Shown one piece after another: positions 1 to 57,752 of a DNA stretch of 57,752 bases; positions within the stretch are counted from its first letter, which is position 1, and every line of letters begins with the position of its first letter. Both the position numbers and the translations under genes were made by a program. The stretch is from an uncultured SAR116 cluster alpha proteobacterium (lineage in GTDB: Bacteria; Pseudomonadota; Alphaproteobacteria; Puniceispirillales; Puniceispirillaceae), in NCBI GenBank assembly GCA_902559985.1, contig CACEJY010000008.1, forward strand, positions 1-57,752, read 5' to 3'. The notes below the pieces were generated by a model, which was not told where the DNA came from, did not search any database, and worked only from the letters and a program-made list of their open reading frames with translations.

Positions 1-368
1 GCATCCTCAACCATTGTTAGACAATCATCCGCGCAAAGAATCAGTTCAGTTTTTGAGTGGGAAAGCACAAAGCCAAGGGTTTTTACCCCAGCAACGAGAT
101 TAAGTGGGGTTGCTCTAAACCCGCCAACAACCGTGCCCAGAAACGCAAAGCTTGCGGCTGCACCATTCGCCGCTGCAATTGCAACTGAAGCCCCATCAGA
201 AAGGCCAGCCCCTTGCAAATAACATGCAATTTCATTCGCACGATCGAGGCTCTTTCGCCAACTGTAGTGTTTGTTTGTTTCTGGTGTTGTCAACCAGATG
301 GCATCCGGTGTAGTGGATGACGCACTAATCAATAGATCAGCAATGTTCGATGCACTTGTGCTCCTCAT
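1..368 (-). CDS. AMP-forming acyl-CoA ligase, N-terminal fragment (sulfoacetate-CoA ligase-like)
   Basis: This leftward gene starts at an ATG whose first bases overlap the stop of the upstream aldehyde dehydrogenase (ATGA overlap at 365-368). It runs off the left edge after about 122 codons. The visible part resembles the N-terminal domain of the acyl/aryl-CoA synthetase (ANL) family: a W-R-K-S-L segment, then G-A-G-L-S-D-G-A-S-V and an A-T-P-L-N-L-V segment typical of the region before the P-loop. The AMP-binding motifs lie outside the window. Translational coupling to an acylating aldehyde dehydrogenase suggests that the two share an acyl-CoA intermediate. Sulfoacetate-CoA ligase (SauT) is one possible identity, inferred from the neighbour only. 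The family call is fairly secure; the substrate is not. Confidence 0.7.
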   Translation of the reverse strand, partial: MRSTSASNIADLLISASSTTPDAIWLTTPETNKHYSWRKSLDRANEIACYLQGAGLSDGASVAIAAANGAAASFAFLGTVVGGFRATPLNLVAGVKTLGFVLSHSKTELILCADDCLTMVED

Positions 369-1783
369 GACTGCCCGCCGGGCTGTTTGCTCTTTTCAAA
401 ATAGTCAGCGAACATGTCTTCAATGGTTGGTTCAACAGGTGGGATAGGGCGAGCAATACGAACACGATTGACAAAATGCGTCCAGTTCAAATTATCATCA
501 ATTGAGTTTCCACCCCACGAACCACAGCCCATTGATAGGGAGAAGGGCAGGCCATTATCAAATGAACCGCCGGTGGCAAAACAATGAGCCTGATTAACAA
601 TAATCCGGCAGGCTTGCATATCCATTGCTAGTTCGTGCGCGCGATTATCATTCTGACTATGCAACCCTAGCGAATGACCACGCCCTTGGTATGTATGAAT
701 CTCTCGCGCCATCGATTTAGCTGAGTTAAAACTCGATGCTCGGTAAAGCGCAAAGAATAGGGCCATTTTTTCGCCAGAAATTGGTGCCTCAGGGCCAATG
801 CCGGTTGCTGGGGCGACCAAAAACTTAGTGCCCTCGGGGGCAATATTGCTAAAGCCAAGTGTATCCAGCACGGCGTCGATGTCCTTAGCCAGTAGGTCGC
901 GGTTCAAGTGGCCGTCATTCCAGTGCGTCTTGATCAAATGATTGGTTTGTGCGGTATCAAGAAGCATACCGCCTGCCTGAGTTATGGACTGCAGAAATGC
1001 ATCGTAAACGGAATCAACTACGATAACTGCATTTTCCGATGAGCAGGATGTTGCATTATCAAAACATTTTGAACGGCTAATTTTCTGGGCCGCATCATTA
1101 AGGTTGGCGGTTTCATCAATAATGGTAACCACGTTGCCCATGCCAACGCCAAGCGCTGGTGTGCCTGATGAATAGGCAGATCGCACATTACTTTGTGACC
1201 CGGTAACAACCAGCATATCAACCCCTTGCATCAGTCGAGTTGTCTTTTCCTTTGATGGCGGGTTTGGCACCATTTGAACCAAATCATGGTCAAGGCCAAT
1301 TCGGTTAAATTCTGAATAGATATATTCGAGCAACTTAGCTAAAGGTGCGGCGCCTTTCGGTGAGGGGGCTAAAATAATCGCATTGCCGGTTTTCAGTGCA
1401 TTCACTACGTTGTTGATTGGTGTTGCAAGCGGGTTGGTTGACGGCACAACAGCAGCAATAACACCCTTAGGGCGCAAAAATTCACTAATCCCGGATTTTG
1501 CATCCTCATTAATCATTCCATAGCTGGTTTTGCCGTTAATATCACGAAGCAGGCCCAAAGTTTTCCTATGATTTTTGGTGATTTTGTCATCAACATTTCC
1601 AAGCCCGGTTTCAGCAACAGCTAGAGCAGCAAGTTCGGAGTTGCGCTTTGGTTCCATCAACGCCCATGCGGCAGCCTTAGCCGCATTGTCAAAGCGTTCT
1701 TGATTGCCAGTCGACTCATAGGCTTGTTGAGCTTTACGAGCTCGGGCAATTATTGCGTCGATTTCAGCGGTTACCTCGGTCAT
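365..1783 (-). CDS. CoA-acylating aldehyde dehydrogenase (sulfoacetaldehyde dehydrogenase SauS-like)
   Basis: A 472-residue protein of the acylating aldehyde dehydrogenase group (AdhE N-terminal, EutE/PduP, SauS), which oxidises an aldehyde with NAD(P) and CoA to an acyl-CoA. Visible signatures are V-P-S-T-N-P near residue 115, V-V-T-G-S near 194, and the nucleophile Cys247 in D-N-A-T-S-C-S-S-E-N. I prefer the ATG at 1783 to the GTG three bases upstream because AGGAG then sits seven bases away. It is the first gene of a leftward operon with a CoA ligase, and the pair resembles SauS-SauT of sulfoacetate metabolism. Divergent aminotransferase and ThDP genes add to that reading. Other short aldehydes remain possible. 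Confidence 0.85.
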   Translation of the reverse strand: MTEVTAEIDAIIARARKAQQAYESTGNQERFDNAAKAAAWALMEPKRNSELAALAVAETGLGNVDDKITKNHRKTLGLLRDINGKTSYGMINEDAKSGISEFLRPKGVIAAVVPSTNPLATPINNVVNALKTGNAIILAPSPKGAAPLAKLLEYIYSEFNRIGLDHDLVQMVPNPPSKEKTTRLMQGVDMLVVTGSQSNVRSAYSSGTPALGVGMGNVVTIIDETANLNDAAQKISRSKCFDNATSCSSENAVIVVDSVYDAFLQSITQAGGMLLDTAQTNHLIKTHWNDGHLNRDLLAKDIDAVLDTLGFSNIAPEGTKFLVAPATGIGPEAPISGEKMALFFALYRASSFNSAKSMAREIHTYQGRGHSLGLHSQNDNRAHELAMDMQACRIIVNQAHCFATGGSFDNGLPFSLSMGCGSWGGNSIDDNLNWTHFVNRVRIARPIPPVEPTIEDMFADYFEKSKQPGGQS

Positions 1784-1799
1784 CACGTCACTCCTGTAC

Positions 1800-1835
1800 C
1801 AGACTTAATTTGCAATTAGCCTTTTGCTAAGTCTG
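1800..1835. promoter_or_regulatory. Inverted repeat overlapping the promoter, putative operator
   Basis: CAGACTTA at 1800-1807 and its exact reverse complement TAAGTCTG at 1828-1835 flank a 20-base centre. That centre contains a smaller palindrome, TAATT-TGC-AATTA. One arm lies in the -35/-10 spacer and the other at the expected start point, the geometry of a repressor site. No regulator gene is visible in the window. Confidence 0.5.
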
Positions 1836-1842
1836 TTGTCAA
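1814..1842 (-). promoter_or_regulatory. Sigma-70-like promoter of the leftward acylating dehydrogenase operon
   Basis: On the minus strand a consensus -35 TTGACA (1837-1842) is followed after 17 bases by CTAATT (1814-1819), about 30 bases before the start codon. An inverted repeat covers the same bases (next entry). This is a visual match; no start site has been mapped. Confidence 0.55.
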
Positions 1843-1876
1843 TTGCCAAGGGTGGAAAGGCTCTTCTAATTGTTGG

Positions 1877-1898
1877 ACGTAATGTCCTGTCATTACGT
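1877..1898. promoter_or_regulatory. Perfect palindrome with 8-base arms, possible second operator
   Basis: ACGTAATG (1877-1884), spacer TCCTGT, then CATTACGT (1891-1898). It lies in the 395-base divergent region between the leftward dehydrogenase and the rightward aminotransferase. It differs from the repeat at 1800-1835, so it may be read by another factor. The rest of the region up to 2178 shows no gene. Confidence 0.45.
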
Positions 1899-2178
1899 GC
1901 CAAAAACCCGCTCTGGTAAAGTGTTGAGAGGAACGATGGTAAAAATTGTTGATTGTGAAAATTGAACGATGTCAGCTTGACAAGATTGCCACGGCGTTGA
2001 GGTCAATCGGGTATGCGTCAGCACAGAAGATCTGAAAGACTTTTTGCCTGATCCCAAAATAGGGGATAGGCGGAGACAAATTGTTTTGACGTTTTAAAAT
2101 CATTATGAAAAACGTTGCGTCAGATGTTTGAATTGCCGTAAAAAAAAAATAACAACACCAGCTAGTAGAGAATTCACC

Positions 2179-3369
2179 ATGTTTGAGAAATTACAACCCG
2201 CAAAACTGGACCCAATCCTCAGCCTATCTCAATTATTTCAGGTTGATCCTCGAAGTGAAAAAGTGGATCTTGGCATTGGTGTTTATAAGGATGATGAGGG
2301 GATAACACCGATTATGGCATCGGTGAAAAAGGCTGAAGCTAGGCTGCTTGCTGAGCAGTCTTCGAAGGCTTATGTCGCACTGGCTGGGACAGAGTTGTTT
2401 CGTGATCAGATGCGTAATCTTGTTCTTGGCGATGCTGTTTTAGCTGGCCGGGTTGCAACATTGCAAACTCCCGGCGGAACTGGGGCAATACGGCAGATTT
2501 TTGAAACCATGAAAATTTTGAACCCTGAATGCACTATATGGATAAGCGATCCGAGTTGGCCATCACATCTGGGGATGGCAACGCATATGGGATTTAAAAC
2601 TCGCAGTTACCCATATTTTGACAGTGAAACAAGACTGGTTGATGTCGATTCAATGATGGCTTCATTTCAAGGTATGAAGTCAGGTGACCTTCTGCTGCTT
2701 CATGGGTGTTGTCACAATCCAACAGGCGCAAATATTGACATGGATACGTGGAAAGCAATTACCGACCTGACGATTGAAAAGGGGGTCTTACCATTCATTG
2801 ATATTGCCTATCAGGGTTTTGGCGATGGATTAGATACGGACGCCGCGCCGTTGCGCCATATGGCATCTCGAGTTGAGGAAATGTTTATTGCGGCATCATG
2901 CTCCAAAAATTTTGGGCTGTATCGTGACCGTGTTGGAATTGCAATGATGATTGCAAAAGACCCTACAATGGCGGAAGTTGCACAGGGTAATCTCGCCACA
3001 TTGAACCGGATGAACTATTCCTTTGCTCCGGATCATGGAGCCGCAGTGGTTGGGATGATCTTGTCCGATACTGAATTGCGCCGCGAATGGATGGTTGAGC
3101 TTGAAGAAATGCGGATGGCTATGCTAACGGTCAGATCGAAGCTTGCCGATGAGCTAAGAATGCAATGCAATTCTGATAACTTTGATTTTATTGCCCATCA
3201 TCGGGGCATGTTTTCGCGCCTTGGACTTAATGCAGATCAAGTTTTGGCGCTACGGGAAAAACATGGCATGTATGTTGTGGGTGATAGCAGGATCAATATT
3301 GCTGGTCTTGCTGGCGACCGCCATCTGCCATTTGCGTCTGCGGTCGCGAAGGTTGTGAACGCTGCCTGA
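2179..3369 (+). CDS. Class I aspartate/aromatic aminotransferase (AspC/TyrB family)
   Basis: A 396-residue PLP aminotransferase close to E. coli AspC along its whole length: MFEKLQPAKLDPI start, G-I-G-V-Y-K, Q-T-P-G-G-T-G-A, H-G-C-C-H-N-P-T-G-A, and Schiff-base Lys243 in C-S-K-N-F-G-L-Y. An in-frame extension begins 51 bases upstream, but the ATG at 2179 matches the family start and has AGAGAA before it. AspC-type enzymes transaminate aspartate, glutamate and aromatic amino acids, and are known to accept cysteate and cysteine sulfinate. Next to a ThDP enzyme and a SauS-like dehydrogenase, a role making a 2-oxo acid for decarboxylation, possibly sulfopyruvate, is plausible but inferred. Confidence 0.9.
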   Translation: MFEKLQPAKLDPILSLSQLFQVDPRSEKVDLGIGVYKDDEGITPIMASVKKAEARLLAEQSSKAYVALAGTELFRDQMRNLVLGDAVLAGRVATLQTPGGTGAIRQIFETMKILNPECTIWISDPSWPSHLGMATHMGFKTRSYPYFDSETRLVDVDSMMASFQGMKSGDLLLLHGCCHNPTGANIDMDTWKAITDLTIEKGVLPFIDIAYQGFGDGLDTDAAPLRHMASRVEEMFIAASCSKNFGLYRDRVGIAMMIAKDPTMAEVAQGNLATLNRMNYSFAPDHGAAVVGMILSDTELRREWMVELEEMRMAMLTVRSKLADELRMQCNSDNFDFIAHHRGMFSRLGLNADQVLALREKHGMYVVGDSRINIAGLAGDRHLPFASAVAKVVNAA

Positions 3370-3389
3370 GCTTTTGACTATGATTGTTG

Positions 3390-3410
3390 AAGGCAGCAAT
3401 ACTGCCTTTT
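3390..3410 (+). terminator. Short hairpin after the aminotransferase gene
   Basis: AAGGCAG and CTGCCTT form a 7-base perfect stem around loop CAATA, followed by only two further T residues. It lies between the aminotransferase stop and the start of the ThDP gene, so it is more likely a leaky terminator or mRNA-stabilising hairpin inside an operon than a full stop. Confidence 0.4.
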
Positions 3411-3433
3411 AATTGTTAAGAGGACTGTTTTTC

Positions 3434-5101
3434 ATGCCAGCTTGTGAAACTAATGGCGGCGCTCTTTTTATGGACTGCTTGATTGCACTTGGCGGTAAAA
3501 GAGGGTTTGGGGTCCCTGGCGAGAGTTATCTCGCCGTTCTTGATGCAATGTATGACAGGAAAGAGGAATTTTCCTTTATGTTATGCCGCCACGAGGGGGG
3601 GGCCGCCTATATGGCTGAAGCATGGGGCAAGCTGACTGGTGAGCCGGGCCTTTGCTTTGTTACTCGTGGCCCAGGTGCAACCAATGCCTCAATTGGCATT
3701 CACACTGCCATGCAAAATTCAACGCCTATGATTGTCTTTGTTGGTCAAGTTGGAATTAGCATGAAAGGGCGTGAAGCCTTTCAGGAAATTGAATATGCCC
3801 ATTATTTTGGTAAGGTTTCAAAATGGGCAGTTGAAATTGACGATGTGGAGCGGATCCCTGAAATAATGTCGAGGGCTTGGACTACCGCTTTAAGTGGAAG
3901 GCCCGGCCCAGTCGTGGTAGCGCTGCCAGAAAATATTTTAACTGCGGTGACAACTGCGAAACCTTGCTTGGCGGTTACCATTCCTGCACCCGATATCTCG
4001 TCGTTACAGCGTGATCAAATTGTGACTCTTTTGGGTGAAGCAAAACGGCCGGTAGTTCTTTACGGAGGTGGCGGCTGGACAGAATATGCGGCTCGTCAGC
4101 TTGAAGCCTTTGCAGATGCCAATTCAGTCCCTATCGTGGCCGCGTTTCGATTCCATGATATTTGTGATAATTACCATCCCTCTTATGTTGGTGATGCTGG
4201 CGTTGGCATGCTCAGTTACATCAAAACCCTTTTTGATGACGCTGATTTGATCATTGCCGTTAATGTCAGGTTTGGCGAGTGTACAACCGATGGCTATAGC
4301 CTTTTTGATTGCCCAAATATGAGTGCTAAGTTGATCCATTGTCACCCATCAGATAATGAGCTTGGCAAGATATATGCTCCTGATTTATCGCTTCAGGCCT
4401 CACCAAATGCGATGGCCGCTGCGCTCGCGTCTATCAAGGTAGAGGATGATGCGAGCCGGCTTGACTGGCTGCGAGCGGCCAAATCCGCTTACGATGCCAG
4501 CTATCGCGTCAAGGCTCAACCTGGGGATCTTGACATGGGTGAGGTGTTGGCGCATCTCCGCGATGTCATGCCTGAAAATGCCATTGTTACCAATGGAGCT
4601 GGTAATTTTGCCATCTGGCCAAATAAATTTCTGAAATTTGGCCCCAAGGGACGCCTCCTCGCGCCACAGAGTGGTGCAATGGGGTATGGTGTGCCAGCAG
4701 CAATTGCTGCTAAACTTCATGATCCCAGTCGATTTGTTCTATGTTTCGCTGGTGATGGTGATTTCCAGATGAATGGTAATGAACTCGGCTCTGCAATGCA
4801 GGCAGGACTACCGTTAATTATTTTGATCGTGAATAACGGCAGCTATGGTACTATTCGCATGCACCAAGAGCGTCATTACCCCAAACGTGTGTCTGGCACT
4901 GAACTTGTTAATCCTGATTTTGTGACTCTGGCCAAGGCCTATGGGTTTTATGGTGAGCGTGTGGAAAAAACCGAAGATTTTGCCGCCGCTTTTGCGCGGG
5001 CCTGTGACTCTGACACTGGTGCAGTTCTGGATCTTGTTGTGGCCACTGAGGCCATTACCCCTCGTCAAAGCATCAGTGATCTTCGCAAAACAAGTCTGTG
5101 A
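3434..5101 (+). CDS. Thiamine diphosphate-dependent 2-oxo acid enzyme (acetolactate synthase/decarboxylase superfamily)
   Basis: A 555-residue three-domain ThDP protein with the pyruvate oxidase/acetolactate synthase layout. The N-terminal domain has the catalytic Glu54 in R-H-E-G-G-A; the C-terminal domain has the canonical G-D-G-D-F-Q-M-N motif with N-N about 27 residues on. The ATG at 3434 is preferred to the TTG at 3413 because AGAGGA lies nine bases before it. It is not a typical IlvB (that gene is at 55872), and its N-terminal motifs do not look like those I associate with Xsc. It lies just downstream of an AspC-like aminotransferase, so decarboxylation of the resulting 2-oxo acid is a reasonable guess. 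The actual reaction is unknown. Confidence 0.8.
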   Translation: MPACETNGGALFMDCLIALGGKRGFGVPGESYLAVLDAMYDRKEEFSFMLCRHEGGAAYMAEAWGKLTGEPGLCFVTRGPGATNASIGIHTAMQNSTPMIVFVGQVGISMKGREAFQEIEYAHYFGKVSKWAVEIDDVERIPEIMSRAWTTALSGRPGPVVVALPENILTAVTTAKPCLAVTIPAPDISSLQRDQIVTLLGEAKRPVVLYGGGGWTEYAARQLEAFADANSVPIVAAFRFHDICDNYHPSYVGDAGVGMLSYIKTLFDDADLIIAVNVRFGECTTDGYSLFDCPNMSAKLIHCHPSDNELGKIYAPDLSLQASPNAMAAALASIKVEDDASRLDWLRAAKSAYDASYRVKAQPGDLDMGEVLAHLRDVMPENAIVTNGAGNFAIWPNKFLKFGPKGRLLAPQSGAMGYGVPAAIAAKLHDPSRFVLCFAGDGDFQMNGNELGSAMQAGLPLIILIVNNGSYGTIRMHQERHYPKRVSGTELVNPDFVTLAKAYGFYGERVEKTEDFAAAFARACDSDTGAVLDLVVATEAITPRQSISDLRKTSL

Positions 5102-5275
5102 TTATGCCTATGGTTAACGTAGTCTGATTTATGTTTTGAATGAGCTTTTGAAACTGTCGTGTGAAGGATTGTCGAGTGCACTCTATACTGGAAGATATTT
5201 ACACAGGTTAGGATTTTTCTGCGGCGAAGTAGCGTGAGTTATTAATGAAAAAAATTAAACCTTGGGAAATAAAAA

Positions 5276-6457
5276 ATGTCAGCTAACTTTGACGAAGTGA
5301 TTGATCGGGTTGGAACACACTCGTCAAAATGGGACACAATGGAAGCGAAATATGGTGTCTCGCCAAAAAATGGTATTGCGATGTGGGTTGCGGATATGGA
5401 TTTTCGTGCTCCACAGGTTGTTCAAGACGCGTTGGCCGGGGCCTTAAAACACGGCGTTCATGGTTATTTTGGTGATGATAGTGAATACCGTGCTGCATTG
5501 GTCTCATGGATGAAAAGGCGTCATCAATGGGATGTTCAACCCGACTGGATTGTCAATGCCACTGGTCTTGGCAACGCACTTAGCCTATGCATTCGGTCTT
5601 TTAGTGAGCCAGGTGAAGGAATTATCGTATTTTCGCCCGTCTACCATGCGTTTGCAAGGATTATCAACACAACAGATCGGCGTATTGTAGAATCTGAGTT
5701 GGCCCAACGTGATGGACGCTATTACATGGATCTTGATGCGCTTGCAGCAAGTCTAACGGGCAGTGAAAAAATGATTATTTTCTGTTCCCCGCATAACCCG
5801 GGCGGACGTGTCTGGTCACCTGATGAATTGCGACAGCTTGCTGATTTTTGCGAACAGTATGATTTGATTCTGGTCAGTGATGAAGTGCATAATGACCTTG
5901 TTTATAAGGGCTATCAACATCACGTTCTTGCGCGTGCTGTTCCATCAATCTGCCATAGGCTTGTCACGCTTGTTGCGACCACCAAAACCTTTAACTTAGC
6001 TGGCTGCATGATTGGGAGTATGGTTGTATCTGACCATGCCCTGCGAAACCGTCTCGCTCACGTTGCAGCTGCTACGGCGGGAGGTAGATCATTTAACCGT
6101 ATTGGCATGTTAATGTGTACCGCTGCCTGGCAAGGTGGTGATGCTTGGCTTGATGAACTGATTGATTATCTCTGTGAAAATAAGCGTATTTTTGAAGATG
6201 GTGTCGAAAAAATTCCCGGTTTACGGGCAATGCAGATTGAAGCCACCTATCTGTGCTGGGTTGATTTTACCAATACTGGCATGGATCGCGAAGAATTTAC
6301 TAGACGCGTCGAACAGGTTGCGCAAATTGCGGTGAATCATGGCAACACCTTCGGTGCAGGTGGTGACACATTCTTGCGCTTTAATATCGCCTGCCGACGT
6401 CAATTAGTAATTGAAGCAGTCAACCGGCTAACCCGTGCTTTCTCTGATTTGCAATAA
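5276..6457 (+). CDS. MalY/PatB-type PLP C-S beta-lyase
   Basis: A 393-residue fold-type I PLP enzyme. The N-terminal W-V-A-D-M-D-F motif, H-G-Y-F-G-D, S-P-H-N-P-G-G-R, S-D-E-V-H-N-D-L and the Schiff-base Lys237 in T-T-K-T-F-N-L-A-G are diagnostic of the MalY/PatB cystathionine beta-lyase group. These enzymes cleave C-S bonds of cysteine conjugates to give pyruvate, ammonia and a thiol. The start ATG has a weak GGGA upstream. It lies 174 bases after the ThDP gene and 35 bases before a DMT transporter, so the region may handle several organosulfur amino acids. The substrate cannot be read from sequence. Confidence 0.87.
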   Translation: MSANFDEVIDRVGTHSSKWDTMEAKYGVSPKNGIAMWVADMDFRAPQVVQDALAGALKHGVHGYFGDDSEYRAALVSWMKRRHQWDVQPDWIVNATGLGNALSLCIRSFSEPGEGIIVFSPVYHAFARIINTTDRRIVESELAQRDGRYYMDLDALAASLTGSEKMIIFCSPHNPGGRVWSPDELRQLADFCEQYDLILVSDEVHNDLVYKGYQHHVLARAVPSICHRLVTLVATTKTFNLAGCMIGSMVVSDHALRNRLAHVAAATAGGRSFNRIGMLMCTAAWQGGDAWLDELIDYLCENKRIFEDGVEKIPGLRAMQIEATYLCWVDFTNTGMDREEFTRRVEQVAQIAVNHGNTFGAGGDTFLRFNIACRRQLVIEAVNRLTRAFSDLQ

Positions 6458-6492
6458 ACTGCTGCTCGTTAATAAAGGACATGATTTAATTC

Positions 6493-7404
6493 ATGAGTTG
6501 GTTTGTTTCCCTTTTCACTAGAGAGTATTCTCTCAGCCAAGCGCTGTTAGTTATTTTTATTTCATCATCTTTTTGGGGTGTCCTTTGGATGCCTATGCGC
6601 CACGTCGAGAGCATGGGTGTCTCGAGCCTTTGGGTCGTGACGATGTTTCATTTTTTGCCGGCACTCGCAATGCTGCCATTGATTTTGAGCATGCCAAATG
6701 CCTCACGCGAAGATTGGATGAGGGCATCTATTGCTGGCATTTTGGTGGGTGCAGGCTTTGTGTTTTACGCGCTTGGGTTAATCGTGTCCTCGGTAACAAA
6801 AACTGTGGTTTTGTTTTACATGACACCAATATGGTCAACAATTTTTGCTTATTTTGTGATCAACGAGAGAGTTGGTTTAGCGCGTTGGCTCGCGATATTT
6901 GGTGGAATTTCTGGCTGTGCACTAGTAATGGATTTAAACAGCCAATCGATACATTTCAATCAGGCTGACTTGCTTGGACTTTTTTCTGGGATATTTTGGG
7001 CCCTGGGTTCGGTCACGATTCGGCGATTTAACAAAACCAATTTTCTGCACGTCACATTTTTGCAGTATTTATTTGGCGGCTTCATGGCGTTTGGAGCGGT
7101 CTTGTACATTGGTAACCCAACACCAACCGTTGATGCGTTTTTAAGAGCAGCCCCAATCGCTTTTTTAACTTCAGCTCTAATCTTTTTACCTACCGCGTTG
7201 CTTGTTTTTCGGATTATGCAATATGTTTCTCCTGGCCTTGTTGGAATTTTGATGTTGTCCGAAGCCCTGGTGGCCGCACTATCAGCAGCAATTTGGCTAG
7301 GGGAGACATTATCTTTCTCGCAGTGGCTGGGTGTTATCACTATTTTGACAACAGGAGTGTTAATTGGTTTTTATGAGGGTAAGGCCACGAAACAAGCCGA
7401 TTGA
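6493..7404 (+). CDS. DMT-superfamily transporter (EamA family)
   Basis: A 303-residue membrane protein with about ten hydrophobic segments arranged as two EamA repeats. Family features include F-W-G-V-L-W-M-P early on and a conserved L-S-E-A-L-V-A-A-L near residue 255 in the last repeat. EamA proteins export or import small metabolites such as amino acids. It follows the C-S lyase by 35 bases and probably shares its transcript, so its cargo may be a substrate or product of this cluster. It ends 23 bases from the convergent DUF1932 gene. Confidence 0.85.
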   Translation: MSWFVSLFTREYSLSQALLVIFISSSFWGVLWMPMRHVESMGVSSLWVVTMFHFLPALAMLPLILSMPNASREDWMRASIAGILVGAGFVFYALGLIVSSVTKTVVLFYMTPIWSTIFAYFVINERVGLARWLAIFGGISGCALVMDLNSQSIHFNQADLLGLFSGIFWALGSVTIRRFNKTNFLHVTFLQYLFGGFMAFGAVLYIGNPTPTVDAFLRAAPIAFLTSALIFLPTALLVFRIMQYVSPGLVGILMLSEALVAALSAAIWLGETLSFSQWLGVITILTTGVLIGFYEGKATKQAD

Positions 7405-7427
7405 GTGTAATGATGACGTGCATTTAT

Positions 7428-8324
7428 CTATCGCTGCTGCTTGGTCTCAATCGCCCTCTGTATAAAGTCAATCCGTCGCTCTAACCCCTCCGTTTCAAGA
7501 AGGGATAACCCAAGACTACCAAAATGTTCTTGCCAGTTGATTGAACCTGCCGTCATGAATCCATGAATACCCAGATCTTCAAGAGTGATGGCAACCTCGC
7601 GCATTTCTGCTGCCCGACGGATGCCGTGTGTGGTCATTCGTTCCATATTGTAGGCGGCTTGTGCCTTCCATCCCTCCTTGGTTTGTGAGGCATCAAGGGA
7701 TGCCGCAACTTCGTCGGCGACGCCCGCTTTACACGCTGCGGTGAAGCATTCTGCGGTCAGGGCCTCAATACCTTTCATCATAATCGACCGGATCATTTTG
7801 ATGGTTGACGCACGCCCGACTGGTCCTGGCACATGAACCGGCTTCATATCAAGGGCCAGCATCAGAGCAATGGCTTTTTCGGCATGCTCGCCGGAAACAA
7901 GCATTGCTGTCTGGTGATATTTTGGTGTGATGGTTGCCATAACAGCTACATCGACATAAAAGCCCCCTGCTCCATCAATCAGGGCTGCATTCTTTTGCTT
8001 AGTGGAGGGGGCACAGCTATTTAGGTCAAGGTAATACGCACCGGGCTTAATGGCCTTGGCGACGGCGCTTGCCGCGACATAGGCCTGGTCAGCTGTCACT
8101 GTACTAAAAACTATATCCGCGCCGTTCGCCATGCTGGCCGCATCCTCCCCAATTATCACGCCGGCTGCCGACATCTGGGCGACCTTTTCAGCAGCCAAAA
8201 ATGCATCACCATGTTGTTTGATGTCAAAGGCACGAACATTGCTGAGGCCCCAGCCTTTGCACAGACAAGACCCGGCTTCACCAAAACCTATAACACCGAT
8301 CTTTGGGATATTTTGATTTTTCAT
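7428..8324 (-). CDS. NAD(P)-dependent 6-phosphogluconate-dehydrogenase-like protein with DUF1932 C-terminus
   Basis: About 298 residues. An N-terminal Rossmann fold begins with I-G-V-I-G-F-G-E-A-G, and a D-L-N-S-C-A-P segment sits near the end of that domain. The C-terminal helical half is DUF1932-like, with K-M-I-R-S-I-M-M-K-G holding the expected active-site lysine. The family belongs to the beta-hydroxyacid dehydrogenases (3-hydroxyisobutyrate and 6-phosphogluconate type); the substrate is unknown. A GTG seven codons upstream at 8345 is an alternative start, and neither start has a strong ribosome site. It is convergent with the DMT gene. Confidence 0.8.
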   Translation of the reverse strand: MKNQNIPKIGVIGFGEAGSCLCKGWGLSNVRAFDIKQHGDAFLAAEKVAQMSAAGVIIGEDAASMANGADIVFSTVTADQAYVAASAVAKAIKPGAYYLDLNSCAPSTKQKNAALIDGAGGFYVDVAVMATITPKYHQTAMLVSGEHAEKAIALMLALDMKPVHVPGPVGRASTIKMIRSIMMKGIEALTAECFTAACKAGVADEVAASLDASQTKEGWKAQAAYNMERMTTHGIRRAAEMREVAITLEDLGIHGFMTAGSINWQEHFGSLGLSLLETEGLERRIDFIQRAIETKQQR

Positions 8325-8442
8325 GATATAAACACTGCTTCTCACAATTTAAGGAAGCTAAATATTAGCTCCGCAGAATTTTGTGTCATATTAATAAATT
8401 ATCAGAGTTTCTATAGAGCTTTCGTACCATCTCAGCCCTTTC

Positions 8443-9129
8443 TTATCTGCGGACCGCGAGTAAACTGCCAAGACCCACAACAATTCCTGCGCCGGTGATG
8501 GCGGCAATCCAGGGGGATTGGAGGATGATCGCTGGAAGGATGGTTGCATTGATTTTGTCATTGGCGATTAAATCGCCCCCAAGCCAACCGAGTAGCCCAG
8601 CACCGAGCGTGATAATGAAGGGATAGCGTTCCATCATTTTAAGGATGATGGCACTGCCACCAATAATTATTGGTACACTAACTACAAGTCCAAAAACCAC
8701 CAGGAACATACTGCCTTTTGAAGCGGCCGCAATTGCAAGTGCATTGTCCAAACTCATCACAAAATCAGCGATGATGATGGTTTGGATTGCGCCTAGTAGG
8801 CTACCTTTTTGTGCGATTTTATCCTCCAGTTCATCCCCAGCCTGTTCTGTTAACAATTTGATTCCAATCCATAATAGCAATAACCCGCCAATCAGCCTTA
8901 GACCAGGCGTGGTCATAAGAGCGCTGGCAAAAAAGACAAGAATAACACGTAGAGTAATGGCCCCTGCCGTTCCCCACAAAATGCCAAGGCGTTTTTGTTT
9001 TTTTGGCAGGTTGCGACATGCAAGCGCGATGATAATTGCGTTGTCCCCGCCGAGAACAATGTCAATAGCAACAATCTGAACGAGCGCGATCAAGAATGTG
9101 TCAGAACTCATGCCCGCCATGATATCCAT
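8443..9129 (-). CDS. TerC/YjbE-family integral membrane protein
   Basis: About 228 residues with seven predicted hydrophobic segments. The TerC hallmarks are D-I-V-L-G-G-D-N-A in the first helix and a second acidic motif, F-V-M-S-L-D-N-A-L, near residue 125; both carry the conserved membrane Asp and Asn. TerC proteins are linked to metal efflux or resistance, including manganese export and metal supply to secreted proteins. I favour the ATG at 9129, seven bases after GGAG, over the GTG at 9135. It is transcribed away from the iron permease gene, so a shared metal theme is possible but speculative. Confidence 0.88.
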   Translation of the reverse strand: MDIMAGMSSDTFLIALVQIVAIDIVLGGDNAIIIALACRNLPKKQKRLGILWGTAGAITLRVILVFFASALMTTPGLRLIGGLLLLWIGIKLLTEQAGDELEDKIAQKGSLLGAIQTIIIADFVMSLDNALAIAAASKGSMFLVVFGLVVSVPIIIGGSAIILKMMERYPFIITLGAGLLGWLGGDLIANDKINATILPAIILQSPWIAAITGAGIVVGLGSLLAVRR

Positions 9130-9490
9130 AGTCACACTCCAAAATAGTTCCGGAAAAACGTCATCTCATCGAGTAACCGTGCATTAATTGTTTTCGCAAA
9201 AAGCTCCATCAGGCACGGAGCAATTAGCTTGGAAATTGGTAAAAAAGAAATAGCGTAGTCAGTTAATTTTGCAATCGAAAAACAGAGAGGTTTCTTTTGA
9301 GAACGATTCTTAAAATAGATCTTGCAGTCTGGATCTGAGTTTGATAGTCGTGAGCGTAGGTCAGTTTTCCTGACAGCAAGTAACACGGTTGCGTGACTAA
9401 AGGAATCTTCCAGCTCTGGAGTCACTGCTATTACAGAGAAATTCTTGTATCCTTTTCTCAGACAAGAACGAAGATTGTTGATTAGGTGGG
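9130..9490. other. Intergenic region between terC and fbpB, with one doubtful reverse ORF
   Basis: These 361 bases separate divergent genes and should hold both promoters, but I see no convincing -35/-10 pair. A minus-strand ORF (9132-9548, 138 codons) fills it, overlaps the start of the permease gene by 58 bases and ends against the TerC start. Its translation is rich in Ser, Cys, Arg and Leu without a recognisable motif, so I treat it as probably non-coding or a decayed remnant. Confidence 0.35.
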
Positions 9491-11134
9491 ATGGTAGTAA
9501 CTTTTCTCTCAAATTTTGCGAGAGCGCAACGGCAACCGATTGATGCATGGTCGGTAAGCGTTGTTATAGCCTGTTTAGTGATATTGGGGCCGATTGTCGC
9601 CGTTATGCTAACTGCGGTTGGTGATAGTGAAGGTCTTTGGGAGCACCTTTATGAGACGGTGCTCGGTCGATATATTGCTAATACGTTGATCCTGATGATA
9701 GGCGTTGGTTTATTGGCCATTGGGTTTGGTGTCAGCTCAGCGTGGGTAATCAACCGCTATGATTTTTCAGGTCGCCGAATGCTGGAATGGATGTTATTGT
9801 TGCCTGCCGCAATTCCAGCCTACCTTATTGCTTATACCTACACTGAGTTTTTTGAATACGCCGGACCATTACAATCGGCGTTACGTCATTTGTTTAATTG
9901 GCAAAGCCGAGGAGATTACTGGTTCCCAGAAATTCGTTCTCTTGGGGGTGCCATGCTGGTTATGGCATCAGTTTTATATCCTTATATTTACATGGTAACC
10001 CGTATAGCATTTCGGCTGACTCCGGCTAGTCTTTTTGAGATAGCTTTAGTGCATAACCAGTCGCAATTCTGGAAAGTTGGGCTCCCACTCGCCCGCCCAG
10101 CGATCATGGCAGGTCTTGCGTTGGTGCTTATGGAAGTGGTGTCAGATTTTGGTACCGTTGAGTTTTTCGCAATTGAAACAATTACTTTGGGAATTTTTAA
10201 TGTTTGGCTCGGGATGAATAACCTTGTGGCGGCGGCACAAATATCAATTGTCGGATTTTGTTTTATTTTGGCGCTCTTGGGGTTTGAAATTTATGCGAGG
10301 TCCCGCCAGCAATACGTTAGCGGCAGTCGAAGTCAAGCAGCCACAGTTCCTCTGATTCCCGGAATGTTGGGTGCTTTGGTATGTTGGATAGTTTGCATCA
10401 TACCATTGTTATTTGGGTTCTTTATTCCGGTTGGTGTGCTCATCAGTTTGGTTGCCACAAATGATTTTATTGCTGGCTTCCTAGCCATTCGCGAGATCAT
10501 TGTTAATACTTTGATCATGGCTGGTGCTGCAGCGTTCGTCATTATGGTTTTGTCGTTTTTTATTGTGGTCACGGCAACATTCCGCTGCGGGTCAAAGACC
10601 CGCAGGTTGGCTTTATTTGCATCAACTGGATATGCTTTCCCAGGAACTATTGTGGCTATTGGGGTGCTAATTTTTACTGGCCAACTCGACTGGGTGATTT
10701 CTACCCTGTTCGGAGCGCAATTCCAAGGTGTTTTAGTTACAAGCATCATGATGCTATTTTTTGCCTATATAGTTAGGTTTCAGGCGGTTGGATACGGTGC
10801 GATGATTTCCGGTGTCAAACGTCTTCCATCAAACATGATGAATGCGAGTAGGGTACTGGGGCGAGGTTACATAGAAACTATCAGACGGGTGATTTCACCC
10901 TTGTTACAAAGCTCTTTTATGGCTGGCATGATGTTGGTGTTTGTTGATGTGATGAAAGAGCTGCCAATGACTTTGCTTTTGCGTCCATTTAATTTTGATA
11001 CACTGGCAACCTACACATACCAGTTTGCTAAAGATGAAATGTTAGAGGTAGCAGCACTGCCAGCCCTAATGATCGTCCTTGCTGGGTTGCTACCGGTAAT
11101 TTTCATGAGCGTGATGCTGCGCCGTTACCGATAG
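9491..11134 (+). CDS. Iron(III)-type ABC transporter permease, fused two-domain FbpB family
   Basis: A 547-residue membrane protein with about twelve hydrophobic segments and two binding-protein-dependent transport repeats, as in FbpB/AfuB/SfuB. The first repeat carries E-I-A-L-V-H-N-Q-S-Q-F-W-K-V-G-L-P and the second A-S-R-V-L-G-R-G-Y-I-E-T-I-R-R-V-I; these are EAA-type loops that contact the ATPase. D-V-M-K-E-L-P-M-T-L-L-L-R-P near residue 490 is a typical FbpB segment. The start ATG has AGGTGG directly against it, which is too close, but no other in-frame start exists nearby. Neither FbpA nor a matching FbpC is adjacent, so the partners must be elsewhere. Confidence 0.9.
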   Translation: MVVTFLSNFARAQRQPIDAWSVSVVIACLVILGPIVAVMLTAVGDSEGLWEHLYETVLGRYIANTLILMIGVGLLAIGFGVSSAWVINRYDFSGRRMLEWMLLLPAAIPAYLIAYTYTEFFEYAGPLQSALRHLFNWQSRGDYWFPEIRSLGGAMLVMASVLYPYIYMVTRIAFRLTPASLFEIALVHNQSQFWKVGLPLARPAIMAGLALVLMEVVSDFGTVEFFAIETITLGIFNVWLGMNNLVAAAQISIVGFCFILALLGFEIYARSRQQYVSGSRSQAATVPLIPGMLGALVCWIVCIIPLLFGFFIPVGVLISLVATNDFIAGFLAIREIIVNTLIMAGAAAFVIMVLSFFIVVTATFRCGSKTRRLALFASTGYAFPGTIVAIGVLIFTGQLDWVISTLFGAQFQGVLVTSIMMLFFAYIVRFQAVGYGAMISGVKRLPSNMMNASRVLGRGYIETIRRVISPLLQSSFMAGMMLVFVDVMKELPMTLLLRPFNFDTLATYTYQFAKDEMLEVAALPALMIVLAGLLPVIFMSVMLRRYR

Positions 11135-11266
11135 CCACACCGCTTTATCACTTAACTCATACGGTGGTATTACTGTTGGATGCGATTGTTGTATATCCCG
11201 CTGCAATGGGGTAAACCGAAAATCGGCATAGTTAGGTTGATAGTTAGTTTGTTTGGGAATTGTGGG

Positions 11267-12403
11267 ATGAGGTCGATAGCTTGTATCAGTGATCTACAAG
11301 AGCTGGCAAAACGCCGCGTTCCAAAGATGTTTTATGACTATGCGGATAGCGGATCATGGTCAGAAACAACGTATCAAGCGAATGAAACGGATTTGGCCGC
11401 CATTAAATTTCGTCAGCGGGTTGCTTTGGATGTCAGTAAACGGTCGACCGAAATGTTCATGCTGGGGCAAAGGCTGCCAATGCCGGTTGCTCTAGCGCCA
11501 ACCGGTTTAACCGGTATGCAACGTGCTGATGGTGAGATTCTGGCAGCGCGCGCAGCAGCTGATTTTGGCGTGCCTTTCACCCTTTCCACAATGTCAATTT
11601 GCTCTATTGAAGATGTTGCAGCAAATAGTCCGGATCCATTCTGGTTTCAGCTTTATGTGATGCGTGATCGCGATTTTGTCTCGCGGCTGATCGAACGTGC
11701 GCGTGATGCCAACTGCTCAGCCTTGATGGTGACCCTTGATCTGCAGCTATTGGGGCAACGCCATAAAGATATTTACAATGGCTTAAGTGCGCCGCCAAAG
11801 GCAACTATAAGAAATCTATTGAACTTGATGCAAAAGCCGGCATGGTGTCTTGGAATGCTTGGCACAAAACGACGAAAATTTGGCAATATTGTTGGGCATG
11901 TAAAAGGCGTAAAAGACATGTCATCATTGTCCGACTGGACCGTCAGCCAGTTTGACCCGTCTTTGTCATGGGATGACGTAGCAAAGATCCGAAAGCAATG
12001 GGGCGGCAAATTGATTGTCAAAGGAATTCTTGATGTTGAGGATGCGCTTGCTGCCGTAAATATTGGGGCGGATGCAATTGTTGTCTCTAACCATGGTGGC
12101 CGCCAATTGGATGGCGCGGTGTCGTCAATTGTTGCATTGCCGCCCATTGTTGATGCGGTGAATGATCGAGCTGAAGTGTGGATGGATAGCGGCATACGTT
12201 CTGGCCAGGACGTGTTGCGTGCGGTTGCACTTGGCGCACAAGGTACGATGATCGGCCGTGCTTTTTTATACGGTTTGGGGGCAAAAGGCCAAGCAGGAGT
12301 TCGACAGGCTCTTGACATTATTCACAAGGAACTGGATTTGACACTTGGGCTTTGTGGCCAGTCAGATTTGTCAAAGGTAGACTCATCTATTCTGACGAAA
12401 TAA
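11267..12403 (+). CDS. FMN-dependent alpha-hydroxy-acid dehydrogenase (LldD-like)
   Basis: A 378-residue TIM-barrel flavoprotein of the L-lactate dehydrogenase/glycolate oxidase family. The start at 11267 gives the family-typical opening leading into R-V-P-K-M-F-Y-D-Y-A-D-S-G-S-W; the ORF itself extends 87 bases upstream without such features. Catalytic residues are visible: Tyr in F-Q-L-Y, Lys in L-I-V-K-G-I, His in S-N-H-G-G-R-Q-L-D-G, and the FMN phosphate loop D-S-G-I-R-S-G-Q-D. It oxidises an L-2-hydroxy acid to the 2-oxo acid, passing electrons to quinone or cytochrome. Its last 21 bases overlap the convergent Asp/Glu-racemase-like gene. The substrate is not determinable; a paralogue lies at 32374. 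Confidence 0.9.
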   Translation: MRSIACISDLQELAKRRVPKMFYDYADSGSWSETTYQANETDLAAIKFRQRVALDVSKRSTEMFMLGQRLPMPVALAPTGLTGMQRADGEILAARAAADFGVPFTLSTMSICSIEDVAANSPDPFWFQLYVMRDRDFVSRLIERARDANCSALMVTLDLQLLGQRHKDIYNGLSAPPKATIRNLLNLMQKPAWCLGMLGTKRRKFGNIVGHVKGVKDMSSLSDWTVSQFDPSLSWDDVAKIRKQWGGKLIVKGILDVEDALAAVNIGADAIVVSNHGGRQLDGAVSSIVALPPIVDAVNDRAEVWMDSGIRSGQDVLRAVALGAQGTMIGRAFLYGLGAKGQAGVRQALDIIHKELDLTLGLCGQSDLSKVDSSILTK

Positions 12404-13216
12404 ACGACCTTTCCCGGCTATTGGAACATCCAAACTGGCAAGCCGTGCCATGTCCCAAGCAATTGCTGAATTGCTGGAAATGACCGGAATACCGTATTTG
12501 ACCTCCGCCATTTCGATGATCGCGGCGCATTTTAGTGATGTACAAGATATGAAAATTGCATCAAGTCGCGTTGAGGCCTGATCAACGATTGCGTCAATGG
12601 CCTGGAGAATTGATTGCGGATGAATGCATCCAACAATCGAGTCCCGTCCTTCGCCAAAAGTAGCGGCAGCGCTTATCTGCAATCCATCTTCATCTTCAAG
12701 CAGCGAACACATTTGAAACGATATTTCGGAGATGTAGGGTGCCAGATATCCAATTTGTCGCGCTCCGATGCTCTTCAAAGCGCGCCGAACACCGGTTAAT
12801 GGTGTTGTTACATGGTCCACATCAATATGGGATTTCACGATGTTTTGTATGGTTTGCTCGCCAATCAACAAGGATGCTGAGGTACACCCATACCCAACTA
12901 CATCAAACCGATAGCCAGGAGGGAAAAGGGCCAGTGATTCGGCAAAGCGGCCGCTCATAGCCGTCAAATTTTCTGACGTCACTTCATCATCGCACGCAAT
13001 CCGGCTATGTAGGATTGTTGGTTTTTGACCATGCCCAACTTTGGTACCAATGCTGTCGCCAATGAAATGGCGCAACTCAGCTTCGATAGTAAGGTCGGTT
13101 TCAAGAATGATTAGCCCAAGCTGGGCTGCTGTTTCATCATGGCTTGCCGTTCGAAAGGGAAGATGAGCCAACTTTTGGATTAGGGGAGTCTGGGATTTAC
13201 CGGGTGACTGTGGCAT
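12383..13216 (-). CDS. Asp/Glu racemase-superfamily protein (maleate isomerase / arylmalonate decarboxylase / EutA-like)
   Basis: A 277-residue protein with the two catalytic cysteines of the superfamily: V-G-Y-G-C-T-S-A-S near residue 110 and I-S-C-T-S-L-K near 224. The spacing and the L-G-L-I-I-L-E-T-D-L-T opening match maleate cis-trans isomerases, arylmalonate decarboxylases and EutA of hydroxyectoine catabolism. A strong AAGGAGG precedes the start. It is the last gene of a leftward operon after the M24 peptidase (20-base gap) and the diaminopropionate ammonia-lyase-like gene. That context recalls eutA-eutB-eutD gene sets, but the exact reaction is unknown. Confidence 0.8.
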   Translation of the reverse strand: MPQSPGKSQTPLIQKLAHLPFRTASHDETAAQLGLIILETDLTIEAELRHFIGDSIGTKVGHGQKPTILHSRIACDDEVTSENLTAMSGRFAESLALFPPGYRFDVVGYGCTSASLLIGEQTIQNIVKSHIDVDHVTTPLTGVRRALKSIGARQIGYLAPYISEISFQMCSLLEDEDGLQISAAATFGEGRDSIVGCIHPQSILQAIDAIVDQASTRLDAIFISCTSLKCAAIIEMAEVKYGIPVISSNSAIAWDMARLASLDVPIAGKGRLFRQNR

Positions 13217-13236
13217 TACACTAACCTCCTTTTAGG

Positions 13237-14418
13237 TTAAGGAACAAAAATGATAGGTAGATCGCGCGGTGCGCGTTCGGACAATAAAACAATCCCATCA
13301 TCAAGGATCATCACATTTTCTTCCGCCACCATTGTTTGCCCATCGCCGTAACTGATTGATGGTTCAATTGTTATAGCCATGCCTGCCTTTATTATTGTTT
13401 TATCCCAGTCGGTATGTGATGGGGGTTCGGTTAATTGGATACCGAGTCCGTGACCATAGCGTCCGACCTCATCACCGCCCATTTGGGCTGACTGGTCCGG
13501 GCGCAGAATATGATCCATGGCCAAAAACAAATCATTGGCGGTAATGCCAGGTTTCAGTATATCAAGAGCCGCTTCGGTCGCGTCAAACAGACGATGGTGT
13601 GCCCCCTTAGCTGCATCATTGGCATGGTGTATGGCAAAATTCCGGTCAAAATCGCTGAAATAGCCATCCCATACACAGCCCGTATCAAGCATAAACACAT
13701 CCCCGCTGGTAAGCGGACGGCTGCTTGGCGGGGCAATAATATCTCTATAACCACCTGGGCCAGCACTACCAACAAGATAGCTAACATCATCAACCCCTGC
13801 TTCAAGTGCATTAATTTTGAATTGGCGAAACAGCTCATCAAGCGGCATGCCTGCAACAACCCAGCTCGGGATAGTTGCAAACACGCGAGATACAGTGCCG
13901 CATATGTGCCGTAATTTTTCCTGTTCTGCGGGTGATTTGATCATCCGAATTTGTTGGATATCAGCCGTCATGTCTGCCAGTTTGATACCATTAAGTTTGG
14001 CCTGCAGAGCTTCGATATCGGCTAATGGCATGCGGATAAAGGTTTCGCGTCCCATCATCATGCCTAGCCGATCAGAATTGCTAACGTGATCATGGACTAC
14101 CTCTGCCAGCAGGCTAATGCCATCATCGGTTTCTGCTGGTGAGGCCCATGACCGTAAATCACCAATATAGCAATCACGCATCAATGGTAGCCCAATTGAT
14201 GGAATGACTGCAATAGGCCTACCGTTGGCTGGTAATAAAACAAACCAAGGTCGAGTTGGGCTTTGCCAAAATTGGGTCATGAAACCAGTAAAATAACGGA
14301 TATCAGCTTCACTTGTTAGCAGGAGTGCCGCAATATCGCGGCTTGCCATGGCGCTCTGGGCAGCCATGCAACGATTTGCGAACTCGGCTGTTGTAAACCC
14401 GCGCGCAGGGACCTTCAC
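13237..14418 (-). CDS. M24-family metallopeptidase (Xaa-Pro dipeptidase / ectoine-hydrolase-like)
   Basis: A 393-residue protein with a creatinase-like N-terminal domain and a C-terminal pita-bread domain. The metal ligands are visible: Asp in F-M-L-D-T-G, Asp in Y-F-S-D-F-D-R, His in G-R-Y-G-H-G-L-G, Glu in I-T-I-E-P-S and Glu in V-A-E-E-N. Such enzymes hydrolyse imido or amide bonds in Xaa-Pro dipeptides, creatine-like compounds or ectoine (DoeA/EutD). The start overlaps the stop of the upstream ammonia-lyase gene by four bases (ATGA), indicating coupled expression. Given its partners, hydrolysis of a cyclic or acylated diamino acid is a reasonable hypothesis; ordinary prolidase activity is the alternative. 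Confidence 0.88.
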   Translation of the reverse strand: MKVPARGFTTAEFANRCMAAQSAMASRDIAALLLTSEADIRYFTGFMTQFWQSPTRPWFVLLPANGRPIAVIPSIGLPLMRDCYIGDLRSWASPAETDDGISLLAEVVHDHVSNSDRLGMMMGRETFIRMPLADIEALQAKLNGIKLADMTADIQQIRMIKSPAEQEKLRHICGTVSRVFATIPSWVVAGMPLDELFRQFKINALEAGVDDVSYLVGSAGPGGYRDIIAPPSSRPLTSGDVFMLDTGCVWDGYFSDFDRNFAIHHANDAAKGAHHRLFDATEAALDILKPGITANDLFLAMDHILRPDQSAQMGGDEVGRYGHGLGIQLTEPPSHTDWDKTIIKAGMAITIEPSISYGDGQTMVAEENVMILDDGIVLLSERAPRDLPIIFVP

Positions 14419-15584
14419 GAGTTTCGCCCTTTTTCAATCATGGAGTCATAAATATCCGGGTCAGTTGCGCCTTCGGTTCCGATTAATAGCACGACTGAAT
14501 CTGGACCAAACCCAAGGGTTTGCCACAAAGCTGGATCTCGATTTGCCGCCAGTAAAGCTGCAACACCGGCAGTTGCGCATTCGCCCGCTTCAATGGAACC
14601 ACCGCCAAATGTACCATCGGCAAATCCTGCCATAAGTGGAGCAATAGCATTATCGGTAATTGATAGGCAGTGATGTAAGCTTGGTTGCAATATCTCCCAA
14701 GCAAGGTCAGAAATTTCGCCGCACGACAAACCGGCCATCAAGGTTTCTTCGCGAATATCAACAAGCTGGGGGGTTTGGGCGTTGACGCTTTCCAGAAAAC
14801 AGGCTGACATGAATGACTCAACGCTAATCATATGACAAAAATTAGCCCCCATCGCCCGCCATAAAGGGGCAACAATGCCAGCGGCCATGCCGCCAACGCC
14901 AATGGGGAGAAAACAATGAGTTGGCTGTGCCGATCCTAACTGATCCACTGCCTCCCGCCCCATCACGCTGTAGCCAGCCATGATGTCACAGGGTATTTCG
15001 CGGTAGCCGGTCCATGATGTGTCGGAAACAATATGCCAATTATTCGCTTCAGCATCTGCTTTGCAAGCTGCAAGCGAGGCTTCATAATTACCTTCAATGC
15101 GATTGACACTTGCCCCAAAAGTGGCCATGGCATCGGCGCGTTGTTCGCTAACGTGTTCGTGAATGTATATTTCGGCGTGGCATCCCGCTTGTTGGGCACC
15201 CCATGCAACTGAACGGCCGTGATTGCCATCTGTTGCGGTGGTTACTGTAATACTCTCCGGATCAACCCCCATCGCCGTCTGCTTGGCAACAAGATTGGCA
15301 ACGGCATAAGCACCACCGAGAGCTTTGAATGATTTCATGTCAAGGCGCTGTGACTCATCCTTGTAGAACACCGATGCCACACCACAATGACTGGCTAATT
15401 TGTCCAGTGATATTAAAGGTGTGGGGATATAACCGGGCCAGCCTGTAATTTCTAAATAGGCGCTGTCCATATTCTTGCTGTTTAGATTGTCATTAAATTC
15501 GGGAAAAGGTATTTGTTGGTGCCCACGATTGGCAACGGCTTTTACGATTTCACAAGCTGCAAGCATTTGATTGTCTAGAGTCAT
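14415..15584 (-). CDS. Diaminopropionate ammonia-lyase-like PLP enzyme (DpaL/YgeX family)
   Basis: A 389-residue fold-type II PLP enzyme. It parallels E. coli YgeX (DpaL) through G-Y-I-P-T-P-L, Y-K-D-E-S-Q-R, Schiff-base Lys87 in S-F-K-A-L-G-G-A-Y-A, T-A-T-D-G-N-H-G-R-S-V-A-W, D-T-S-W-T-G-Y and M-A-G-L-S-C-G-E. DpaL converts 2,3-diaminopropionate to pyruvate and two ammonia. This gene heads the leftward operon with the M24 peptidase and the racemase-fold protein, and is divergent from the ureohydrolase at 15775. Threonine or hydroxyectoine-pathway dehydratases (EutB) share the fold, so a related diamino or hydroxy amino acid is possible. Confidence 0.83.
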   Translation of the reverse strand: MTLDNQMLAACEIVKAVANRGHQQIPFPEFNDNLNSKNMDSAYLEITGWPGYIPTPLISLDKLASHCGVASVFYKDESQRLDMKSFKALGGAYAVANLVAKQTAMGVDPESITVTTATDGNHGRSVAWGAQQAGCHAEIYIHEHVSEQRADAMATFGASVNRIEGNYEASLAACKADAEANNWHIVSDTSWTGYREIPCDIMAGYSVMGREAVDQLGSAQPTHCFLPIGVGGMAAGIVAPLWRAMGANFCHMISVESFMSACFLESVNAQTPQLVDIREETLMAGLSCGEISDLAWEILQPSLHHCLSITDNAIAPLMAGFADGTFGGGSIEAGECATAGVAALLAANRDPALWQTLGFGPDSVVLLIGTEGATDPDIYDSMIEKGRNS

Positions 15585-15774
15585 GGGTTACTTATTCCTA
15601 AGTCATAATGATGAGTGTGTGATAATTTAGCACAATTTACATAACCAAGTCGGAAAAAATTGTTCCTAATCGTTGCACTTTGTAAAGCGCAAAATGGACG
15701 GGTAGCTTGCAGATTTCATGGGCTTCCATTAGGTTTCAATTATAGTGAATGAGAAGTAAAATAAAGAGGCATAA

Positions 15775-16731
15775 ATGTCGGAACATGGCTATGACTCTGG
15801 TAGGTTAAATCTTCCTTTTGTGGGGTTGTGCAGCTTTGGCAAATACCCCTACCAACCAGATTGGTCAGCAATCGATGCTGATTTTGCTGTTCTAGGGGCG
15901 CCATTCGATTTTGGAACTCAGTTCCGAGCTGGCGCACGCTTTGGCCCAAGAGGAATACGCGAGGCGTCAACATTATTTTCTTTTGGTCATGCTGGTGCCT
16001 ACGACCATGAGGATGATCTTACTTACCTTGCTGCCGACAAAGTGCGCATTGTTGATATTGGTGATGCCGACATCGTGCACACGGACACTGTCAAAAGCCA
16101 TGCTAATATCGAAACTGGCGTCCGGGCCATTCTGGCAGCGGGGGCAACTCCTGTTGTGCTAGGTGGTGACCATTCGGTGAATATTCCCTGCATTAATGCT
16201 TTTTCTGATGAGAAGCCATTCCACCTTGTGCAAATTGATGCACATCTTGATTTTGTTGATGAACGCCATGGGGTGAAATATGGGCACGGCAATCCTATGC
16301 GTCGTGCCGCAGAAAAATCATATGTCACGGGACTGTCTCAAATTGGCATCCGCAATGTCTCCTCGACCGCAAAGGACGGTTATGACGTTGCACGTAGAAT
16401 GGGCTCTGATATTCAATCGGTGCGACAGTTTCGGGCCTTGGGTGTGGCTGGAATTCTGGACCGAATTCCGGCTGATTGTCGGTATTATGTGACCATTGAT
16501 ATTGATGGATTTGATCCCTCAATTGCCCCTGGAACTGGCACGCCATCGCATGGAGGATTTCTCTATTATGAGGTTCTTGAATTGCTTGATGGTTTGACCA
16601 AGAGAGGGAAGGTGATAGGCGTTGACCTCGTTGAAGTCGCACCGGATTATGATCAAAGCGGCAGCACAACGACGCTTGCTGCGCAGATTCTGTTAAACTT
16701 TATTGGAAGAATACACCACAACAGACCTTAG
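15775..16731 (+). CDS. Ureohydrolase (agmatinase/guanidinobutyrase family)
   Basis: A 318-residue arginase-fold manganese enzyme. Metal-binding motifs are intact: G-G-D-H-S at 130-134, D-A-H-L-D at 155-159, and D-I-D-G-F-D-P-S near 241. The length and the R-A-G-A-R-F-G-P-R-G-I-R segment fit the agmatinase/SpeB-like subgroup rather than arginase. These enzymes split a guanidino compound into urea and an amine, for example agmatine to putrescine. It opens a rightward block containing a polyamine-type ABC transporter, a class III aminotransferase and an aldehyde dehydrogenase, which supports a guanidino-amine role. Guanidinobutyrate or guanidinopropionate are alternatives. Confidence 0.87.
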   Translation: MSEHGYDSGRLNLPFVGLCSFGKYPYQPDWSAIDADFAVLGAPFDFGTQFRAGARFGPRGIREASTLFSFGHAGAYDHEDDLTYLAADKVRIVDIGDADIVHTDTVKSHANIETGVRAILAAGATPVVLGGDHSVNIPCINAFSDEKPFHLVQIDAHLDFVDERHGVKYGHGNPMRRAAEKSYVTGLSQIGIRNVSSTAKDGYDVARRMGSDIQSVRQFRALGVAGILDRIPADCRYYVTIDIDGFDPSIAPGTGTPSHGGFLYYEVLELLDGLTKRGKVIGVDLVEVAPDYDQSGSTTTLAAQILLNFIGRIHHNRP

Positions 16732-16908
16732 TTTTCCGTCACTATTTTGTTTTATATTTGCAAGGCGCGAACTTTTCAGAACAATCTAATTTGATACTTG
16801 GTGTTGCAAAGCACGGTTTTCCATATTAAGTTCCCACCTATCAGTTTATTGCATCTATGAATTTACGCGCTTAGACTCCACCAAACCCTAAACATCCGGA
16901 AATTTATC

Positions 16909-18012
16909 ATGGTTCAAGCCAAAGACCCATTCGTGAGTTTTAAAGGGGTCCAAAAAAGCTATGACGGGGAATCTCTTGTTGTAAAGAATTTGAACCTCGA
17001 CATCGCCTCGGGTGAATTTCTCACGATGCTTGGCCCGTCTGGATCGGGCAAAACTACCTGTTTGATGATGCTTGCCGGGTTTGAAACTGCCACGCATGGT
17101 GATATCGAGCTAGGGGGTAGGCCCATAAACAATATTCCGCCGCACAAGCGCGGCATTGGTATGGTTTTTCAAAATTATGCTTTATTCCCCCACATGACTG
17201 TTGGTGAGAATTTAGCATTTCCGCTAAATGTCAGAAGAATACCGAGGGCAGAGGTTGAAGAGAAGGTCCGATCAGTGTTGGATATGGTTCAAATGATGGC
17301 ATTTGTTGATCGAAAACCAGCGCAGCTCTCTGGCGGGCAACAACAGCGTATCGCTCTAGCTAGAGCATTGGTATTCAAACCCGAATTAGTATTGATGGAT
17401 GAACCGCTCGGTGCGCTTGACAAGCAACTTCGTGAACACATGCAATATGAAATCAAACATATTCATGAAAATCTTGGGGTGACGGTTGTGTATGTAACTC
17501 ATGACCAGTCAGAGGCCTTGACCATGTCAAACCGGATAGCCGTGTTTGATGATGGCGTCATTCAGCAATTGGCTGATCCGGTGACCTTGTATGAGAAGCC
17601 AGAAAATGCTTTTGTTGCACAATTTATTGGTGAAAATAATCAGATGAGTGGCACTATCGAGTCGATTTCCAAGGGCATTGCAACAGTCAAGCTTGACTCA
17701 GGGGACATTGTTAAGGCTTTGGCGGTGAACACTGGCGCCGTAGGGAGTCGGACAACATTGTCAGTGCGCCCCGAACGCTGCGTTGTTGTAACAAGAAAAT
17801 CAACAGCGGTCAGTACGCTAAATGCCAAAATTGAAGAGTTAATTTATCTCGGTGACCATATTCGTTGTCGTATGAATGTTGCGGGGGATGATCAATTTAT
17901 TGTAAAAGTGCCTAATACATCAGGCCAACTCGGTCTTGAGATCGGTGCAGCATTAAAAATTGGTTGGCGGAATGATGATTGCCGAGCCCTGGACTTTAGA
18001 GAATTAGATTGA
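16909..18012 (+). CDS. potA: Polyamine-type ABC transporter ATP-binding protein (PotA family)
   Basis: A 367-residue ATPase with Walker A G-P-S-G-S-G-K-T-T, Q-loop V-F-Q-N-Y-A-L-F-P-H, signature L-S-G-G-Q-Q-Q-R, Walker B L-V-L-M-D-E-P-L-G-A-L-D and H-loop Y-V-T-H-D. These are followed by a C-terminal TOBE domain (from about residue 280), as in PotA/PotG. It energises uptake through the two permeases at 19297 and 20566 with the binding protein at 18125, all on the same strand. The set is typical of spermidine/putrescine importers, but TOBE-containing paralogues also serve other small cations or opines. Confidence 0.9.
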   Translation: MVQAKDPFVSFKGVQKSYDGESLVVKNLNLDIASGEFLTMLGPSGSGKTTCLMMLAGFETATHGDIELGGRPINNIPPHKRGIGMVFQNYALFPHMTVGENLAFPLNVRRIPRAEVEEKVRSVLDMVQMMAFVDRKPAQLSGGQQQRIALARALVFKPELVLMDEPLGALDKQLREHMQYEIKHIHENLGVTVVYVTHDQSEALTMSNRIAVFDDGVIQQLADPVTLYEKPENAFVAQFIGENNQMSGTIESISKGIATVKLDSGDIVKALAVNTGAVGSRTTLSVRPERCVVVTRKSTAVSTLNAKIEELIYLGDHIRCRMNVAGDDQFIVKVPNTSGQLGLEIGAALKIGWRNDDCRALDFRELD

Positions 18013-18038
18013 CTGTGCGAACAGTTAGCAATGGCCGA

Positions 18039-18061
18039 GCCACCTAGATATAGAAGGTGGC
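18039..18061 (+). other. Intercistronic hairpin between potA and the binding-protein gene
   Basis: GCCACCT and AGGTGGC form a 7-base perfect stem around a 9-base loop, without a T run. With the stronger hairpin after the binding-protein gene it would bracket that message, so 5' protection or processing is possible. Confidence 0.4.
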
Positions 18062-18124
18062 GGCTGACACGAGAGAGTGGTGTAGCTCTAATAAACACAC
18101 AAACAATGAAAGGGAGTAGACAAT

Positions 18125-19216
18125 ATGTCTGGATTAACCAAAAAACTTATTGCAATCGCAGGTGCGTCTGTGTTTGTGGGCAGTACAGCAGTCGCAGCTG
18201 ATTTGACGGTTGTGTCATGGGGTGGTGCTTATACAAAATCTCAAGTTGAGGCGTATCATAAGCCATGGATGGCAAAAACAGGTAAAACTATTGTGTCTGA
18301 AGATTACGGCGGGGGTATTGCCGAGATCAAAGCGCAGGTGGAATCAGGAAACGTAACATGGGACGTTGTTGACGTTGAGTTGTCAGACGCAATCCGTGCT
18401 TGCGATGAAGGCCTTTTGGAGCCTATTGACCATTCAACACTACCTCCAGCACCTGATGGTACGCCAGCGACAGAAGATTTCTTGCCGGGAACACTGCATG
18501 ATTGTGCGGTTGCAAACATTGTTTGGTCTTCGGTTTATGCATACGACTCCAGCAAAGTGCGTAACTGGAATGCTCCAAAAACAATGGCAGATTTCTTTGA
18601 TACAAAAGCATTTCCAGGGAAGCGCGGTATGCGCAAATCACCAAAGGTAACTATGGAGTTTGCGTTGATTGCTGATGGTGTCCCAACGAGTGAAGTTTAT
18701 GACGTACTGGGTACCGAAGAGGGTATTGCCCGCGCATTTGCTAAGCTAGACACAATTAAGGAAGATGTTGTTTGGTGGGAAGCGGGAGCCCAGCCTCCAC
18801 AGTTACTTGCCGATGGAGAAGTTGTGTTTTCAACTGCTTGGAACGGCAGGGTATTTAATGCCAAAAATGCTGAAGGGCAGCCATTTGAAATGGTTTGGGA
18901 TGGGCAGATATACGATTTGGACTTATTTGTGATTCCAAAAGGTTCAAAAAACAAGGAAGCTGCACTTGATTTTGTTGCTTTTTCCACAGCAACCGAACAA
19001 TTGGCTGCACAAGCTTCATGGATTTCTTACGGTCCAGCTCGTGCCTCTTCGGAAGCAAGAATTGGCACTTTCCATTCAGACTCAAGCATTAAAATGGCGG
19101 ATCATATGCCAACGGCAGCAGCTAACTTTAAAAATGCTCTGCAGAATGATTTTGAATTCTGGGCAGATAACGCTGATCAGTTAAACGAGCGTTTCAATGC
19201 ATGGTTAGCTAAGTAA
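18125..19216 (+). CDS. Periplasmic polyamine-type solute-binding protein (PotD/PotF-like)
   Basis: A 363-residue secreted protein. A signal peptide ends near T-A-V-A-A-D at residues 21-26, and the mature part opens with L-T-V-V-S-W-G-G-A-Y, typical of cluster D extracellular solute-binding proteins of the PotD type. G-G-G-I-A-E-I-K and W-D-V-V-D-V-E follow as in this group. GGGAG precedes the ATG. It delivers the substrate to the PotB/PotC-like permeases. A perfect terminator-like hairpin directly after its stop probably makes it the most abundant product of the operon. The ligand could be a polyamine, agmatine or another cationic amine. Confidence 0.9.
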   Translation: MSGLTKKLIAIAGASVFVGSTAVAADLTVVSWGGAYTKSQVEAYHKPWMAKTGKTIVSEDYGGGIAEIKAQVESGNVTWDVVDVELSDAIRACDEGLLEPIDHSTLPPAPDGTPATEDFLPGTLHDCAVANIVWSSVYAYDSSKVRNWNAPKTMADFFDTKAFPGKRGMRKSPKVTMEFALIADGVPTSEVYDVLGTEEGIARAFAKLDTIKEDVVWWEAGAQPPQLLADGEVVFSTAWNGRVFNAKNAEGQPFEMVWDGQIYDLDLFVIPKGSKNKEAALDFVAFSTATEQLAAQASWISYGPARASSEARIGTFHSDSSIKMADHMPTAAANFKNALQNDFEFWADNADQLNERFNAWLAK

Positions 19217-19230
19217 TACTAGAAAGACTG

Positions 19231-19266
19231 CGGTCACATGACTTTTTTCATGTGACCGTTTTTTTT
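19231..19266 (+). terminator. Strong Rho-independent terminator or attenuating hairpin inside the transporter operon
   Basis: CGGTCACATGA (19231-19241) and its exact reverse complement (19248-19258) form an 11-base stem with loop CTTTTT, followed by eight T residues. It lies 15 bases after the binding-protein stop and 30 bases before the permease start, and it would reduce permease transcription relative to the binding protein. Confidence 0.85.
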
Positions 19267-19296
19267 AATTTTAAGTGCCAGAGAACTGATTTTATT

Positions 19297-20559
19297 ATGA
19301 CAGATAGTCAAACAGTGACATCCGGTGCAATTACTGCAGCCGATGGCACGCCGCTCAAGAAAAAGCTGGCACAAGCACTTTTTCGTAGTCGAGTTCGCGC
19401 TGTCTCCCTTGTTGTGCCACTATTCGCCTTTGTGATGGCTAGCTTTGTGATTCCAATTTTTGCTCTGATGTGGCAAGGGGTCTACAATGATCGATTTTCT
19501 ACATACACCCCAAATTTAACCGAACAATTAACTGCTTGGGATGGATTAGCGGAACCAGGTGAAGCCTTATTTGCGGCACTTGTTTCAGATTTGAAAACAG
19601 CACGAAAAGATAGGACAATTGGTAGAATCGCAACACGGGTTAACCAAGAATATCCGGGTACCCGCTCGCTGTTCACTTCGACTGCTCGAAAGGCTAAAAA
19701 ACTCAGGGCGCCTTTCAAAGAAAGTGTCATAAAAACTAATAAAAAATGGGCAAATATTGAGATCTGGCGGGCGATGAAACTTACCTCGCAAGATTTGACG
19801 CCAAGTTTCTATGCTACTGCTTTAGATGGCCGATACACGGTTGACAAGGGCTTTGTGGCGCAAAATGAAAATAGACAGATTTATGTGAAGCTTTTTTGGC
19901 GAACTTTGCTGATTTCCGCTTCGGTTATGGGTTTGTGCCTGTTACTTGGTTATCCTGTGGCTTATTTATTAGCAACGTTACCGCTACGTACTTCTAATCT
20001 ACTAATGATTATGGTCCTGCTACCGTTCTGGACCTCGCTTCTGGTACGGACAACCGCTTGGATCGCTATTTTGCAATCGCAAGGCGTAATTAATGACTTG
20101 ATGGTGGCGGTGGGTATTACGGCTGATGACTCAAGGTTTTCCCTTATTTACAATATGACTGGTACAATAATCGCAATGACGCATATTTTGCTGCCCTTCA
20201 TGATCCTGCCACTTTATTCGGTAATGAAAACCATTCCACCATCCTACATGCGGGCAGCGCGTTCACTTGGTGCGACGCCAACAGCTGCCTTTATTAGGGT
20301 GTATGCACCACAGACTATTCCGGGCATTGGCGCAGGTGGTCTACTGGTCTTCATTCTGGCGATTGGTTATTACATAACACCAGCCCTTGTTGGTGGACAG
20401 GATGGTCAGTTGATTTCAAATATGATCGCGTATCACATGCAAAAATCGCTTAACTGGTCGCTGGCAGCTGCGTTAGGAGGAATTCTGTTGGCAGGGGTCT
20501 TATTGCTGTATTGGATTTATGATCGGGTTATCGGTATTGATAATATGAAATTGGGGTAA
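19297..20559 (+). CDS. potB: Polyamine-type ABC transporter permease with a large periplasmic insertion (PotB/PotH-like)
   Basis: A 420-residue permease, longer than the usual 280-300. After the first membrane segment (about residues 30-55) comes a hydrophilic stretch of roughly 140 residues, rich in Lys and Arg. The standard five-helix core then starts near R-T-L-L-I-S-A-S-V-M. The EAA loop A-A-R-S-L-G-A-T-P-T-A-A-F is present. The ATG at 19297 is preferred because the longer ORF begins inside the terminator hairpin. Insertions of this kind may be common in alphaproteobacterial PotB-like proteins; their role is not known to me. It pairs with the PotC-like permease six bases downstream. Confidence 0.87.
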   Translation: MTDSQTVTSGAITAADGTPLKKKLAQALFRSRVRAVSLVVPLFAFVMASFVIPIFALMWQGVYNDRFSTYTPNLTEQLTAWDGLAEPGEALFAALVSDLKTARKDRTIGRIATRVNQEYPGTRSLFTSTARKAKKLRAPFKESVIKTNKKWANIEIWRAMKLTSQDLTPSFYATALDGRYTVDKGFVAQNENRQIYVKLFWRTLLISASVMGLCLLLGYPVAYLLATLPLRTSNLLMIMVLLPFWTSLLVRTTAWIAILQSQGVINDLMVAVGITADDSRFSLIYNMTGTIIAMTHILLPFMILPLYSVMKTIPPSYMRAARSLGATPTAAFIRVYAPQTIPGIGAGGLLVFILAIGYYITPALVGGQDGQLISNMIAYHMQKSLNWSLAAALGGILLAGVLLLYWIYDRVIGIDNMKLG

Positions 20560-20565
20560 TTAGAT

Positions 20566-21480
20566 ATGGCAAAGCTTCCTCCCTACACCAGTACCGGCGA
20601 ATATATCTGGCATTACATCTATAGAGGTATTTGCGGACTAATATTCTTGTTCTTGATTCTACCTATCCTAATTGTTTTGCCGTTATCGTTTAATGTGGAA
20701 CCCTATTTTAGTTTCACCTCCGGCATGTTAAATTTCGACCCCAAAGCATTCTCTCTGCGCTGGTATGAAGATATATTCCGCAATGGCATGGCCTCACCGG
20801 ATACGCCGTTCGGCTGGTCATGGCTATCTGATACTTGGAATAACGGACAATGGATTCGAGCAATCCGAAACAGTTTTTTCATTGGGGTTTGTGCAACCTT
20901 GCTGTCTACGGCGCTTGGCACATTGGCCGCGATTGGCCTAAGCCGGTCTGAAATGCCATATAGACGCTTAATCATGTCAATACTAATTTCGCCTATGATT
21001 GTACCGTTGGTGATTACGGCGGCGGGCATGTTTTTCTTCTATTCAAAAATTCATCTAAGCCAGACCTATCTTGGGGTTATTATGGCGCATGCTGTGCTTG
21101 GGACGCCATTTGTGATCATAACGGTTACAGCCACGCTAGTTGGGTTTGACAAGTCGTTGGTTCGAGCATCGCAATCTCTTGGGGCAGGCGCGTTAACAAC
21201 CTTCCGTAAAGTGCAAATGCCATTGATTATCCCCGGGGTCATATCTGGCGGTCTATTTGCCTTTATCACATCATTTGATGAGGTTGTGGCCGTCCTGTTT
21301 TTGGCAAGCCCCGAGCAACGCACAATTCCGCGACAAATGTGGTCTGGCATTCGTGAGCAGATCAGCCCAACAATTTTAGCGGTTGCGACGCTTTTAGTTA
21401 TTTTATCGATTATACTCCTAACCGTACTGGAATTGTTGCGCCGCCGGTCGGAACGTTTGCGCGGTATTACTAATAGCTAG
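20566..21480 (+). CDS. potC: Polyamine-type ABC transporter permease (PotC/PotI-like)
   Basis: A 304-residue inner-membrane permease with six hydrophobic segments. The first is G-L-I-F-L-F-L-I-L-P-I-L-I, and the EAA loop reads A-S-Q-S-L-G-A-G-A-L-T-T-F-R-K-V. A periplasmic loop of about 75 residues after the first helix includes the F-S-L-R-W-Y segment typical of PotC. It completes the importer with the ATPase, binding protein and first permease. Its stop is followed by 123 bases without a clear terminator before the SDR gene. Confidence 0.9.
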   Translation: MAKLPPYTSTGEYIWHYIYRGICGLIFLFLILPILIVLPLSFNVEPYFSFTSGMLNFDPKAFSLRWYEDIFRNGMASPDTPFGWSWLSDTWNNGQWIRAIRNSFFIGVCATLLSTALGTLAAIGLSRSEMPYRRLIMSILISPMIVPLVITAAGMFFFYSKIHLSQTYLGVIMAHAVLGTPFVIITVTATLVGFDKSLVRASQSLGAGALTTFRKVQMPLIIPGVISGGLFAFITSFDEVVAVLFLASPEQRTIPRQMWSGIREQISPTILAVATLLVILSIILLTVLELLRRRSERLRGITNS

Positions 21481-21603
21481 CTAACACACCCAATTGACCT
21501 TACCCTTTTTTAGCTTCACTCTTGCTAGTGAGCCACTCTGTATGCGTAAACTAAAACAGATATGGTGGCCTTTGTAGCATATTGTTAGAACGGGATTGAA
21601 CAT

Positions 21604-22341
21604 ATGGATGACCGAAAAATATTAGTTTTGACGGGAGCAAGCCGCGGAATAGGCCATGCAACAGTCAAACGATTTTCTAGTGCTGGCTGGCGAGTGATCA
21701 CCTGTTCGCGCCACGGTTTTCCCGAGAATTGTCCTTGGGAGGCGGGCCCGGAGGACCATTTGAAAATTGACCTATCATCACCTGATGATGTGCAACGGGG
21801 CGCAGCAGAATTGATTGATCGCCTTGAAGGTAAGCCTCTTCACGCGCTAGTCAATAATGCGGGTGTTTCCCCAAAGGAACCCGATGGAAGCCGGCTTGAT
21901 TGCCGAAAAACGCCCCTGAATTTATGGCAGACGGTTTATCAGGTGAATGTCTTTGCCCCCATCATGCTGGCACAGCAGCTTTGCTCAGCCTTGAAGGAGG
22001 GCGGTGGTTCGATTGTTAACGTGACATCGATTGCCGGAGGCCGGGTGCATGAATTTGCTGGATCCGCCTACTCAACATCGAAGGCAGCTCTTGGTGCCCT
22101 TACTCGCGAAATGGCATCAGATTTTGGTAAGTTGGGTATTCGGGTTAATGCCATTGCGCCCGGGGAAATCAAAACTGATATTCTCTCCCCGGATAGTGAA
22201 ACAGCTATTCTGCCGCAAATTCCACTTGGTCGATTTGGCAATGCTGATGAAGTTGCGGACACTGTTTTTTTTCTATGCAGTGATCAAGCGCAATATCTTA
22301 ATGGTTCTGAAATTCATGTGAATGGCGGTCAGCATGTTTGA
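21604..22341 (+). CDS. Short-chain dehydrogenase/reductase
   Basis: A 245-residue classical SDR with cofactor motif T-G-A-S-R-G-I-G near residue 11, N-N-A-G near 85, catalytic Ser in N-V-T-S-I-A-G-G, Y-S-T-S-K, and a C-terminal N-G-S-E-I-H-V-N-G-G. It interconverts an alcohol and a ketone or aldehyde with NAD(P)H. It sits between the amine transporter and a class III aminotransferase, so its substrate may be a carbonyl or hydroxy intermediate of amine breakdown, which is inference. Its end is 45 bases before the aminotransferase start. Confidence 0.87.
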   Translation: MDDRKILVLTGASRGIGHATVKRFSSAGWRVITCSRHGFPENCPWEAGPEDHLKIDLSSPDDVQRGAAELIDRLEGKPLHALVNNAGVSPKEPDGSRLDCRKTPLNLWQTVYQVNVFAPIMLAQQLCSALKEGGGSIVNVTSIAGGRVHEFAGSAYSTSKAALGALTREMASDFGKLGIRVNAIAPGEIKTDILSPDSETAILPQIPLGRFGNADEVADTVFFLCSDQAQYLNGSEIHVNGGQHV

Positions 22342-22385
22342 GACGTTTAGCGTACTTAAACATTTGCGCAGATAGGATCACAATA

Positions 22386-23810
22386 ATGACACACGATAGA
22401 TTAATAACACATGATCAGCCGCTTGGTGGAAATTCACCAGCCAGTCGAGATATTGCATTTCAATTGCACCCCTATACCAACCCGGCAGTACTTCGAGAGG
22501 CAGGTCCGCACATTATGGCTGAGGGGCAAGGGGTCTTTGTGGTTGACGAGAATGGCAAACGATTTTACGAGGGGATGAGCGGCCTGTGGTGTACGTCTCT
22601 TGGCTTTTCTGAGCCTGAGTTAATTGAAGCTGCTGTGGCACAATTTAAGAAGCTACCTTTTTATCACAGCTTTGCTGGTAAAACCGTAAATCCGGCAATT
22701 GATCTTGCTGAAATGCTAATTGCTAACGCCCCGCCAGCTGGTGCTGGTAGTGTGATGAGCAAAATGTTTTTCGCCGGATCCGGTTCTGAGGCAAATGACA
22801 CCGCAATCAAAATGATTTGGTATTATAACGCCGCGTTGGGCCGTCCGGAAAAACGCAAGATTATTAGCCGGAGAAAGGGCTATCACGGGGTGACAATGGC
22901 GGCGGCAAGCATGACCGCGCTCTCTTACGCACAAGATGGTTTTGGTCTGCCGCTTGACTTTGTGAAGCATACCAGCGCGCCTGATTTTTACAATGGCGGG
23001 TTGCCTGGAGAAAGTGAAGAAGATTTTGCCAGTCGGTGTGCAGCAAATCTTGAGGCACTGATCTTGGATGAAGGGCCAGACACTGTTGCCGCCTTGTTTG
23101 CCGAACCGGTGATGGGCGCTGGTGGTGTTATCATTCCACCAAAAACTTATTTTGCAGAAATCCGTGCAGTGCTTGAAAAATACGATGTTTTGCTGGTTGC
23201 CGATGAGGTTATTTGTGGCTTTGGTCGTACGGGCAACATGTGGGGATCGCAAACTATGGATGTCCGTCCAGATATGCTAACCTGTGCAAAAGCCCTGTCA
23301 TCTGCTTATTTGCCGATTTCAGCGATTATGCTCTCAGAAAAAATATATGTGCCAATCGCTGAGCATGCAGAACGGCTGGGTATCTTTGGCCACGGCTTTA
23401 CCTACTCAGCGCATCCTGTTTGCGCAGCGGTTGCCCTTCGTGCACAGGAATTAATGCAGGAGCGTGATATTATTGGCCATGTTCGAGCCATCGCTCCGCA
23501 GTTTAAAGCGCGCATTGCAAGACTATCCAAATTTGATTTCATTGGCAACGAGCGAGCGGTTGGCCTGATTGGTGCAATAGAATTCGCAGTAAATTCTGAT
23601 GACCATAAAAAATTTGACCCCTCGCATCAAATCGCGCGACAGGCAGTGTCCATTATCCAAAAACATGGTGTGATTTTACGAGCCTTGCCGGGGGACATTA
23701 TTGGGTTCTGCCCGCCATTGATTATTTCGGAAACTGAGATTGACGATATGTTTGACCGTATTGAGGCTGGGCTTGTTGAAGTGGATAAGCTTGCGGCAAG
23801 TTTGCGCTAA
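22386..23810 (+). CDS. Class III PLP aminotransferase (omega-amine:pyruvate / putrescine aminotransferase-like)
   Basis: About 474 residues. Class III signatures include M-S-G-L-W-C, F-F-A-G-S-G-S-E-A-N-D-T-A, R-R-K-G-Y-H-G-V-T, L-V-A-D-E-V-I-C-G-F-G-R-T-G, and the Schiff-base Lys in C-A-K-A-L-S-S. W-C and Y-H-G patterns place it near SpuC, beta-alanine and omega-amine transaminases. The ATG at 22386 (AGGA upstream) is chosen over an earlier ATG overlapping the SDR stop. With the PotA-PotD-type importer and the aldehyde dehydrogenase at 24934 it fits oxidation of putrescine-like amines through an aminoaldehyde. Confidence 0.88.
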   Translation: MTHDRLITHDQPLGGNSPASRDIAFQLHPYTNPAVLREAGPHIMAEGQGVFVVDENGKRFYEGMSGLWCTSLGFSEPELIEAAVAQFKKLPFYHSFAGKTVNPAIDLAEMLIANAPPAGAGSVMSKMFFAGSGSEANDTAIKMIWYYNAALGRPEKRKIISRRKGYHGVTMAAASMTALSYAQDGFGLPLDFVKHTSAPDFYNGGLPGESEEDFASRCAANLEALILDEGPDTVAALFAEPVMGAGGVIIPPKTYFAEIRAVLEKYDVLLVADEVICGFGRTGNMWGSQTMDVRPDMLTCAKALSSAYLPISAIMLSEKIYVPIAEHAERLGIFGHGFTYSAHPVCAAVALRAQELMQERDIIGHVRAIAPQFKARIARLSKFDFIGNERAVGLIGAIEFAVNSDDHKKFDPSHQIARQAVSIIQKHGVILRALPGDIIGFCPPLIISETEIDDMFDRIEAGLVEVDKLAASLR

Positions 23811-23837
23811 CAGATCAGCTAGCTTTTGGCAGGGAAT

Positions 23838-24740
23838 ATGAACATTCCTCTATTCGATCGTTTCTGGAACAGCGCTCATGCAGTGCTGGCAATGGCCACC
23901 CTGATGTGGGCAGGTCACACGGTTGTGTTACGAATGTCAGTTGGGGAGATTTCACCAGTTCTGCTGATGGAGTTGCGTTGGCTTAGTTCCTTTTTGATTT
24001 TGTTGGTGCTGTTTCATAAAACGCTGCCAAGCTACTTACCGGTAGTGTTAAAGCGTTGGCGGTGGGTGTTTGGTATGGGTGGTATTGGGCTTGCAGGATT
24101 TACCCTTTTTCTTGTGTATGCGGCGCAACATACTACCGCTGTTAATCTTGGTATTATGCAAGGAGTTATTCCCGCGTTTGTGATGTTGTTAGGATGGCTG
24201 ATTTACCGCACCTCTATTGGCTGGTTTCAGTTTTTTGGGCTTTGTTCATCACTTTTTGGGGTTTTAGTGCTCGTCAGTGCGGGCAGTTATGCAAGCATCA
24301 TTGCACTTGAGTTCAATAGTGGTGATTTACTAATGATTGCGGCGTGCCTTTGCTATGCAGGTTACACTGTTGCGATTGCGCGGCGGTTAGAAATACCGCC
24401 CGCCATATTGTTGTGTTTTTTTGCATTCTGCGCGTTTGTTTCCTGCAGTTTTTTCACAGTGATTGAATATGCCAACGGTGATCTCATACTGCCGGGGCTA
24501 AAGGGGTTTCTGTTAATAATTTATTGTGCGGTTTGCCCGTCCATTCTCTCACAAACATGCTTCATACGTGGGGTGGAGTTAACTGGGGCTAATCGAGCTG
24601 GACTTTATGTCAATCTAGTGCCAGTGTTTGCCGCATTTCTGGGAATGCTCATTTTGTCAGAAGCCATGCATATTTATCATCTGATTGCTTTGATAATGGT
24701 TTTAGGCGGTATTTTTTTGGCAGATCGAGGTAAAGTATAA
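23838..24740 (+). CDS. DMT-superfamily transporter (EamA family)
   Basis: About 300 residues with ten hydrophobic segments in two EamA repeats (first near M-W-A-G-H-T-V-V-L-R, second after residue 155). The ATG at 23838 follows AGGGA closely; a TTG four codons upstream is the alternative. It is co-directional with the class III aminotransferase 27 bases upstream and probably cotranscribed. It may import or export an amine or amino acid related to that cluster. It is one of three DMT genes in the window, and their sequences look clearly different from each other. Confidence 0.85.
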   Translation: MNIPLFDRFWNSAHAVLAMATLMWAGHTVVLRMSVGEISPVLLMELRWLSSFLILLVLFHKTLPSYLPVVLKRWRWVFGMGGIGLAGFTLFLVYAAQHTTAVNLGIMQGVIPAFVMLLGWLIYRTSIGWFQFFGLCSSLFGVLVLVSAGSYASIIALEFNSGDLLMIAACLCYAGYTVAIARRLEIPPAILLCFFAFCAFVSCSFFTVIEYANGDLILPGLKGFLLIIYCAVCPSILSQTCFIRGVELTGANRAGLYVNLVPVFAAFLGMLILSEAMHIYHLIALIMVLGGIFLADRGKV

Positions 24741-24933
24741 CCATGCACAAATCGCTATTGAACCTCTAAAAAAGTACAGTGTCACGTACGTCGAAGCGGC
24801 GCGATTCCCATGACTTGACAAGTTCAGGGCGGCAAGCGCATTTTGGCGGTTCAAAATATAGCCTGACAATATTGAATTCTGAAACCTATTTTGGCTCTAT
24901 TTGCGGCTAATTAACTCGACTTAGGATATCTTT

Positions 24934-26379
24934 ATGTTGGATAAAACCGAATTTTACATCAATGGGTCTTGGGTGCCATCAATCGACGGGCGCAAGTTCC
25001 CTGTGTTTAATCCTGCCACCGAAGACGCATTTGCGACAATTATGCTTGGCGGCGAAAAGGACGCGCAAGCGGCGATTGAAGCGGCCAAGAATGCTTTTCT
25101 GGACTGGTCGCAAACAAGTCCTCAAGACCGCGCAGCATATCTGCAAAAGCTGCTGGATGTCTATATTTCCCGCAATGATGAAATGGGGTCTGTGATTTCA
25201 ACCGAGATGGGTGCGCCCATTGATATGGCAGTTCGCGATCAGGCTGGGTCTGGCAGTAGTCATTTAAAAGCTTTTATTCGCGCTTTAGGCTCAATGGAAT
25301 TTCAGCGTGCTCTTCGCCCTGGCATTGAAGGCCAGGATATCGTGTATGAAGCGGCTGGTGTTGCAGGCCTGATTACCCCTTGGAACTGGCCGATGAATCA
25401 GGTTGTTCTGAAAGTTGGTGCTGCTTTGGCGGCAGGCTGTACCATGGTTTTAAAACCATCGGAAATTGCCCCGCTATCAAGTGTTGTATTTGCCGAAATG
25501 GTGCATGAGGCTGGTTTTCCGCCTGGCGTTTTCAACATGGTCAATGGTGATGGCATTGGTGTTGGTTCAATTTTATCGTCACATCCCGGCATTGATGTTG
25601 TGTCATTCACTGGATCAACTCGCGCTGGCATTCTTATCAGCAAGGCAGCTGCAGATACGGTGAAAACTGTCTCGCTAGAACTTGGTGGCAAATCACCAAA
25701 CCTGGTTTTTGATGATTGCGATTTGGAAAAGGCGGTTCGGTCAGGGGCTGCGTTCTGCTTCAATAACACGGGCCAGTCCTGCAATGCAGCAACGCGGATG
25801 TTGGTTCAGCGTTCAATCTATAATGAGGCCGTTGAAATCGCGGCGGCCAAGGCAGCTAGTACAAAGGTAGACTTGCCGTCAAATGAGGGCAAGCATATTG
25901 GACCACTGGTTTCAGAGGCACAGTTTGAGAAGGTACAGAGGCTTATTCAAACAGGGATTGATGAAGGCGCACGGTTAGTGGCTGGCGGTGTTGGCCGCCC
26001 CGAAGGCTTAAATCGTGGCTGGTTTGTTAGGCCCACTGTATTTGCTGATGCAAAACCAGATATGACCATCATGCGTGAAGAAATTTTTGGACCCGTGCTT
26101 GCTATGATGCCGTTTGATAGCGAAGATGAAGCCATTTCGATTGCGAACGATACGCAATATGGCCTTGCAGCTTATATCCAGACCGGGAATATGGAACGAG
26201 CACGCCGGGTGGCTGGACAACTGCGTTCGGGCATGGTTCAGGTGAATGGTGCGCCACGCGCTTCAGGCAGTCCATTTGGTGGCTACAAGCAATCTGGCGT
26301 TGGTCGTGAGGGTGGATTTTGGGGCATTGAGGAATTCCTTGAGATTAAAACCATCAGCGGAATTGTTGACTCGCGTTAA
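24934..26379 (+). CDS. NAD(P)-dependent aldehyde dehydrogenase
   Basis: A 481-residue classical aldehyde dehydrogenase. Motifs in order: W-N-W-P-M-N, F-T-G-S-T-R, general base Glu in L-E-L-G-G-K-S-P, nucleophile Cys in N-T-G-Q-S-C-N-A-A-T-R near residue 285, and E-E-I-F-G-P-V-L. It oxidises an aldehyde to the carboxylic acid without CoA. In position it is the last gene of the amine-uptake block, so an aminoaldehyde such as 4-aminobutanal is the expected substrate, although the family is broad. The 193 bases before it contain no gene. Confidence 0.9.
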   Translation: MLDKTEFYINGSWVPSIDGRKFPVFNPATEDAFATIMLGGEKDAQAAIEAAKNAFLDWSQTSPQDRAAYLQKLLDVYISRNDEMGSVISTEMGAPIDMAVRDQAGSGSSHLKAFIRALGSMEFQRALRPGIEGQDIVYEAAGVAGLITPWNWPMNQVVLKVGAALAAGCTMVLKPSEIAPLSSVVFAEMVHEAGFPPGVFNMVNGDGIGVGSILSSHPGIDVVSFTGSTRAGILISKAAADTVKTVSLELGGKSPNLVFDDCDLEKAVRSGAAFCFNNTGQSCNAATRMLVQRSIYNEAVEIAAAKAASTKVDLPSNEGKHIGPLVSEAQFEKVQRLIQTGIDEGARLVAGGVGRPEGLNRGWFVRPTVFADAKPDMTIMREEIFGPVLAMMPFDSEDEAISIANDTQYGLAAYIQTGNMERARRVAGQLRSGMVQVNGAPRASGSPFGGYKQSGVGREGGFWGIEEFLEIKTISGIVDSR

Positions 26380-26403
26380 TAGCACTTTGCCATTGTTTTT
26401 GAG

Positions 26404-27030
26404 TTAGTCGTTCTCGTTTAGGCCAGCACCTGCGCCTGCAAGGCGAGACTCCTCGGTTGCTGGGGCGTAAGTGTTTTTGGCGAAGTTCTCTAGAACACTA
26501 ACACAGGCGGTTGCAGTAGCCGGCACGCGTTGCAAATCTGATACAATGGTGACCGTGATGTTAGGCATGCTAGTACTGACTATTGAAATTTGGCAGGGTG
26601 CCGAATCTCCAAGAATTGCTGTATCATTGTTGGTATAACCAATCTGGTCTTTTGCCAGGTAAAAACGCGATGATCCTATGTTTATCTCAAGCGGCTTTTT
26701 TGTTATGCGAATGGCCACAAACGGAATCAGCAACAGTGGTGTCTTGATCCGCGAAAACTGCACTTCATCGCCAAACGCACCATCCCCATAAGCGGCACCA
26801 ATGGTAATAGGGCAGTAATGTCCGTGAGCGCCAGTTTCATCCGGCCAACTTGTGAGATTACCATGATGACGCCAGCTTAAATATCGGCACAGCGCCATTA
26901 CACCTGGCAGTTGCCGGCGCTGGAGCCACTTTACAGCGTAACCAGCCTCTTCAGCAAGGCCCCAATCCAATCCGCTTCCGCGGGCTGCTTTTGTTGCAAG
27001 AGCGCCAATTTCACCAATCGACCAAGTCAT
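26404..27030 (-). CDS. DUF3726-like protein of unknown function
   Basis: A 208-residue soluble protein starting at the ATG at 27030, five bases after the stop of the upstream unknown gene; a longer reading frame would overlap that gene. It opens with M-T-W-S-I-G-E-I-G-A-L-A-T-K-A-A-R-G-S-G and W-G-L-A-E-E-A-G-Y-A, the pattern I associate with DUF3726. There is no signal peptide or membrane helix, and I know of no assigned reaction. It is the last gene of a tight leftward operon with a 584-residue unknown protein and an M19 dipeptidase, so it probably works with them. Confidence 0.7.
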   Translation of the reverse strand: MTWSIGEIGALATKAARGSGLDWGLAEEAGYAVKWLQRRQLPGVMALCRYLSWRHHGNLTSWPDETGAHGHYCPITIGAAYGDGAFGDEVQFSRIKTPLLLIPFVAIRITKKPLEINIGSSRFYLAKDQIGYTNNDTAILGDSAPCQISIVSTSMPNITVTIVSDLQRVPATATACVSVLENFAKNTYAPATEESRLAGAGAGLNEND

Positions 27031-27035
27031 TATCA

Positions 27036-28790
27036 CTAATGATCTGGGTGATCGCTGTGAGCAATTGGCGGGTAACACAATGCATCTGGATCCAGGCAGG
27101 CCAGTTCATCCGGAAATGGGGCTCCTTGATACATGGTGATTCTTAGCCAGCGATCTGATCGTGGGTCGAATTTTGAAGCACCAAAGAAAGACAGCTTGCA
27201 ACGTAATAAATCAATGGGCTGCATGCTCGCTGAGATGGTGTTATCCTGAATTTCGGCATATTCAAGTTTAGATACTGTTTGGGCGCGCCTCACAATATGC
27301 CGGTGTTCCGGATGTTGAAGCAAAAACTGGGCGACGTTATTTTTATTTTCGTTTTTGGCCAACCATTCATCAATTTTAATCATCGCCAAAACGGCATCAC
27401 GCCCCGGAGCGAGCGGCTGTTCATACGGTTCAATTGGCTCGTCAAATCTTTCGCCAAGCCGTGGCTCTAGCTTTTCTTCTGACACATACCAGACTCGAGC
27501 CAGGGCGTCATTTCGTGTGTAGTCAATTTTATCCGTCCAATGATAGATGGTGTTCATCATCTCACGAAGCCGCGATAAGGGCATCGCACCATCAATTCGG
27601 AAATGAATGGTTTCATCAGCGGCCATTCCCGTTGCAAGATCATCAATCAAGGAACCGTGATCTTCAAGCAATAGCGAAACGAGTTGTTCCTGCCCTTCAA
27701 GACTCAGGTTAGCCTCGCCCCACAGATAAATTCTATTCCAAAGGTAGGGGGCATCTGCCGAAGTGGCGCTGACAAATGCACCAAGATTGGCAAGATCATC
27801 ACGCAAGGCTTGTGTTTTGCCAATCTGATAAGGACTATCACTTTTCCACTCGTCAGCATTTATTGCCGCTCTGGCTATCAAAGTTAAGAAGTTGGAGAGA
27901 CCTTTTCTGTCGGTGCTTGGTAAATTACGCACCCGTGCTAGTGCCGTTTCACGGGCATTAATCCAGGAGTGAACCAATGATGGGTGATTGATCAGGAATG
28001 GGGCCATGCCTAGGCCCGTTGAGTTGCCGACACCAATTCGGCGGCGAATTTTTGGATCGAGGGACACAGCGGTCTGTGGCGATTTTGCCGCTGCCATGTG
28101 TTCAACAATATCGATGGTAAAGGAACGAATAAGCCAGACCGCCAGTAATTCTGGCTGAAACGAGCCGGAGAATTCGGGCCTCGTTGCCCATAAATCACGA
28201 TCTGCCGCTCCAAATTTTCCCGAGCCGTAAACTGCGGTAGTGCGCATCAGATAGCCAATAGGTTCAATTTTATCAAGGCTGGGTTGGGTGCCCCTGGCTA
28301 GGCAATCGCGAACGTAATCAAACAGCCGAACTGATCGATTTGCCCGGGATAAAACGAATTCTCCATTCGAAATTCTACCTGCCTCTTGTAAAGGCACGTT
28401 TTTTTCCAAACGCTCAATATCCGAATCATCAATCAGTCCATCATGTAGGGTGAAGGTTGCGTCCCATGCTTCGGCGATTACCCGATCCGATCGTTTTTCG
28501 GCTGGCAGATCATGGGCAAATGCAACAAGTGTGTAGCTGCGCTTTGGGCCAATTGCTTCATACGTAGCAGTGCCAACACCATTTTCATCAATATTCCACC
28601 GGCTGCGCTTAAATTGCCAGTTTTCGGCCTTCAAGCGGCGCAATAAAACTCGCATAAAGCTTAGACGGCTGTGATGAAATGATCCCATCCGCGCCAGTGT
28701 CATTATTTGGTTTGCAGGACGCAGGCCGATGGCGGGTACACCAGTTATGATTTGCGCCGGATTATTTTGGTGTGCATCTGGTTTTTTCAT
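27036..28790 (-). CDS. Conserved-looking 584-residue protein of unknown function
   Basis: I do not recognise this protein. It is soluble, with an N-terminal M-G-S-F-H-H-S-R-L-S-F-M-R segment near residue 36. A glycine-rich loop G-V-G-N-S-T-G-L-G-M-A-P-F lies near residue 270 and could bind a nucleotide or phosphate. The C-terminal half is rich in Trp, Asp and Glu. There is no signal peptide. The ORF is long, with alphaproteobacterial-looking codon use, and is packed between the M19 dipeptidase (14-base gap) and the DUF3726 gene (5-base gap), so it is certainly coding. A flavin- or nucleotide-linked enzyme, or a scaffold for its neighbours, are untested guesses. Confidence 0.85.
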   Translation of the reverse strand: MKKPDAHQNNPAQIITGVPAIGLRPANQIMTLARMGSFHHSRLSFMRVLLRRLKAENWQFKRSRWNIDENGVGTATYEAIGPKRSYTLVAFAHDLPAEKRSDRVIAEAWDATFTLHDGLIDDSDIERLEKNVPLQEAGRISNGEFVLSRANRSVRLFDYVRDCLARGTQPSLDKIEPIGYLMRTTAVYGSGKFGAADRDLWATRPEFSGSFQPELLAVWLIRSFTIDIVEHMAAAKSPQTAVSLDPKIRRRIGVGNSTGLGMAPFLINHPSLVHSWINARETALARVRNLPSTDRKGLSNFLTLIARAAINADEWKSDSPYQIGKTQALRDDLANLGAFVSATSADAPYLWNRIYLWGEANLSLEGQEQLVSLLLEDHGSLIDDLATGMAADETIHFRIDGAMPLSRLREMMNTIYHWTDKIDYTRNDALARVWYVSEEKLEPRLGERFDEPIEPYEQPLAPGRDAVLAMIKIDEWLAKNENKNNVAQFLLQHPEHRHIVRRAQTVSKLEYAEIQDNTISASMQPIDLLRCKLSFFGASKFDPRSDRWLRITMYQGAPFPDELACLDPDALCYPPIAHSDHPDH

Positions 28791-28804
28791 TTGTCAAATC
28801 ACTT

Positions 28805-29809
28805 TTACTTTGCCCCTATTTCAGTTTTTTGGCCCTGTTTTGGATCGAAACTACTATCATAAAATCGCAACCAGTTCTCACCCATTATCGCCGCTGTTTC
28901 GGTTTCGGCAAAGCCGTGCGCCCTCAATCCTGCTTTTATTGTACCAAAATGCCGATTATCTTCAAACCAGGTTGGCATTGAAGGAAACCCAGCATTTATG
29001 GCTGATCCTTCACCATAGTCAATTTCTTTTGTCCAGCGGCCCACCCGCATCCACTCGACAACGCTGTCCGGTTGGTCTTGGCACAGATCAGAACCAATGC
29101 CGATATTATCAATGCCCATCAGATCAGCAGTCCGGGCAATCATTTCGCAAAAGCTCTCGAGGGTGCAATCCGATTTTTCTCTTAAATGATGCGGATAGAG
29201 TGAAAATCCCAGCATACCACCTGATTGGCCAAGTGCTCTCAGTACATCATTAGATTTATTACGTTTTGCCGGATGCCAGAAATAGGGGTTCGCATGAGTT
29301 ATCGCAATCGGGCGTTCTGATATTTCAATGGCATCCAGTGTTGAGCGTTCAGCAGAATGGCTCATATCGACGACCATACCTACATTATTCATTTCCTTAA
29401 TGACCTGTCGGCCCATACGGGTGACGCCGCTATCTTCATCCTCATAACATCCGGTCGCCAGAAGTGACTGATTATTATAGGTCAGTTGCATGAAGCGCAC
29501 GCCAAGCATATGACAAATTTTCACCAGCCCAATATCATCTTCAATTGGAGAGGGGTTTTGTAGCCCAAAAAAAATCGCAGTTCGACCTTGAGTTTTCGCG
29601 TGCCGCACATCGTCTCCGGTGGTACCGTGGAAAATCAATTCCGGATATTGTTCGAACCAACGATTCCATTGCTCAATATTGGTTACAGTCTCACGAAACA
29701 TCTCATGATAAGCGATCGTTACATGAATTGCGTCTACCCCGCCTTCACGCATCTGCTTGAAGATTTTTTCAGACCAATTGGCGTATTGAAGGTTATCGAT
29801 CAAGTGCAT
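28805..29809 (-). CDS. Peptidase M19-family dipeptidase (renal/membrane dipeptidase type)
   Basis: About 334 residues of the M19 zinc amidohydrolase fold. Visible are H-V-T-I-A-Y-H in place of the usual first H-x-D metal motif, V-V-D-M-S-H-S, I-A-I-T-H-A-N for the second metal, and I-G-I-G-S-D near residue 245. M-G-E-N-W-L-R-F is the standard C-terminal motif. The ATG at 29809 gives the opening I-D-N-L-Q-Y-A-N-W-S seen in alphaproteobacterial members; a TTG at 29836 is also open. M19 enzymes cleave dipeptides, including D-amino acid and dehydro dipeptides. It heads the operon with two unknown genes. The changed N-terminal His-Asp motif suggests a divergent substrate. Confidence 0.85.
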   Translation of the reverse strand: MHLIDNLQYANWSEKIFKQMREGGVDAIHVTIAYHEMFRETVTNIEQWNRWFEQYPELIFHGTTGDDVRHAKTQGRTAIFFGLQNPSPIEDDIGLVKICHMLGVRFMQLTYNNQSLLATGCYEDEDSGVTRMGRQVIKEMNNVGMVVDMSHSAERSTLDAIEISERPIAITHANPYFWHPAKRNKSNDVLRALGQSGGMLGFSLYPHHLREKSDCTLESFCEMIARTADLMGIDNIGIGSDLCQDQPDSVVEWMRVGRWTKEIDYGEGSAINAGFPSMPTWFEDNRHFGTIKAGLRAHGFAETETAAIMGENWLRFYDSSFDPKQGQKTEIGAK

Positions 29810-30181
29810 CTTGTCACTCAGGGTTACCGGCGGCAATATAACTGGTCTTGGCGATGGTATAAAATTCTTCTGTGCCAGCTACCCGCAATAAAATTTTGTC
29901 CGATTTTCAACATCGCTCTTTATGCCTCTCATTGGCATTAAACGGGTGGTGAACTATCTGTCCGACGAGCCGTCTGACATTGCGCAACAGTGACTGAAAC
30001 AGACTTCAAATACAAGGGTTTTACTTTAGTGCATGACTAATTAGCACGGCATTTAGTTGCAGCCCCCACATTTTGCTGATAAGCGAAGTTTTTGCAGCTG
30101 TATGTATAGGTTATAACGGTTCATTCTTTGAGATGCTTAGATCGCTCAAACGTTTTGGTTTTTAACAATGAAAGGCGGGGA
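29810..30181. other. Divergent intergenic region between the dipeptidase operon and a DMT transporter
   Basis: These 372 bases hold no credible gene. They should contain promoters for both directions, but I found no clear -35/-10 pair. A TATAAC at about 30112-30117 is a possible -10 for the rightward gene with no good -35. Confidence 0.4.
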
Positions 30182-31219
30182 ATGAAGACGATCACTGATA
30201 AAATAACAACGCCATTTTTTGCTCTGAGCTTATTAACTATCGCAATGGGTATCATTCCTTTGAATGACGCGTTGATAAAATTAATGAGTGGGGACGTGCC
30301 GCTTGGCCAGATTGTTGCCATCCGGGCGGTTGTTGCGCTTGGTTTATTGGGGATCTTTAGTCATAGCTTGCGCTCTATGCTTTTCCTGCCAGCAAGGGTG
30401 TTCTGGTTGTTTTTTGCCCGCGGTATGTGCTTGGTGCTAGCCATGGTTTTGTTTTTTGTCTCATTGGGGTCGCTACCACTTGCGAGTGTTATTGCAATCT
30501 TTTTTGTGTCCCCCTTGATCATTACGGTTTTGTCGGTGCCGTTGTTGGGAGAAAAGATCGGTTTGCACCGTCTGACTGCGGTGACCTCTGGAATGTTGGG
30601 TGTACTGTTTATTATTCAGCCGGGTGGGTTAGAGTTTCAAATTGAAACGCTTTTTGTTGTCGGTGCAGCCTTCAGTTATGCCGTATTTCAAATCTGGACA
30701 AGGCGACTGAAAACGGTGGGTAATCTGACTGGAATGGTCGCTGTTCAACATGTCTGCTATTTGGCCGTTGGTTTGATGCTCACTGCGGTAAATTTTATTT
30801 GGCCCATGGATTATTCAGGTAATCCTACAGTTGATTTTTTGCTGCGCTCGCCTACTTTGATGTCATACACCCATATTTTTTACGTGGTGATTTGCAGCTT
30901 TTCTGTCCTGCTGTTGTCGTTTGCATCATCTAATGCCTATCGGTCTGTCGAGGCATCGTTAATCGCACCATTTGAGTATGTGGCAATTCCTCTTGGTGTG
31001 GTTTGGGGAATTTTGATCTGGAATGACTGGCCAGACAAGATGGCGCTTGTCGGGATTGTGCTGATTTTCGCAGGTGGGCTCTATACGCTATATCGTGAGA
31101 ATATTAAATCGGTTGATCTTGTTACCTCAACCCCCATGCCAGCAACCGCCGCAATTGCGCAGTCTCAGGATTGCATGGATGATGCGGAGACCGTGTGCCT
31201 AAGCAAAAGCCAAAAGTGA
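30182..31219 (+). CDS. DMT-superfamily transporter (EamA/RhaT family)
   Basis: A 345-residue membrane protein with about ten hydrophobic segments; L-N-D-A-L-I-K-L-M-S-G in the first helix is typical of the alphaproteobacterial EamA group. The ATG at 30182 follows AGGCGGGGA closely. A hydrophilic tail of about 35 residues extends after the last helix and is of no known function. It is divergent from the M19/unknown/DUF3726 operon and may import or export the compound handled there, which is speculative. Confidence 0.85.
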   Translation: MKTITDKITTPFFALSLLTIAMGIIPLNDALIKLMSGDVPLGQIVAIRAVVALGLLGIFSHSLRSMLFLPARVFWLFFARGMCLVLAMVLFFVSLGSLPLASVIAIFFVSPLIITVLSVPLLGEKIGLHRLTAVTSGMLGVLFIIQPGGLEFQIETLFVVGAAFSYAVFQIWTRRLKTVGNLTGMVAVQHVCYLAVGLMLTAVNFIWPMDYSGNPTVDFLLRSPTLMSYTHIFYVVICSFSVLLLSFASSNAYRSVEASLIAPFEYVAIPLGVVWGILIWNDWPDKMALVGIVLIFAGGLYTLYRENIKSVDLVTSTPMPATAAIAQSQDCMDDAETVCLSKSQK

Positions 31220-31285
31220 AAGTCTGATTAAAAGTAATCCTTTAGTAGATAGGGTGATTTGACTGATGTTTGCTAGCTTGCTGAT

Positions 31286-31717
31286 TTATTTTTTGCCTTT
31301 CCAGACGCCGGTGCTTTTCAATTTTTCTGCAACTTCGGCAGGCATGTAATTCTCATCATGCTTTGCCAGAACATTGCTTGCGATAAATTTGCCATTAGCT
31401 ATAGATCCTTCGGCGACAACACCCTGGCCCTCGCGAAAAAGGCTTGGAAGCGCGTTGTCATAGAGGACCGTGATGTCGGCCGTCCCATCGGTGACGGTAA
31501 AGACTGATTGTAGCCCGTCAATGGTAACGCTGCCTTCCTTTACCAAACCACCAAGTCGTAAAGGCTGACCCGATTTTGTGCCAGATGTCGCGATGTCAGT
31601 TGGCGTGTAGAAAAAAACGATATTCTCGCGCAGGGCGCCTAACACGAGCATCACGGCAATCCCAAGTAACGCCGTGATGGCGACAACCACTAATAATCGT
31701 TTTGCTTTCGGTGACAT
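31286..31717 (-). CDS. ccmE: Cytochrome c maturation heme chaperone CcmE
   Basis: A 143-residue protein with an N-terminal membrane anchor (residues 8-28) and a periplasmic OB fold. The heme-binding motif K-H-D-E-N-Y-M-P near residue 119 carries the His that covalently holds heme and the following Tyr. CcmE passes heme to the CcmFH ligase for c-type cytochromes. No other ccm gene is adjacent, which is unusual since ccm genes are normally clustered. A c-type cytochrome gene is divergent on its 5' side at 31893. Confidence 0.93.
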   Translation of the reverse strand: MSPKAKRLLVVVAITALLGIAVMLVLGALRENIVFFYTPTDIATSGTKSGQPLRLGGLVKEGSVTIDGLQSVFTVTDGTADITVLYDNALPSLFREGQGVVAEGSIANGKFIASNVLAKHDENYMPAEVAEKLKSTGVWKGKK

Positions 31718-31892
31718 GGTGATATTTCGGCAACTCTTGCAAAGGCGTAGCGAATGTGTTCCTTATCAGACCGTGCAGAATTTGCAACAGATTGCTGATT
31801 GCGTTGGGTCGCGGCAAGACAGCGCACTTCATCTTATGGTTTGGTAGATAACTCTTAGTTAAAGTTCCTATATTCGGAGAAAAAGGGGTGAC

Positions 31893-32258
31893 ATGAAAAA
31901 TTATTTTTTTGCTGCCATGGCAGGAAGTTTCCTTCTGGCGGCACCCGCGATCGCAGGTGATCCTGCCAAGGGTGAAAAAGTATTCCGCAAGTGCAAAGCC
32001 TGTCATTATGTGGACAAAGAAAAGAATAAGACTGGGCCTCATCTAGTTAACATCATCGGCCGTGCTGCTGGTGCCGTTGAGGGCTATAAATATTCCAAAG
32101 CAATGGCTGAGTTGGGCCTTGTTTGGGATGAAGAGACGATGGCAGGGTTTCTGGCAAAGCCAAAAAAATACCTTAAAGGCACGAAAATGGCATTTGTTGG
32201 TCTCAGAAAAGAGAGTGACATCGCCGATGTGATTGCTTATCTAAAAGCATCTAAGTAA
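31893..32258 (+). CDS. Small soluble c-type cytochrome (class I, c2/c550-like)
   Basis: A 121-residue secreted monoheme cytochrome. The signal peptide ends at A-I-A-G near residue 22. The heme site C-K-A-C-H lies near residue 35, and the axial Met in K-G-T-K-M-A-F near residue 100. A GGAG-rich ribosome site precedes the ATG. It is a probable periplasmic electron carrier. It lies 115 bases before the FMN hydroxy-acid dehydrogenase at 32374 and could be its electron acceptor, though that pairing is inferred from position only. Confidence 0.92.
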   Translation: MKNYFFAAMAGSFLLAAPAIAGDPAKGEKVFRKCKACHYVDKEKNKTGPHLVNIIGRAAGAVEGYKYSKAMAELGLVWDEETMAGFLAKPKKYLKGTKMAFVGLRKESDIADVIAYLKASK

Positions 32259-32373
32259 ATTATCGACCCAAACGACTCAGCAAGTTGTTGGTTCGTTGGT
32301 ATTTTATTCTTTGAGTTGGTCTGCCCAAGAAATTTGAGGCCAAAATATGCGCTGTTGCGTTGGTGAGTTGAGC

Positions 32374-33525
32374 ATGGATTTAATGAATAAATATCCGCGT
32401 TTGTCGGACTTAAAAAAACCGGCGGCAAAGCGCATTCCAAAATTTGTATACGCCTATTTAGACTCGGGCACGGGTCATGACCGGGCCAAGGATGAGAACC
32501 GCGCTTTCCTTGATGGCATTGAGTTAACGCCGCAATTTATGCGAGGGCGTGTCGACCCGGATCTGACAACAGAACTAGGAACAAAGACATTCAAAGCGCC
32601 GTTTGGAGCGGCACCGATTGGCCTGTCATCATTGATCTGGCCCGGAGCTGAGTCGATCATTGGCAGGGCTGCCAAAAAACACGGCTTTCCTTACACATTA
32701 AGTACGGTAGCAGGCGAGTCTATCGAAATGTTAGCTGATTCGGCCGGCGAAATGAGCTGGTTTCAGCTTTACGCACCGAGAGATCGTGATTTGATGCGTG
32801 ATTTGCTGCGTCGAGCAAAGGGTTGTGGTTGCACCACATTGGTCATTACCGCTGACGTGCCGTCGCCAAGCCGGCGGGAACGAATGCGTATTGCTGGTGC
32901 GCCTCTCGGAAGCCGTGGTAATTCTGCTTTCTCACCACGCGTTATCTGGCAGAGCATGTTGCGGCCTGAATGGGCGGTGCGGACATTGCTAAATGGAGGG
33001 GCGCGGTTCCGCAATATGGAACCTTATGCCAAGAATGATGGCACAATGGGCATTACGAAATTTATTGGTGATCAGCTGAATGGCTCGCTTGATTGGGATT
33101 ATTTGGCCGAAATTCGTGCTTTATGGGAAGGAGAAATCTATCTCAAAGGCGTGCTTCATGGCCAAGATGCGGCACGAGCTATTAACCTTGGTGTTAATGG
33201 GATTGTAGTTTCAAACCACGGAGGACGCCAGCTCGATGCTGCGCCACCACCTTTGGCACAATTATCGGCCGTTCGTGCCGCTGTTGGCAAGGATGTGCCA
33301 TTGATCGTTGACAGCGGTATTATGTCGGGACTCGATGTTGTGCGGGTTTTGGCAGCTGGAGCTGATTTTGCAATGATTGGCCGAGGATTCATGTATGCCG
33401 TTGCGGCGCTTGGCAACAAGGGTGGTGAACATGCCGCAACAATTTTGCTGGAAGAGGTACGTGATGTCATGGCGCAGCTGGGTTTGCAAACGATTGATGA
33501 CGTGAAGCGGCTTGGCCACGACTAG
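32374..33525 (+). CDS. FMN-dependent alpha-hydroxy-acid dehydrogenase, second copy
   Basis: A 383-residue LldD-family flavoprotein. It has R-I-P-K-F-V-Y-A-Y-L-D-S-G, F-Q-L-Y, Lys in I-Y-L-K-G-V, catalytic His in S-N-H-G-G-R-Q-L-D, and the FMN loop D-S-G-I-M-S-G-L-D. The ATG at 32374 with GGTGAG eight bases before is preferred to the ATG at 32347. It is clearly diverged from the paralogue at 11267 (Y-A-Y-L-D against Y-D-Y-A-D in the N-terminal motif), which points to a different hydroxy acid. It follows a cytochrome c gene and precedes a copper chaperone gene, suggesting periplasmic-side respiratory coupling. Confidence 0.9.
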   Translation: MDLMNKYPRLSDLKKPAAKRIPKFVYAYLDSGTGHDRAKDENRAFLDGIELTPQFMRGRVDPDLTTELGTKTFKAPFGAAPIGLSSLIWPGAESIIGRAAKKHGFPYTLSTVAGESIEMLADSAGEMSWFQLYAPRDRDLMRDLLRRAKGCGCTTLVITADVPSPSRRERMRIAGAPLGSRGNSAFSPRVIWQSMLRPEWAVRTLLNGGARFRNMEPYAKNDGTMGITKFIGDQLNGSLDWDYLAEIRALWEGEIYLKGVLHGQDAARAINLGVNGIVVSNHGGRQLDAAPPPLAQLSAVRAAVGKDVPLIVDSGIMSGLDVVRVLAAGADFAMIGRGFMYAVAALGNKGGEHAATILLEEVRDVMAQLGLQTIDDVKRLGHD

Positions 33526-33556
33526 CAAATTTTTATGTACTTGAGGGGGGACGACA

Positions 33557-34069
33557 ATGTTTTTCATGCGAATGTCACTGTTTGCATTTTTTGCGGCGCT
33601 TGTGGGGATGGCGCAACCGGTGGTGGCCAGTGAAATTATGTTTGGCCCACTACAATTTCGTGCAACGGTTGGATCAATGTCCAGCAGTGCCGCTTATGTA
33701 TCGATCATGAACCATGGGAAAATGGCAGATCGTCTTCTAGATGCAACCAGCAATCTGGCGCGCAAAACTGAATTACACCAAATGGAAATGGATAATGGCG
33801 TGATGAAAATGCGACCAGTTGAGGGTGGCATTGATCTTCCGGCAGGCAAAACAATTCATTTGGCACCGGGCGGCTATCATGTGATGCTGATTGGCCTAAA
33901 TGCGCCCCTTACCGCCGATAGCATATTCGAAATCACGCTGGTCTTTCAGAATGCTGGCGAGAAAACTATCAAGGGTATGGCAATGCTGCCATCCGATTTG
34001 AAAGTGGGCGATCACTTAAAATCGCATGAGCATAAGCATAAGCATAAGCATAAGCATAAAACAAATTAG
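33557..34069 (+). CDS. PCu(A)C-family periplasmic copper chaperone with His-Lys repeat tail
   Basis: A 170-residue secreted protein. The signal peptide ends near V-V-A-S at residues 22-25, followed by the PCu(A)C cupredoxin-like domain. Its copper ligands H-Q-M, M-K-M and H-L-A-P-G-G-Y-H-V-M fit the H-M-x10-M-x21-H-x-M pattern. PCu(A)C passes Cu(I) to the CuA site of cytochrome oxidase, often with Sco. A strong GGGGGGA ribosome site precedes the ATG. The tail is unusual: after residue 155 comes one H-E and five H-K pairs, an extra metal-binding or buffering segment encoded by a hexanucleotide repeat. The gene follows the cytochrome c and hydroxy-acid dehydrogenase genes. Confidence 0.92.
   Translation: MFFMRMSLFAFFAALVGMAQPVVASEIMFGPLQFRATVGSMSSSAAYVSIMNHGKMADRLLDATSNLARKTELHQMEMDNGVMKMRPVEGGIDLPAGKTIHLAPGGYHVMLIGLNAPLTADSIFEITLVFQNAGEKTIKGMAMLPSDLKVGDHLKSHEHKHKHKHKHKTN
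34025..34060 (+). repeat. In-frame hexanucleotide tandem repeat encoding the His-Lys tail
   Basis: CATGAG, four CATAAG units and one CATAAA run without interruption at the 3' end of the PCu(A)C gene. Because the unit is six bases, slippage would add or remove His-Lys pairs without a frameshift. Confidence 0.9.
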
Positions 34070-34083
34070 CCTTGTGGAACGTT

Positions 34084-34548
34084 TTAGAAAATTCCTATGT
34101 CGAGTCCAGCTGCCATGCCCAGAGATAGTTCGGCGACCTCGTTGATGAACCGGTCGTCCCAATCACCCTTCAGGATCAATGGTTCGGCCACCAATCGCCA
34201 TTTCAGCCCGGAGCATATACTGGTCAGGGCGCGCTTGGTAGCAGTGCCGTCCAGGCCTGCACGAATATAGATAGCAACGGGTTTTGCCTCGGTTCGGTCC
34301 ATCCAGTCATTATAACAACGATCAAACATGTCCTTGGTAGCTCCCGCCATATAACCAATATTCTCGGTGGTGCCGATCACTACCGCGTCGGCCTTAAAAA
34401 GGTTTGGCGCTGTTACCTCAAACGGGGTAAGGCACCTTGTTTCAATATCACCACCATCATAATTCTGGCACGCGGCAAGGGCGGCATCAGCAAGTGCCGC
34501 GGTGTTTGGTGAAGGGCGATTAGCGACGATTAATAGCGTTCTGGGCAT
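34084..34548 (-). CDS. Flavodoxin-like / NADPH-dependent FMN reductase-family protein
   Basis: A 154-residue soluble protein with a flavodoxin-type start, L-L-I-V-A-N-R-P-S-P-N-T (a phosphate-binding loop after the first strand). I-G-T-T-E-N-I-G-Y-M-A-G near residue 58 contacts the flavin. There is no signal peptide. It probably binds FMN and transfers electrons, but the partner is unknown. It is convergent with the copper chaperone gene (14-base gap) and divergent from the pterin dehydratase. Confidence 0.75.
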   Translation of the reverse strand: MPRTLLIVANRPSPNTAALADAALAACQNYDGGDIETRCLTPFEVTAPNLFKADAVVIGTTENIGYMAGATKDMFDRCYNDWMDRTEAKPVAIYIRAGLDGTATKRALTSICSGLKWRLVAEPLILKGDWDDRFINEVAELSLGMAAGLDIGIF

Positions 34549-34676
34549 GAATAAGACTTTAGGCTGTTTTTATGATATTGCAAAGCTGGCATGAAAGTGC
34601 TTTTTTCGATACTTCAGTGTCACCCTTGGCTGGACCACCAGTGGCAGCTTATTTTTTGAACCTGAGAGTAAATCAG

Positions 34677-35009
34677 ATGTCTAGTCGGCTTGATGAAACA
34701 GCGGTTATCGCTGGCTTGAAAACCCTGCAAGGATGGCAATTGGCCAGCGATGATGAACAGCGCACAGCAATTGAAAAGGATTATTCTTTTACTAGTTTTA
34801 ATGCGGCCTTTGCTTTTATGGGGCGGGTTGCTCTTACCGCAGAACGGGCCAATCATCACCCCGAATTATTAAATCGCTATCGACGTGTTTTGGTGCGCTG
34901 GACTAGCCATTCTGAGGGTGGGGTTACCGCGCTTGACCTGAAGATGGCCGCGACCTGTGATAAATTGGCGATTGATAGTGGTTTGAAAGCTCAGGATTCA
35001 TTAAAGTAA
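34677..35009 (+). CDS. Pterin-4a-carbinolamine dehydratase
   Basis: A 110-residue protein at the ATG at 34677; a longer frame adds 35 unlike residues that the family lacks. The active-site motif A-N-H-H-P-E followed by R-Y and W-T-S-H-S-E-G-G-V-T-A-L-D matches the PCD/PhhB pattern. It dehydrates 4a-hydroxytetrahydropterin, recycling the cofactor of aromatic amino acid hydroxylases; some bacterial forms act elsewhere. No hydroxylase is nearby. It is convergent with azlD (11-base gap). Confidence 0.9.
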   Translation: MSSRLDETAVIAGLKTLQGWQLASDDEQRTAIEKDYSFTSFNAAFAFMGRVALTAERANHHPELLNRYRRVLVRWTSHSEGGVTALDLKMAATCDKLAIDSGLKAQDSLK

Positions 35010-35020
35010 GGATGCCGTTT

Positions 35021-35335
35021 CTAGACCAACCATTCCAGGATCCATAGAGTAGTTAGGCCAGCTCCAATAGTCGTAATCACCTGGCGGGTAATGAGTGCCA
35101 CAGTGACAGCAATTAGGGCCGCAAACAGTCTTTGATTATCTAAGATTGAAAAGCTTTGGCTTACTGGATCAATTAGAACAGCCGGAACAATAATCGCTGT
35201 TAAAACCGCAATCGGTACGAAGTTGAGTGCCTCGACGAGCCATGGCGGAAGCTCTCTTTCAGCAACCCTGTTAAGCATGATAAATCGTGTACCAAAGGTA
35301 AATATGCCGGTCGCAACCATAATAAGCCAGATCAT
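35021..35335 (-). CDS. azlD: Branched-chain amino acid export subunit AzlD
   Basis: A 104-residue membrane protein with four hydrophobic segments, including G-T-R-F-I-M-L near residue 16 and L-N-F-V-P-I-A-V-L-T-A near 39, both typical of AzlD. It forms the small subunit of AzlCD exporters for branched-chain or other amino acids. The start overlaps the azlC stop by four bases (ATGA), consistent with coupled translation. Confidence 0.9.
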   Translation of the reverse strand: MIWLIMVATGIFTFGTRFIMLNRVAERELPPWLVEALNFVPIAVLTAIIVPAVLIDPVSQSFSILDNQRLFAALIAVTVALITRQVITTIGAGLTTLWILEWLV

Positions 35336-36075
35336 TGGTTACGCCTTTTTGCATTGTCGTGACGATGTACCAGCCAGCCCGTCGCAATTCCCCCAAGAGC
35401 GGCGATAATAAGCCATGAATTCCATGGTAATGGCTGTCCAATAATGGCAAGACTTCCAGCGCTGACCGCGGCGGCAAGTTCAGCGCGGGTTCGCATGATA
35501 GGAGCGATGATGGCAATAAATGTAAGCGGAATGGCGAACGTCAATGACCAAGACTCGGGAATTGTCTCGCCAACAACAACACCTGCGATCGTCGATGCCT
35601 GCCAGCTTGCCCACAATAATGAACCACTGCCAAGAAGATGAAAATGTTGAAATTTTCCAGGGTATCCATTGGTGAAGCGTCGTATCGAAACGGCATATGC
35701 TTCATCGGTAAGCAAGTAGCCAAGCAGAAATCGCCAACCAAGCGATAAATGTTTTAGATAGGAAGCAATTGACGCGCTGTATAAAACATGGCGGATATTA
35801 ATCACACAAACTGAGCTGCCTACAATGGGTGCCGGAACACCAGCAGCCCATAACTGAGCAAAGACGACTTGGCTAGCACCGCCGAATAGGATTGATGACA
35901 TTAGAATGGTTTGAACAATGGTTAGGCCGCTCTCAATACCGATGACGCCGAACACAAGCCCAAAAGGAATGACGCCAAACATAAGTGGTAGTTCATCGCG
36001 TACACCTTGCCAAAATTCATCTACTGCAGACGGTGCTTTGGCAGGTACATCAGCGGTATCTCTTGCCCCCGACAT
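35332..36075 (-). CDS. azlC: Branched-chain amino acid exporter large subunit AzlC
   Basis: About 247 residues with the AzlC features G-V-I-P-F-G-L-V-F-G near residue 35, F-G-G-A-S-Q near 63 and N-I-R-H-V-L-Y-S near 90. The ATG at 36075 with GAGG upstream is preferred to the earlier in-frame start at 36186, whose extra 37 residues do not resemble the family. It acts with AzlD in the inner membrane. No regulator is adjacent. The gene is divergent from pgk. Confidence 0.88.
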   Translation of the reverse strand: MSGARDTADVPAKAPSAVDEFWQGVRDELPLMFGVIPFGLVFGVIGIESGLTIVQTILMSSILFGGASQVVFAQLWAAGVPAPIVGSSVCVINIRHVLYSASIASYLKHLSLGWRFLLGYLLTDEAYAVSIRRFTNGYPGKFQHFHLLGSGSLLWASWQASTIAGVVVGETIPESWSLTFAIPLTFIAIIAPIMRTRAELAAAVSAGSLAIIGQPLPWNSWLIIAALGGIATGWLVHRHDNAKRRNQ

Positions 36076-36334
36076 AAGGTGCCTCGTTATAAAATTGCGG
36101 TATCGTAAAAAAGGCAGCATAACGGAGAGCTGAAATTTAGCAACTAGCTGTCGGTGCTCGTTATCTGAATTTGTAGATATTCTCATTGAAAAGATTTTGA
36201 AGAGCTAAATTCTTACTTTTGTTTCGGTTTTGGGTAGTTCCTTTTGCGGATATTTGATAGTTAGAAATCGTGATGGCTTCTTCAATGGTTAGTTTCTTGC
36301 CTGCCTCTCTGGTGGGAATTTTTTATTGCATGTT

Positions 36335-36364
36335 TTGAGCTAGGGGCTATTGCGTGATTATACT
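36335..36364 (+). promoter_or_regulatory. Sigma-70-like promoter of pgk
   Basis: TTGAGC (36335-36340), an 18-base spacer, then TATACT (36359-36364). It lies 27 bases before the pgk start, giving a short leader with an AAGGAT ribosome site. The rest of the 316-base azlC-pgk gap is AT-rich without a gene. Confidence 0.6.
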
Positions 36365-36391
36365 CGCAGGGAACATTCAAGGATCTTGTCC

Positions 36392-37591
36392 ATGAGGAAT
36401 CAATTCCAATTTGCAGACCAGCTTGATGTGGCAGGAAAAACAGTTCTTGTGCGGCTTGATGTGAATGTGCCGCTAGCCGATGGTGTGGTCAGCGATGATA
36501 CTCGCATTCGCCGAGTTATGCCCGGGGTGCGGACACTTCTTGATAATGGCGCAAAAGTGGTGATCTTGACGCACTTTGGCAGGCCAAAGGGAGAATTTAT
36601 GCCAGCGCTGACCGTGCGCCCAGTAGCGCAAGCGATGAGCAAAATTCTTGGCCAACCAGTGCGCGTTGAGAGTGATGTGATTGGCTCTGGCGGTAAGGCC
36701 GCCGTTGCAGCCCTTGGTCCAGGTGAACTCTTGCTGATGGAAAATTTACGCTTTTATCCGGAAGAAGAGGACAATGATCATGGCTTTGCTAAACGCCTTG
36801 CTGATCTTGGTGACCTCTATGTTGGTGATGCGTTTTCTTGTGCCCACCGGGCACATGCCTCAATTGATGCACTACCGCGCATTATGCCGTCAGCGGCTGG
36901 TCGGTCATTTGCCGCTGAATTAGAAGCCTTGCATGCTGCCTTATCACAGCCCGCCCGCCCGCTTGGGGGAGTAATTGGCGGTGCCAAAGTATCGTCAAAA
37001 TTGGCATTATTGGAAAATCTGGTGACCAAGGTTAATGGGCTAGTGCTTGGCGGTGGCATGGCTAATACGTTTTTACTGGCTCAAGGCACACCGATTGGGG
37101 CCTCGATTTCTGAGCCTGACATGGTTGAGACAGCCAAGCGGATTTTGGATGTTGCCGCATCGAATGGCTGTAAGCTTTTGCTTCCGAGAGATGTTGTTGT
37201 GGCGTCTGAGTTTAAGCTGGGCGCCACCCATAGGATCGCTAACATTGATGACGTTGCTCAAGGAGAGATGATCCTCGATCATGGGCCAGAAACGGTTGCG
37301 GCGGCAGGCGTTTTTTTACAAGATTGTGCCACCATTGTTTGGAATGGGCCAGTGGGAGCATTCGAAATTCCACCCTTTGATGCGGCAACAAATGCACTAG
37401 CCAAAATCGTGGCAGCAAAAACTCAAAACAATGGTGTGATGAGTATCGCAGGCGGAGGTGATACGATTGCGGCTCTTGCGAATGCTGGGGTTAGTCACCA
37501 ATTCTCCTATGTATCCACCGCTGGTGGGGCCTTTCTGGAATGGCTTGAGGGTAAACGTTTGCCCGGTGTTGAGGCGCTCAGGAAAGGCTAA
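36392..37591 (+). CDS. pgk: Phosphoglycerate kinase
   Basis: A 399-residue two-domain kinase. Substrate-binding R-L-D-V-N-V-P-L lies near residue 21, H-F-G-R-P-K-G near 62, L-L-M-E-N-L-R-F-Y-P near 118, G-G-A-K-V-S-S-K near 198, and the nucleotide loop S-I-A-G-G-G-D-T near 357. It catalyses the reversible ATP-forming step between 1,3-bisphosphoglycerate and 3-phosphoglycerate in glycolysis and gluconeogenesis. The ATG at 36392 gives the normal N-terminus. It stands apart from gap and fba genes, with msrA 45 bases downstream. Confidence 0.97.
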   Translation: MRNQFQFADQLDVAGKTVLVRLDVNVPLADGVVSDDTRIRRVMPGVRTLLDNGAKVVILTHFGRPKGEFMPALTVRPVAQAMSKILGQPVRVESDVIGSGGKAAVAALGPGELLLMENLRFYPEEEDNDHGFAKRLADLGDLYVGDAFSCAHRAHASIDALPRIMPSAAGRSFAAELEALHAALSQPARPLGGVIGGAKVSSKLALLENLVTKVNGLVLGGGMANTFLLAQGTPIGASISEPDMVETAKRILDVAASNGCKLLLPRDVVVASEFKLGATHRIANIDDVAQGEMILDHGPETVAAAGVFLQDCATIVWNGPVGAFEIPPFDAATNALAKIVAAKTQNNGVMSIAGGGDTIAALANAGVSHQFSYVSTAGGAFLEWLEGKRLPGVEALRKG

Positions 37592-37636
37592 TTATTTTGA
37601 ACGGCCGCAATAGCGAAGCTAAGAGAGACAGTTTAG

Positions 37637-38272
37637 ATGTTGTTTGACAATCCTTTTAAGACACGCCTTCCAACGGTTGATGAGGCATTAGTGGGGCGTG
37701 ACTGGCCAATTTTTTCAGGTGGGGTTCATGCGGTGCTTGGCAACCCCATGACAAATCCTATATCCACTGACCTGAAACAGATTGTTTTGGGGCTTGGCTG
37801 CTTTTGGGGTGCGGAGCGACTGTTCTGGAATCTTCCTGGGGTTTATTCAACGGCGGTTGGCTATGCTGGCGGGTTTACGCAAAACCCTAGCTATGAGGAG
37901 GTATGTAGCGGACAAACCGGCCATACTGAAGCCGTTCTCGTAGTTTACAATCCTGCGAAAATGGCGTTGGCTAAAATCTTATCAACCTTCTGGCAAGCTC
38001 ATGATCCAACCCAGGGATTCCGACAGGGCAACGACCGTGGTACTCAATACCGATCCGCGATTTATGTTATGCATGATGCGGATCTTGACATTGCTCAGCA
38101 AAGCGCGGCGCATTATCAAAAAGCTTTGGCGCAGGCTGGTTTTGGTCAGATCACGACCGAGATTGCAAAAAATCAGTCCTTTTATTTTGCTGAGGATTAT
38201 CATCAGCAATATCTACATAAAGTGCCAAATGGCTATTGTGGCCTTCGCGGAACAGGAGTGAGTGCAAATTGA
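37637..38272 (+). CDS. msrA: Peptide methionine sulfoxide reductase MsrA
   Basis: A 211-residue long-form MsrA. The catalytic Cys is in [10 protein letters not shown] near residue 55. [16 protein letters not shown] and H-D-P-T-Q follow, and a resolving Cys is in [10 protein letters not shown] at the C-terminus. It reduces methionine-S-sulfoxide in proteins using thioredoxin. It follows pgk in the same direction and may be cotranscribed. Confidence 0.96.
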
Positions 38273-38398
38273 TGCGCCCGATGCGATATAATATAAGTTG
38301 GAAAATCAAGCATAAAAGCGTTGGGTATGCTTGACCTGAGGTCACGCTGATGCTAGCTTCCGCGCTCATTACACATTATTTCGGTCTTTGGCCGCTGA

Positions 38399-38413
38399 TT
38401 TGGGAGTCCCAAA
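38399..38413 (+). promoter_or_regulatory. Hairpin that enfolds the rpmJ ribosome-binding site
   Basis: TTTGGGA and TCCCAAA are perfect 7-base arms around a single G, ending two bases before the rpmJ ATG. The only Shine-Dalgarno-like bases, GGGAG, lie inside the left arm and centre. DNA-level palindromic binding is an alternative, since a one-base loop must open in RNA. Confidence 0.5.
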
Positions 38414-38415
38414 TT

Positions 38416-38541
38416 ATGAAAGTTGTTAGTTCGCTAAAAACGCTGAAATCACGTGATCGTCATTGTCAGGTGGTGCGTCGCCGTGGTCGATTATATGTGA
38501 TCAACAAGAAGAACCCTCGCCTGAAGGCACGCCAAGGTTAA
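38416..38541 (+). CDS. rpmJ: 50S ribosomal protein L36, long type lacking the zinc ribbon
   Basis: A 41-residue basic protein with [17 protein letters not shown] and [13 protein letters not shown], the L36 B-type pattern of proteobacteria. Only one Cys is present, so the four-ligand zinc site of the 37-residue type is absent. It binds 23S rRNA in the large subunit. It is a solitary gene preceded by the SD hairpin and followed by a terminator-like structure at 38603. Confidence 0.95.
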
Positions 38542-38602
38542 GCGACCACGCGGCACTATGCCGCCGTGCAAGCGGGCAATTTTCACAGCAGTATTGTGGC
38601 GC

Positions 38603-38629
38603 GGTCGGCTTGCCCGGCCGTTTCTTTTG
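38603..38629 (+). terminator. Rho-independent terminator-like hairpin after rpmJ
   Basis: CGGTCGG and CCGGCCG pair over seven bases (one G-U) around loop CTTGC, followed by TTTCTTTT. A smaller stem, GCGGCA-CTA-TGCCGC, lies upstream at about 38550-38564. It separates rpmJ from glcD. Confidence 0.7.
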
Positions 38630-38758
38630 TCCAAAACTTGGCGGTACAGGTGTCTTTTGTAAAACAGGACTAGCATTTAAGGGCAGTAAGCAAGGGTTGC
38701 AGGCGCAATGCGATGAGGTATATCTTAATAACGAAAATTATAGACCGAGGAGCCGACA

Positions 38759-40246
38759 ATGCAGATGCCAGAACCCGACCAGTCTGTTATTGACCGCCGC
38801 GACACGATTTGCCGTGATCTCCGTAATTTAACTGCAAATCATTGTGTGGTTGACTCGGTTGAAGGGCGACGTGCCTATGATGCTGATGGTTTGGCGGCCT
38901 ATCGGCAATTGCCGCTTGCGGTGGTGCTGCCTGAAACGGTTGAAGAAATCGCTGCGGTGATGAAATATTGCCACCGAGAAGGCATCAAAGTGGTGCCGCG
39001 CGGATCTGGTACTTCGCTGTCTGGTGGGGCTTTGCCTTTGGCTGATGCGATTTTGGTAGGTCTTGGAAAGTTCAATCGTATCCTTGATATTGATTATACC
39101 AACCGCTGCGTTGTTTCCCAGCCCGGCGTTACCAACCTTGCTATTACTCACGCGGTACAGGCCGATGGATTTTACTATGCACCGGACCCATCAAGCCAGA
39201 TTGCCTGTTCGGTTGGCGGTAATGTTGCCGAAAATTCCGGTGGTGTTCATTGTTTGAAATACGGCCTGACAACGAATAACTTGCTTGGCATTGAGCTTGT
39301 GACCATTGAAGGCGAAATTCTACGCCTTGGTGGCAAGCATCTTGATGCTGGTGATTATGATCTGATGGGCGTAATGACCGGATCAGAAGGCCTGCTTGGC
39401 GTTGTCAGTGAGGTGACATTACGAATCCTACAAAAGCCTGCCACCCAGCGGGCCCTTCTTGTTGGGTTTGATGACACAGGATCGGCTGCAGAAGCCGTTG
39501 GCGATGTGATTGCGGCGGGAATTATTCCTGCTGGAATGGAAATGATGGATGGGTTGGCGATCAACGCTGCCGAAGACTTTGCCAATGCGGGGTATCCGCG
39601 CGGGGCAGCAGCCCTGCTGATTATCGAACTTGATGGGCCAGAAATCGAGGTAAATACCCTAATTGACCGTGTTACCAGAATCATGGACACTGCTGGTGCA
39701 TCATCGCTTAAGGTCAGCAATTCAGAAGAAGAGCGAAACTTGTTCTGGGCAGGGCGCAAGTCGGCCTTTCCCGCGGTAGGGCGCATTTCGCCTGATTATC
39801 TGTGCATGGATGGCACAATTCCCCGTCGCCGGTTGCCTGATATGATGGTCCGCATGGCATCACTTAGCCAGAAATATGGTTTACGTGTTGCGAATGTGTT
39901 TCATGCTGGTGATGGCAATCTTCATCCCCTGATTTTATTTGATGCGAACGAGGCTGACGAATTACGGCGGGCCGAAGATTTTGGTGCTGATATTTTGCGA
40001 GCTTGTGTTGAAATGGGCGGTGTGTTGACAGGTGAACATGGAGTGGGCGTTGAAAAGCGCGATCTGATGAGCATTCAATTTACCGAGGATGATTTGAAAC
40101 AGCAGCAACGGCTAAAATGCGCCTTTGACGCTGGTCATTTGCTAAATCCTGGCAAAGTATTCCCGCATTTACACCGCTGCGCCGAATTGGGGCGTTTGCA
40201 TGTGCATAAGGGTAAAATGCCATTTCCAGATTTGCCACGTTTCTAG
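38759..40246 (+). CDS. glcD: Glycolate oxidase FAD-linked subunit GlcD
   Basis: A 495-residue VAO-type flavoprotein. FAD-binding P-R-G-S-G-T-S-L-S-G-G-A lies near residue 81 and G-G-N-V-A-E-N-S-G-G near 153; the C-terminal H-A-G-D-G-N-L-H-P and T-G-E-H-G-V-G are classic GlcD motifs. GAGGAG precedes the ATG. GlcD oxidises glycolate to glyoxylate with GlcE and the iron-sulfur subunit GlcF, feeding the quinone pool. The following two genes on the same strand complete the complex. Confidence 0.96.
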   Translation: MQMPEPDQSVIDRRDTICRDLRNLTANHCVVDSVEGRRAYDADGLAAYRQLPLAVVLPETVEEIAAVMKYCHREGIKVVPRGSGTSLSGGALPLADAILVGLGKFNRILDIDYTNRCVVSQPGVTNLAITHAVQADGFYYAPDPSSQIACSVGGNVAENSGGVHCLKYGLTTNNLLGIELVTIEGEILRLGGKHLDAGDYDLMGVMTGSEGLLGVVSEVTLRILQKPATQRALLVGFDDTGSAAEAVGDVIAAGIIPAGMEMMDGLAINAAEDFANAGYPRGAAALLIIELDGPEIEVNTLIDRVTRIMDTAGASSLKVSNSEEERNLFWAGRKSAFPAVGRISPDYLCMDGTIPRRRLPDMMVRMASLSQKYGLRVANVFHAGDGNLHPLILFDANEADELRRAEDFGADILRACVEMGGVLTGEHGVGVEKRDLMSIQFTEDDLKQQQRLKCAFDAGHLLNPGKVFPHLHRCAELGRLHVHKGKMPFPDLPRF

Positions 40247-40298
40247 CCGTTGCTCCATTGACCGATAGCAGAGTGCTGGGTCGAAAGGGTGAGTTCAA

Positions 40299-41489
40299 AT
40301 GATAAAAGTAACAGGGCTTGAGGACGCGGCGGTAGCTATTGCAGATGCTATGGCCAATCAGCAACATCTAAGTGTCCAAAGCATGGCTACAAAGTCGGCG
40401 CTTGGCCGCGATGTCAGCTATGACTCGTACCTAGATGTTTCGGCATTTACGGGTATCAAGGATTACCAGCCGGATGAATTGATTTTGACAGTGCGGGCAG
40501 GCACGCCCATGCATGAAGTTGAAGCCGAATTGGCAAGCGCAAATCAGATGCTTGCCTTTGAGGCTCCCGATCTGCACAAGCTCCTTGGCGCTCAATCTGC
40601 CGGTACGATTGGAGGAGTTCTGGCAACCAATGCCAGTGGGCCGCGCCGTCTTACGGCAGGGGCTGCACGAGATTATCTTCTTGGCTTTGATGCCATATCG
40701 GGACGAGGCGAGCGCTTCAAATCTGGTGGAAAGGTGATGAAAAATGTCACTGGCTATGATCTGTCTAAACTTATTTGCGGTTCATATGGCACGCTTGCAG
40801 TTTTTGACGAGGTAACATTTAAAACCCTACCTCGGCCCGAAACCAATATCAGCCTTCTGTTCGGCTGTGAAGATATGACAGCGGCGGTGGCCAAAATTGC
40901 TAGTGTTTTTGCCAGCCCACACGAACCTAATGCGGCGGCAATTCTACCGGGCTCAATGGCTGCATCTGCTGGTATTGATGTGCCTGAGGCGATGGTAGTC
41001 ATCATACGGCTTGAGGGAATTGATGTTTCGGTTACTGATCGGGCATTGCATTTGCTGGCGGCTGATCCATCTGGTGCTGAGATAGACGAAAATTCAAGTT
41101 CCGCGCTCTGGCAACGGATCCGTGATGTGGAGTTGCTGGTAAACCAGCCTGGCGATGTTTGGAAATTATCATGTGCACCAGCAGCCGCTCCAAATATTAT
41201 TGCTGCCGTTCAGAACCATTTCGACATGACGTTTTTTGCTGATTGGGCTGGAGGTCTTTTGTGGCTTGCTGGTCCATCCGGTGCCTCGTTTGGTACGGCG
41301 TTGCGGACAGCATTGGCCAATAATGGCAGCGGTTACGCTCAGCTAGTGCGCGATCAAGCTGATACTAAAACTGTGATTACACCATTTCAGCCCCTGTCAT
41401 CGGCTCATTACGCCTTGCACAAGCGGATAAAAGCGGCTTTCGACCCGCTTTCGGTTCTCAATCTTGGCCGTATGCACGACGGCATTTAG
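40299..41489 (+). CDS. glcE: Glycolate oxidase subunit GlcE
   Basis: A 396-residue FAD-binding subunit, a shorter relative of GlcD. It has G-T-P-M-H-E-V-E near residue 69, G-G-V-L-A-T-N-A-S-G-P-R near 106 and G-G-K-V-M-K-N-V-T-G-Y-D-L-S-K near 144, the last a GlcE hallmark. It begins 52 bases after glcD and ends 13 bases before glcF, so the three form one operon. It is required for the activity of the glycolate dehydrogenase complex. Confidence 0.95.
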   Translation: MIKVTGLEDAAVAIADAMANQQHLSVQSMATKSALGRDVSYDSYLDVSAFTGIKDYQPDELILTVRAGTPMHEVEAELASANQMLAFEAPDLHKLLGAQSAGTIGGVLATNASGPRRLTAGAARDYLLGFDAISGRGERFKSGGKVMKNVTGYDLSKLICGSYGTLAVFDEVTFKTLPRPETNISLLFGCEDMTAAVAKIASVFASPHEPNAAAILPGSMAASAGIDVPEAMVVIIRLEGIDVSVTDRALHLLAADPSGAEIDENSSSALWQRIRDVELLVNQPGDVWKLSCAPAAAPNIIAAVQNHFDMTFFADWAGGLLWLAGPSGASFGTALRTALANNGSGYAQLVRDQADTKTVITPFQPLSSAHYALHKRIKAAFDPLSVLNLGRMHDGI

Positions 41490-41502
41490 GTAGGAGGGTT
41501 AT

Positions 41503-42792
41503 ATGCAAACTCATTTTACCGCAGACCAACTTGCGGATCCGCTTATTGCCGAGGCTGATGGCATTCTCCGCAATTGCGTTCATTGTGGATTTTGTATTGC
41601 AACATGTCCAACATTCATAGTTACCGGTGACGAACGTGATAGTCCGCGTGGCCGTATCTGGATGCTGCGAGAGGTGCTAGAAAGTCCCGAAACAATAACT
41701 ACTGATACTGCCTATCATATCGATCGCTGTCTGGGGTGTCTGTCTTGTACGACTACCTGCCCATCGGGAGTTGATTACCCGCATCTTCTTGATATTGGGC
41801 GTGAAAAGCTGAATGAGATGGTGCCTCGCACTTTTACCGACCGGGTAATGCGGCAAATGCTTGGCATGATAATTCCCCATTCTGGTAGGTTCCGTGCGAT
41901 GATTCAATTGGCGTGGGTTGGACGGCTGTTCAGCTGGGCCATGCCGACGGCGATGCGTGCTGCTTTGACAAAAATTCCAGCCCAGCTGAAGCAATTAGAT
42001 CCGATTGGCGGTAAAAATGCCATTTTTCCAGCAAATACAAAACAGGTTAAGCGGGTTGCGCTACTAGCAGGGTGCGCGCAGCGCGCCCTTGCGCCTGAAA
42101 TCAATGCCAGCACTGTTCGCGTACTGAATCGTCTGGGGGTTGAAGTTGTGGTGCGTGCCGAGGCGCATTGTTGCGGAGCTTTGGCGCATCATATCGGTGA
42201 GGCGACCCGCGCCCATGACGCTATTCGTGCCGCACTTCTAGCATGGCATGATGAGATTCGAACCGGTGGACTTGATGCTATTGTTGTCAATGCTTCTGGT
42301 TGCGGCACAATGGTCAAGGATTATGGTCATATGATGAAAGATGACCCAGAGCTTGCGCCTATTGCAAAGATGGTATCGGATGCATGCGTTGATGTGTCCG
42401 AGCTAATTGATAAACTTGATCTTGAGTCAATTTTGCTGCCCGCCCCAGTGGAAGGTCGGTCCAAGGTGGCTTATCATTCGGCCTGTTCATTGCAACATGG
42501 ACAGAAAATCCATGATTTACCATTGCGCCTTCTTCGTCAGGCTGGGTTCGATGTTGTACAGCCTCTAAATGGGCATCTCTGTTGCGGTTCGGCAGGTGTT
42601 TATAACCTTCTGCAGCCCAAAATGGCCGATGAATTAAAGGCACGGAAATTGGAAAGTCTGGATAAAACTGGTGCACAGTTTGTTGCGGCTGGCAACATTG
42701 GTTGTATTATGCAATTGGATCGCGATGATTTGCCTGTTTGGCACACAATTCAATTCATTGATTGGGCCAGTGGGGGGCCGCGGCCGCATTGA
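41503..42792 (+). CDS. glcF: Glycolate oxidase iron-sulfur subunit GlcF
   Basis: A 429-residue protein with two 4Fe-4S motifs, C-V-H-C-G-F-C-I-A-T-C-P near residue 22 and C-L-G-C-L-S-C-T-T-T-C-P near 75. Two CCG-type (DUF224) motifs follow, H-C-C-G-A-L near 223 and H-L-C-C-G-S-A-G near 362. AGGAGG precedes the start. It carries electrons from the flavin subunits to the membrane quinone. The next gene on this strand is a beta-hydroxyaspartate aldolase-like gene, a likely glyoxylate user. Confidence 0.96.
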   Translation: MQTHFTADQLADPLIAEADGILRNCVHCGFCIATCPTFIVTGDERDSPRGRIWMLREVLESPETITTDTAYHIDRCLGCLSCTTTCPSGVDYPHLLDIGREKLNEMVPRTFTDRVMRQMLGMIIPHSGRFRAMIQLAWVGRLFSWAMPTAMRAALTKIPAQLKQLDPIGGKNAIFPANTKQVKRVALLAGCAQRALAPEINASTVRVLNRLGVEVVVRAEAHCCGALAHHIGEATRAHDAIRAALLAWHDEIRTGGLDAIVVNASGCGTMVKDYGHMMKDDPELAPIAKMVSDACVDVSELIDKLDLESILLPAPVEGRSKVAYHSACSLQHGQKIHDLPLRLLRQAGFDVVQPLNGHLCCGSAGVYNLLQPKMADELKARKLESLDKTGAQFVAAGNIGCIMQLDRDDLPVWHTIQFIDWASGGPRPH

Positions 42793-42905
42793 TGTTCTGT
42801 CTAGATTGCCTTTGATTGGATATGTCACTTTGCTACACATGATATAACTGGCGTTGTTAAGTAGGCGTTATTGGCGATTTAATTCACCGTGAAAACAATA
42901 TGCTT

Positions 42906-42925
42906 GCCTCGTTTTAGGACGAGGC
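42906..42925 (+). other. Perfect 7-base hairpin upstream of the aldolase gene
   Basis: GCCTCGT and ACGAGGC flank TTTAGG in the 220 bases between glcF and the aldolase gene. No T run follows, so it is not a standard terminator; an operator or RNA hairpin is possible. Confidence 0.4.
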
Positions 42926-43012
42926 TAATGAAAAGTGTGTCAGTATGTTTGTAATGGTTGGAAGTGTCGTTTTGAACAAATTGCTCTGGATGGACGGCCA
43001 TGGAGGTACAAA

Positions 43013-44176
43013 ATGGATATTAGGATAGACCCTGAGGAACTGGAGGTTGGTTACAATATTCCGGCGATGGTTGGTATGGACGAAGCTGACATTCAGACTC
43101 CTTGTCTTGTATTGGATCTCGACGCGCTTGAGCGCAACATTATTAAAATGGGGAATTTTGCTAAGCAAGTGGGAATACGACACCGTGTACACGGTAAGAT
43201 GCACAAATCGGTTGATGTCGCGCTATTACAGGAGCGCCTTGGCGGTAGTTGTGGTGTGTGCTGCCAGAAAGTAAGCGAGGCCGAGGCATTTGTACGTGGT
43301 GGTATTAAAGACGTTCTTGTGTCTAATCAAGTACGTGATCCAGCCAAAATTGACCGGTTGGCACGTCTACCAAAACTGGGTGCTAGGGTGATTTGCTGTG
43401 TTGACGATCTTGCCAATGTTACTGAACTATCGGCAGCCTCGACAACGCATGGCACTCAAATAGAGTGTCTTGTTGAAATTGATTGTGGAGCAGGACGTTG
43501 CGGCGTTCAAACGACAGCTGATGTCGTAGAGATTGCTGGCGCGATTGACGCATCTGAGGGTTTGAAATTTTCTGGTTTGCAGGCTTATCAGGGCGCTATT
43601 CAGCATCTCAGTGATTATAATAAACGCAAAGCCAAGATCGAGGTGGCTGTCACTATGGTGGCAGATGCGGTTGCTGGGTTGAGAGCGGTCGGCCTTTTTT
43701 GTGATATTGTTGGGGGTGGTGGTACGGGGTCTTATATCTTTGAGGGAGAATCAGGTGTTTACAATGAGTTACAATGTGGTTCGTACGCTTTTATGGACGC
43801 TGATTATGGCCAAATTCTAGATAATAAAGGCAAAAGGATCGATCAGGGCGAATGGCAAAATGCGCTTTTCCTTCTAACCTCTGTTATGAGCCATGCAAAG
43901 CCTGAGAAGGCTATTTGTGATGCCGGTTTAAAAGTACAATCAGTCGACAGCGGGTTACCGTTTATTTTTGGCCGTGATGATATCAAATATGTCAAGTGTA
44001 CGGATGAGCATGGGGTAATTGATGATCCTGATGGTGTTTTAAATGTTGGCGACAAATTAAAGCTTGTGCCGGGGCATTGTGATCCGACTTGTAATTTACA
44101 CGACTGGTATGTTGCGGTGCGCAATGGCAAGGTTGAAGCACTGTGGCCAGTTACAGCGCGTGGAAAAGCCTATTAA
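43013..44176 (+). CDS. Beta-hydroxyaspartate aldolase-like PLP enzyme (BhcC / D-threonine aldolase / D-serine dehydratase family)
   Basis: A 387-residue fold-type III PLP enzyme. I-Q-T-P-C-L-V-L-D-L-D-A-L-E opens the barrel, Schiff-base Lys62 lies in V-H-G-K-M-H-K-S, and G-G-G-G-T-G-S binds phosphate. The C-terminal metal site G-H-C-D-P-T-C-N-L is that of DSD1, D-threonine aldolase and 3-hydroxyaspartate aldolase. GGAGG sits six bases before the ATG at 43013, and the length equals what I recall for the Paracoccus 3-hydroxy-D-aspartate aldolase (BhcC). BhcC joins glyoxylate and glycine to beta-hydroxyaspartate; glcDEF upstream supplies glyoxylate. No bhcA, bhcB or bhcD genes are in the window, so D-threonine aldolase activity remains an alternative. 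Confidence 0.8.
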   Translation: MDIRIDPEELEVGYNIPAMVGMDEADIQTPCLVLDLDALERNIIKMGNFAKQVGIRHRVHGKMHKSVDVALLQERLGGSCGVCCQKVSEAEAFVRGGIKDVLVSNQVRDPAKIDRLARLPKLGARVICCVDDLANVTELSAASTTHGTQIECLVEIDCGAGRCGVQTTADVVEIAGAIDASEGLKFSGLQAYQGAIQHLSDYNKRKAKIEVAVTMVADAVAGLRAVGLFCDIVGGGGTGSYIFEGESGVYNELQCGSYAFMDADYGQILDNKGKRIDQGEWQNALFLLTSVMSHAKPEKAICDAGLKVQSVDSGLPFIFGRDDIKYVKCTDEHGVIDDPDGVLNVGDKLKLVPGHCDPTCNLHDWYVAVRNGKVEALWPVTARGKAY

Positions 44177-44244
44177 AGCTCTCGATAAATATATACAGCA
44201 GGCTTTTAAAAAAAGGGTGTCTCAAGACAACCGGCCGGTCATGA

Positions 44245-45852
44245 TTAGCTAATATCAAAAAAGTCGTTTCCCTTATCATCCATAACTATAAACGCAGGAA
44301 AGTTCTCAACCTCGATTTTCCAAACCGCTTCCATGCCGAGCTCTGGATATTCCAGAATTTCCACCTTTTTGATAGATTCGAGTGCTAGCTTCGCTGCCAC
44401 GCCACCAATTGATCCCAGATAGAACCCACCATTTTGCTTGCAGGAATCTCGAACCTGACGTGACCTGTTGCCTTTCGCCAGCATCACCATCGATCCGCCC
44501 TCTGCTTGAAATGTGGGGACATATGAATCCATTCTCCCCGCCGTGGTTGGCCCGAATGAGCCTGACGGCATACCTTCAGGCGTTTTTGCTGGCCCTGCGT
44601 AATAGACCGGATGATCTTTGAAATAATTAGGCAAGTTGCCTTCGCTTTCCAGTCTTTCCAATAATTTTGCGTGCGCGATATCACGCGCCACAATCAATGG
44701 GCCGGACAGTGCAAGGCGTGTTTCAACAGGGTGCTGACTCAATGCCGCAAGAATTTCGTTCATCGGTTTGTTTAAATCGATGGCAACAACTTCATCTTCG
44801 TCCTGATATGAAAGATTGGGTAAAAATTTGGCTGGGTCACGTTCCAGTTTTTCGATAAATAGCCCGTCCTGGGTGATTTTGGCGAAGGCCTGCCTGTCGG
44901 CTGAGCAGGAAACTCCGATTCCGATAGGGCAAGACGCGCCGTGACGCGGCAATCTAATCACACGAACATCATGGCAGTAATATTTACCACCAAATTGCGC
45001 GCCGATTCCAAGGTCGCGGGTTATTTGTAATACCTCAGCTTCCCATTCGAGGTCACGCCAAGCATGCCCGAGCGCGTTGCCTTCAACTGGTAGACCATCA
45101 AGCGCCTTAATAGAAGCCATTTTGACTGTTTTCATGGTTAGCTCAGCTGATGTTCCACCAATAACAATGGCCATGTGATAAGGAGGGCATGCCGATGTCC
45201 CAAGGTCAAGAATAGCGGTGCGGATAAACTCACGGAGAGATTCTACATTCAGCACGGCTTTGGTTTTCTGATGCAAAAAAGCCTTGTTAGCTGACCCGCC
45301 ACCCTTCTGGATGAACGCAAATTTATACTCCAAGCCTTTAACAGCGTTAATTTCAATCTGTGCTGGCAAATTAGTTGAGGTATTGCTCTCGTCGAACATG
45401 GTGTGAGCGGAAAGCTGTGAGTAGCGTAGATTACAATTTTGATATGTGTTGTAGATGCCAAGGGACAACGCTTCGCCATCATCGCCATCTACTAAAACGT
45501 GATCGCCACGATAGCCGGTAACAAGGGCCGTGCCCGTATCTTGACACATTGGCAGCGAGCCCTCTGCCGAAATCACTGCATTTTTAAGCATTTCCAGCGC
45601 AACAAAACGGTCATTTTTGGTGGCGTCTGGGTCTTTTAGAATATTGGCAAGCTGGCCAAGGTGGCTGCTACGTAATAGATGCGAAATATCGGCAAACGCA
45701 CGTTCAGCAAGCTGGGTTAATGCGGCAGGATCCACACGCAAAAACGTTTCACCATCCATCTCAACAAGGCGCACATGATCGCTTGAAATAAGTTCATATT
45801 CAGTCTTGTCTTCGGCTGTTGGGAACATGGGGCTGTAGGCAAAGTTCGCCAT
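44245..45852 (-). CDS. fumA: Class I fumarate hydratase (4Fe-4S)
   Basis: A 535-residue single-chain class I fumarase with fused alpha and beta domains. Cluster ligands are visible as Cys in L-P-M-C-Q-D-T-G near residue 104, in T-S-A-C-P-P-Y near 219 and in G-A-S-C-P-I-G near 309. The beta-domain motif G-P-T-T-A-G-R-M lies near 440. It hydrates fumarate to malate in the TCA cycle and is oxygen-sensitive. It is convergent with the aldolase gene (68-base gap, no clear terminator), and sspB lies 90 bases upstream on the same strand. Confidence 0.95.
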
Positions 45853-45942
45853 GGTTAGATCCTGTTACTATCAAGTGGCAAAACAAAAAACAAGTCGCTT
45901 AGCAAGGTAGCAAACCCAACGGCCAGCAGAATGCAAAGATTA

Positions 45943-46458
45943 TTACGTTGGTTTTTTACGAAACGTGTCAAGTGAGACAACATCAGCGCTGTTTCCACCA
46001 TGCTGATTATCATAATCAGAGTTTTTATCAGGAACAATATTGGGTGCTGCATCAGATATGGTGCGCTCAACTTCTTCACCTCCTTCATCTGCCGTGCCAA
46101 ACTGCAAGCCAAAACCAACCGACGGGTCATTAAAGCTGGTAATTGATTGAAAAGGGATGACCATCGGGCTGGGTTTGCCTGCAAAAAAAAGGGTAATAGA
46201 AAATTCTTCGCTGCCAACAACAAGATCTTCGAATTGATGCTGTAAAACTATGGTCATATTTTCTGGATGTTTTGTTCTTAAGTAATCGCTAATTTCAACG
46301 CCAGGGTGGGTGGTTGAAAAGCTAATGTAAAAATGCGTTTCTCCCGGAAGCCCAACCTTTTCAACAATACCAAGTGAAGTGCGCACAACTGACCGAAGTG
46401 CATCTTCGACCAAAAGTTCATAATTCAGGCCGGTTTGGAGCATTTCATTATCAGTCAT
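45943..46458 (-). CDS. sspB: ClpXP adaptor SspB, alpha-type
   Basis: A 171-residue protein matching alphaproteobacterial SspB. The N-terminal helix L-N-Y-E-L-L-V-E-D-A-L-R is near residue 11, H-F-Y-I-S-F-S-T-T-H-P-G-V near 42 and M-V-I-P-F-Q-S-I-T-S-F near 98. A flexible acidic tail ends in V-S-L-D-T-F-R-K-K, the probable ClpX-docking peptide. SspB binds the ssrA tag and delivers tagged proteins to ClpXP. It sits directly beside the ssrA gene on the same strand, a functionally sensible pairing. Confidence 0.93.
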   Translation of the reverse strand: MTDNEMLQTGLNYELLVEDALRSVVRTSLGIVEKVGLPGETHFYISFSTTHPGVEISDYLRTKHPENMTIVLQHQFEDLVVGSEEFSITLFFAGKPSPMVIPFQSITSFNDPSVGFGLQFGTADEGGEEVERTISDAAPNIVPDKNSDYDNQHGGNSADVVSLDTFRKKPT

Positions 46459-46571
46459 CAGCTGGCAATCTTTCCTATACAGCGCTCTTTAATAGATCAG
46501 CGGGGATATTACATTAGATTGGAAGTAATGTATTGGTTAGTCGTTTGGTGTCTCTATATTGTCTCATCCAC

Positions 46572-46926
46572 ATTAAAGCGGAACGCTTCTGTTGCCAGGT
46601 GCGCTCCAAACCCCGCCAGATCGAGCTCAATCGGTCTGGACTTAAGATCGGTTACTCTCGCTGCACTAAGCTGCGATTGCTACCGGAGCAGTGTTGTCAT
46701 TTGCAACTACTACATGGCCCGATAACGGTGGGTGCCATACCGAGCGAAAATACTGCCTTTACCACATGCGTCGATCCTATTTCGCCCCCAATCTTTCAGC
46801 CCAAATAAAACGTGCCAGCTTTTGAAACCGCTAGTGCGGGCTAAAATGGTGGAGGCGCCGGGTACCGCCCCCGGGTCCGCTCTGCTTATTTCACAGCACG
46901 TTTATCGCCATAGCTGGAATTCCAGC
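46572..46926 (-). ncRNA. ssrA: Circularly permuted tmRNA (ssrA)
   Basis: Read on the minus strand, the acceptor piece comes first (about 46926-46847) and ends in C-C-A-C-C-A. Just before that end is a T-arm-like stem CCGGG/CCCGG with a 7-base loop, and then the acceptor half-stem CGCCTCC. After a spacer of about 57 bases the coding piece begins at 46789 with GGGGGCG, which pairs fully with CGCCTCC (one G-U), followed by the conserved AGGATCGACG. The tag frame is at 46704-46666: A-N-D-N-T-A-P-V-A-I-A-A then TAG. A short hairpin at 46576-46588 marks the probable 3' end. The order acceptor-spacer-coding is the alphaproteobacterial permuted form, processed to two pieces. It rescues stalled ribosomes. 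End coordinates are approximate. Confidence 0.93.
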
Positions 46927-46932
46927 ATGGTT

Positions 46933-46960
46933 AATATAGGTGTATTAGGGCTGGTTTCAA
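46933..46960 (-). promoter_or_regulatory. Promoter of ssrA
   Basis: On the minus strand TTGAAA (46955-46960), a 16-base spacer and TATATT (46933-46938) place the start near 46926, exactly at the 14-base palindrome GCTGGAATTCCAGC that opens the RNA. Confidence 0.65.
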
Positions 46961-47164
46961 AGAACAGTTTTGATTTCGATGTTGTTTCTGTTAATTCTTC
47001 AGTTGAAAAAGGTGCACTTTTTTCGTTTTGGTATTAACTTTTTGTGCTGATTATCAGCTTGCACAGTGCTACGTGACCATGCCAATTTAAAAATTGAGAC
47101 GGCCTTTGTCGCGTCGCAACAGTGTTTTGTTAAAACTGATAATTTTTTAATCAATGGGTCTGTG

Positions 47165-47959
47165 ATGCAGCAATATCTTGTTTTATTAAAACGAATTCTT
47201 GATGAGGGTGTGGATCGTGATGACCGGACTGGAACCGGTACAAGAGCGGTGTTTGGACATCAGATGCGTTTTGACCTGTCTGACGGGTTTCCATTACTTA
47301 CGACAAAAAAATTGCATATTAAATCTATTGTCCATGAATTGCTGTGGTTTATTAGCGGCGATACGAATATTCGCTATCTACAAAAAAATGGTGTTTCGAT
47401 TTGGGATGACTGGGCTGATGAAAATGGCGATCTTGGACCAGTTTACGGCAGACAATGGCGCCATTGGCAAACGCCAGATGGCAATAAAATTGATCAGCTT
47501 GCCGATTTGATTGAGATGATAAAGACCAACCCTAATTCTAGACGGTTAATGTTAACGGCATGGAACCCTGCCGATGTGCCGAATATGGCTCTACCGCCGT
47601 GTCATTGCTTGTTTCAATTTCAGGTTGCCAATGGGCGGTTGTCCTGCCAGTTATATCAACGCAGTGCAGATAGTTTTCTGGGCGTTCCGTTTAATATCGC
47701 TTCTTATGCGTTGCTAACCCATATGATTGCTGCTATCTGCGGTCTAGAGGTTGGCGAATTTGTTCACACGTTTGGTGATGCGCACTTATACACAAACCAT
47801 TTCGAACAGGCGCGGAGACAACTGGAACGTCAGCCCACAAAATTACCCCATTTGGTAATTCATAATGTGCCTGAGTTCATTGATGATTTTCGATATGAAG
47901 ATTTTGAAATCGTTGATTATATAGCAGCGCCACACATTGCTGCGCCGATTGCAGTGTGA
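47165..47959 (+). CDS. thyA: Thymidylate synthase ThyA
   Basis: A 264-residue enzyme of exactly the E. coli ThyA length. R-T-G-T-G-T near residue 22, W-F-I-S-G-D-T-N near 60, catalytic Cys in [11 protein letters not shown] and [10 protein letters not shown] near 206 are all intact. The ATG at 47165 is chosen over an upstream in-frame start. It methylates dUMP using methylenetetrahydrofolate. Its stop overlaps the first base of the folA start, so the two are translationally coupled, a common pairing because ThyA makes dihydrofolate. Confidence 0.97.
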
Positions 47960-48501
47960 TGGCCATGGTGAGCATGACTGCAGTGGTGGCGATGGGCGAA
48001 AATCGTGTTATTGGTGATGGTAAGGGGTTAATTTGGCATATTCCTAATGACCTAAAGCGCGTCAAAAAGCTTACGATGGCTTGTCCACTCATTATGGGGC
48101 GAAAGACGTGGGATTCTATCGGCCGACCATTGCCCGGTCGCGCTAGCATTGTGATGACCCGTGACCAATCATGGACTGCCGAAGGAGCAATTGCCGCAGA
48201 AAGTATTGAGGCAGCAATTGCTGCTGCCTTAAACTGGATTCAAAATACTGCCAATGCACGCTCCGAAATCATTTTATTTGGTGGTGGTGAAATTTACCAA
48301 CAGGGACTGAAATACTGTCAACGGGTTGAATTAACGGTTGTCGCCCAATCCCCGGATGGTGGCGCAGAAGCTGCTTACTTTCCAGAACTGTCAACTGCAG
48401 ATTGGGACATTGAAATTGAGGCTAAGATCAAGGCAACTGGCGGTGTTCCGGCCTACCGGTATGAGCGTGCGTTGAAACGCAGTGCGACACCGCATTTATA
48501 A
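47959..48501 (+). CDS. folA: Dihydrofolate reductase
   Basis: A 180-residue enzyme with V-V-A-M-G-E-N-R-V-I-G, L-I-W-H-I-P-N-D-L-K (substrate acid in D-L), M-G-R-K-T-W-D-S-I-G-R-P-L-P-G-R and F-G-G-G-E-I-Y. These are the standard cofactor and folate sites. The start ATG shares a base with the thyA stop (TGATG); a GTG three bases upstream and an ATG six bases downstream are alternatives. It regenerates tetrahydrofolate after thymidylate synthesis. It is convergent with mrp (64-base gap). Confidence 0.95.
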   Translation: MAMVSMTAVVAMGENRVIGDGKGLIWHIPNDLKRVKKLTMACPLIMGRKTWDSIGRPLPGRASIVMTRDQSWTAEGAIAAESIEAAIAAALNWIQNTANARSEIILFGGGEIYQQGLKYCQRVELTVVAQSPDGGAEAAYFPELSTADWDIEIEAKIKATGGVPAYRYERALKRSATPHL

Positions 48502-48565
48502 GAAACTACTCGGAAGATGGTGGTTGCGTCTCACGTGCCCGGGCGGAACCCTTCAGTGTCATGGC

Positions 48566-49687
48566 TCACTCAACAATAATCTTGGGGCCTTCCTTTGTGG
48601 TGCTTCGTTCGAGTGCCTCAAGCACTGCCAAAGCAATATCTCGATAATGATTCGCACATTTACTGTCGGGCTGGCTCGCGACAATGGGCATCCCTTCATC
48701 CGATGTTGCTCTGATAGTCATTTCCAGTGGTATCTCGCCGAGAAAAGGGACCCCAAGTTTTGCGGCTTCTGCCTTGGCACCACCATTGCCAAATATCTCG
48801 TGTCGTGCGCCGCATTCGGTGCATAAAAAATGGCTCATATTTTCAACAATGCCAAGAAGGGGCACGTTGACTTTACGGAACATATTCAGTCCTTTGCGTG
48901 CATCAATAAGGGCTAAATCCTGAGGGGTTGATATGATAATTGCACCAGCGAGTGCAGCGCGTTGCGACAATGTCAACTGTGCGTCACCGGTTCCGGGCGG
49001 CATGTCAATCACTAAAACATCTAGCTCATTCCATGCCACATCTCGCAGCATTTGTTCAATCGCGCTCATCACCATGGGGCCACGCCAGATGGTGGGCGCG
49101 TCTTCAGCAACAAGATAGCCGATAGACATGGTTTGCAAGCCCCAGGCTTCAATTGGTAAAATCTTCTTCCCGTCGCTCTGCGGTTTCTTGTTCAAGCCTA
49201 TCAAGCGTGGCAAAGATGGACCGTAAATATCGGCGTCAAGAATGCCAACCTTTTTGCCAAGTGCAGCTAGGCCAAGAGCCAAGTTGATTGACGTTGTTGA
49301 TTTACCAACACCGCCTTTGCCAGAAGCAACTGCAATGACATGGGTTGCAGGCTGGTGAGGCTCAGCTTGCGCCTGTTGGCCAGCACTACCAGGGGAACTG
49401 TGATCATCGGCTTTTGCTTTCAATCCTGGTCCGGACTGATGTGCTGTAAGCATTGCCGTTGCTGATAACACCCCATCGAGGGCTAGCACAGCCTGTTCAC
49501 ACTCGCGTCGCAACTCATCCGCACTGTCTTTATCTTTTGGATCAATTTCTACAGTAAAGCTAACGTGGCCCTCTTTGATAACGATTCCGGACACGTTTCC
49601 AGCTTCAGTGATTGCCTTTTCTGACCCCGGCAAGCGGATGCCAGAAAGTGCTTGGATAATTTTTCGCTCGTTCAATTCGTTGGTCAT
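48566..49687 (-). CDS. mrp: Mrp/NBP35 (ApbC) iron-sulfur carrier ATPase
   Basis: About 373 residues. An N-terminal MIP18/DUF59-like domain (residues 5-90) and a Gln/Pro-rich linker precede a P-loop ATPase with deviant Walker A G-K-G-G-V-G-K-S-T near residue 128. D-A-D-I-Y-G-P-S, D-M-P-P-G-T-G-D and the cluster-binding C-T-E-C motif follow. It assembles or carries 4Fe-4S clusters. The ATG at 49687 is chosen; a TTG at 49699 is the alternative. It is divergent from hflK; the 216 bases between show no other gene. Confidence 0.94.
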   Translation of the reverse strand: MTNELNERKIIQALSGIRLPGSEKAITEAGNVSGIVIKEGHVSFTVEIDPKDKDSADELRRECEQAVLALDGVLSATAMLTAHQSGPGLKAKADDHSSPGSAGQQAQAEPHQPATHVIAVASGKGGVGKSTTSINLALGLAALGKKVGILDADIYGPSLPRLIGLNKKPQSDGKKILPIEAWGLQTMSIGYLVAEDAPTIWRGPMVMSAIEQMLRDVAWNELDVLVIDMPPGTGDAQLTLSQRAALAGAIIISTPQDLALIDARKGLNMFRKVNVPLLGIVENMSHFLCTECGARHEIFGNGGAKAEAAKLGVPFLGEIPLEMTIRATSDEGMPIVASQPDSKCANHYRDIALAVLEALERSTTKEGPKIIVE

Positions 49688-49903
49688 CCTTGAAATCAAC
49701 CGCTCCTATACAAATATAAATATGGCTCTGCAATACGACCGAGACATAGGCCATCAGTGAGAGTTTTTCAAGTTAGGGGTGGTAATTTGTATGTCAGCGG
49801 TGATAACAAGAGCAAATTCAAAGGGGACAAAATCAATGACTCGAGAGGCCGCAACAAAAAATGTTGGCTGACCGAGTAAGAAGGGTTAAGGAGCGAGAGC
49901 AGC

Positions 49904-51013
49904 ATGCCATGGAATAATCAAGGCGGCCAAAGTGGCGGCGGTGGCCCGTGGGGTCAGGGCGGCGGTAAGGGCGGCAGCCCATGGGGCCAGGGTGGCGGTG
50001 GTCACTCCCCCCAAGATGTTGATGCGTTAATTCGCCAACTTTCTGAAGCTTGGCGCCGGATGATGCCGAGTGGTGGTGGCAGCGGCCGTTCGCTGTTATT
50101 GTTATTAATTGTTTTTGGCTTCGTTTGGGGTATTACGGGATTTTATCGCATCAACCCGCAGCAACAAGGTGTCGTTTTGCGTTTTGGTGAATGGGTTCGC
50201 ACAAGTCCACCCGGATTGCACTATCACCTCCCTTACCCCATCGAGACCGTTTTAAAACCCGAGGTAACCAGCGACAATAGGATTGAGATTGGTTTCAGGG
50301 ACGTAACTGGCAGCTCGTCGTCTCGTCGGGACATAACTGACGAAAGCCAGATGATCACCGGCGATGAAAACATAGTGGACATCGACTTTGTGGTTTTCTG
50401 GCGAATTTCGGACGCCGGGGAATACTTATTTAATCTTGCTGAACCTGATGAAACGATTAAAGTGACTGCTGAAGCGGTAATGCGTGAGATTATAGGCAGA
50501 ACACCAATAAAAACTGTTCTGACTGAGGGAAGGCAATCGATACAAGCGCAGGCGCGCCAGCAACTGCAAGAGCTACTCAACGAATACGGTGTTGGTGTGC
50601 GAGTTCGTGATGTGCAGCTGTTGGCAGTTGATCCGCCAAGCGATGTTATTGACGCCTTCAATGAAGTTCAGCGTGCACGCCAAGACCGCGACCGATTAAA
50701 AAACGAAGCGGAAGCCTTTAGTAATGACATTGTACCGCGCGCCCGTGGTGAGGCTGCCAAACTCATCGCTGAAGCTGAGGCTTATAAGGCTGAAGTTGTC
50801 AATCGCGCCACGGGTGATGCTTCTCGCTTTAACCAGGTGTATGAAGCCTATTTGAAGGATAAAGATGTCACCAAAGAGCGCATATATATCGAAACTGTGG
50901 AGGAGATTTTCTCGAATGTAGAGAAAGTAATCATCGACGGGGAAGGTGGGGCAAGTGGTGTAGTCCCTTACCTACCGCTTAAAGAATTAAGTAAATCAAA
51001 AGGGAATAATTGA
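49904..51013 (+). CDS. hflK: FtsH protease modulator HflK
   Basis: A 369-residue inner-membrane SPFH/prohibitin protein. A glycine-rich cytoplasmic leader with two G-P-W-G-Q-G / S-P-W-G-Q-G repeats (residues 1-40) is followed by one membrane helix near 62-80. The SPFH domain and coiled coil follow (A-R-A-R-G-E-A-A-K-L-I-A-E near 280). AAGGAG precedes the start. With HflC it forms the cage around FtsH that tunes degradation of membrane proteins. The hflC start follows one base after its stop. Confidence 0.95.
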   Translation: MPWNNQGGQSGGGGPWGQGGGKGGSPWGQGGGGHSPQDVDALIRQLSEAWRRMMPSGGGSGRSLLLLLIVFGFVWGITGFYRINPQQQGVVLRFGEWVRTSPPGLHYHLPYPIETVLKPEVTSDNRIEIGFRDVTGSSSSRRDITDESQMITGDENIVDIDFVVFWRISDAGEYLFNLAEPDETIKVTAEAVMREIIGRTPIKTVLTEGRQSIQAQARQQLQELLNEYGVGVRVRDVQLLAVDPPSDVIDAFNEVQRARQDRDRLKNEAEAFSNDIVPRARGEAAKLIAEAEAYKAEVVNRATGDASRFNQVYEAYLKDKDVTKERIYIETVEEIFSNVEKVIIDGEGGASGVVPYLPLKELSKSKGNN

Positions 51014-51014
51014 C

Positions 51015-51893
51015 ATGGCTTCATTTCGCTTAGCAACTATCGTGGTTCTGTTAGCGGGTGCGTTTGTGCTGTATAACTCCGCTTTCACTGTGAACCAGAC
51101 GCAGCAGGCCCTTGTATTACAATTAGGAGACCCCAAACGCACAATTCAGGAGCCGGGTCTTGCATTCAAGTTACCCTTTATCCAGGATGTAACCTATTAC
51201 GAGAAACGCGTTTTGAGCCTTATTCCTCAAGATGCTCAGGAAGTGATTCTGTCTGACCAAAAGCGTCTAATGGTTGATGCTTACGCTCGCTACAAAATCA
51301 CAGACCCGTTGCTTTTCTATCAAACTGTGCGGAATGAAAATGGTGCCCGCGGTCGGTTGGAGGCAATCATCGACTCGTCTGTGAGGCGCGCGCTTGGTAA
51401 CGAAACCTTAGGTTCAATCTTGACTGGGCAAAGAAACGATATTACCCGTTCGATTGGTGACGAAGTTAATCAGTCTGTTGTTTCTCTGGGCCTTCAAATT
51501 ATCGATGTGCGGTTACGGAGGGCTGATTATCCGGAAGCCACAAGCCAGAATATTTTCAATCGAATGAAATCGGAGCGAACAAGAGAAGCCAAGGAATTCC
51601 GCGCAACAGGTGAGGAAGAGGCCCAAAAAATACGGTCCGCTGCCGAAAAAACTCGTACGGTGATTATCTCTGAAGCACAGCAAGTCGCGCAAGAGACTAG
51701 AGGTGGCGGTGACTCCGAAGCAATTCGGATATATGCCGATAGCTTCGGGCAAGACGCCGAATTTTTTGCTTTTTACAGGTCGATGGAAGCCTATCGAAAA
51801 TCCTTCGGTGAAAGCGATACTTCAATGGTACTGTCACCAAATAGCTCGTTTTTCCGATACCTTCTAAGCAAGGATGGTGGTTCCGAAAAATAG
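51015..51893 (+). CDS. hflC: FtsH protease modulator HflC
   Basis: A 292-residue SPFH protein with an N-terminal anchor (residues 6-22), an F-T-V-N-Q-T-Q-Q-A-L-V segment, and a coiled coil R-M-K-S-E-R-T-R-E-A-K-E-F-R-A near 200. A conserved C-terminal S-M-V-L-S-P-N-S-S-F-F-R follows. It is translationally linked to hflK and forms the HflKC complex. A hairpin with arms AGCCGGC/GCCGGCT follows the stop but has no T run. degP lies 250 bases downstream in the same direction. Confidence 0.95.
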   Translation: MASFRLATIVVLLAGAFVLYNSAFTVNQTQQALVLQLGDPKRTIQEPGLAFKLPFIQDVTYYEKRVLSLIPQDAQEVILSDQKRLMVDAYARYKITDPLLFYQTVRNENGARGRLEAIIDSSVRRALGNETLGSILTGQRNDITRSIGDEVNQSVVSLGLQIIDVRLRRADYPEATSQNIFNRMKSERTREAKEFRATGEEEAQKIRSAAEKTRTVIISEAQQVAQETRGGGDSEAIRIYADSFGQDAEFFAFYRSMEAYRKSFGESDTSMVLSPNSSFFRYLLSKDGGSEK

Positions 51894-52143
51894 CCGGCCC
51901 TTAGGAGGCTCGGAGATTTATAAGAGCCGGCTGCCTTGCAGGTGAATTAAACCGGAGTACAGAACGGTTTGCCAGCCCTGTTTAGGTGTTCGATGCTTGG
52001 GCAGTAGGAGGCCGAATTTACCATGAAACTGCCTTTTTTTGGTCACGCTATTTTGGCATGACTAGGGGGAAGCCATAGCCAAAGATCTAGCGATGGCGGG
52101 AGATTTAGATATTGACCTTACAGTCCTCGGAGGAGTGATTATA

Positions 52144-53619
52144 ATGATATTTAGACTGTTGTACCCCACTCGGCACCTGCTGACTCTTGTGCGAGGTGAT
52201 AATTTGGCTTCAGTTGCTATAGCGATTACAATCATATTTTTTTCGGCTAATCTATGGGCGGCTGACCGGCCGAACTCATTTGCGGATTTAGCAGAGAAAC
52301 TATCGCCATCAGTAGTGAATATATCCACGACGACGATTGTAAACGGTGGGCCAGGTTCAGAGATGCCTCAATTTCCACCCGGATCACCCTTTGAAGAATT
52401 TTTCAAAAACTTTGGCGACAATAACCGTCAGCGGAAGGCCCAATCACTTGGCTCAGGATTCATTATTAATGCCGAAGGCATTGTTGTCACAAACCATCAT
52501 GTGATAGAAAATGCAGAAGAGATCAGAGTTATCCTTGCTGATGAAACCAGTTTTACCGCGAAGGTGCTGGGACAGGACAAGAAAACTGATATTGCAGTTC
52601 TGAAAATCGAACCAGGCGACGCAAAATTGGCTGCCGTGGCCTTTGGTGACTCGGATAGTTTGCGGGTCGGCGATTGGGTGCTTGCAATCGGTAATCCGTT
52701 TGGTCTCGGTGGCACTGTTACTGCTGGGATTGTTTCTGCGCGCGGACGTGACATTGGTAATGGGCCATACGATGATTTTATACAAACAGACGCGTCAATC
52801 AACCGCGGTAACTCGGGAGGGCCTCTTTTTAATACCGACGGGGAGGTGATCGGGATTAATACAGCAATTTATTCTCAATCGGGTGGATCCGTTGGGATTG
52901 GTTTTGCAATTTCGTCAAATTTGGCAAGTCGGGTAGCCAGCCAGTTGGTTGAGTTTGGCCAAACACGACGTGGTTGGTTGGGTGTCTTCATTCAGGAAGT
53001 AACGCCAGATATAGCGGAGTCTCTTGGTTTGGGTGAAGTATCGGGTGCGCTTGTGTCATCGGTGAATGAAAATAGCCCGGCGGCTAAGGGTGGTGTTCAG
53101 CCGGGCGATGTGATTTTGAAATTTGATGGGAAAGTCATTGAAAAGATGCGTGATCTGCCGAGGATTGTCGCAGAAACTGATATTGGAGCAAACGTTAGTG
53201 TTGACCTGTTTCGTCAGGGCAGTCCCAAGACCGTTAAGATTACCCTAGGTGAACTTGAAAAAGCTGAGCTTGTCGGCCTTGCCGGTGGAGAAAGACCTGC
53301 TGAGATATCAAAAGAAAGTTTTGGCAGTTTGGGTTTTTCCGTTCAAGCATTGACGCCACAACTTGCAGAGGAGATGGGGATTAGTAAGGGAAAGGTTGGC
53401 GTTGTTGTCACTGAAGTAGTGCCTGGGAGTCCCGCGGCCAACAAAAATCTTCAGGTTGGTGATATTTTAAGACGGTTTGGTCAGCGTCCAGTAAAAGGGA
53501 TAGATGAACTTACCAAGGACATAGAGGATGCTGAAGAGAGCGGCCGCTCTGGAATTCTCATCCTGATCGAACGTGATGGGCGCGAACGTTTCTTACAAAT
53601 TGGGTTTGCCAAGAAATAA
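52144..53619 (+). CDS. degP: Periplasmic serine protease DegP/HtrA (Do-like)
   Basis: A 491-residue secreted protease. The signal segment ends near L-W-A-A-D (residue 40). The trypsin-like domain has the triad His in T-N-H-H-V, Asp in K-T-D-I-A-V-L and Ser in N-R-G-N-S-G-G-P-L, followed by two PDZ domains (around 275 and 390). The ATG at 52144 with GGAGG upstream gives a sensible signal peptide; an earlier in-frame start would put 17 hydrophilic residues before it. It degrades or refolds damaged envelope proteins. It follows hflKC, a recurrent alphaproteobacterial arrangement of membrane quality-control genes. Confidence 0.94.
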   Translation: MIFRLLYPTRHLLTLVRGDNLASVAIAITIIFFSANLWAADRPNSFADLAEKLSPSVVNISTTTIVNGGPGSEMPQFPPGSPFEEFFKNFGDNNRQRKAQSLGSGFIINAEGIVVTNHHVIENAEEIRVILADETSFTAKVLGQDKKTDIAVLKIEPGDAKLAAVAFGDSDSLRVGDWVLAIGNPFGLGGTVTAGIVSARGRDIGNGPYDDFIQTDASINRGNSGGPLFNTDGEVIGINTAIYSQSGGSVGIGFAISSNLASRVASQLVEFGQTRRGWLGVFIQEVTPDIAESLGLGEVSGALVSSVNENSPAAKGGVQPGDVILKFDGKVIEKMRDLPRIVAETDIGANVSVDLFRQGSPKTVKITLGELEKAELVGLAGGERPAEISKESFGSLGFSVQALTPQLAEEMGISKGKVGVVVTEVVPGSPAANKNLQVGDILRRFGQRPVKGIDELTKDIEDAEESGRSGILILIERDGRERFLQIGFAKK

Positions 53620-53663
53620 AGGCCTAGTAAGGGTTTGGTAGCGCTGTAAAAGACAAGGAAAAC

Positions 53664-53713
53664 CATAATCAATAAATAAGGGGTCTTGCTTGCCTCTTTG
53701 TTTATTGGTTATG
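53664..53713. terminator. Long bidirectional terminator hairpin between degP and serB
   Basis: A continuous stem of 20 base pairs, including a few G-U pairs, runs from CATAATCAATAAA (53664-53676) to TTTATTGGTTATG (53701-53713). It has a GC core AAGGGG/CCTCTT and a 10-base loop. It sits centrally between the two convergent genes and can act on both strands. Confidence 0.75.
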
Positions 53714-53721
53714 AGCGCCGT

Positions 53722-54669
53722 CTATACAGATATAAAATTGTCTTTATGATAGCCTTGAAGGTATAAAAGGCCCTGCAGATCTGTGTGGTTGAGTTGGATG
53801 GAAATTATATCACGCAATATTGGCGTGCCAGCAAAAGCGACTCCCATGCCAGCTTCTTTTAGCATGGCAAGGTCATTCGCTCCATCGCCAATGGTTACTG
53901 CCTCTTTGATGTCAATGCTATGAATTTTGCAGTAATGTGCCAGATAACCTGCCTTGGCCTCGCGATCGAGGACTGGTGTTTCTACCGTGCCCAGTATTTT
54001 GCCATCACCAACATGCATATGGTTCGCATGGTGGTCATGAAATCCACATAATGCCGCCACTGGTCCAGTTATGAAATCAAACCCACCAGAGATTAGATAA
54101 CATTTTGCCCCATTTGCGCGCATGGTTTGAACCAGCGCAATCGCACCCGGTGTTAGCTTTGCCGCTTTGATTAGGGAAGAAAAAAGCCGATTTGAGTAAC
54201 CTCGAAGCATTGCAACACGCTCTAATAGGGCGTTTTCAAAGTCAATTTCACCCGACATTGACCTTCGTGTGATTGCAGCCACCCTATCACCAATGCCAGC
54301 CATTTCTGCGAGATCATCTAACGACTCAGACTGAATAATCGTACTATCCATATCCGCAATAAGCAATTTTTTCTGCCGTTCGTTAGTCGGCACAATATTC
54401 ACATCAAGTTGGCGCGCTGCTGCTGCATCGCGTAGGGCCTGAAAGTCAGAATTACTGTTTGTGTGCTCTATGGTGAAACTGTTGTCGGGTTGGCACATGA
54501 TCTCGGCGGCATATCCGGGGTCCAGCCAGTTCGCATCGGTGTAAGGTTGCAAGAAGGCAAAATCTTCATTCAAATCAGCTAGCCAAGCAGATGCGTCGAG
54601 CTTGCCTGCGGACCAACTTTCAATGCTCGTCGGTTGCGTGGAGGTTGAAAAAACAAGTGCATAATGCAT
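53722..54669 (-). CDS. serB: Phosphoserine phosphatase SerB
   Basis: About 315 residues. A variable N-terminal domain of 90-100 residues precedes a HAD phosphatase core with nucleophile D-M-D-S-T-I near residue 107, L-I-S-G-G-F-D near 195 and G-D-G-A-N-D-L near 265. The ATG at 54669 has AGGTGA six bases upstream; a longer frame reaching 54810 would overlap the divergent miaA gene and is rejected. It performs the last step of serine synthesis. It is separated from divergent miaA by only 43 bases. Confidence 0.94.
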   Translation of the reverse strand: MHYALVFSTSTQPTSIESWSAGKLDASAWLADLNEDFAFLQPYTDANWLDPGYAAEIMCQPDNSFTIEHTNSNSDFQALRDAAAARQLDVNIVPTNERQKKLLIADMDSTIIQSESLDDLAEMAGIGDRVAAITRRSMSGEIDFENALLERVAMLRGYSNRLFSSLIKAAKLTPGAIALVQTMRANGAKCYLISGGFDFITGPVAALCGFHDHHANHMHVGDGKILGTVETPVLDREAKAGYLAHYCKIHSIDIKEAVTIGDGANDLAMLKEAGMGVAFAGTPILRDIISIQLNHTDLQGLLYLQGYHKDNFISV

Positions 54670-54712
54670 AGTGCATTCACCTGCCGCTAATGGCGGCACA
54701 TTGGAGGTTGGA

Positions 54713-55675
54713 GTGTCAAACGCAGCGTATAACAACTTAGATAACCAAAAACTGCAAAAGTATATCATGATTGCCGGGCCAACCGCATCAGGTAAATCCC
54801 AACTTGCCATAGATATTGCACGTGCGCTTGATGGTGAAGTGGTAAACGCGGACTCAATGCAGCTATACTCAGATTTATCAATTCTGACTGCCCGCCCATC
54901 TGATAGAGATATGAAAGGTATCTCGCATCATCTATATGGAGTTCTTGATGGGGCTCAGCGAGCGTCCGTCGCAATTTGGTTGGGCTTAGCAGCAGAAGCA
55001 ATGGCGGCAATTTGGGCGCGTGGGCGGATGCCAATTGTCATTGGTGGCACAGGTATGTATTTAGACGCGGCGATGAACGGAATTGCTCCAATCCCCGATG
55101 TACCAGTCAAAATCCATGATGCAGTAACCAACCTGTATCAGGACATTGGTGGAACTGCCTTTCGTCAAAAACTTGCGGCACTAGATCCACCGGTTGCTGC
55201 TCGGCTTGTTGATGGCGATCGTCAACGCTTAATCCGGGCAATGGGCGTTGTAACAGCAACGGGAACACCGCTTAGCAAATGGCAGGCAGGTGCGCATGAG
55301 GGTGCATTGGAGGGGAGGCCGATCAAGTTAGCAATACTACCGCCGCGAGAGGTCTTGTATAAACGCATTGATGATCGGTTTGATCTGATGCTGAAACGTA
55401 AGGTGCTTGATGAGGTGCATCGCCTCGCGAAACGTCAGCTTGATCCAACTCTTCCGCTGATGAAAGCGCTGGGTTTGTCAGCTTTAATATCGGTGCTCAA
55501 AGAGGATATTACACTGGAAGAGGCAGGCTATATCGGGAAGCGCGATAGTCGTCGTTATGCGAAACGACAAATGACGTGGCTACGAAATAATTATCATGCG
55601 CATATGATCATAAAAAAGAAATTATCGAAAAGTTTGATAGAAAATATCTTTTCACTTATTTGTTCAAATGGTTGA
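54713..55675 (+). CDS. miaA: tRNA dimethylallyltransferase MiaA
   Basis: About 320 residues from the GTG at 54713, chosen because GGAGG lies five bases before it; earlier codons overlap the serB ribosome site. P-loop G-P-T-A-S-G-K-S near residue 22, N-A-D-S-M-Q-L-Y-S-D near 45, the D/H-H-L-Y-G segment near 75 and G-G-T-G-M-Y near 107 are diagnostic. It transfers a dimethylallyl group to A37 of tRNAs reading U-starting codons. The final residues are Lys-rich and variable. Confidence 0.94.
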   Translation: MSNAAYNNLDNQKLQKYIMIAGPTASGKSQLAIDIARALDGEVVNADSMQLYSDLSILTARPSDRDMKGISHHLYGVLDGAQRASVAIWLGLAAEAMAAIWARGRMPIVIGGTGMYLDAAMNGIAPIPDVPVKIHDAVTNLYQDIGGTAFRQKLAALDPPVAARLVDGDRQRLIRAMGVVTATGTPLSKWQAGAHEGALEGRPIKLAILPPREVLYKRIDDRFDLMLKRKVLDEVHRLAKRQLDPTLPLMKALGLSALISVLKEDITLEEAGYIGKRDSRRYAKRQMTWLRNNYHAHMIIKKKLSKSLIENIFSLICSNG

Positions 55676-55871
55676 CCCGCTGCTGAAAAGCTGGCAAAAT
55701 AACTCCCTAAATCAGGTTTTTATCTGAAATTTGACAGAATTTTGGTTATATAAATTGGTTTGTTGCGTCAAAAGGACTACTTTTGTCGGTTTTGGACGGC
55801 TTGGTTGTATGGCTGAGCCGTAGTACTGACGTGCGGCAATTTAATTTTAGAATTTTACAGGAAATGAAACA

Positions 55872-57683
55872 ATGGCGAAATCTGCCCTCTCAGGCTGCGA
55901 ACAGGTAGTATCAGACAACGGAACTCTGGCCATGGCTGGCGCAGAAATCCTTTTAAAAGGTCTGGAAGATGAAAATGTGGAGGTTATCTTCGGATATCCT
56001 GGAGGTGCGGTATTGCCAATTTATGATGCACTTTTTAAAAACAACAAAATCCGACACATCCTCGTTCGCCACGAACAAGCAGCAGTGCATGCGGCTGAGG
56101 GCTATGCTCGATCAACTGGAAAGGTTGGTGTTGTTCTAGTGACATCTGGCCCCGGTGCAACGAATGCCGTTACTGGACTGACCGATGCGCTGATGGACTC
56201 AGTGCCGATCGTGTGTCTCACTGGTCAGGTCCCAACGCATCTAATCGGTAATGACGCGTTTCAGGAGGCGGACACAACCGGTATCACTCGTGCCTGTACA
56301 AAACACAATTATTTGGTCAAAGACGGTGGGATGCTGCAACAAACTTTGGCTGAGGCATTTCATGTTGCAAGGTCTGGCCGTCCTGGTCCGGTTCTAATCG
56401 ATTTGCCAAAAGACATTCTGATGGGTGAATATAGCTACAATACACTGGCTGCCGCGGTGCCAGCCCAAAAGCGTTATGCCCCAGCAATCAGACCTGAAAA
56501 GGAAGTAATTAAAAAAGCTGTGGCTATGATGCAGCGGGCCGAAAGGCCAATTATCTATGGCGGAGGCGGGATTGTTAATTCAGGACCAAAAGCATCTGCG
56601 CTTTTGCAACAATTGGTGGATATGACTGGATGGCCAACAACCCTGACCTTGATGGGGCTAGGGGCGTTGCCCGCATCAGACAAACATTTCCTAGGCATGC
56701 TTGGTATGCACGGCACTTATGAGGCAAATTGGGCGATGCATGATTGTGATCTGATGTTGAATATCGGGGCGCGATTTGATGACCGCGTAACTGGCAGGAT
56801 TAACGGATTTTCTCCAAAATCTGAAAAAATTCACATTGATATTGATCCTTCATCGGTAAACAAGAATGTAACTGTTGACCTTGGGATTATCGGTGATGCG
56901 AGCATCATTCTAGAAATGCTGATTGCCGAAATGAACGCGCAATCCTTCGTTCCACACAAGGCCTCGCTAACAAAATGGTGGAAACAGATCGAAAGCTGGC
57001 AAAACCTTGATTGCCTCGGGTTTGAACAGGGGGGCGACGTGATTAAGCCGCAGCATGCAATAAAAAGGTTATGCGAAATGACCCGTGACTATGATACCTA
57101 TGTGACCACTGAGGTGGGTCAGCACCAGATGTGGGCGGCACAATATTATGACTTTGAAAAACCAAACCGTTGGATGACATCTGGTGGTCTTGGAACAATG
57201 GGCTATGGTTTGCCATCGGCCCTTGGTGTTCAGGTGGCGCACCCAAACTCGTTGGTGATCGATATTGCCGGTGAGGCATCATTCATGATGAACATGCAAG
57301 AATTATCCACACTGGCGCAATATAATTTGCCGGTGAAAATGTTTATTATTAATAATGAATGGATGGGAATGGTGCGGCAATGGCAGGAATTGATTCATGG
57401 TGGCCGTTATTCGGAATCCTACAGTGCATCGTTACCAAATTTTATCAAGCTGGCCGATACGTTCGGCATGGTGGGGCTGGTTGCGAAGAAGCCTGATGAT
57501 CTCGATGGTGTCATTGCTGAAATGCTGGCAACACCGGGACCGGTGATTGCCGATATCTGTGTTGCCAAGGAAGAAAACTGCTTTCCAATGATTCCATCTG
57601 GTGCAGCGCATAATGAAATGCTTCTTGGGCCAGCAGATCAGGCTGTAAAGCCGATTTCTGAGGAAGGAATGGTGCTGGTATAG
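55872..57683 (+). CDS. ilvB: Acetolactate synthase large subunit
   Basis: A 603-residue ThDP enzyme. Catalytic Glu lies in V-R-H-E-Q-A-A-V-H-A-A-E-G-Y-A, T-S-G-P-G-A-T-N near residue 95, the FAD/middle domain near 200-350, and the Mg-ThDP motif in the C-terminal domain. That motif reads G-E-A-S-F-M-M-N rather than G-D-G-x-F-Q-M, so the usual first Asp is Glu; I have a memory of similar motifs in other alphaproteobacteria but cannot verify it. It condenses pyruvate for valine/leucine or pyruvate with 2-oxobutyrate for isoleucine. ilvH starts 32 bases downstream. The 196 bases upstream contain a TTGACA at 55731 but no well-spaced -10. Confidence 0.95.
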   Translation: MAKSALSGCEQVVSDNGTLAMAGAEILLKGLEDENVEVIFGYPGGAVLPIYDALFKNNKIRHILVRHEQAAVHAAEGYARSTGKVGVVLVTSGPGATNAVTGLTDALMDSVPIVCLTGQVPTHLIGNDAFQEADTTGITRACTKHNYLVKDGGMLQQTLAEAFHVARSGRPGPVLIDLPKDILMGEYSYNTLAAAVPAQKRYAPAIRPEKEVIKKAVAMMQRAERPIIYGGGGIVNSGPKASALLQQLVDMTGWPTTLTLMGLGALPASDKHFLGMLGMHGTYEANWAMHDCDLMLNIGARFDDRVTGRINGFSPKSEKIHIDIDPSSVNKNVTVDLGIIGDASIILEMLIAEMNAQSFVPHKASLTKWWKQIESWQNLDCLGFEQGGDVIKPQHAIKRLCEMTRDYDTYVTTEVGQHQMWAAQYYDFEKPNRWMTSGGLGTMGYGLPSALGVQVAHPNSLVIDIAGEASFMMNMQELSTLAQYNLPVKMFIINNEWMGMVRQWQELIHGGRYSESYSASLPNFIKLADTFGMVGLVAKKPDDLDGVIAEMLATPGPVIADICVAKEENCFPMIPSGAAHNEMLLGPADQAVKPISEEGMVLV

Positions 57684-57715
57684 CGATAGGCTAGCCATTT
57701 AGGAGCTTTAGCAAC

Positions 57716-57752
57716 ATGAATAACAAAGACGGAATTGAACGCCATATCATTT
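57716..57752 (+). CDS. ilvH: Acetolactate synthase small subunit, first codons
   Basis: An ATG preceded by AGGAGC opens a frame of twelve codons, with R-H at positions 9-10, before the window ends. Position right after ilvB and the R-H-I-I opening match the ACT-domain regulatory subunit that confers valine feedback. The call rests mainly on context. Confidence 0.75.
   Translation, partial: MNNKDGIERHII

Follow-up and report, generated by a model that had tools for sequence, protein, structure and literature searches.

Three tightly coupled genes in a SAR116 genome

The window, a stretch of 57,752 nucleotides, comes from a draft genome of 1.71 Mb, 73% complete, that has SAR116 (Puniceispirillum) genomes as close relatives. 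Its minus strand carries a trio of genes separated by gaps of 14 and 5 bases, and all three open reading frames were confirmed, in agreement with the original prediction of a three-gene operon. The first gene (28805..29809) encodes an M19-family (membrane-dipeptidase-like) hydrolase of 334 residues, an assignment that was borne out by alignments and by the match to PF01244 (255.9 bits, E 6.7e-76). The second (27036..28790) encodes a 584-residue protein outside any known family, referred to here as U584, and the third (26404..27030) a DUF3726 protein of 208 residues (PF12525, E 6e-14). Neither U584 nor DUF3726 has a name or an assigned function in the databases searched.

The neighbouring genes discussed here lie on the plus strand. 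The predicted divergent DMT transporter is an EamA gene (30128..31219), which is a conserved neighbour in SAR116 only and whose link to the pathway is uncertain. An aldehyde dehydrogenase (ALDH) gene (24934..26379) is convergent with the trio and is kept there in SAR116. A class III omega-aminotransferase gene (22338..23810) belongs to the same PRK06105 group as the aminotransferase in the trio operon of S. meliloti; its tie to the pathway is suggestive only. Elsewhere in the window, 11180-12400 and 32347-33522 are paralogous genes of ~390 residues that fall in one blast cluster, and by eye the latter resembles an FMN-dependent alpha-hydroxy-acid dehydrogenase.

U584 and DUF3726 are constant partners in distant bacteria

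U584 was found in 51 of 61 relatives and on 224 genome contigs, spanning SAR116, Roseobacters, Rhizobiales, Granulosicoccaceae, Thiotrichaceae and Arenicellales, as well as in 168 plasmid records, one haloarchaeon included. Co-occurrence of the three genes, proposed in the original prediction as a check, extends far past close relatives (Rhodobacterales, Rhizobiales, Gammaproteobacteria, Betaproteobacteria). In neighbourhood counts drawn from 80 related loci, 78 extend far enough to show the gene after U584, and in 77 of these it is DUF3726; M19 immediately precedes U584 in 64 of 69; an ALDH gene is near the trio in 46/58 loci and an Ldh_2 gene in 32/58. Among 289 alphaproteobacterial genomes, DUF3726 adjoins U584 in every one that bears it (32/32), and in Mesorhizobium 131-2-1 the two are fused into a single protein of 814 residues. 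This near-constant adjacency, together with the fusion, strongly suggests that U584 and DUF3726 function as a pair, with DUF3726 an obligate partner.

A second subfamily of the trio, with U584 near 29% identity, occurs in S. meliloti (pSymB; 9223-21167 of L116) and in Bosea, where it is accompanied by an IclR regulator and PotABCD-type, that is polyamine-type, transport genes. In S. meliloti there are also genes for a class III aminotransferase, an ALDH and RidA. As the transport genes of this subfamily are of polyamine type, the chemistry of the core may be used on several substrates.

U584 matches no known family or solved fold

The claim that the 584-residue protein is without known relatives withstood wider searching: queried singly and as a profile, U584 matched nothing in Pfam, NCBIfam, PHROGs or PDB sequences. 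The family is strictly conserved, with ~130 invariant columns across 62 homologues. The glycine-rich loop noticed earlier, GVGNSTGLGM, is present, and its residues G253, G255, N256 and G261 do not vary, not even in homologues of about 29% identity. A P-loop reading of this segment was ruled out, because it contains no lysine. In a divergent set, 26 residues are identical in 24/24 sequences, among them Arg103, 155, 183, 222, 444 and 502; conservation of these arginines suggests that U584 may bind an anionic ligand or cofactor. The predicted model of U584 (pLDDT 85, pTM 0.88) resembled no solved fold in comparisons with the PDB and with viral structures, where the best Foldseek match had E 0.17 and TM ~0.1; these comparisons used the whole-chain model, so that a match may have been missed. 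VIA gave Z of at most 5.9 across 85 helical residues, which we treated as background.

DUF3726 looks like a shrunken Ldh_2 protein

The profile and structure searches suggested earlier were more informative for DUF3726. Its predicted model (pLDDT 82, pTM 0.81) matches Ldh_2, the type-2 malate/lactate dehydrogenase superfamily (PF02615), and this fold alone, at Z 9-11, while the best-scoring unrelated chain reaches Z 2.1. VIA-align returned Z values up to 11.2 over 174 residues, with Ldh_2 proteins accounting for all 15 entries at Z of at least 9, and the top 23 Foldseek hits were likewise all Ldh_2, at E 0.013 or worse. At the sequence level, PF02615 was unmatched in 52 DUF3726 members and the hhalign probability was 12%. 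Compared with Ldh_2, DUF3726 is ~130 residues shorter and is devoid of the SHG histidine and the GTNPFS segment; neither the catalytic histidine (H48) nor the segment G159-T160-N161-P162 of A3 has an equivalent in A2 or A5.

On a Natrinema plasmid (L114; 9965-12618 and 16154-17056), U584 is accompanied by a near full-length Ldh_2-like partner, and genes for a BCCT transporter and a quinolinate phosphoribosyltransferase-like protein lie close by; this archaeal arrangement is possibly ancestral. The partner occupies the same place after U584 and matches PF02615 at E 7e-9 (35.6 bits against a cut-off of 38.8). Because an Ldh_2 relative stands in this position, DUF3726, judged by its modelled fold, looks like an Ldh_2 protein that has shrunk and lost the SHG histidine, and it is probably a non-catalytic scaffold.

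The M19 protein has an altered metal site

By profile, the trio M19 protein belongs to the same fold family as the membrane and renal dipeptidases. It was originally proposed that H-V-T-I-A-Y-H replaces the usual first His-x-Asp. The loss of this first metal-binding motif was confirmed, but H-V-T-I-A-Y-H lies ~22 residues past the HxD-equivalent stretch, which is I-D-N-L-Q-Y (residues 4-9), as against F-D-G-H-N-D in the canonical M19 paralogue of the window genome. Furthermore, the bridging metal ligand of renal dipeptidase, Glu125, is replaced by Gln84. Three of the five metal ligands are thereby lost, leaving His151 and His172; these second-site residues are retained together with Arg183 and Asp241, and His29 and His35 are specific to the trio subfamily. 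The replacement of both HxD and the bridging Glu is uniform in the 24/24 aligned members, and identical ligand losses are seen in 2i5g, the nearest solved M19 structure, annotated 'amidohydrolase', which is P. aeruginosa PA5396, encoded next to dimethylglycine genes. With HxD and the bridging Glu gone, the sequence makes a classical two-zinc dipeptidase unlikely. A search of the literature on DUF3726, PA5396 and the S. meliloti trio genes found no function.

Fuller operons carry onium-type transporters and an imine reductase-like enzyme

In Ruegeria TM1040, Phaeobacter, Aliiroseovarius, Mesorhizobium, Aminobacter, Roseateles XES5 and Shinella, the trio is part of a fuller operon ordered LysR - ALDH - M19 - (BCCT) - U584 - DUF3726 - Ldh_2. 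The Roseateles label of NZ_CP084753.1 is flagged UNVERIFIED_ORG; its operon resembles those of Shinella and Aminobacter, and the name may be wrong. In some operons a glycine-betaine-type ABC transporter (ProX/OpuA type) replaces BCCT. The nearest solved relative of its binding protein is DmpX (7yle), and comparison with the DmpX pocket residues (PMC10030565) revealed that W35, T64, W84, E113, W152 and W202 are retained, so that the onium cage is preserved along with most of the rest of the pocket. DMSP was rejected as the substrate, DmpX being only a relative of the operon's protein. For the operon Ldh_2, the nearest solved structure is delta1-piperideine-2-carboxylate reductase 1wtj (E 5e-53; next 2e-38), whose family makes N-methyl-L-amino acids. 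RidA genes are present in some operon versions, and enamine or imine intermediates would fit their presence.

The SAR116 operon has the order ALDH - M19 - U584 - DUF3726. The window locus and its nearest relatives (L026, L027, L037) do not have the in-operon ALDH, and the window's operon also has no Ldh_2, LysR or transporter gene. In the window genome, 73% complete, the best matches to the missing enzymes are paralogues of 30-33% identity, and no match to BCCT was found. Two genes there match the in-operon ALDH best, both at ~33% identity, and one of them is the convergent ALDH, which may stand in for it.

Neighbouring 'sarcosine oxidase' genes group with N-methylglutamate dehydrogenase

In TM1040, Phaeobacter, Aliiroseovarius and Roseateles XES5, the operon is flanked by genes annotated as heterotetrameric 'sarcosine oxidase' and by an AraC regulator. 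A tree of SoxB-like proteins (ignoring row second_G337, which was in the wrong frame) groups the operon-flanking copies with gmaS-adjacent copies, that is, with MgdA, whereas canonical SoxB forms a separate clade on a long branch (support 100/100). The Mgd group also takes in the copy on contig C13 of the window genome, which carries both types, and the trio-near copies of two further genomes (G125 and G266); in G125, the trio, Ldh_2, AraC and SoxB-D-A lie on one contig. A glycine betaine/dimethylglycine pathway had been considered for these annotations and was dropped, because the tree places the genes with Mgd.

Mgd-class matches were detected in 26 of 39 genomes with U584, against 30/250 (Fisher p 1.5e-12, uncorrected for phylogeny and genome size), and are absent from the other 13 of the 39. 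In 15 of the 26 genomes with both, gmaS is absent, indicating that methylamine is not the likely source there.

Proposed pathway and alternatives

The betaine transporters, imine reductase, ALDH and Mgd-type neighbours together point to conversion of a carboxylated N-methyl onium compound to N-methylglutamate. We propose, with a probability of roughly 0.7, that these three genes form the conserved core of an operon for the breakdown of an N-methylated carboxylate onium compound, with homarine (N-methylpicolinate) as the likeliest candidate; the product would be N-methylglutamate, and Mgd would demethylate this to glutamate. The earlier expectation that two unnamed proteins belong to a catabolic operon is supported. 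Conversion of homarine to N-methylglutamate would require the loss of ring carbon 6. By elimination, U584, seated on DUF3726 as a non-catalytic Ldh_2-like scaffold, would make the first attack on the pyridinium ring, and breaking the ring between C5 and C6 would yield a C5 aldehyde and an N-formyl-N-methyl group. The M19 protein might then hydrolyse a C-N bond, for instance to free C6 as formate from the N-formyl intermediate, ALDH could oxidise the C5 aldehyde, and the Ldh_2 enzyme could reduce the 2-methylimino acid to N-methylglutamate; in the window strain the last two enzymes would have to be supplied from outside the operon. It is a more tentative idea that U584-DUF3726 represents a new enzyme class, combining a fold unseen in solved structures with a shrunken Ldh_2 subunit. 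With no recognisable oxygenase or flavin protein involved, such an enzyme would open or activate an N-methylpyridinium ring, and an M19 hydrolase whose metal site has been remodelled would act next.

The original prediction favoured an unusual amide or dipeptide as the substrate, in which case the M19 protein would be the peptidase, and the strong M19 profile match and an amidase gene adjoining one trio copy agree with it. We consider this very improbable, given that the dipeptidase ligands are replaced throughout the aligned members and in 2i5g, and that the transporters in nearly all lineages are for onium compounds, not peptides; imine reductase, ALDH and Mgd-like genes complete a neighbourhood that does not support the claim. 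The existence of two subfamilies with different transporters and regulators, and the place of PA5396 (2i5g) beside dimethylglycine genes, would suit a general helper, acting for example on a toxic imine, enamine or formaldehyde adduct and recruited to several amine pathways, but the very strict conservation of U584 and its recurrence in operons that have uptake and regulator genes of their own make such a role improbable.

The substrate might instead be a different quaternary or N-methyl zwitterion (trigonelline, proline betaine, N-methylproline, dimethylated amino acids), degraded by similar chemistry, with Mgd or sarcosine-oxidase relatives finishing the demethylation. The transporters are generic betaine types, and Rieske, MttB, dimethylglycine-dehydrogenase-like and GcvT-like genes lie nearby in some lineages; these demethylases, however, differ by lineage, whereas the imine-reductase-type Ldh_2 and Mgd recur, and a homarine-Mgd link is already known (PMC13390433). 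We therefore regard a substrate of this kind as unlikely, if less so than the helper role.

If homarine is indeed the substrate, the trio would be a marker for homarine use, DUF3726 and the large unnamed U584 family would gain a function, and the many genomes that have N-methylglutamate dehydrogenase without methylamine genes would be explained. Marine plankton contain homarine in abundance as a nitrogen-rich metabolite, and among the abundant consumers are SAR116 and Roseobacters. A homarine operon is reported to have five enzyme genes and one regulator, a description taken here as a lead only.

Relation to known systems

With N-methylglutamate dehydrogenase MgdABCD the likeness lies in the SoxB-like gene near the operon, which groups with gmaS-linked copies; the Mgd-type genes of the window genome lie outside the window locus, on another contig (C13). 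The AraC regulator TmaR adjoins mgdABCD (PMC13390433). Mgd is reported to take part in homarine catabolism, in a pathway described as conserved (Ferrer-Gonzalez et al. 2026, Nat Microbiol 11:1531, as cited in PMC13390433). At this general level, the fuller operons resemble the homarine pathway in having Mgd-type genes beside them, in occurring in marine and other environmental bacteria, and in having onium-carboxylate uptake genes, whereas the operon of the window is cut to three genes.
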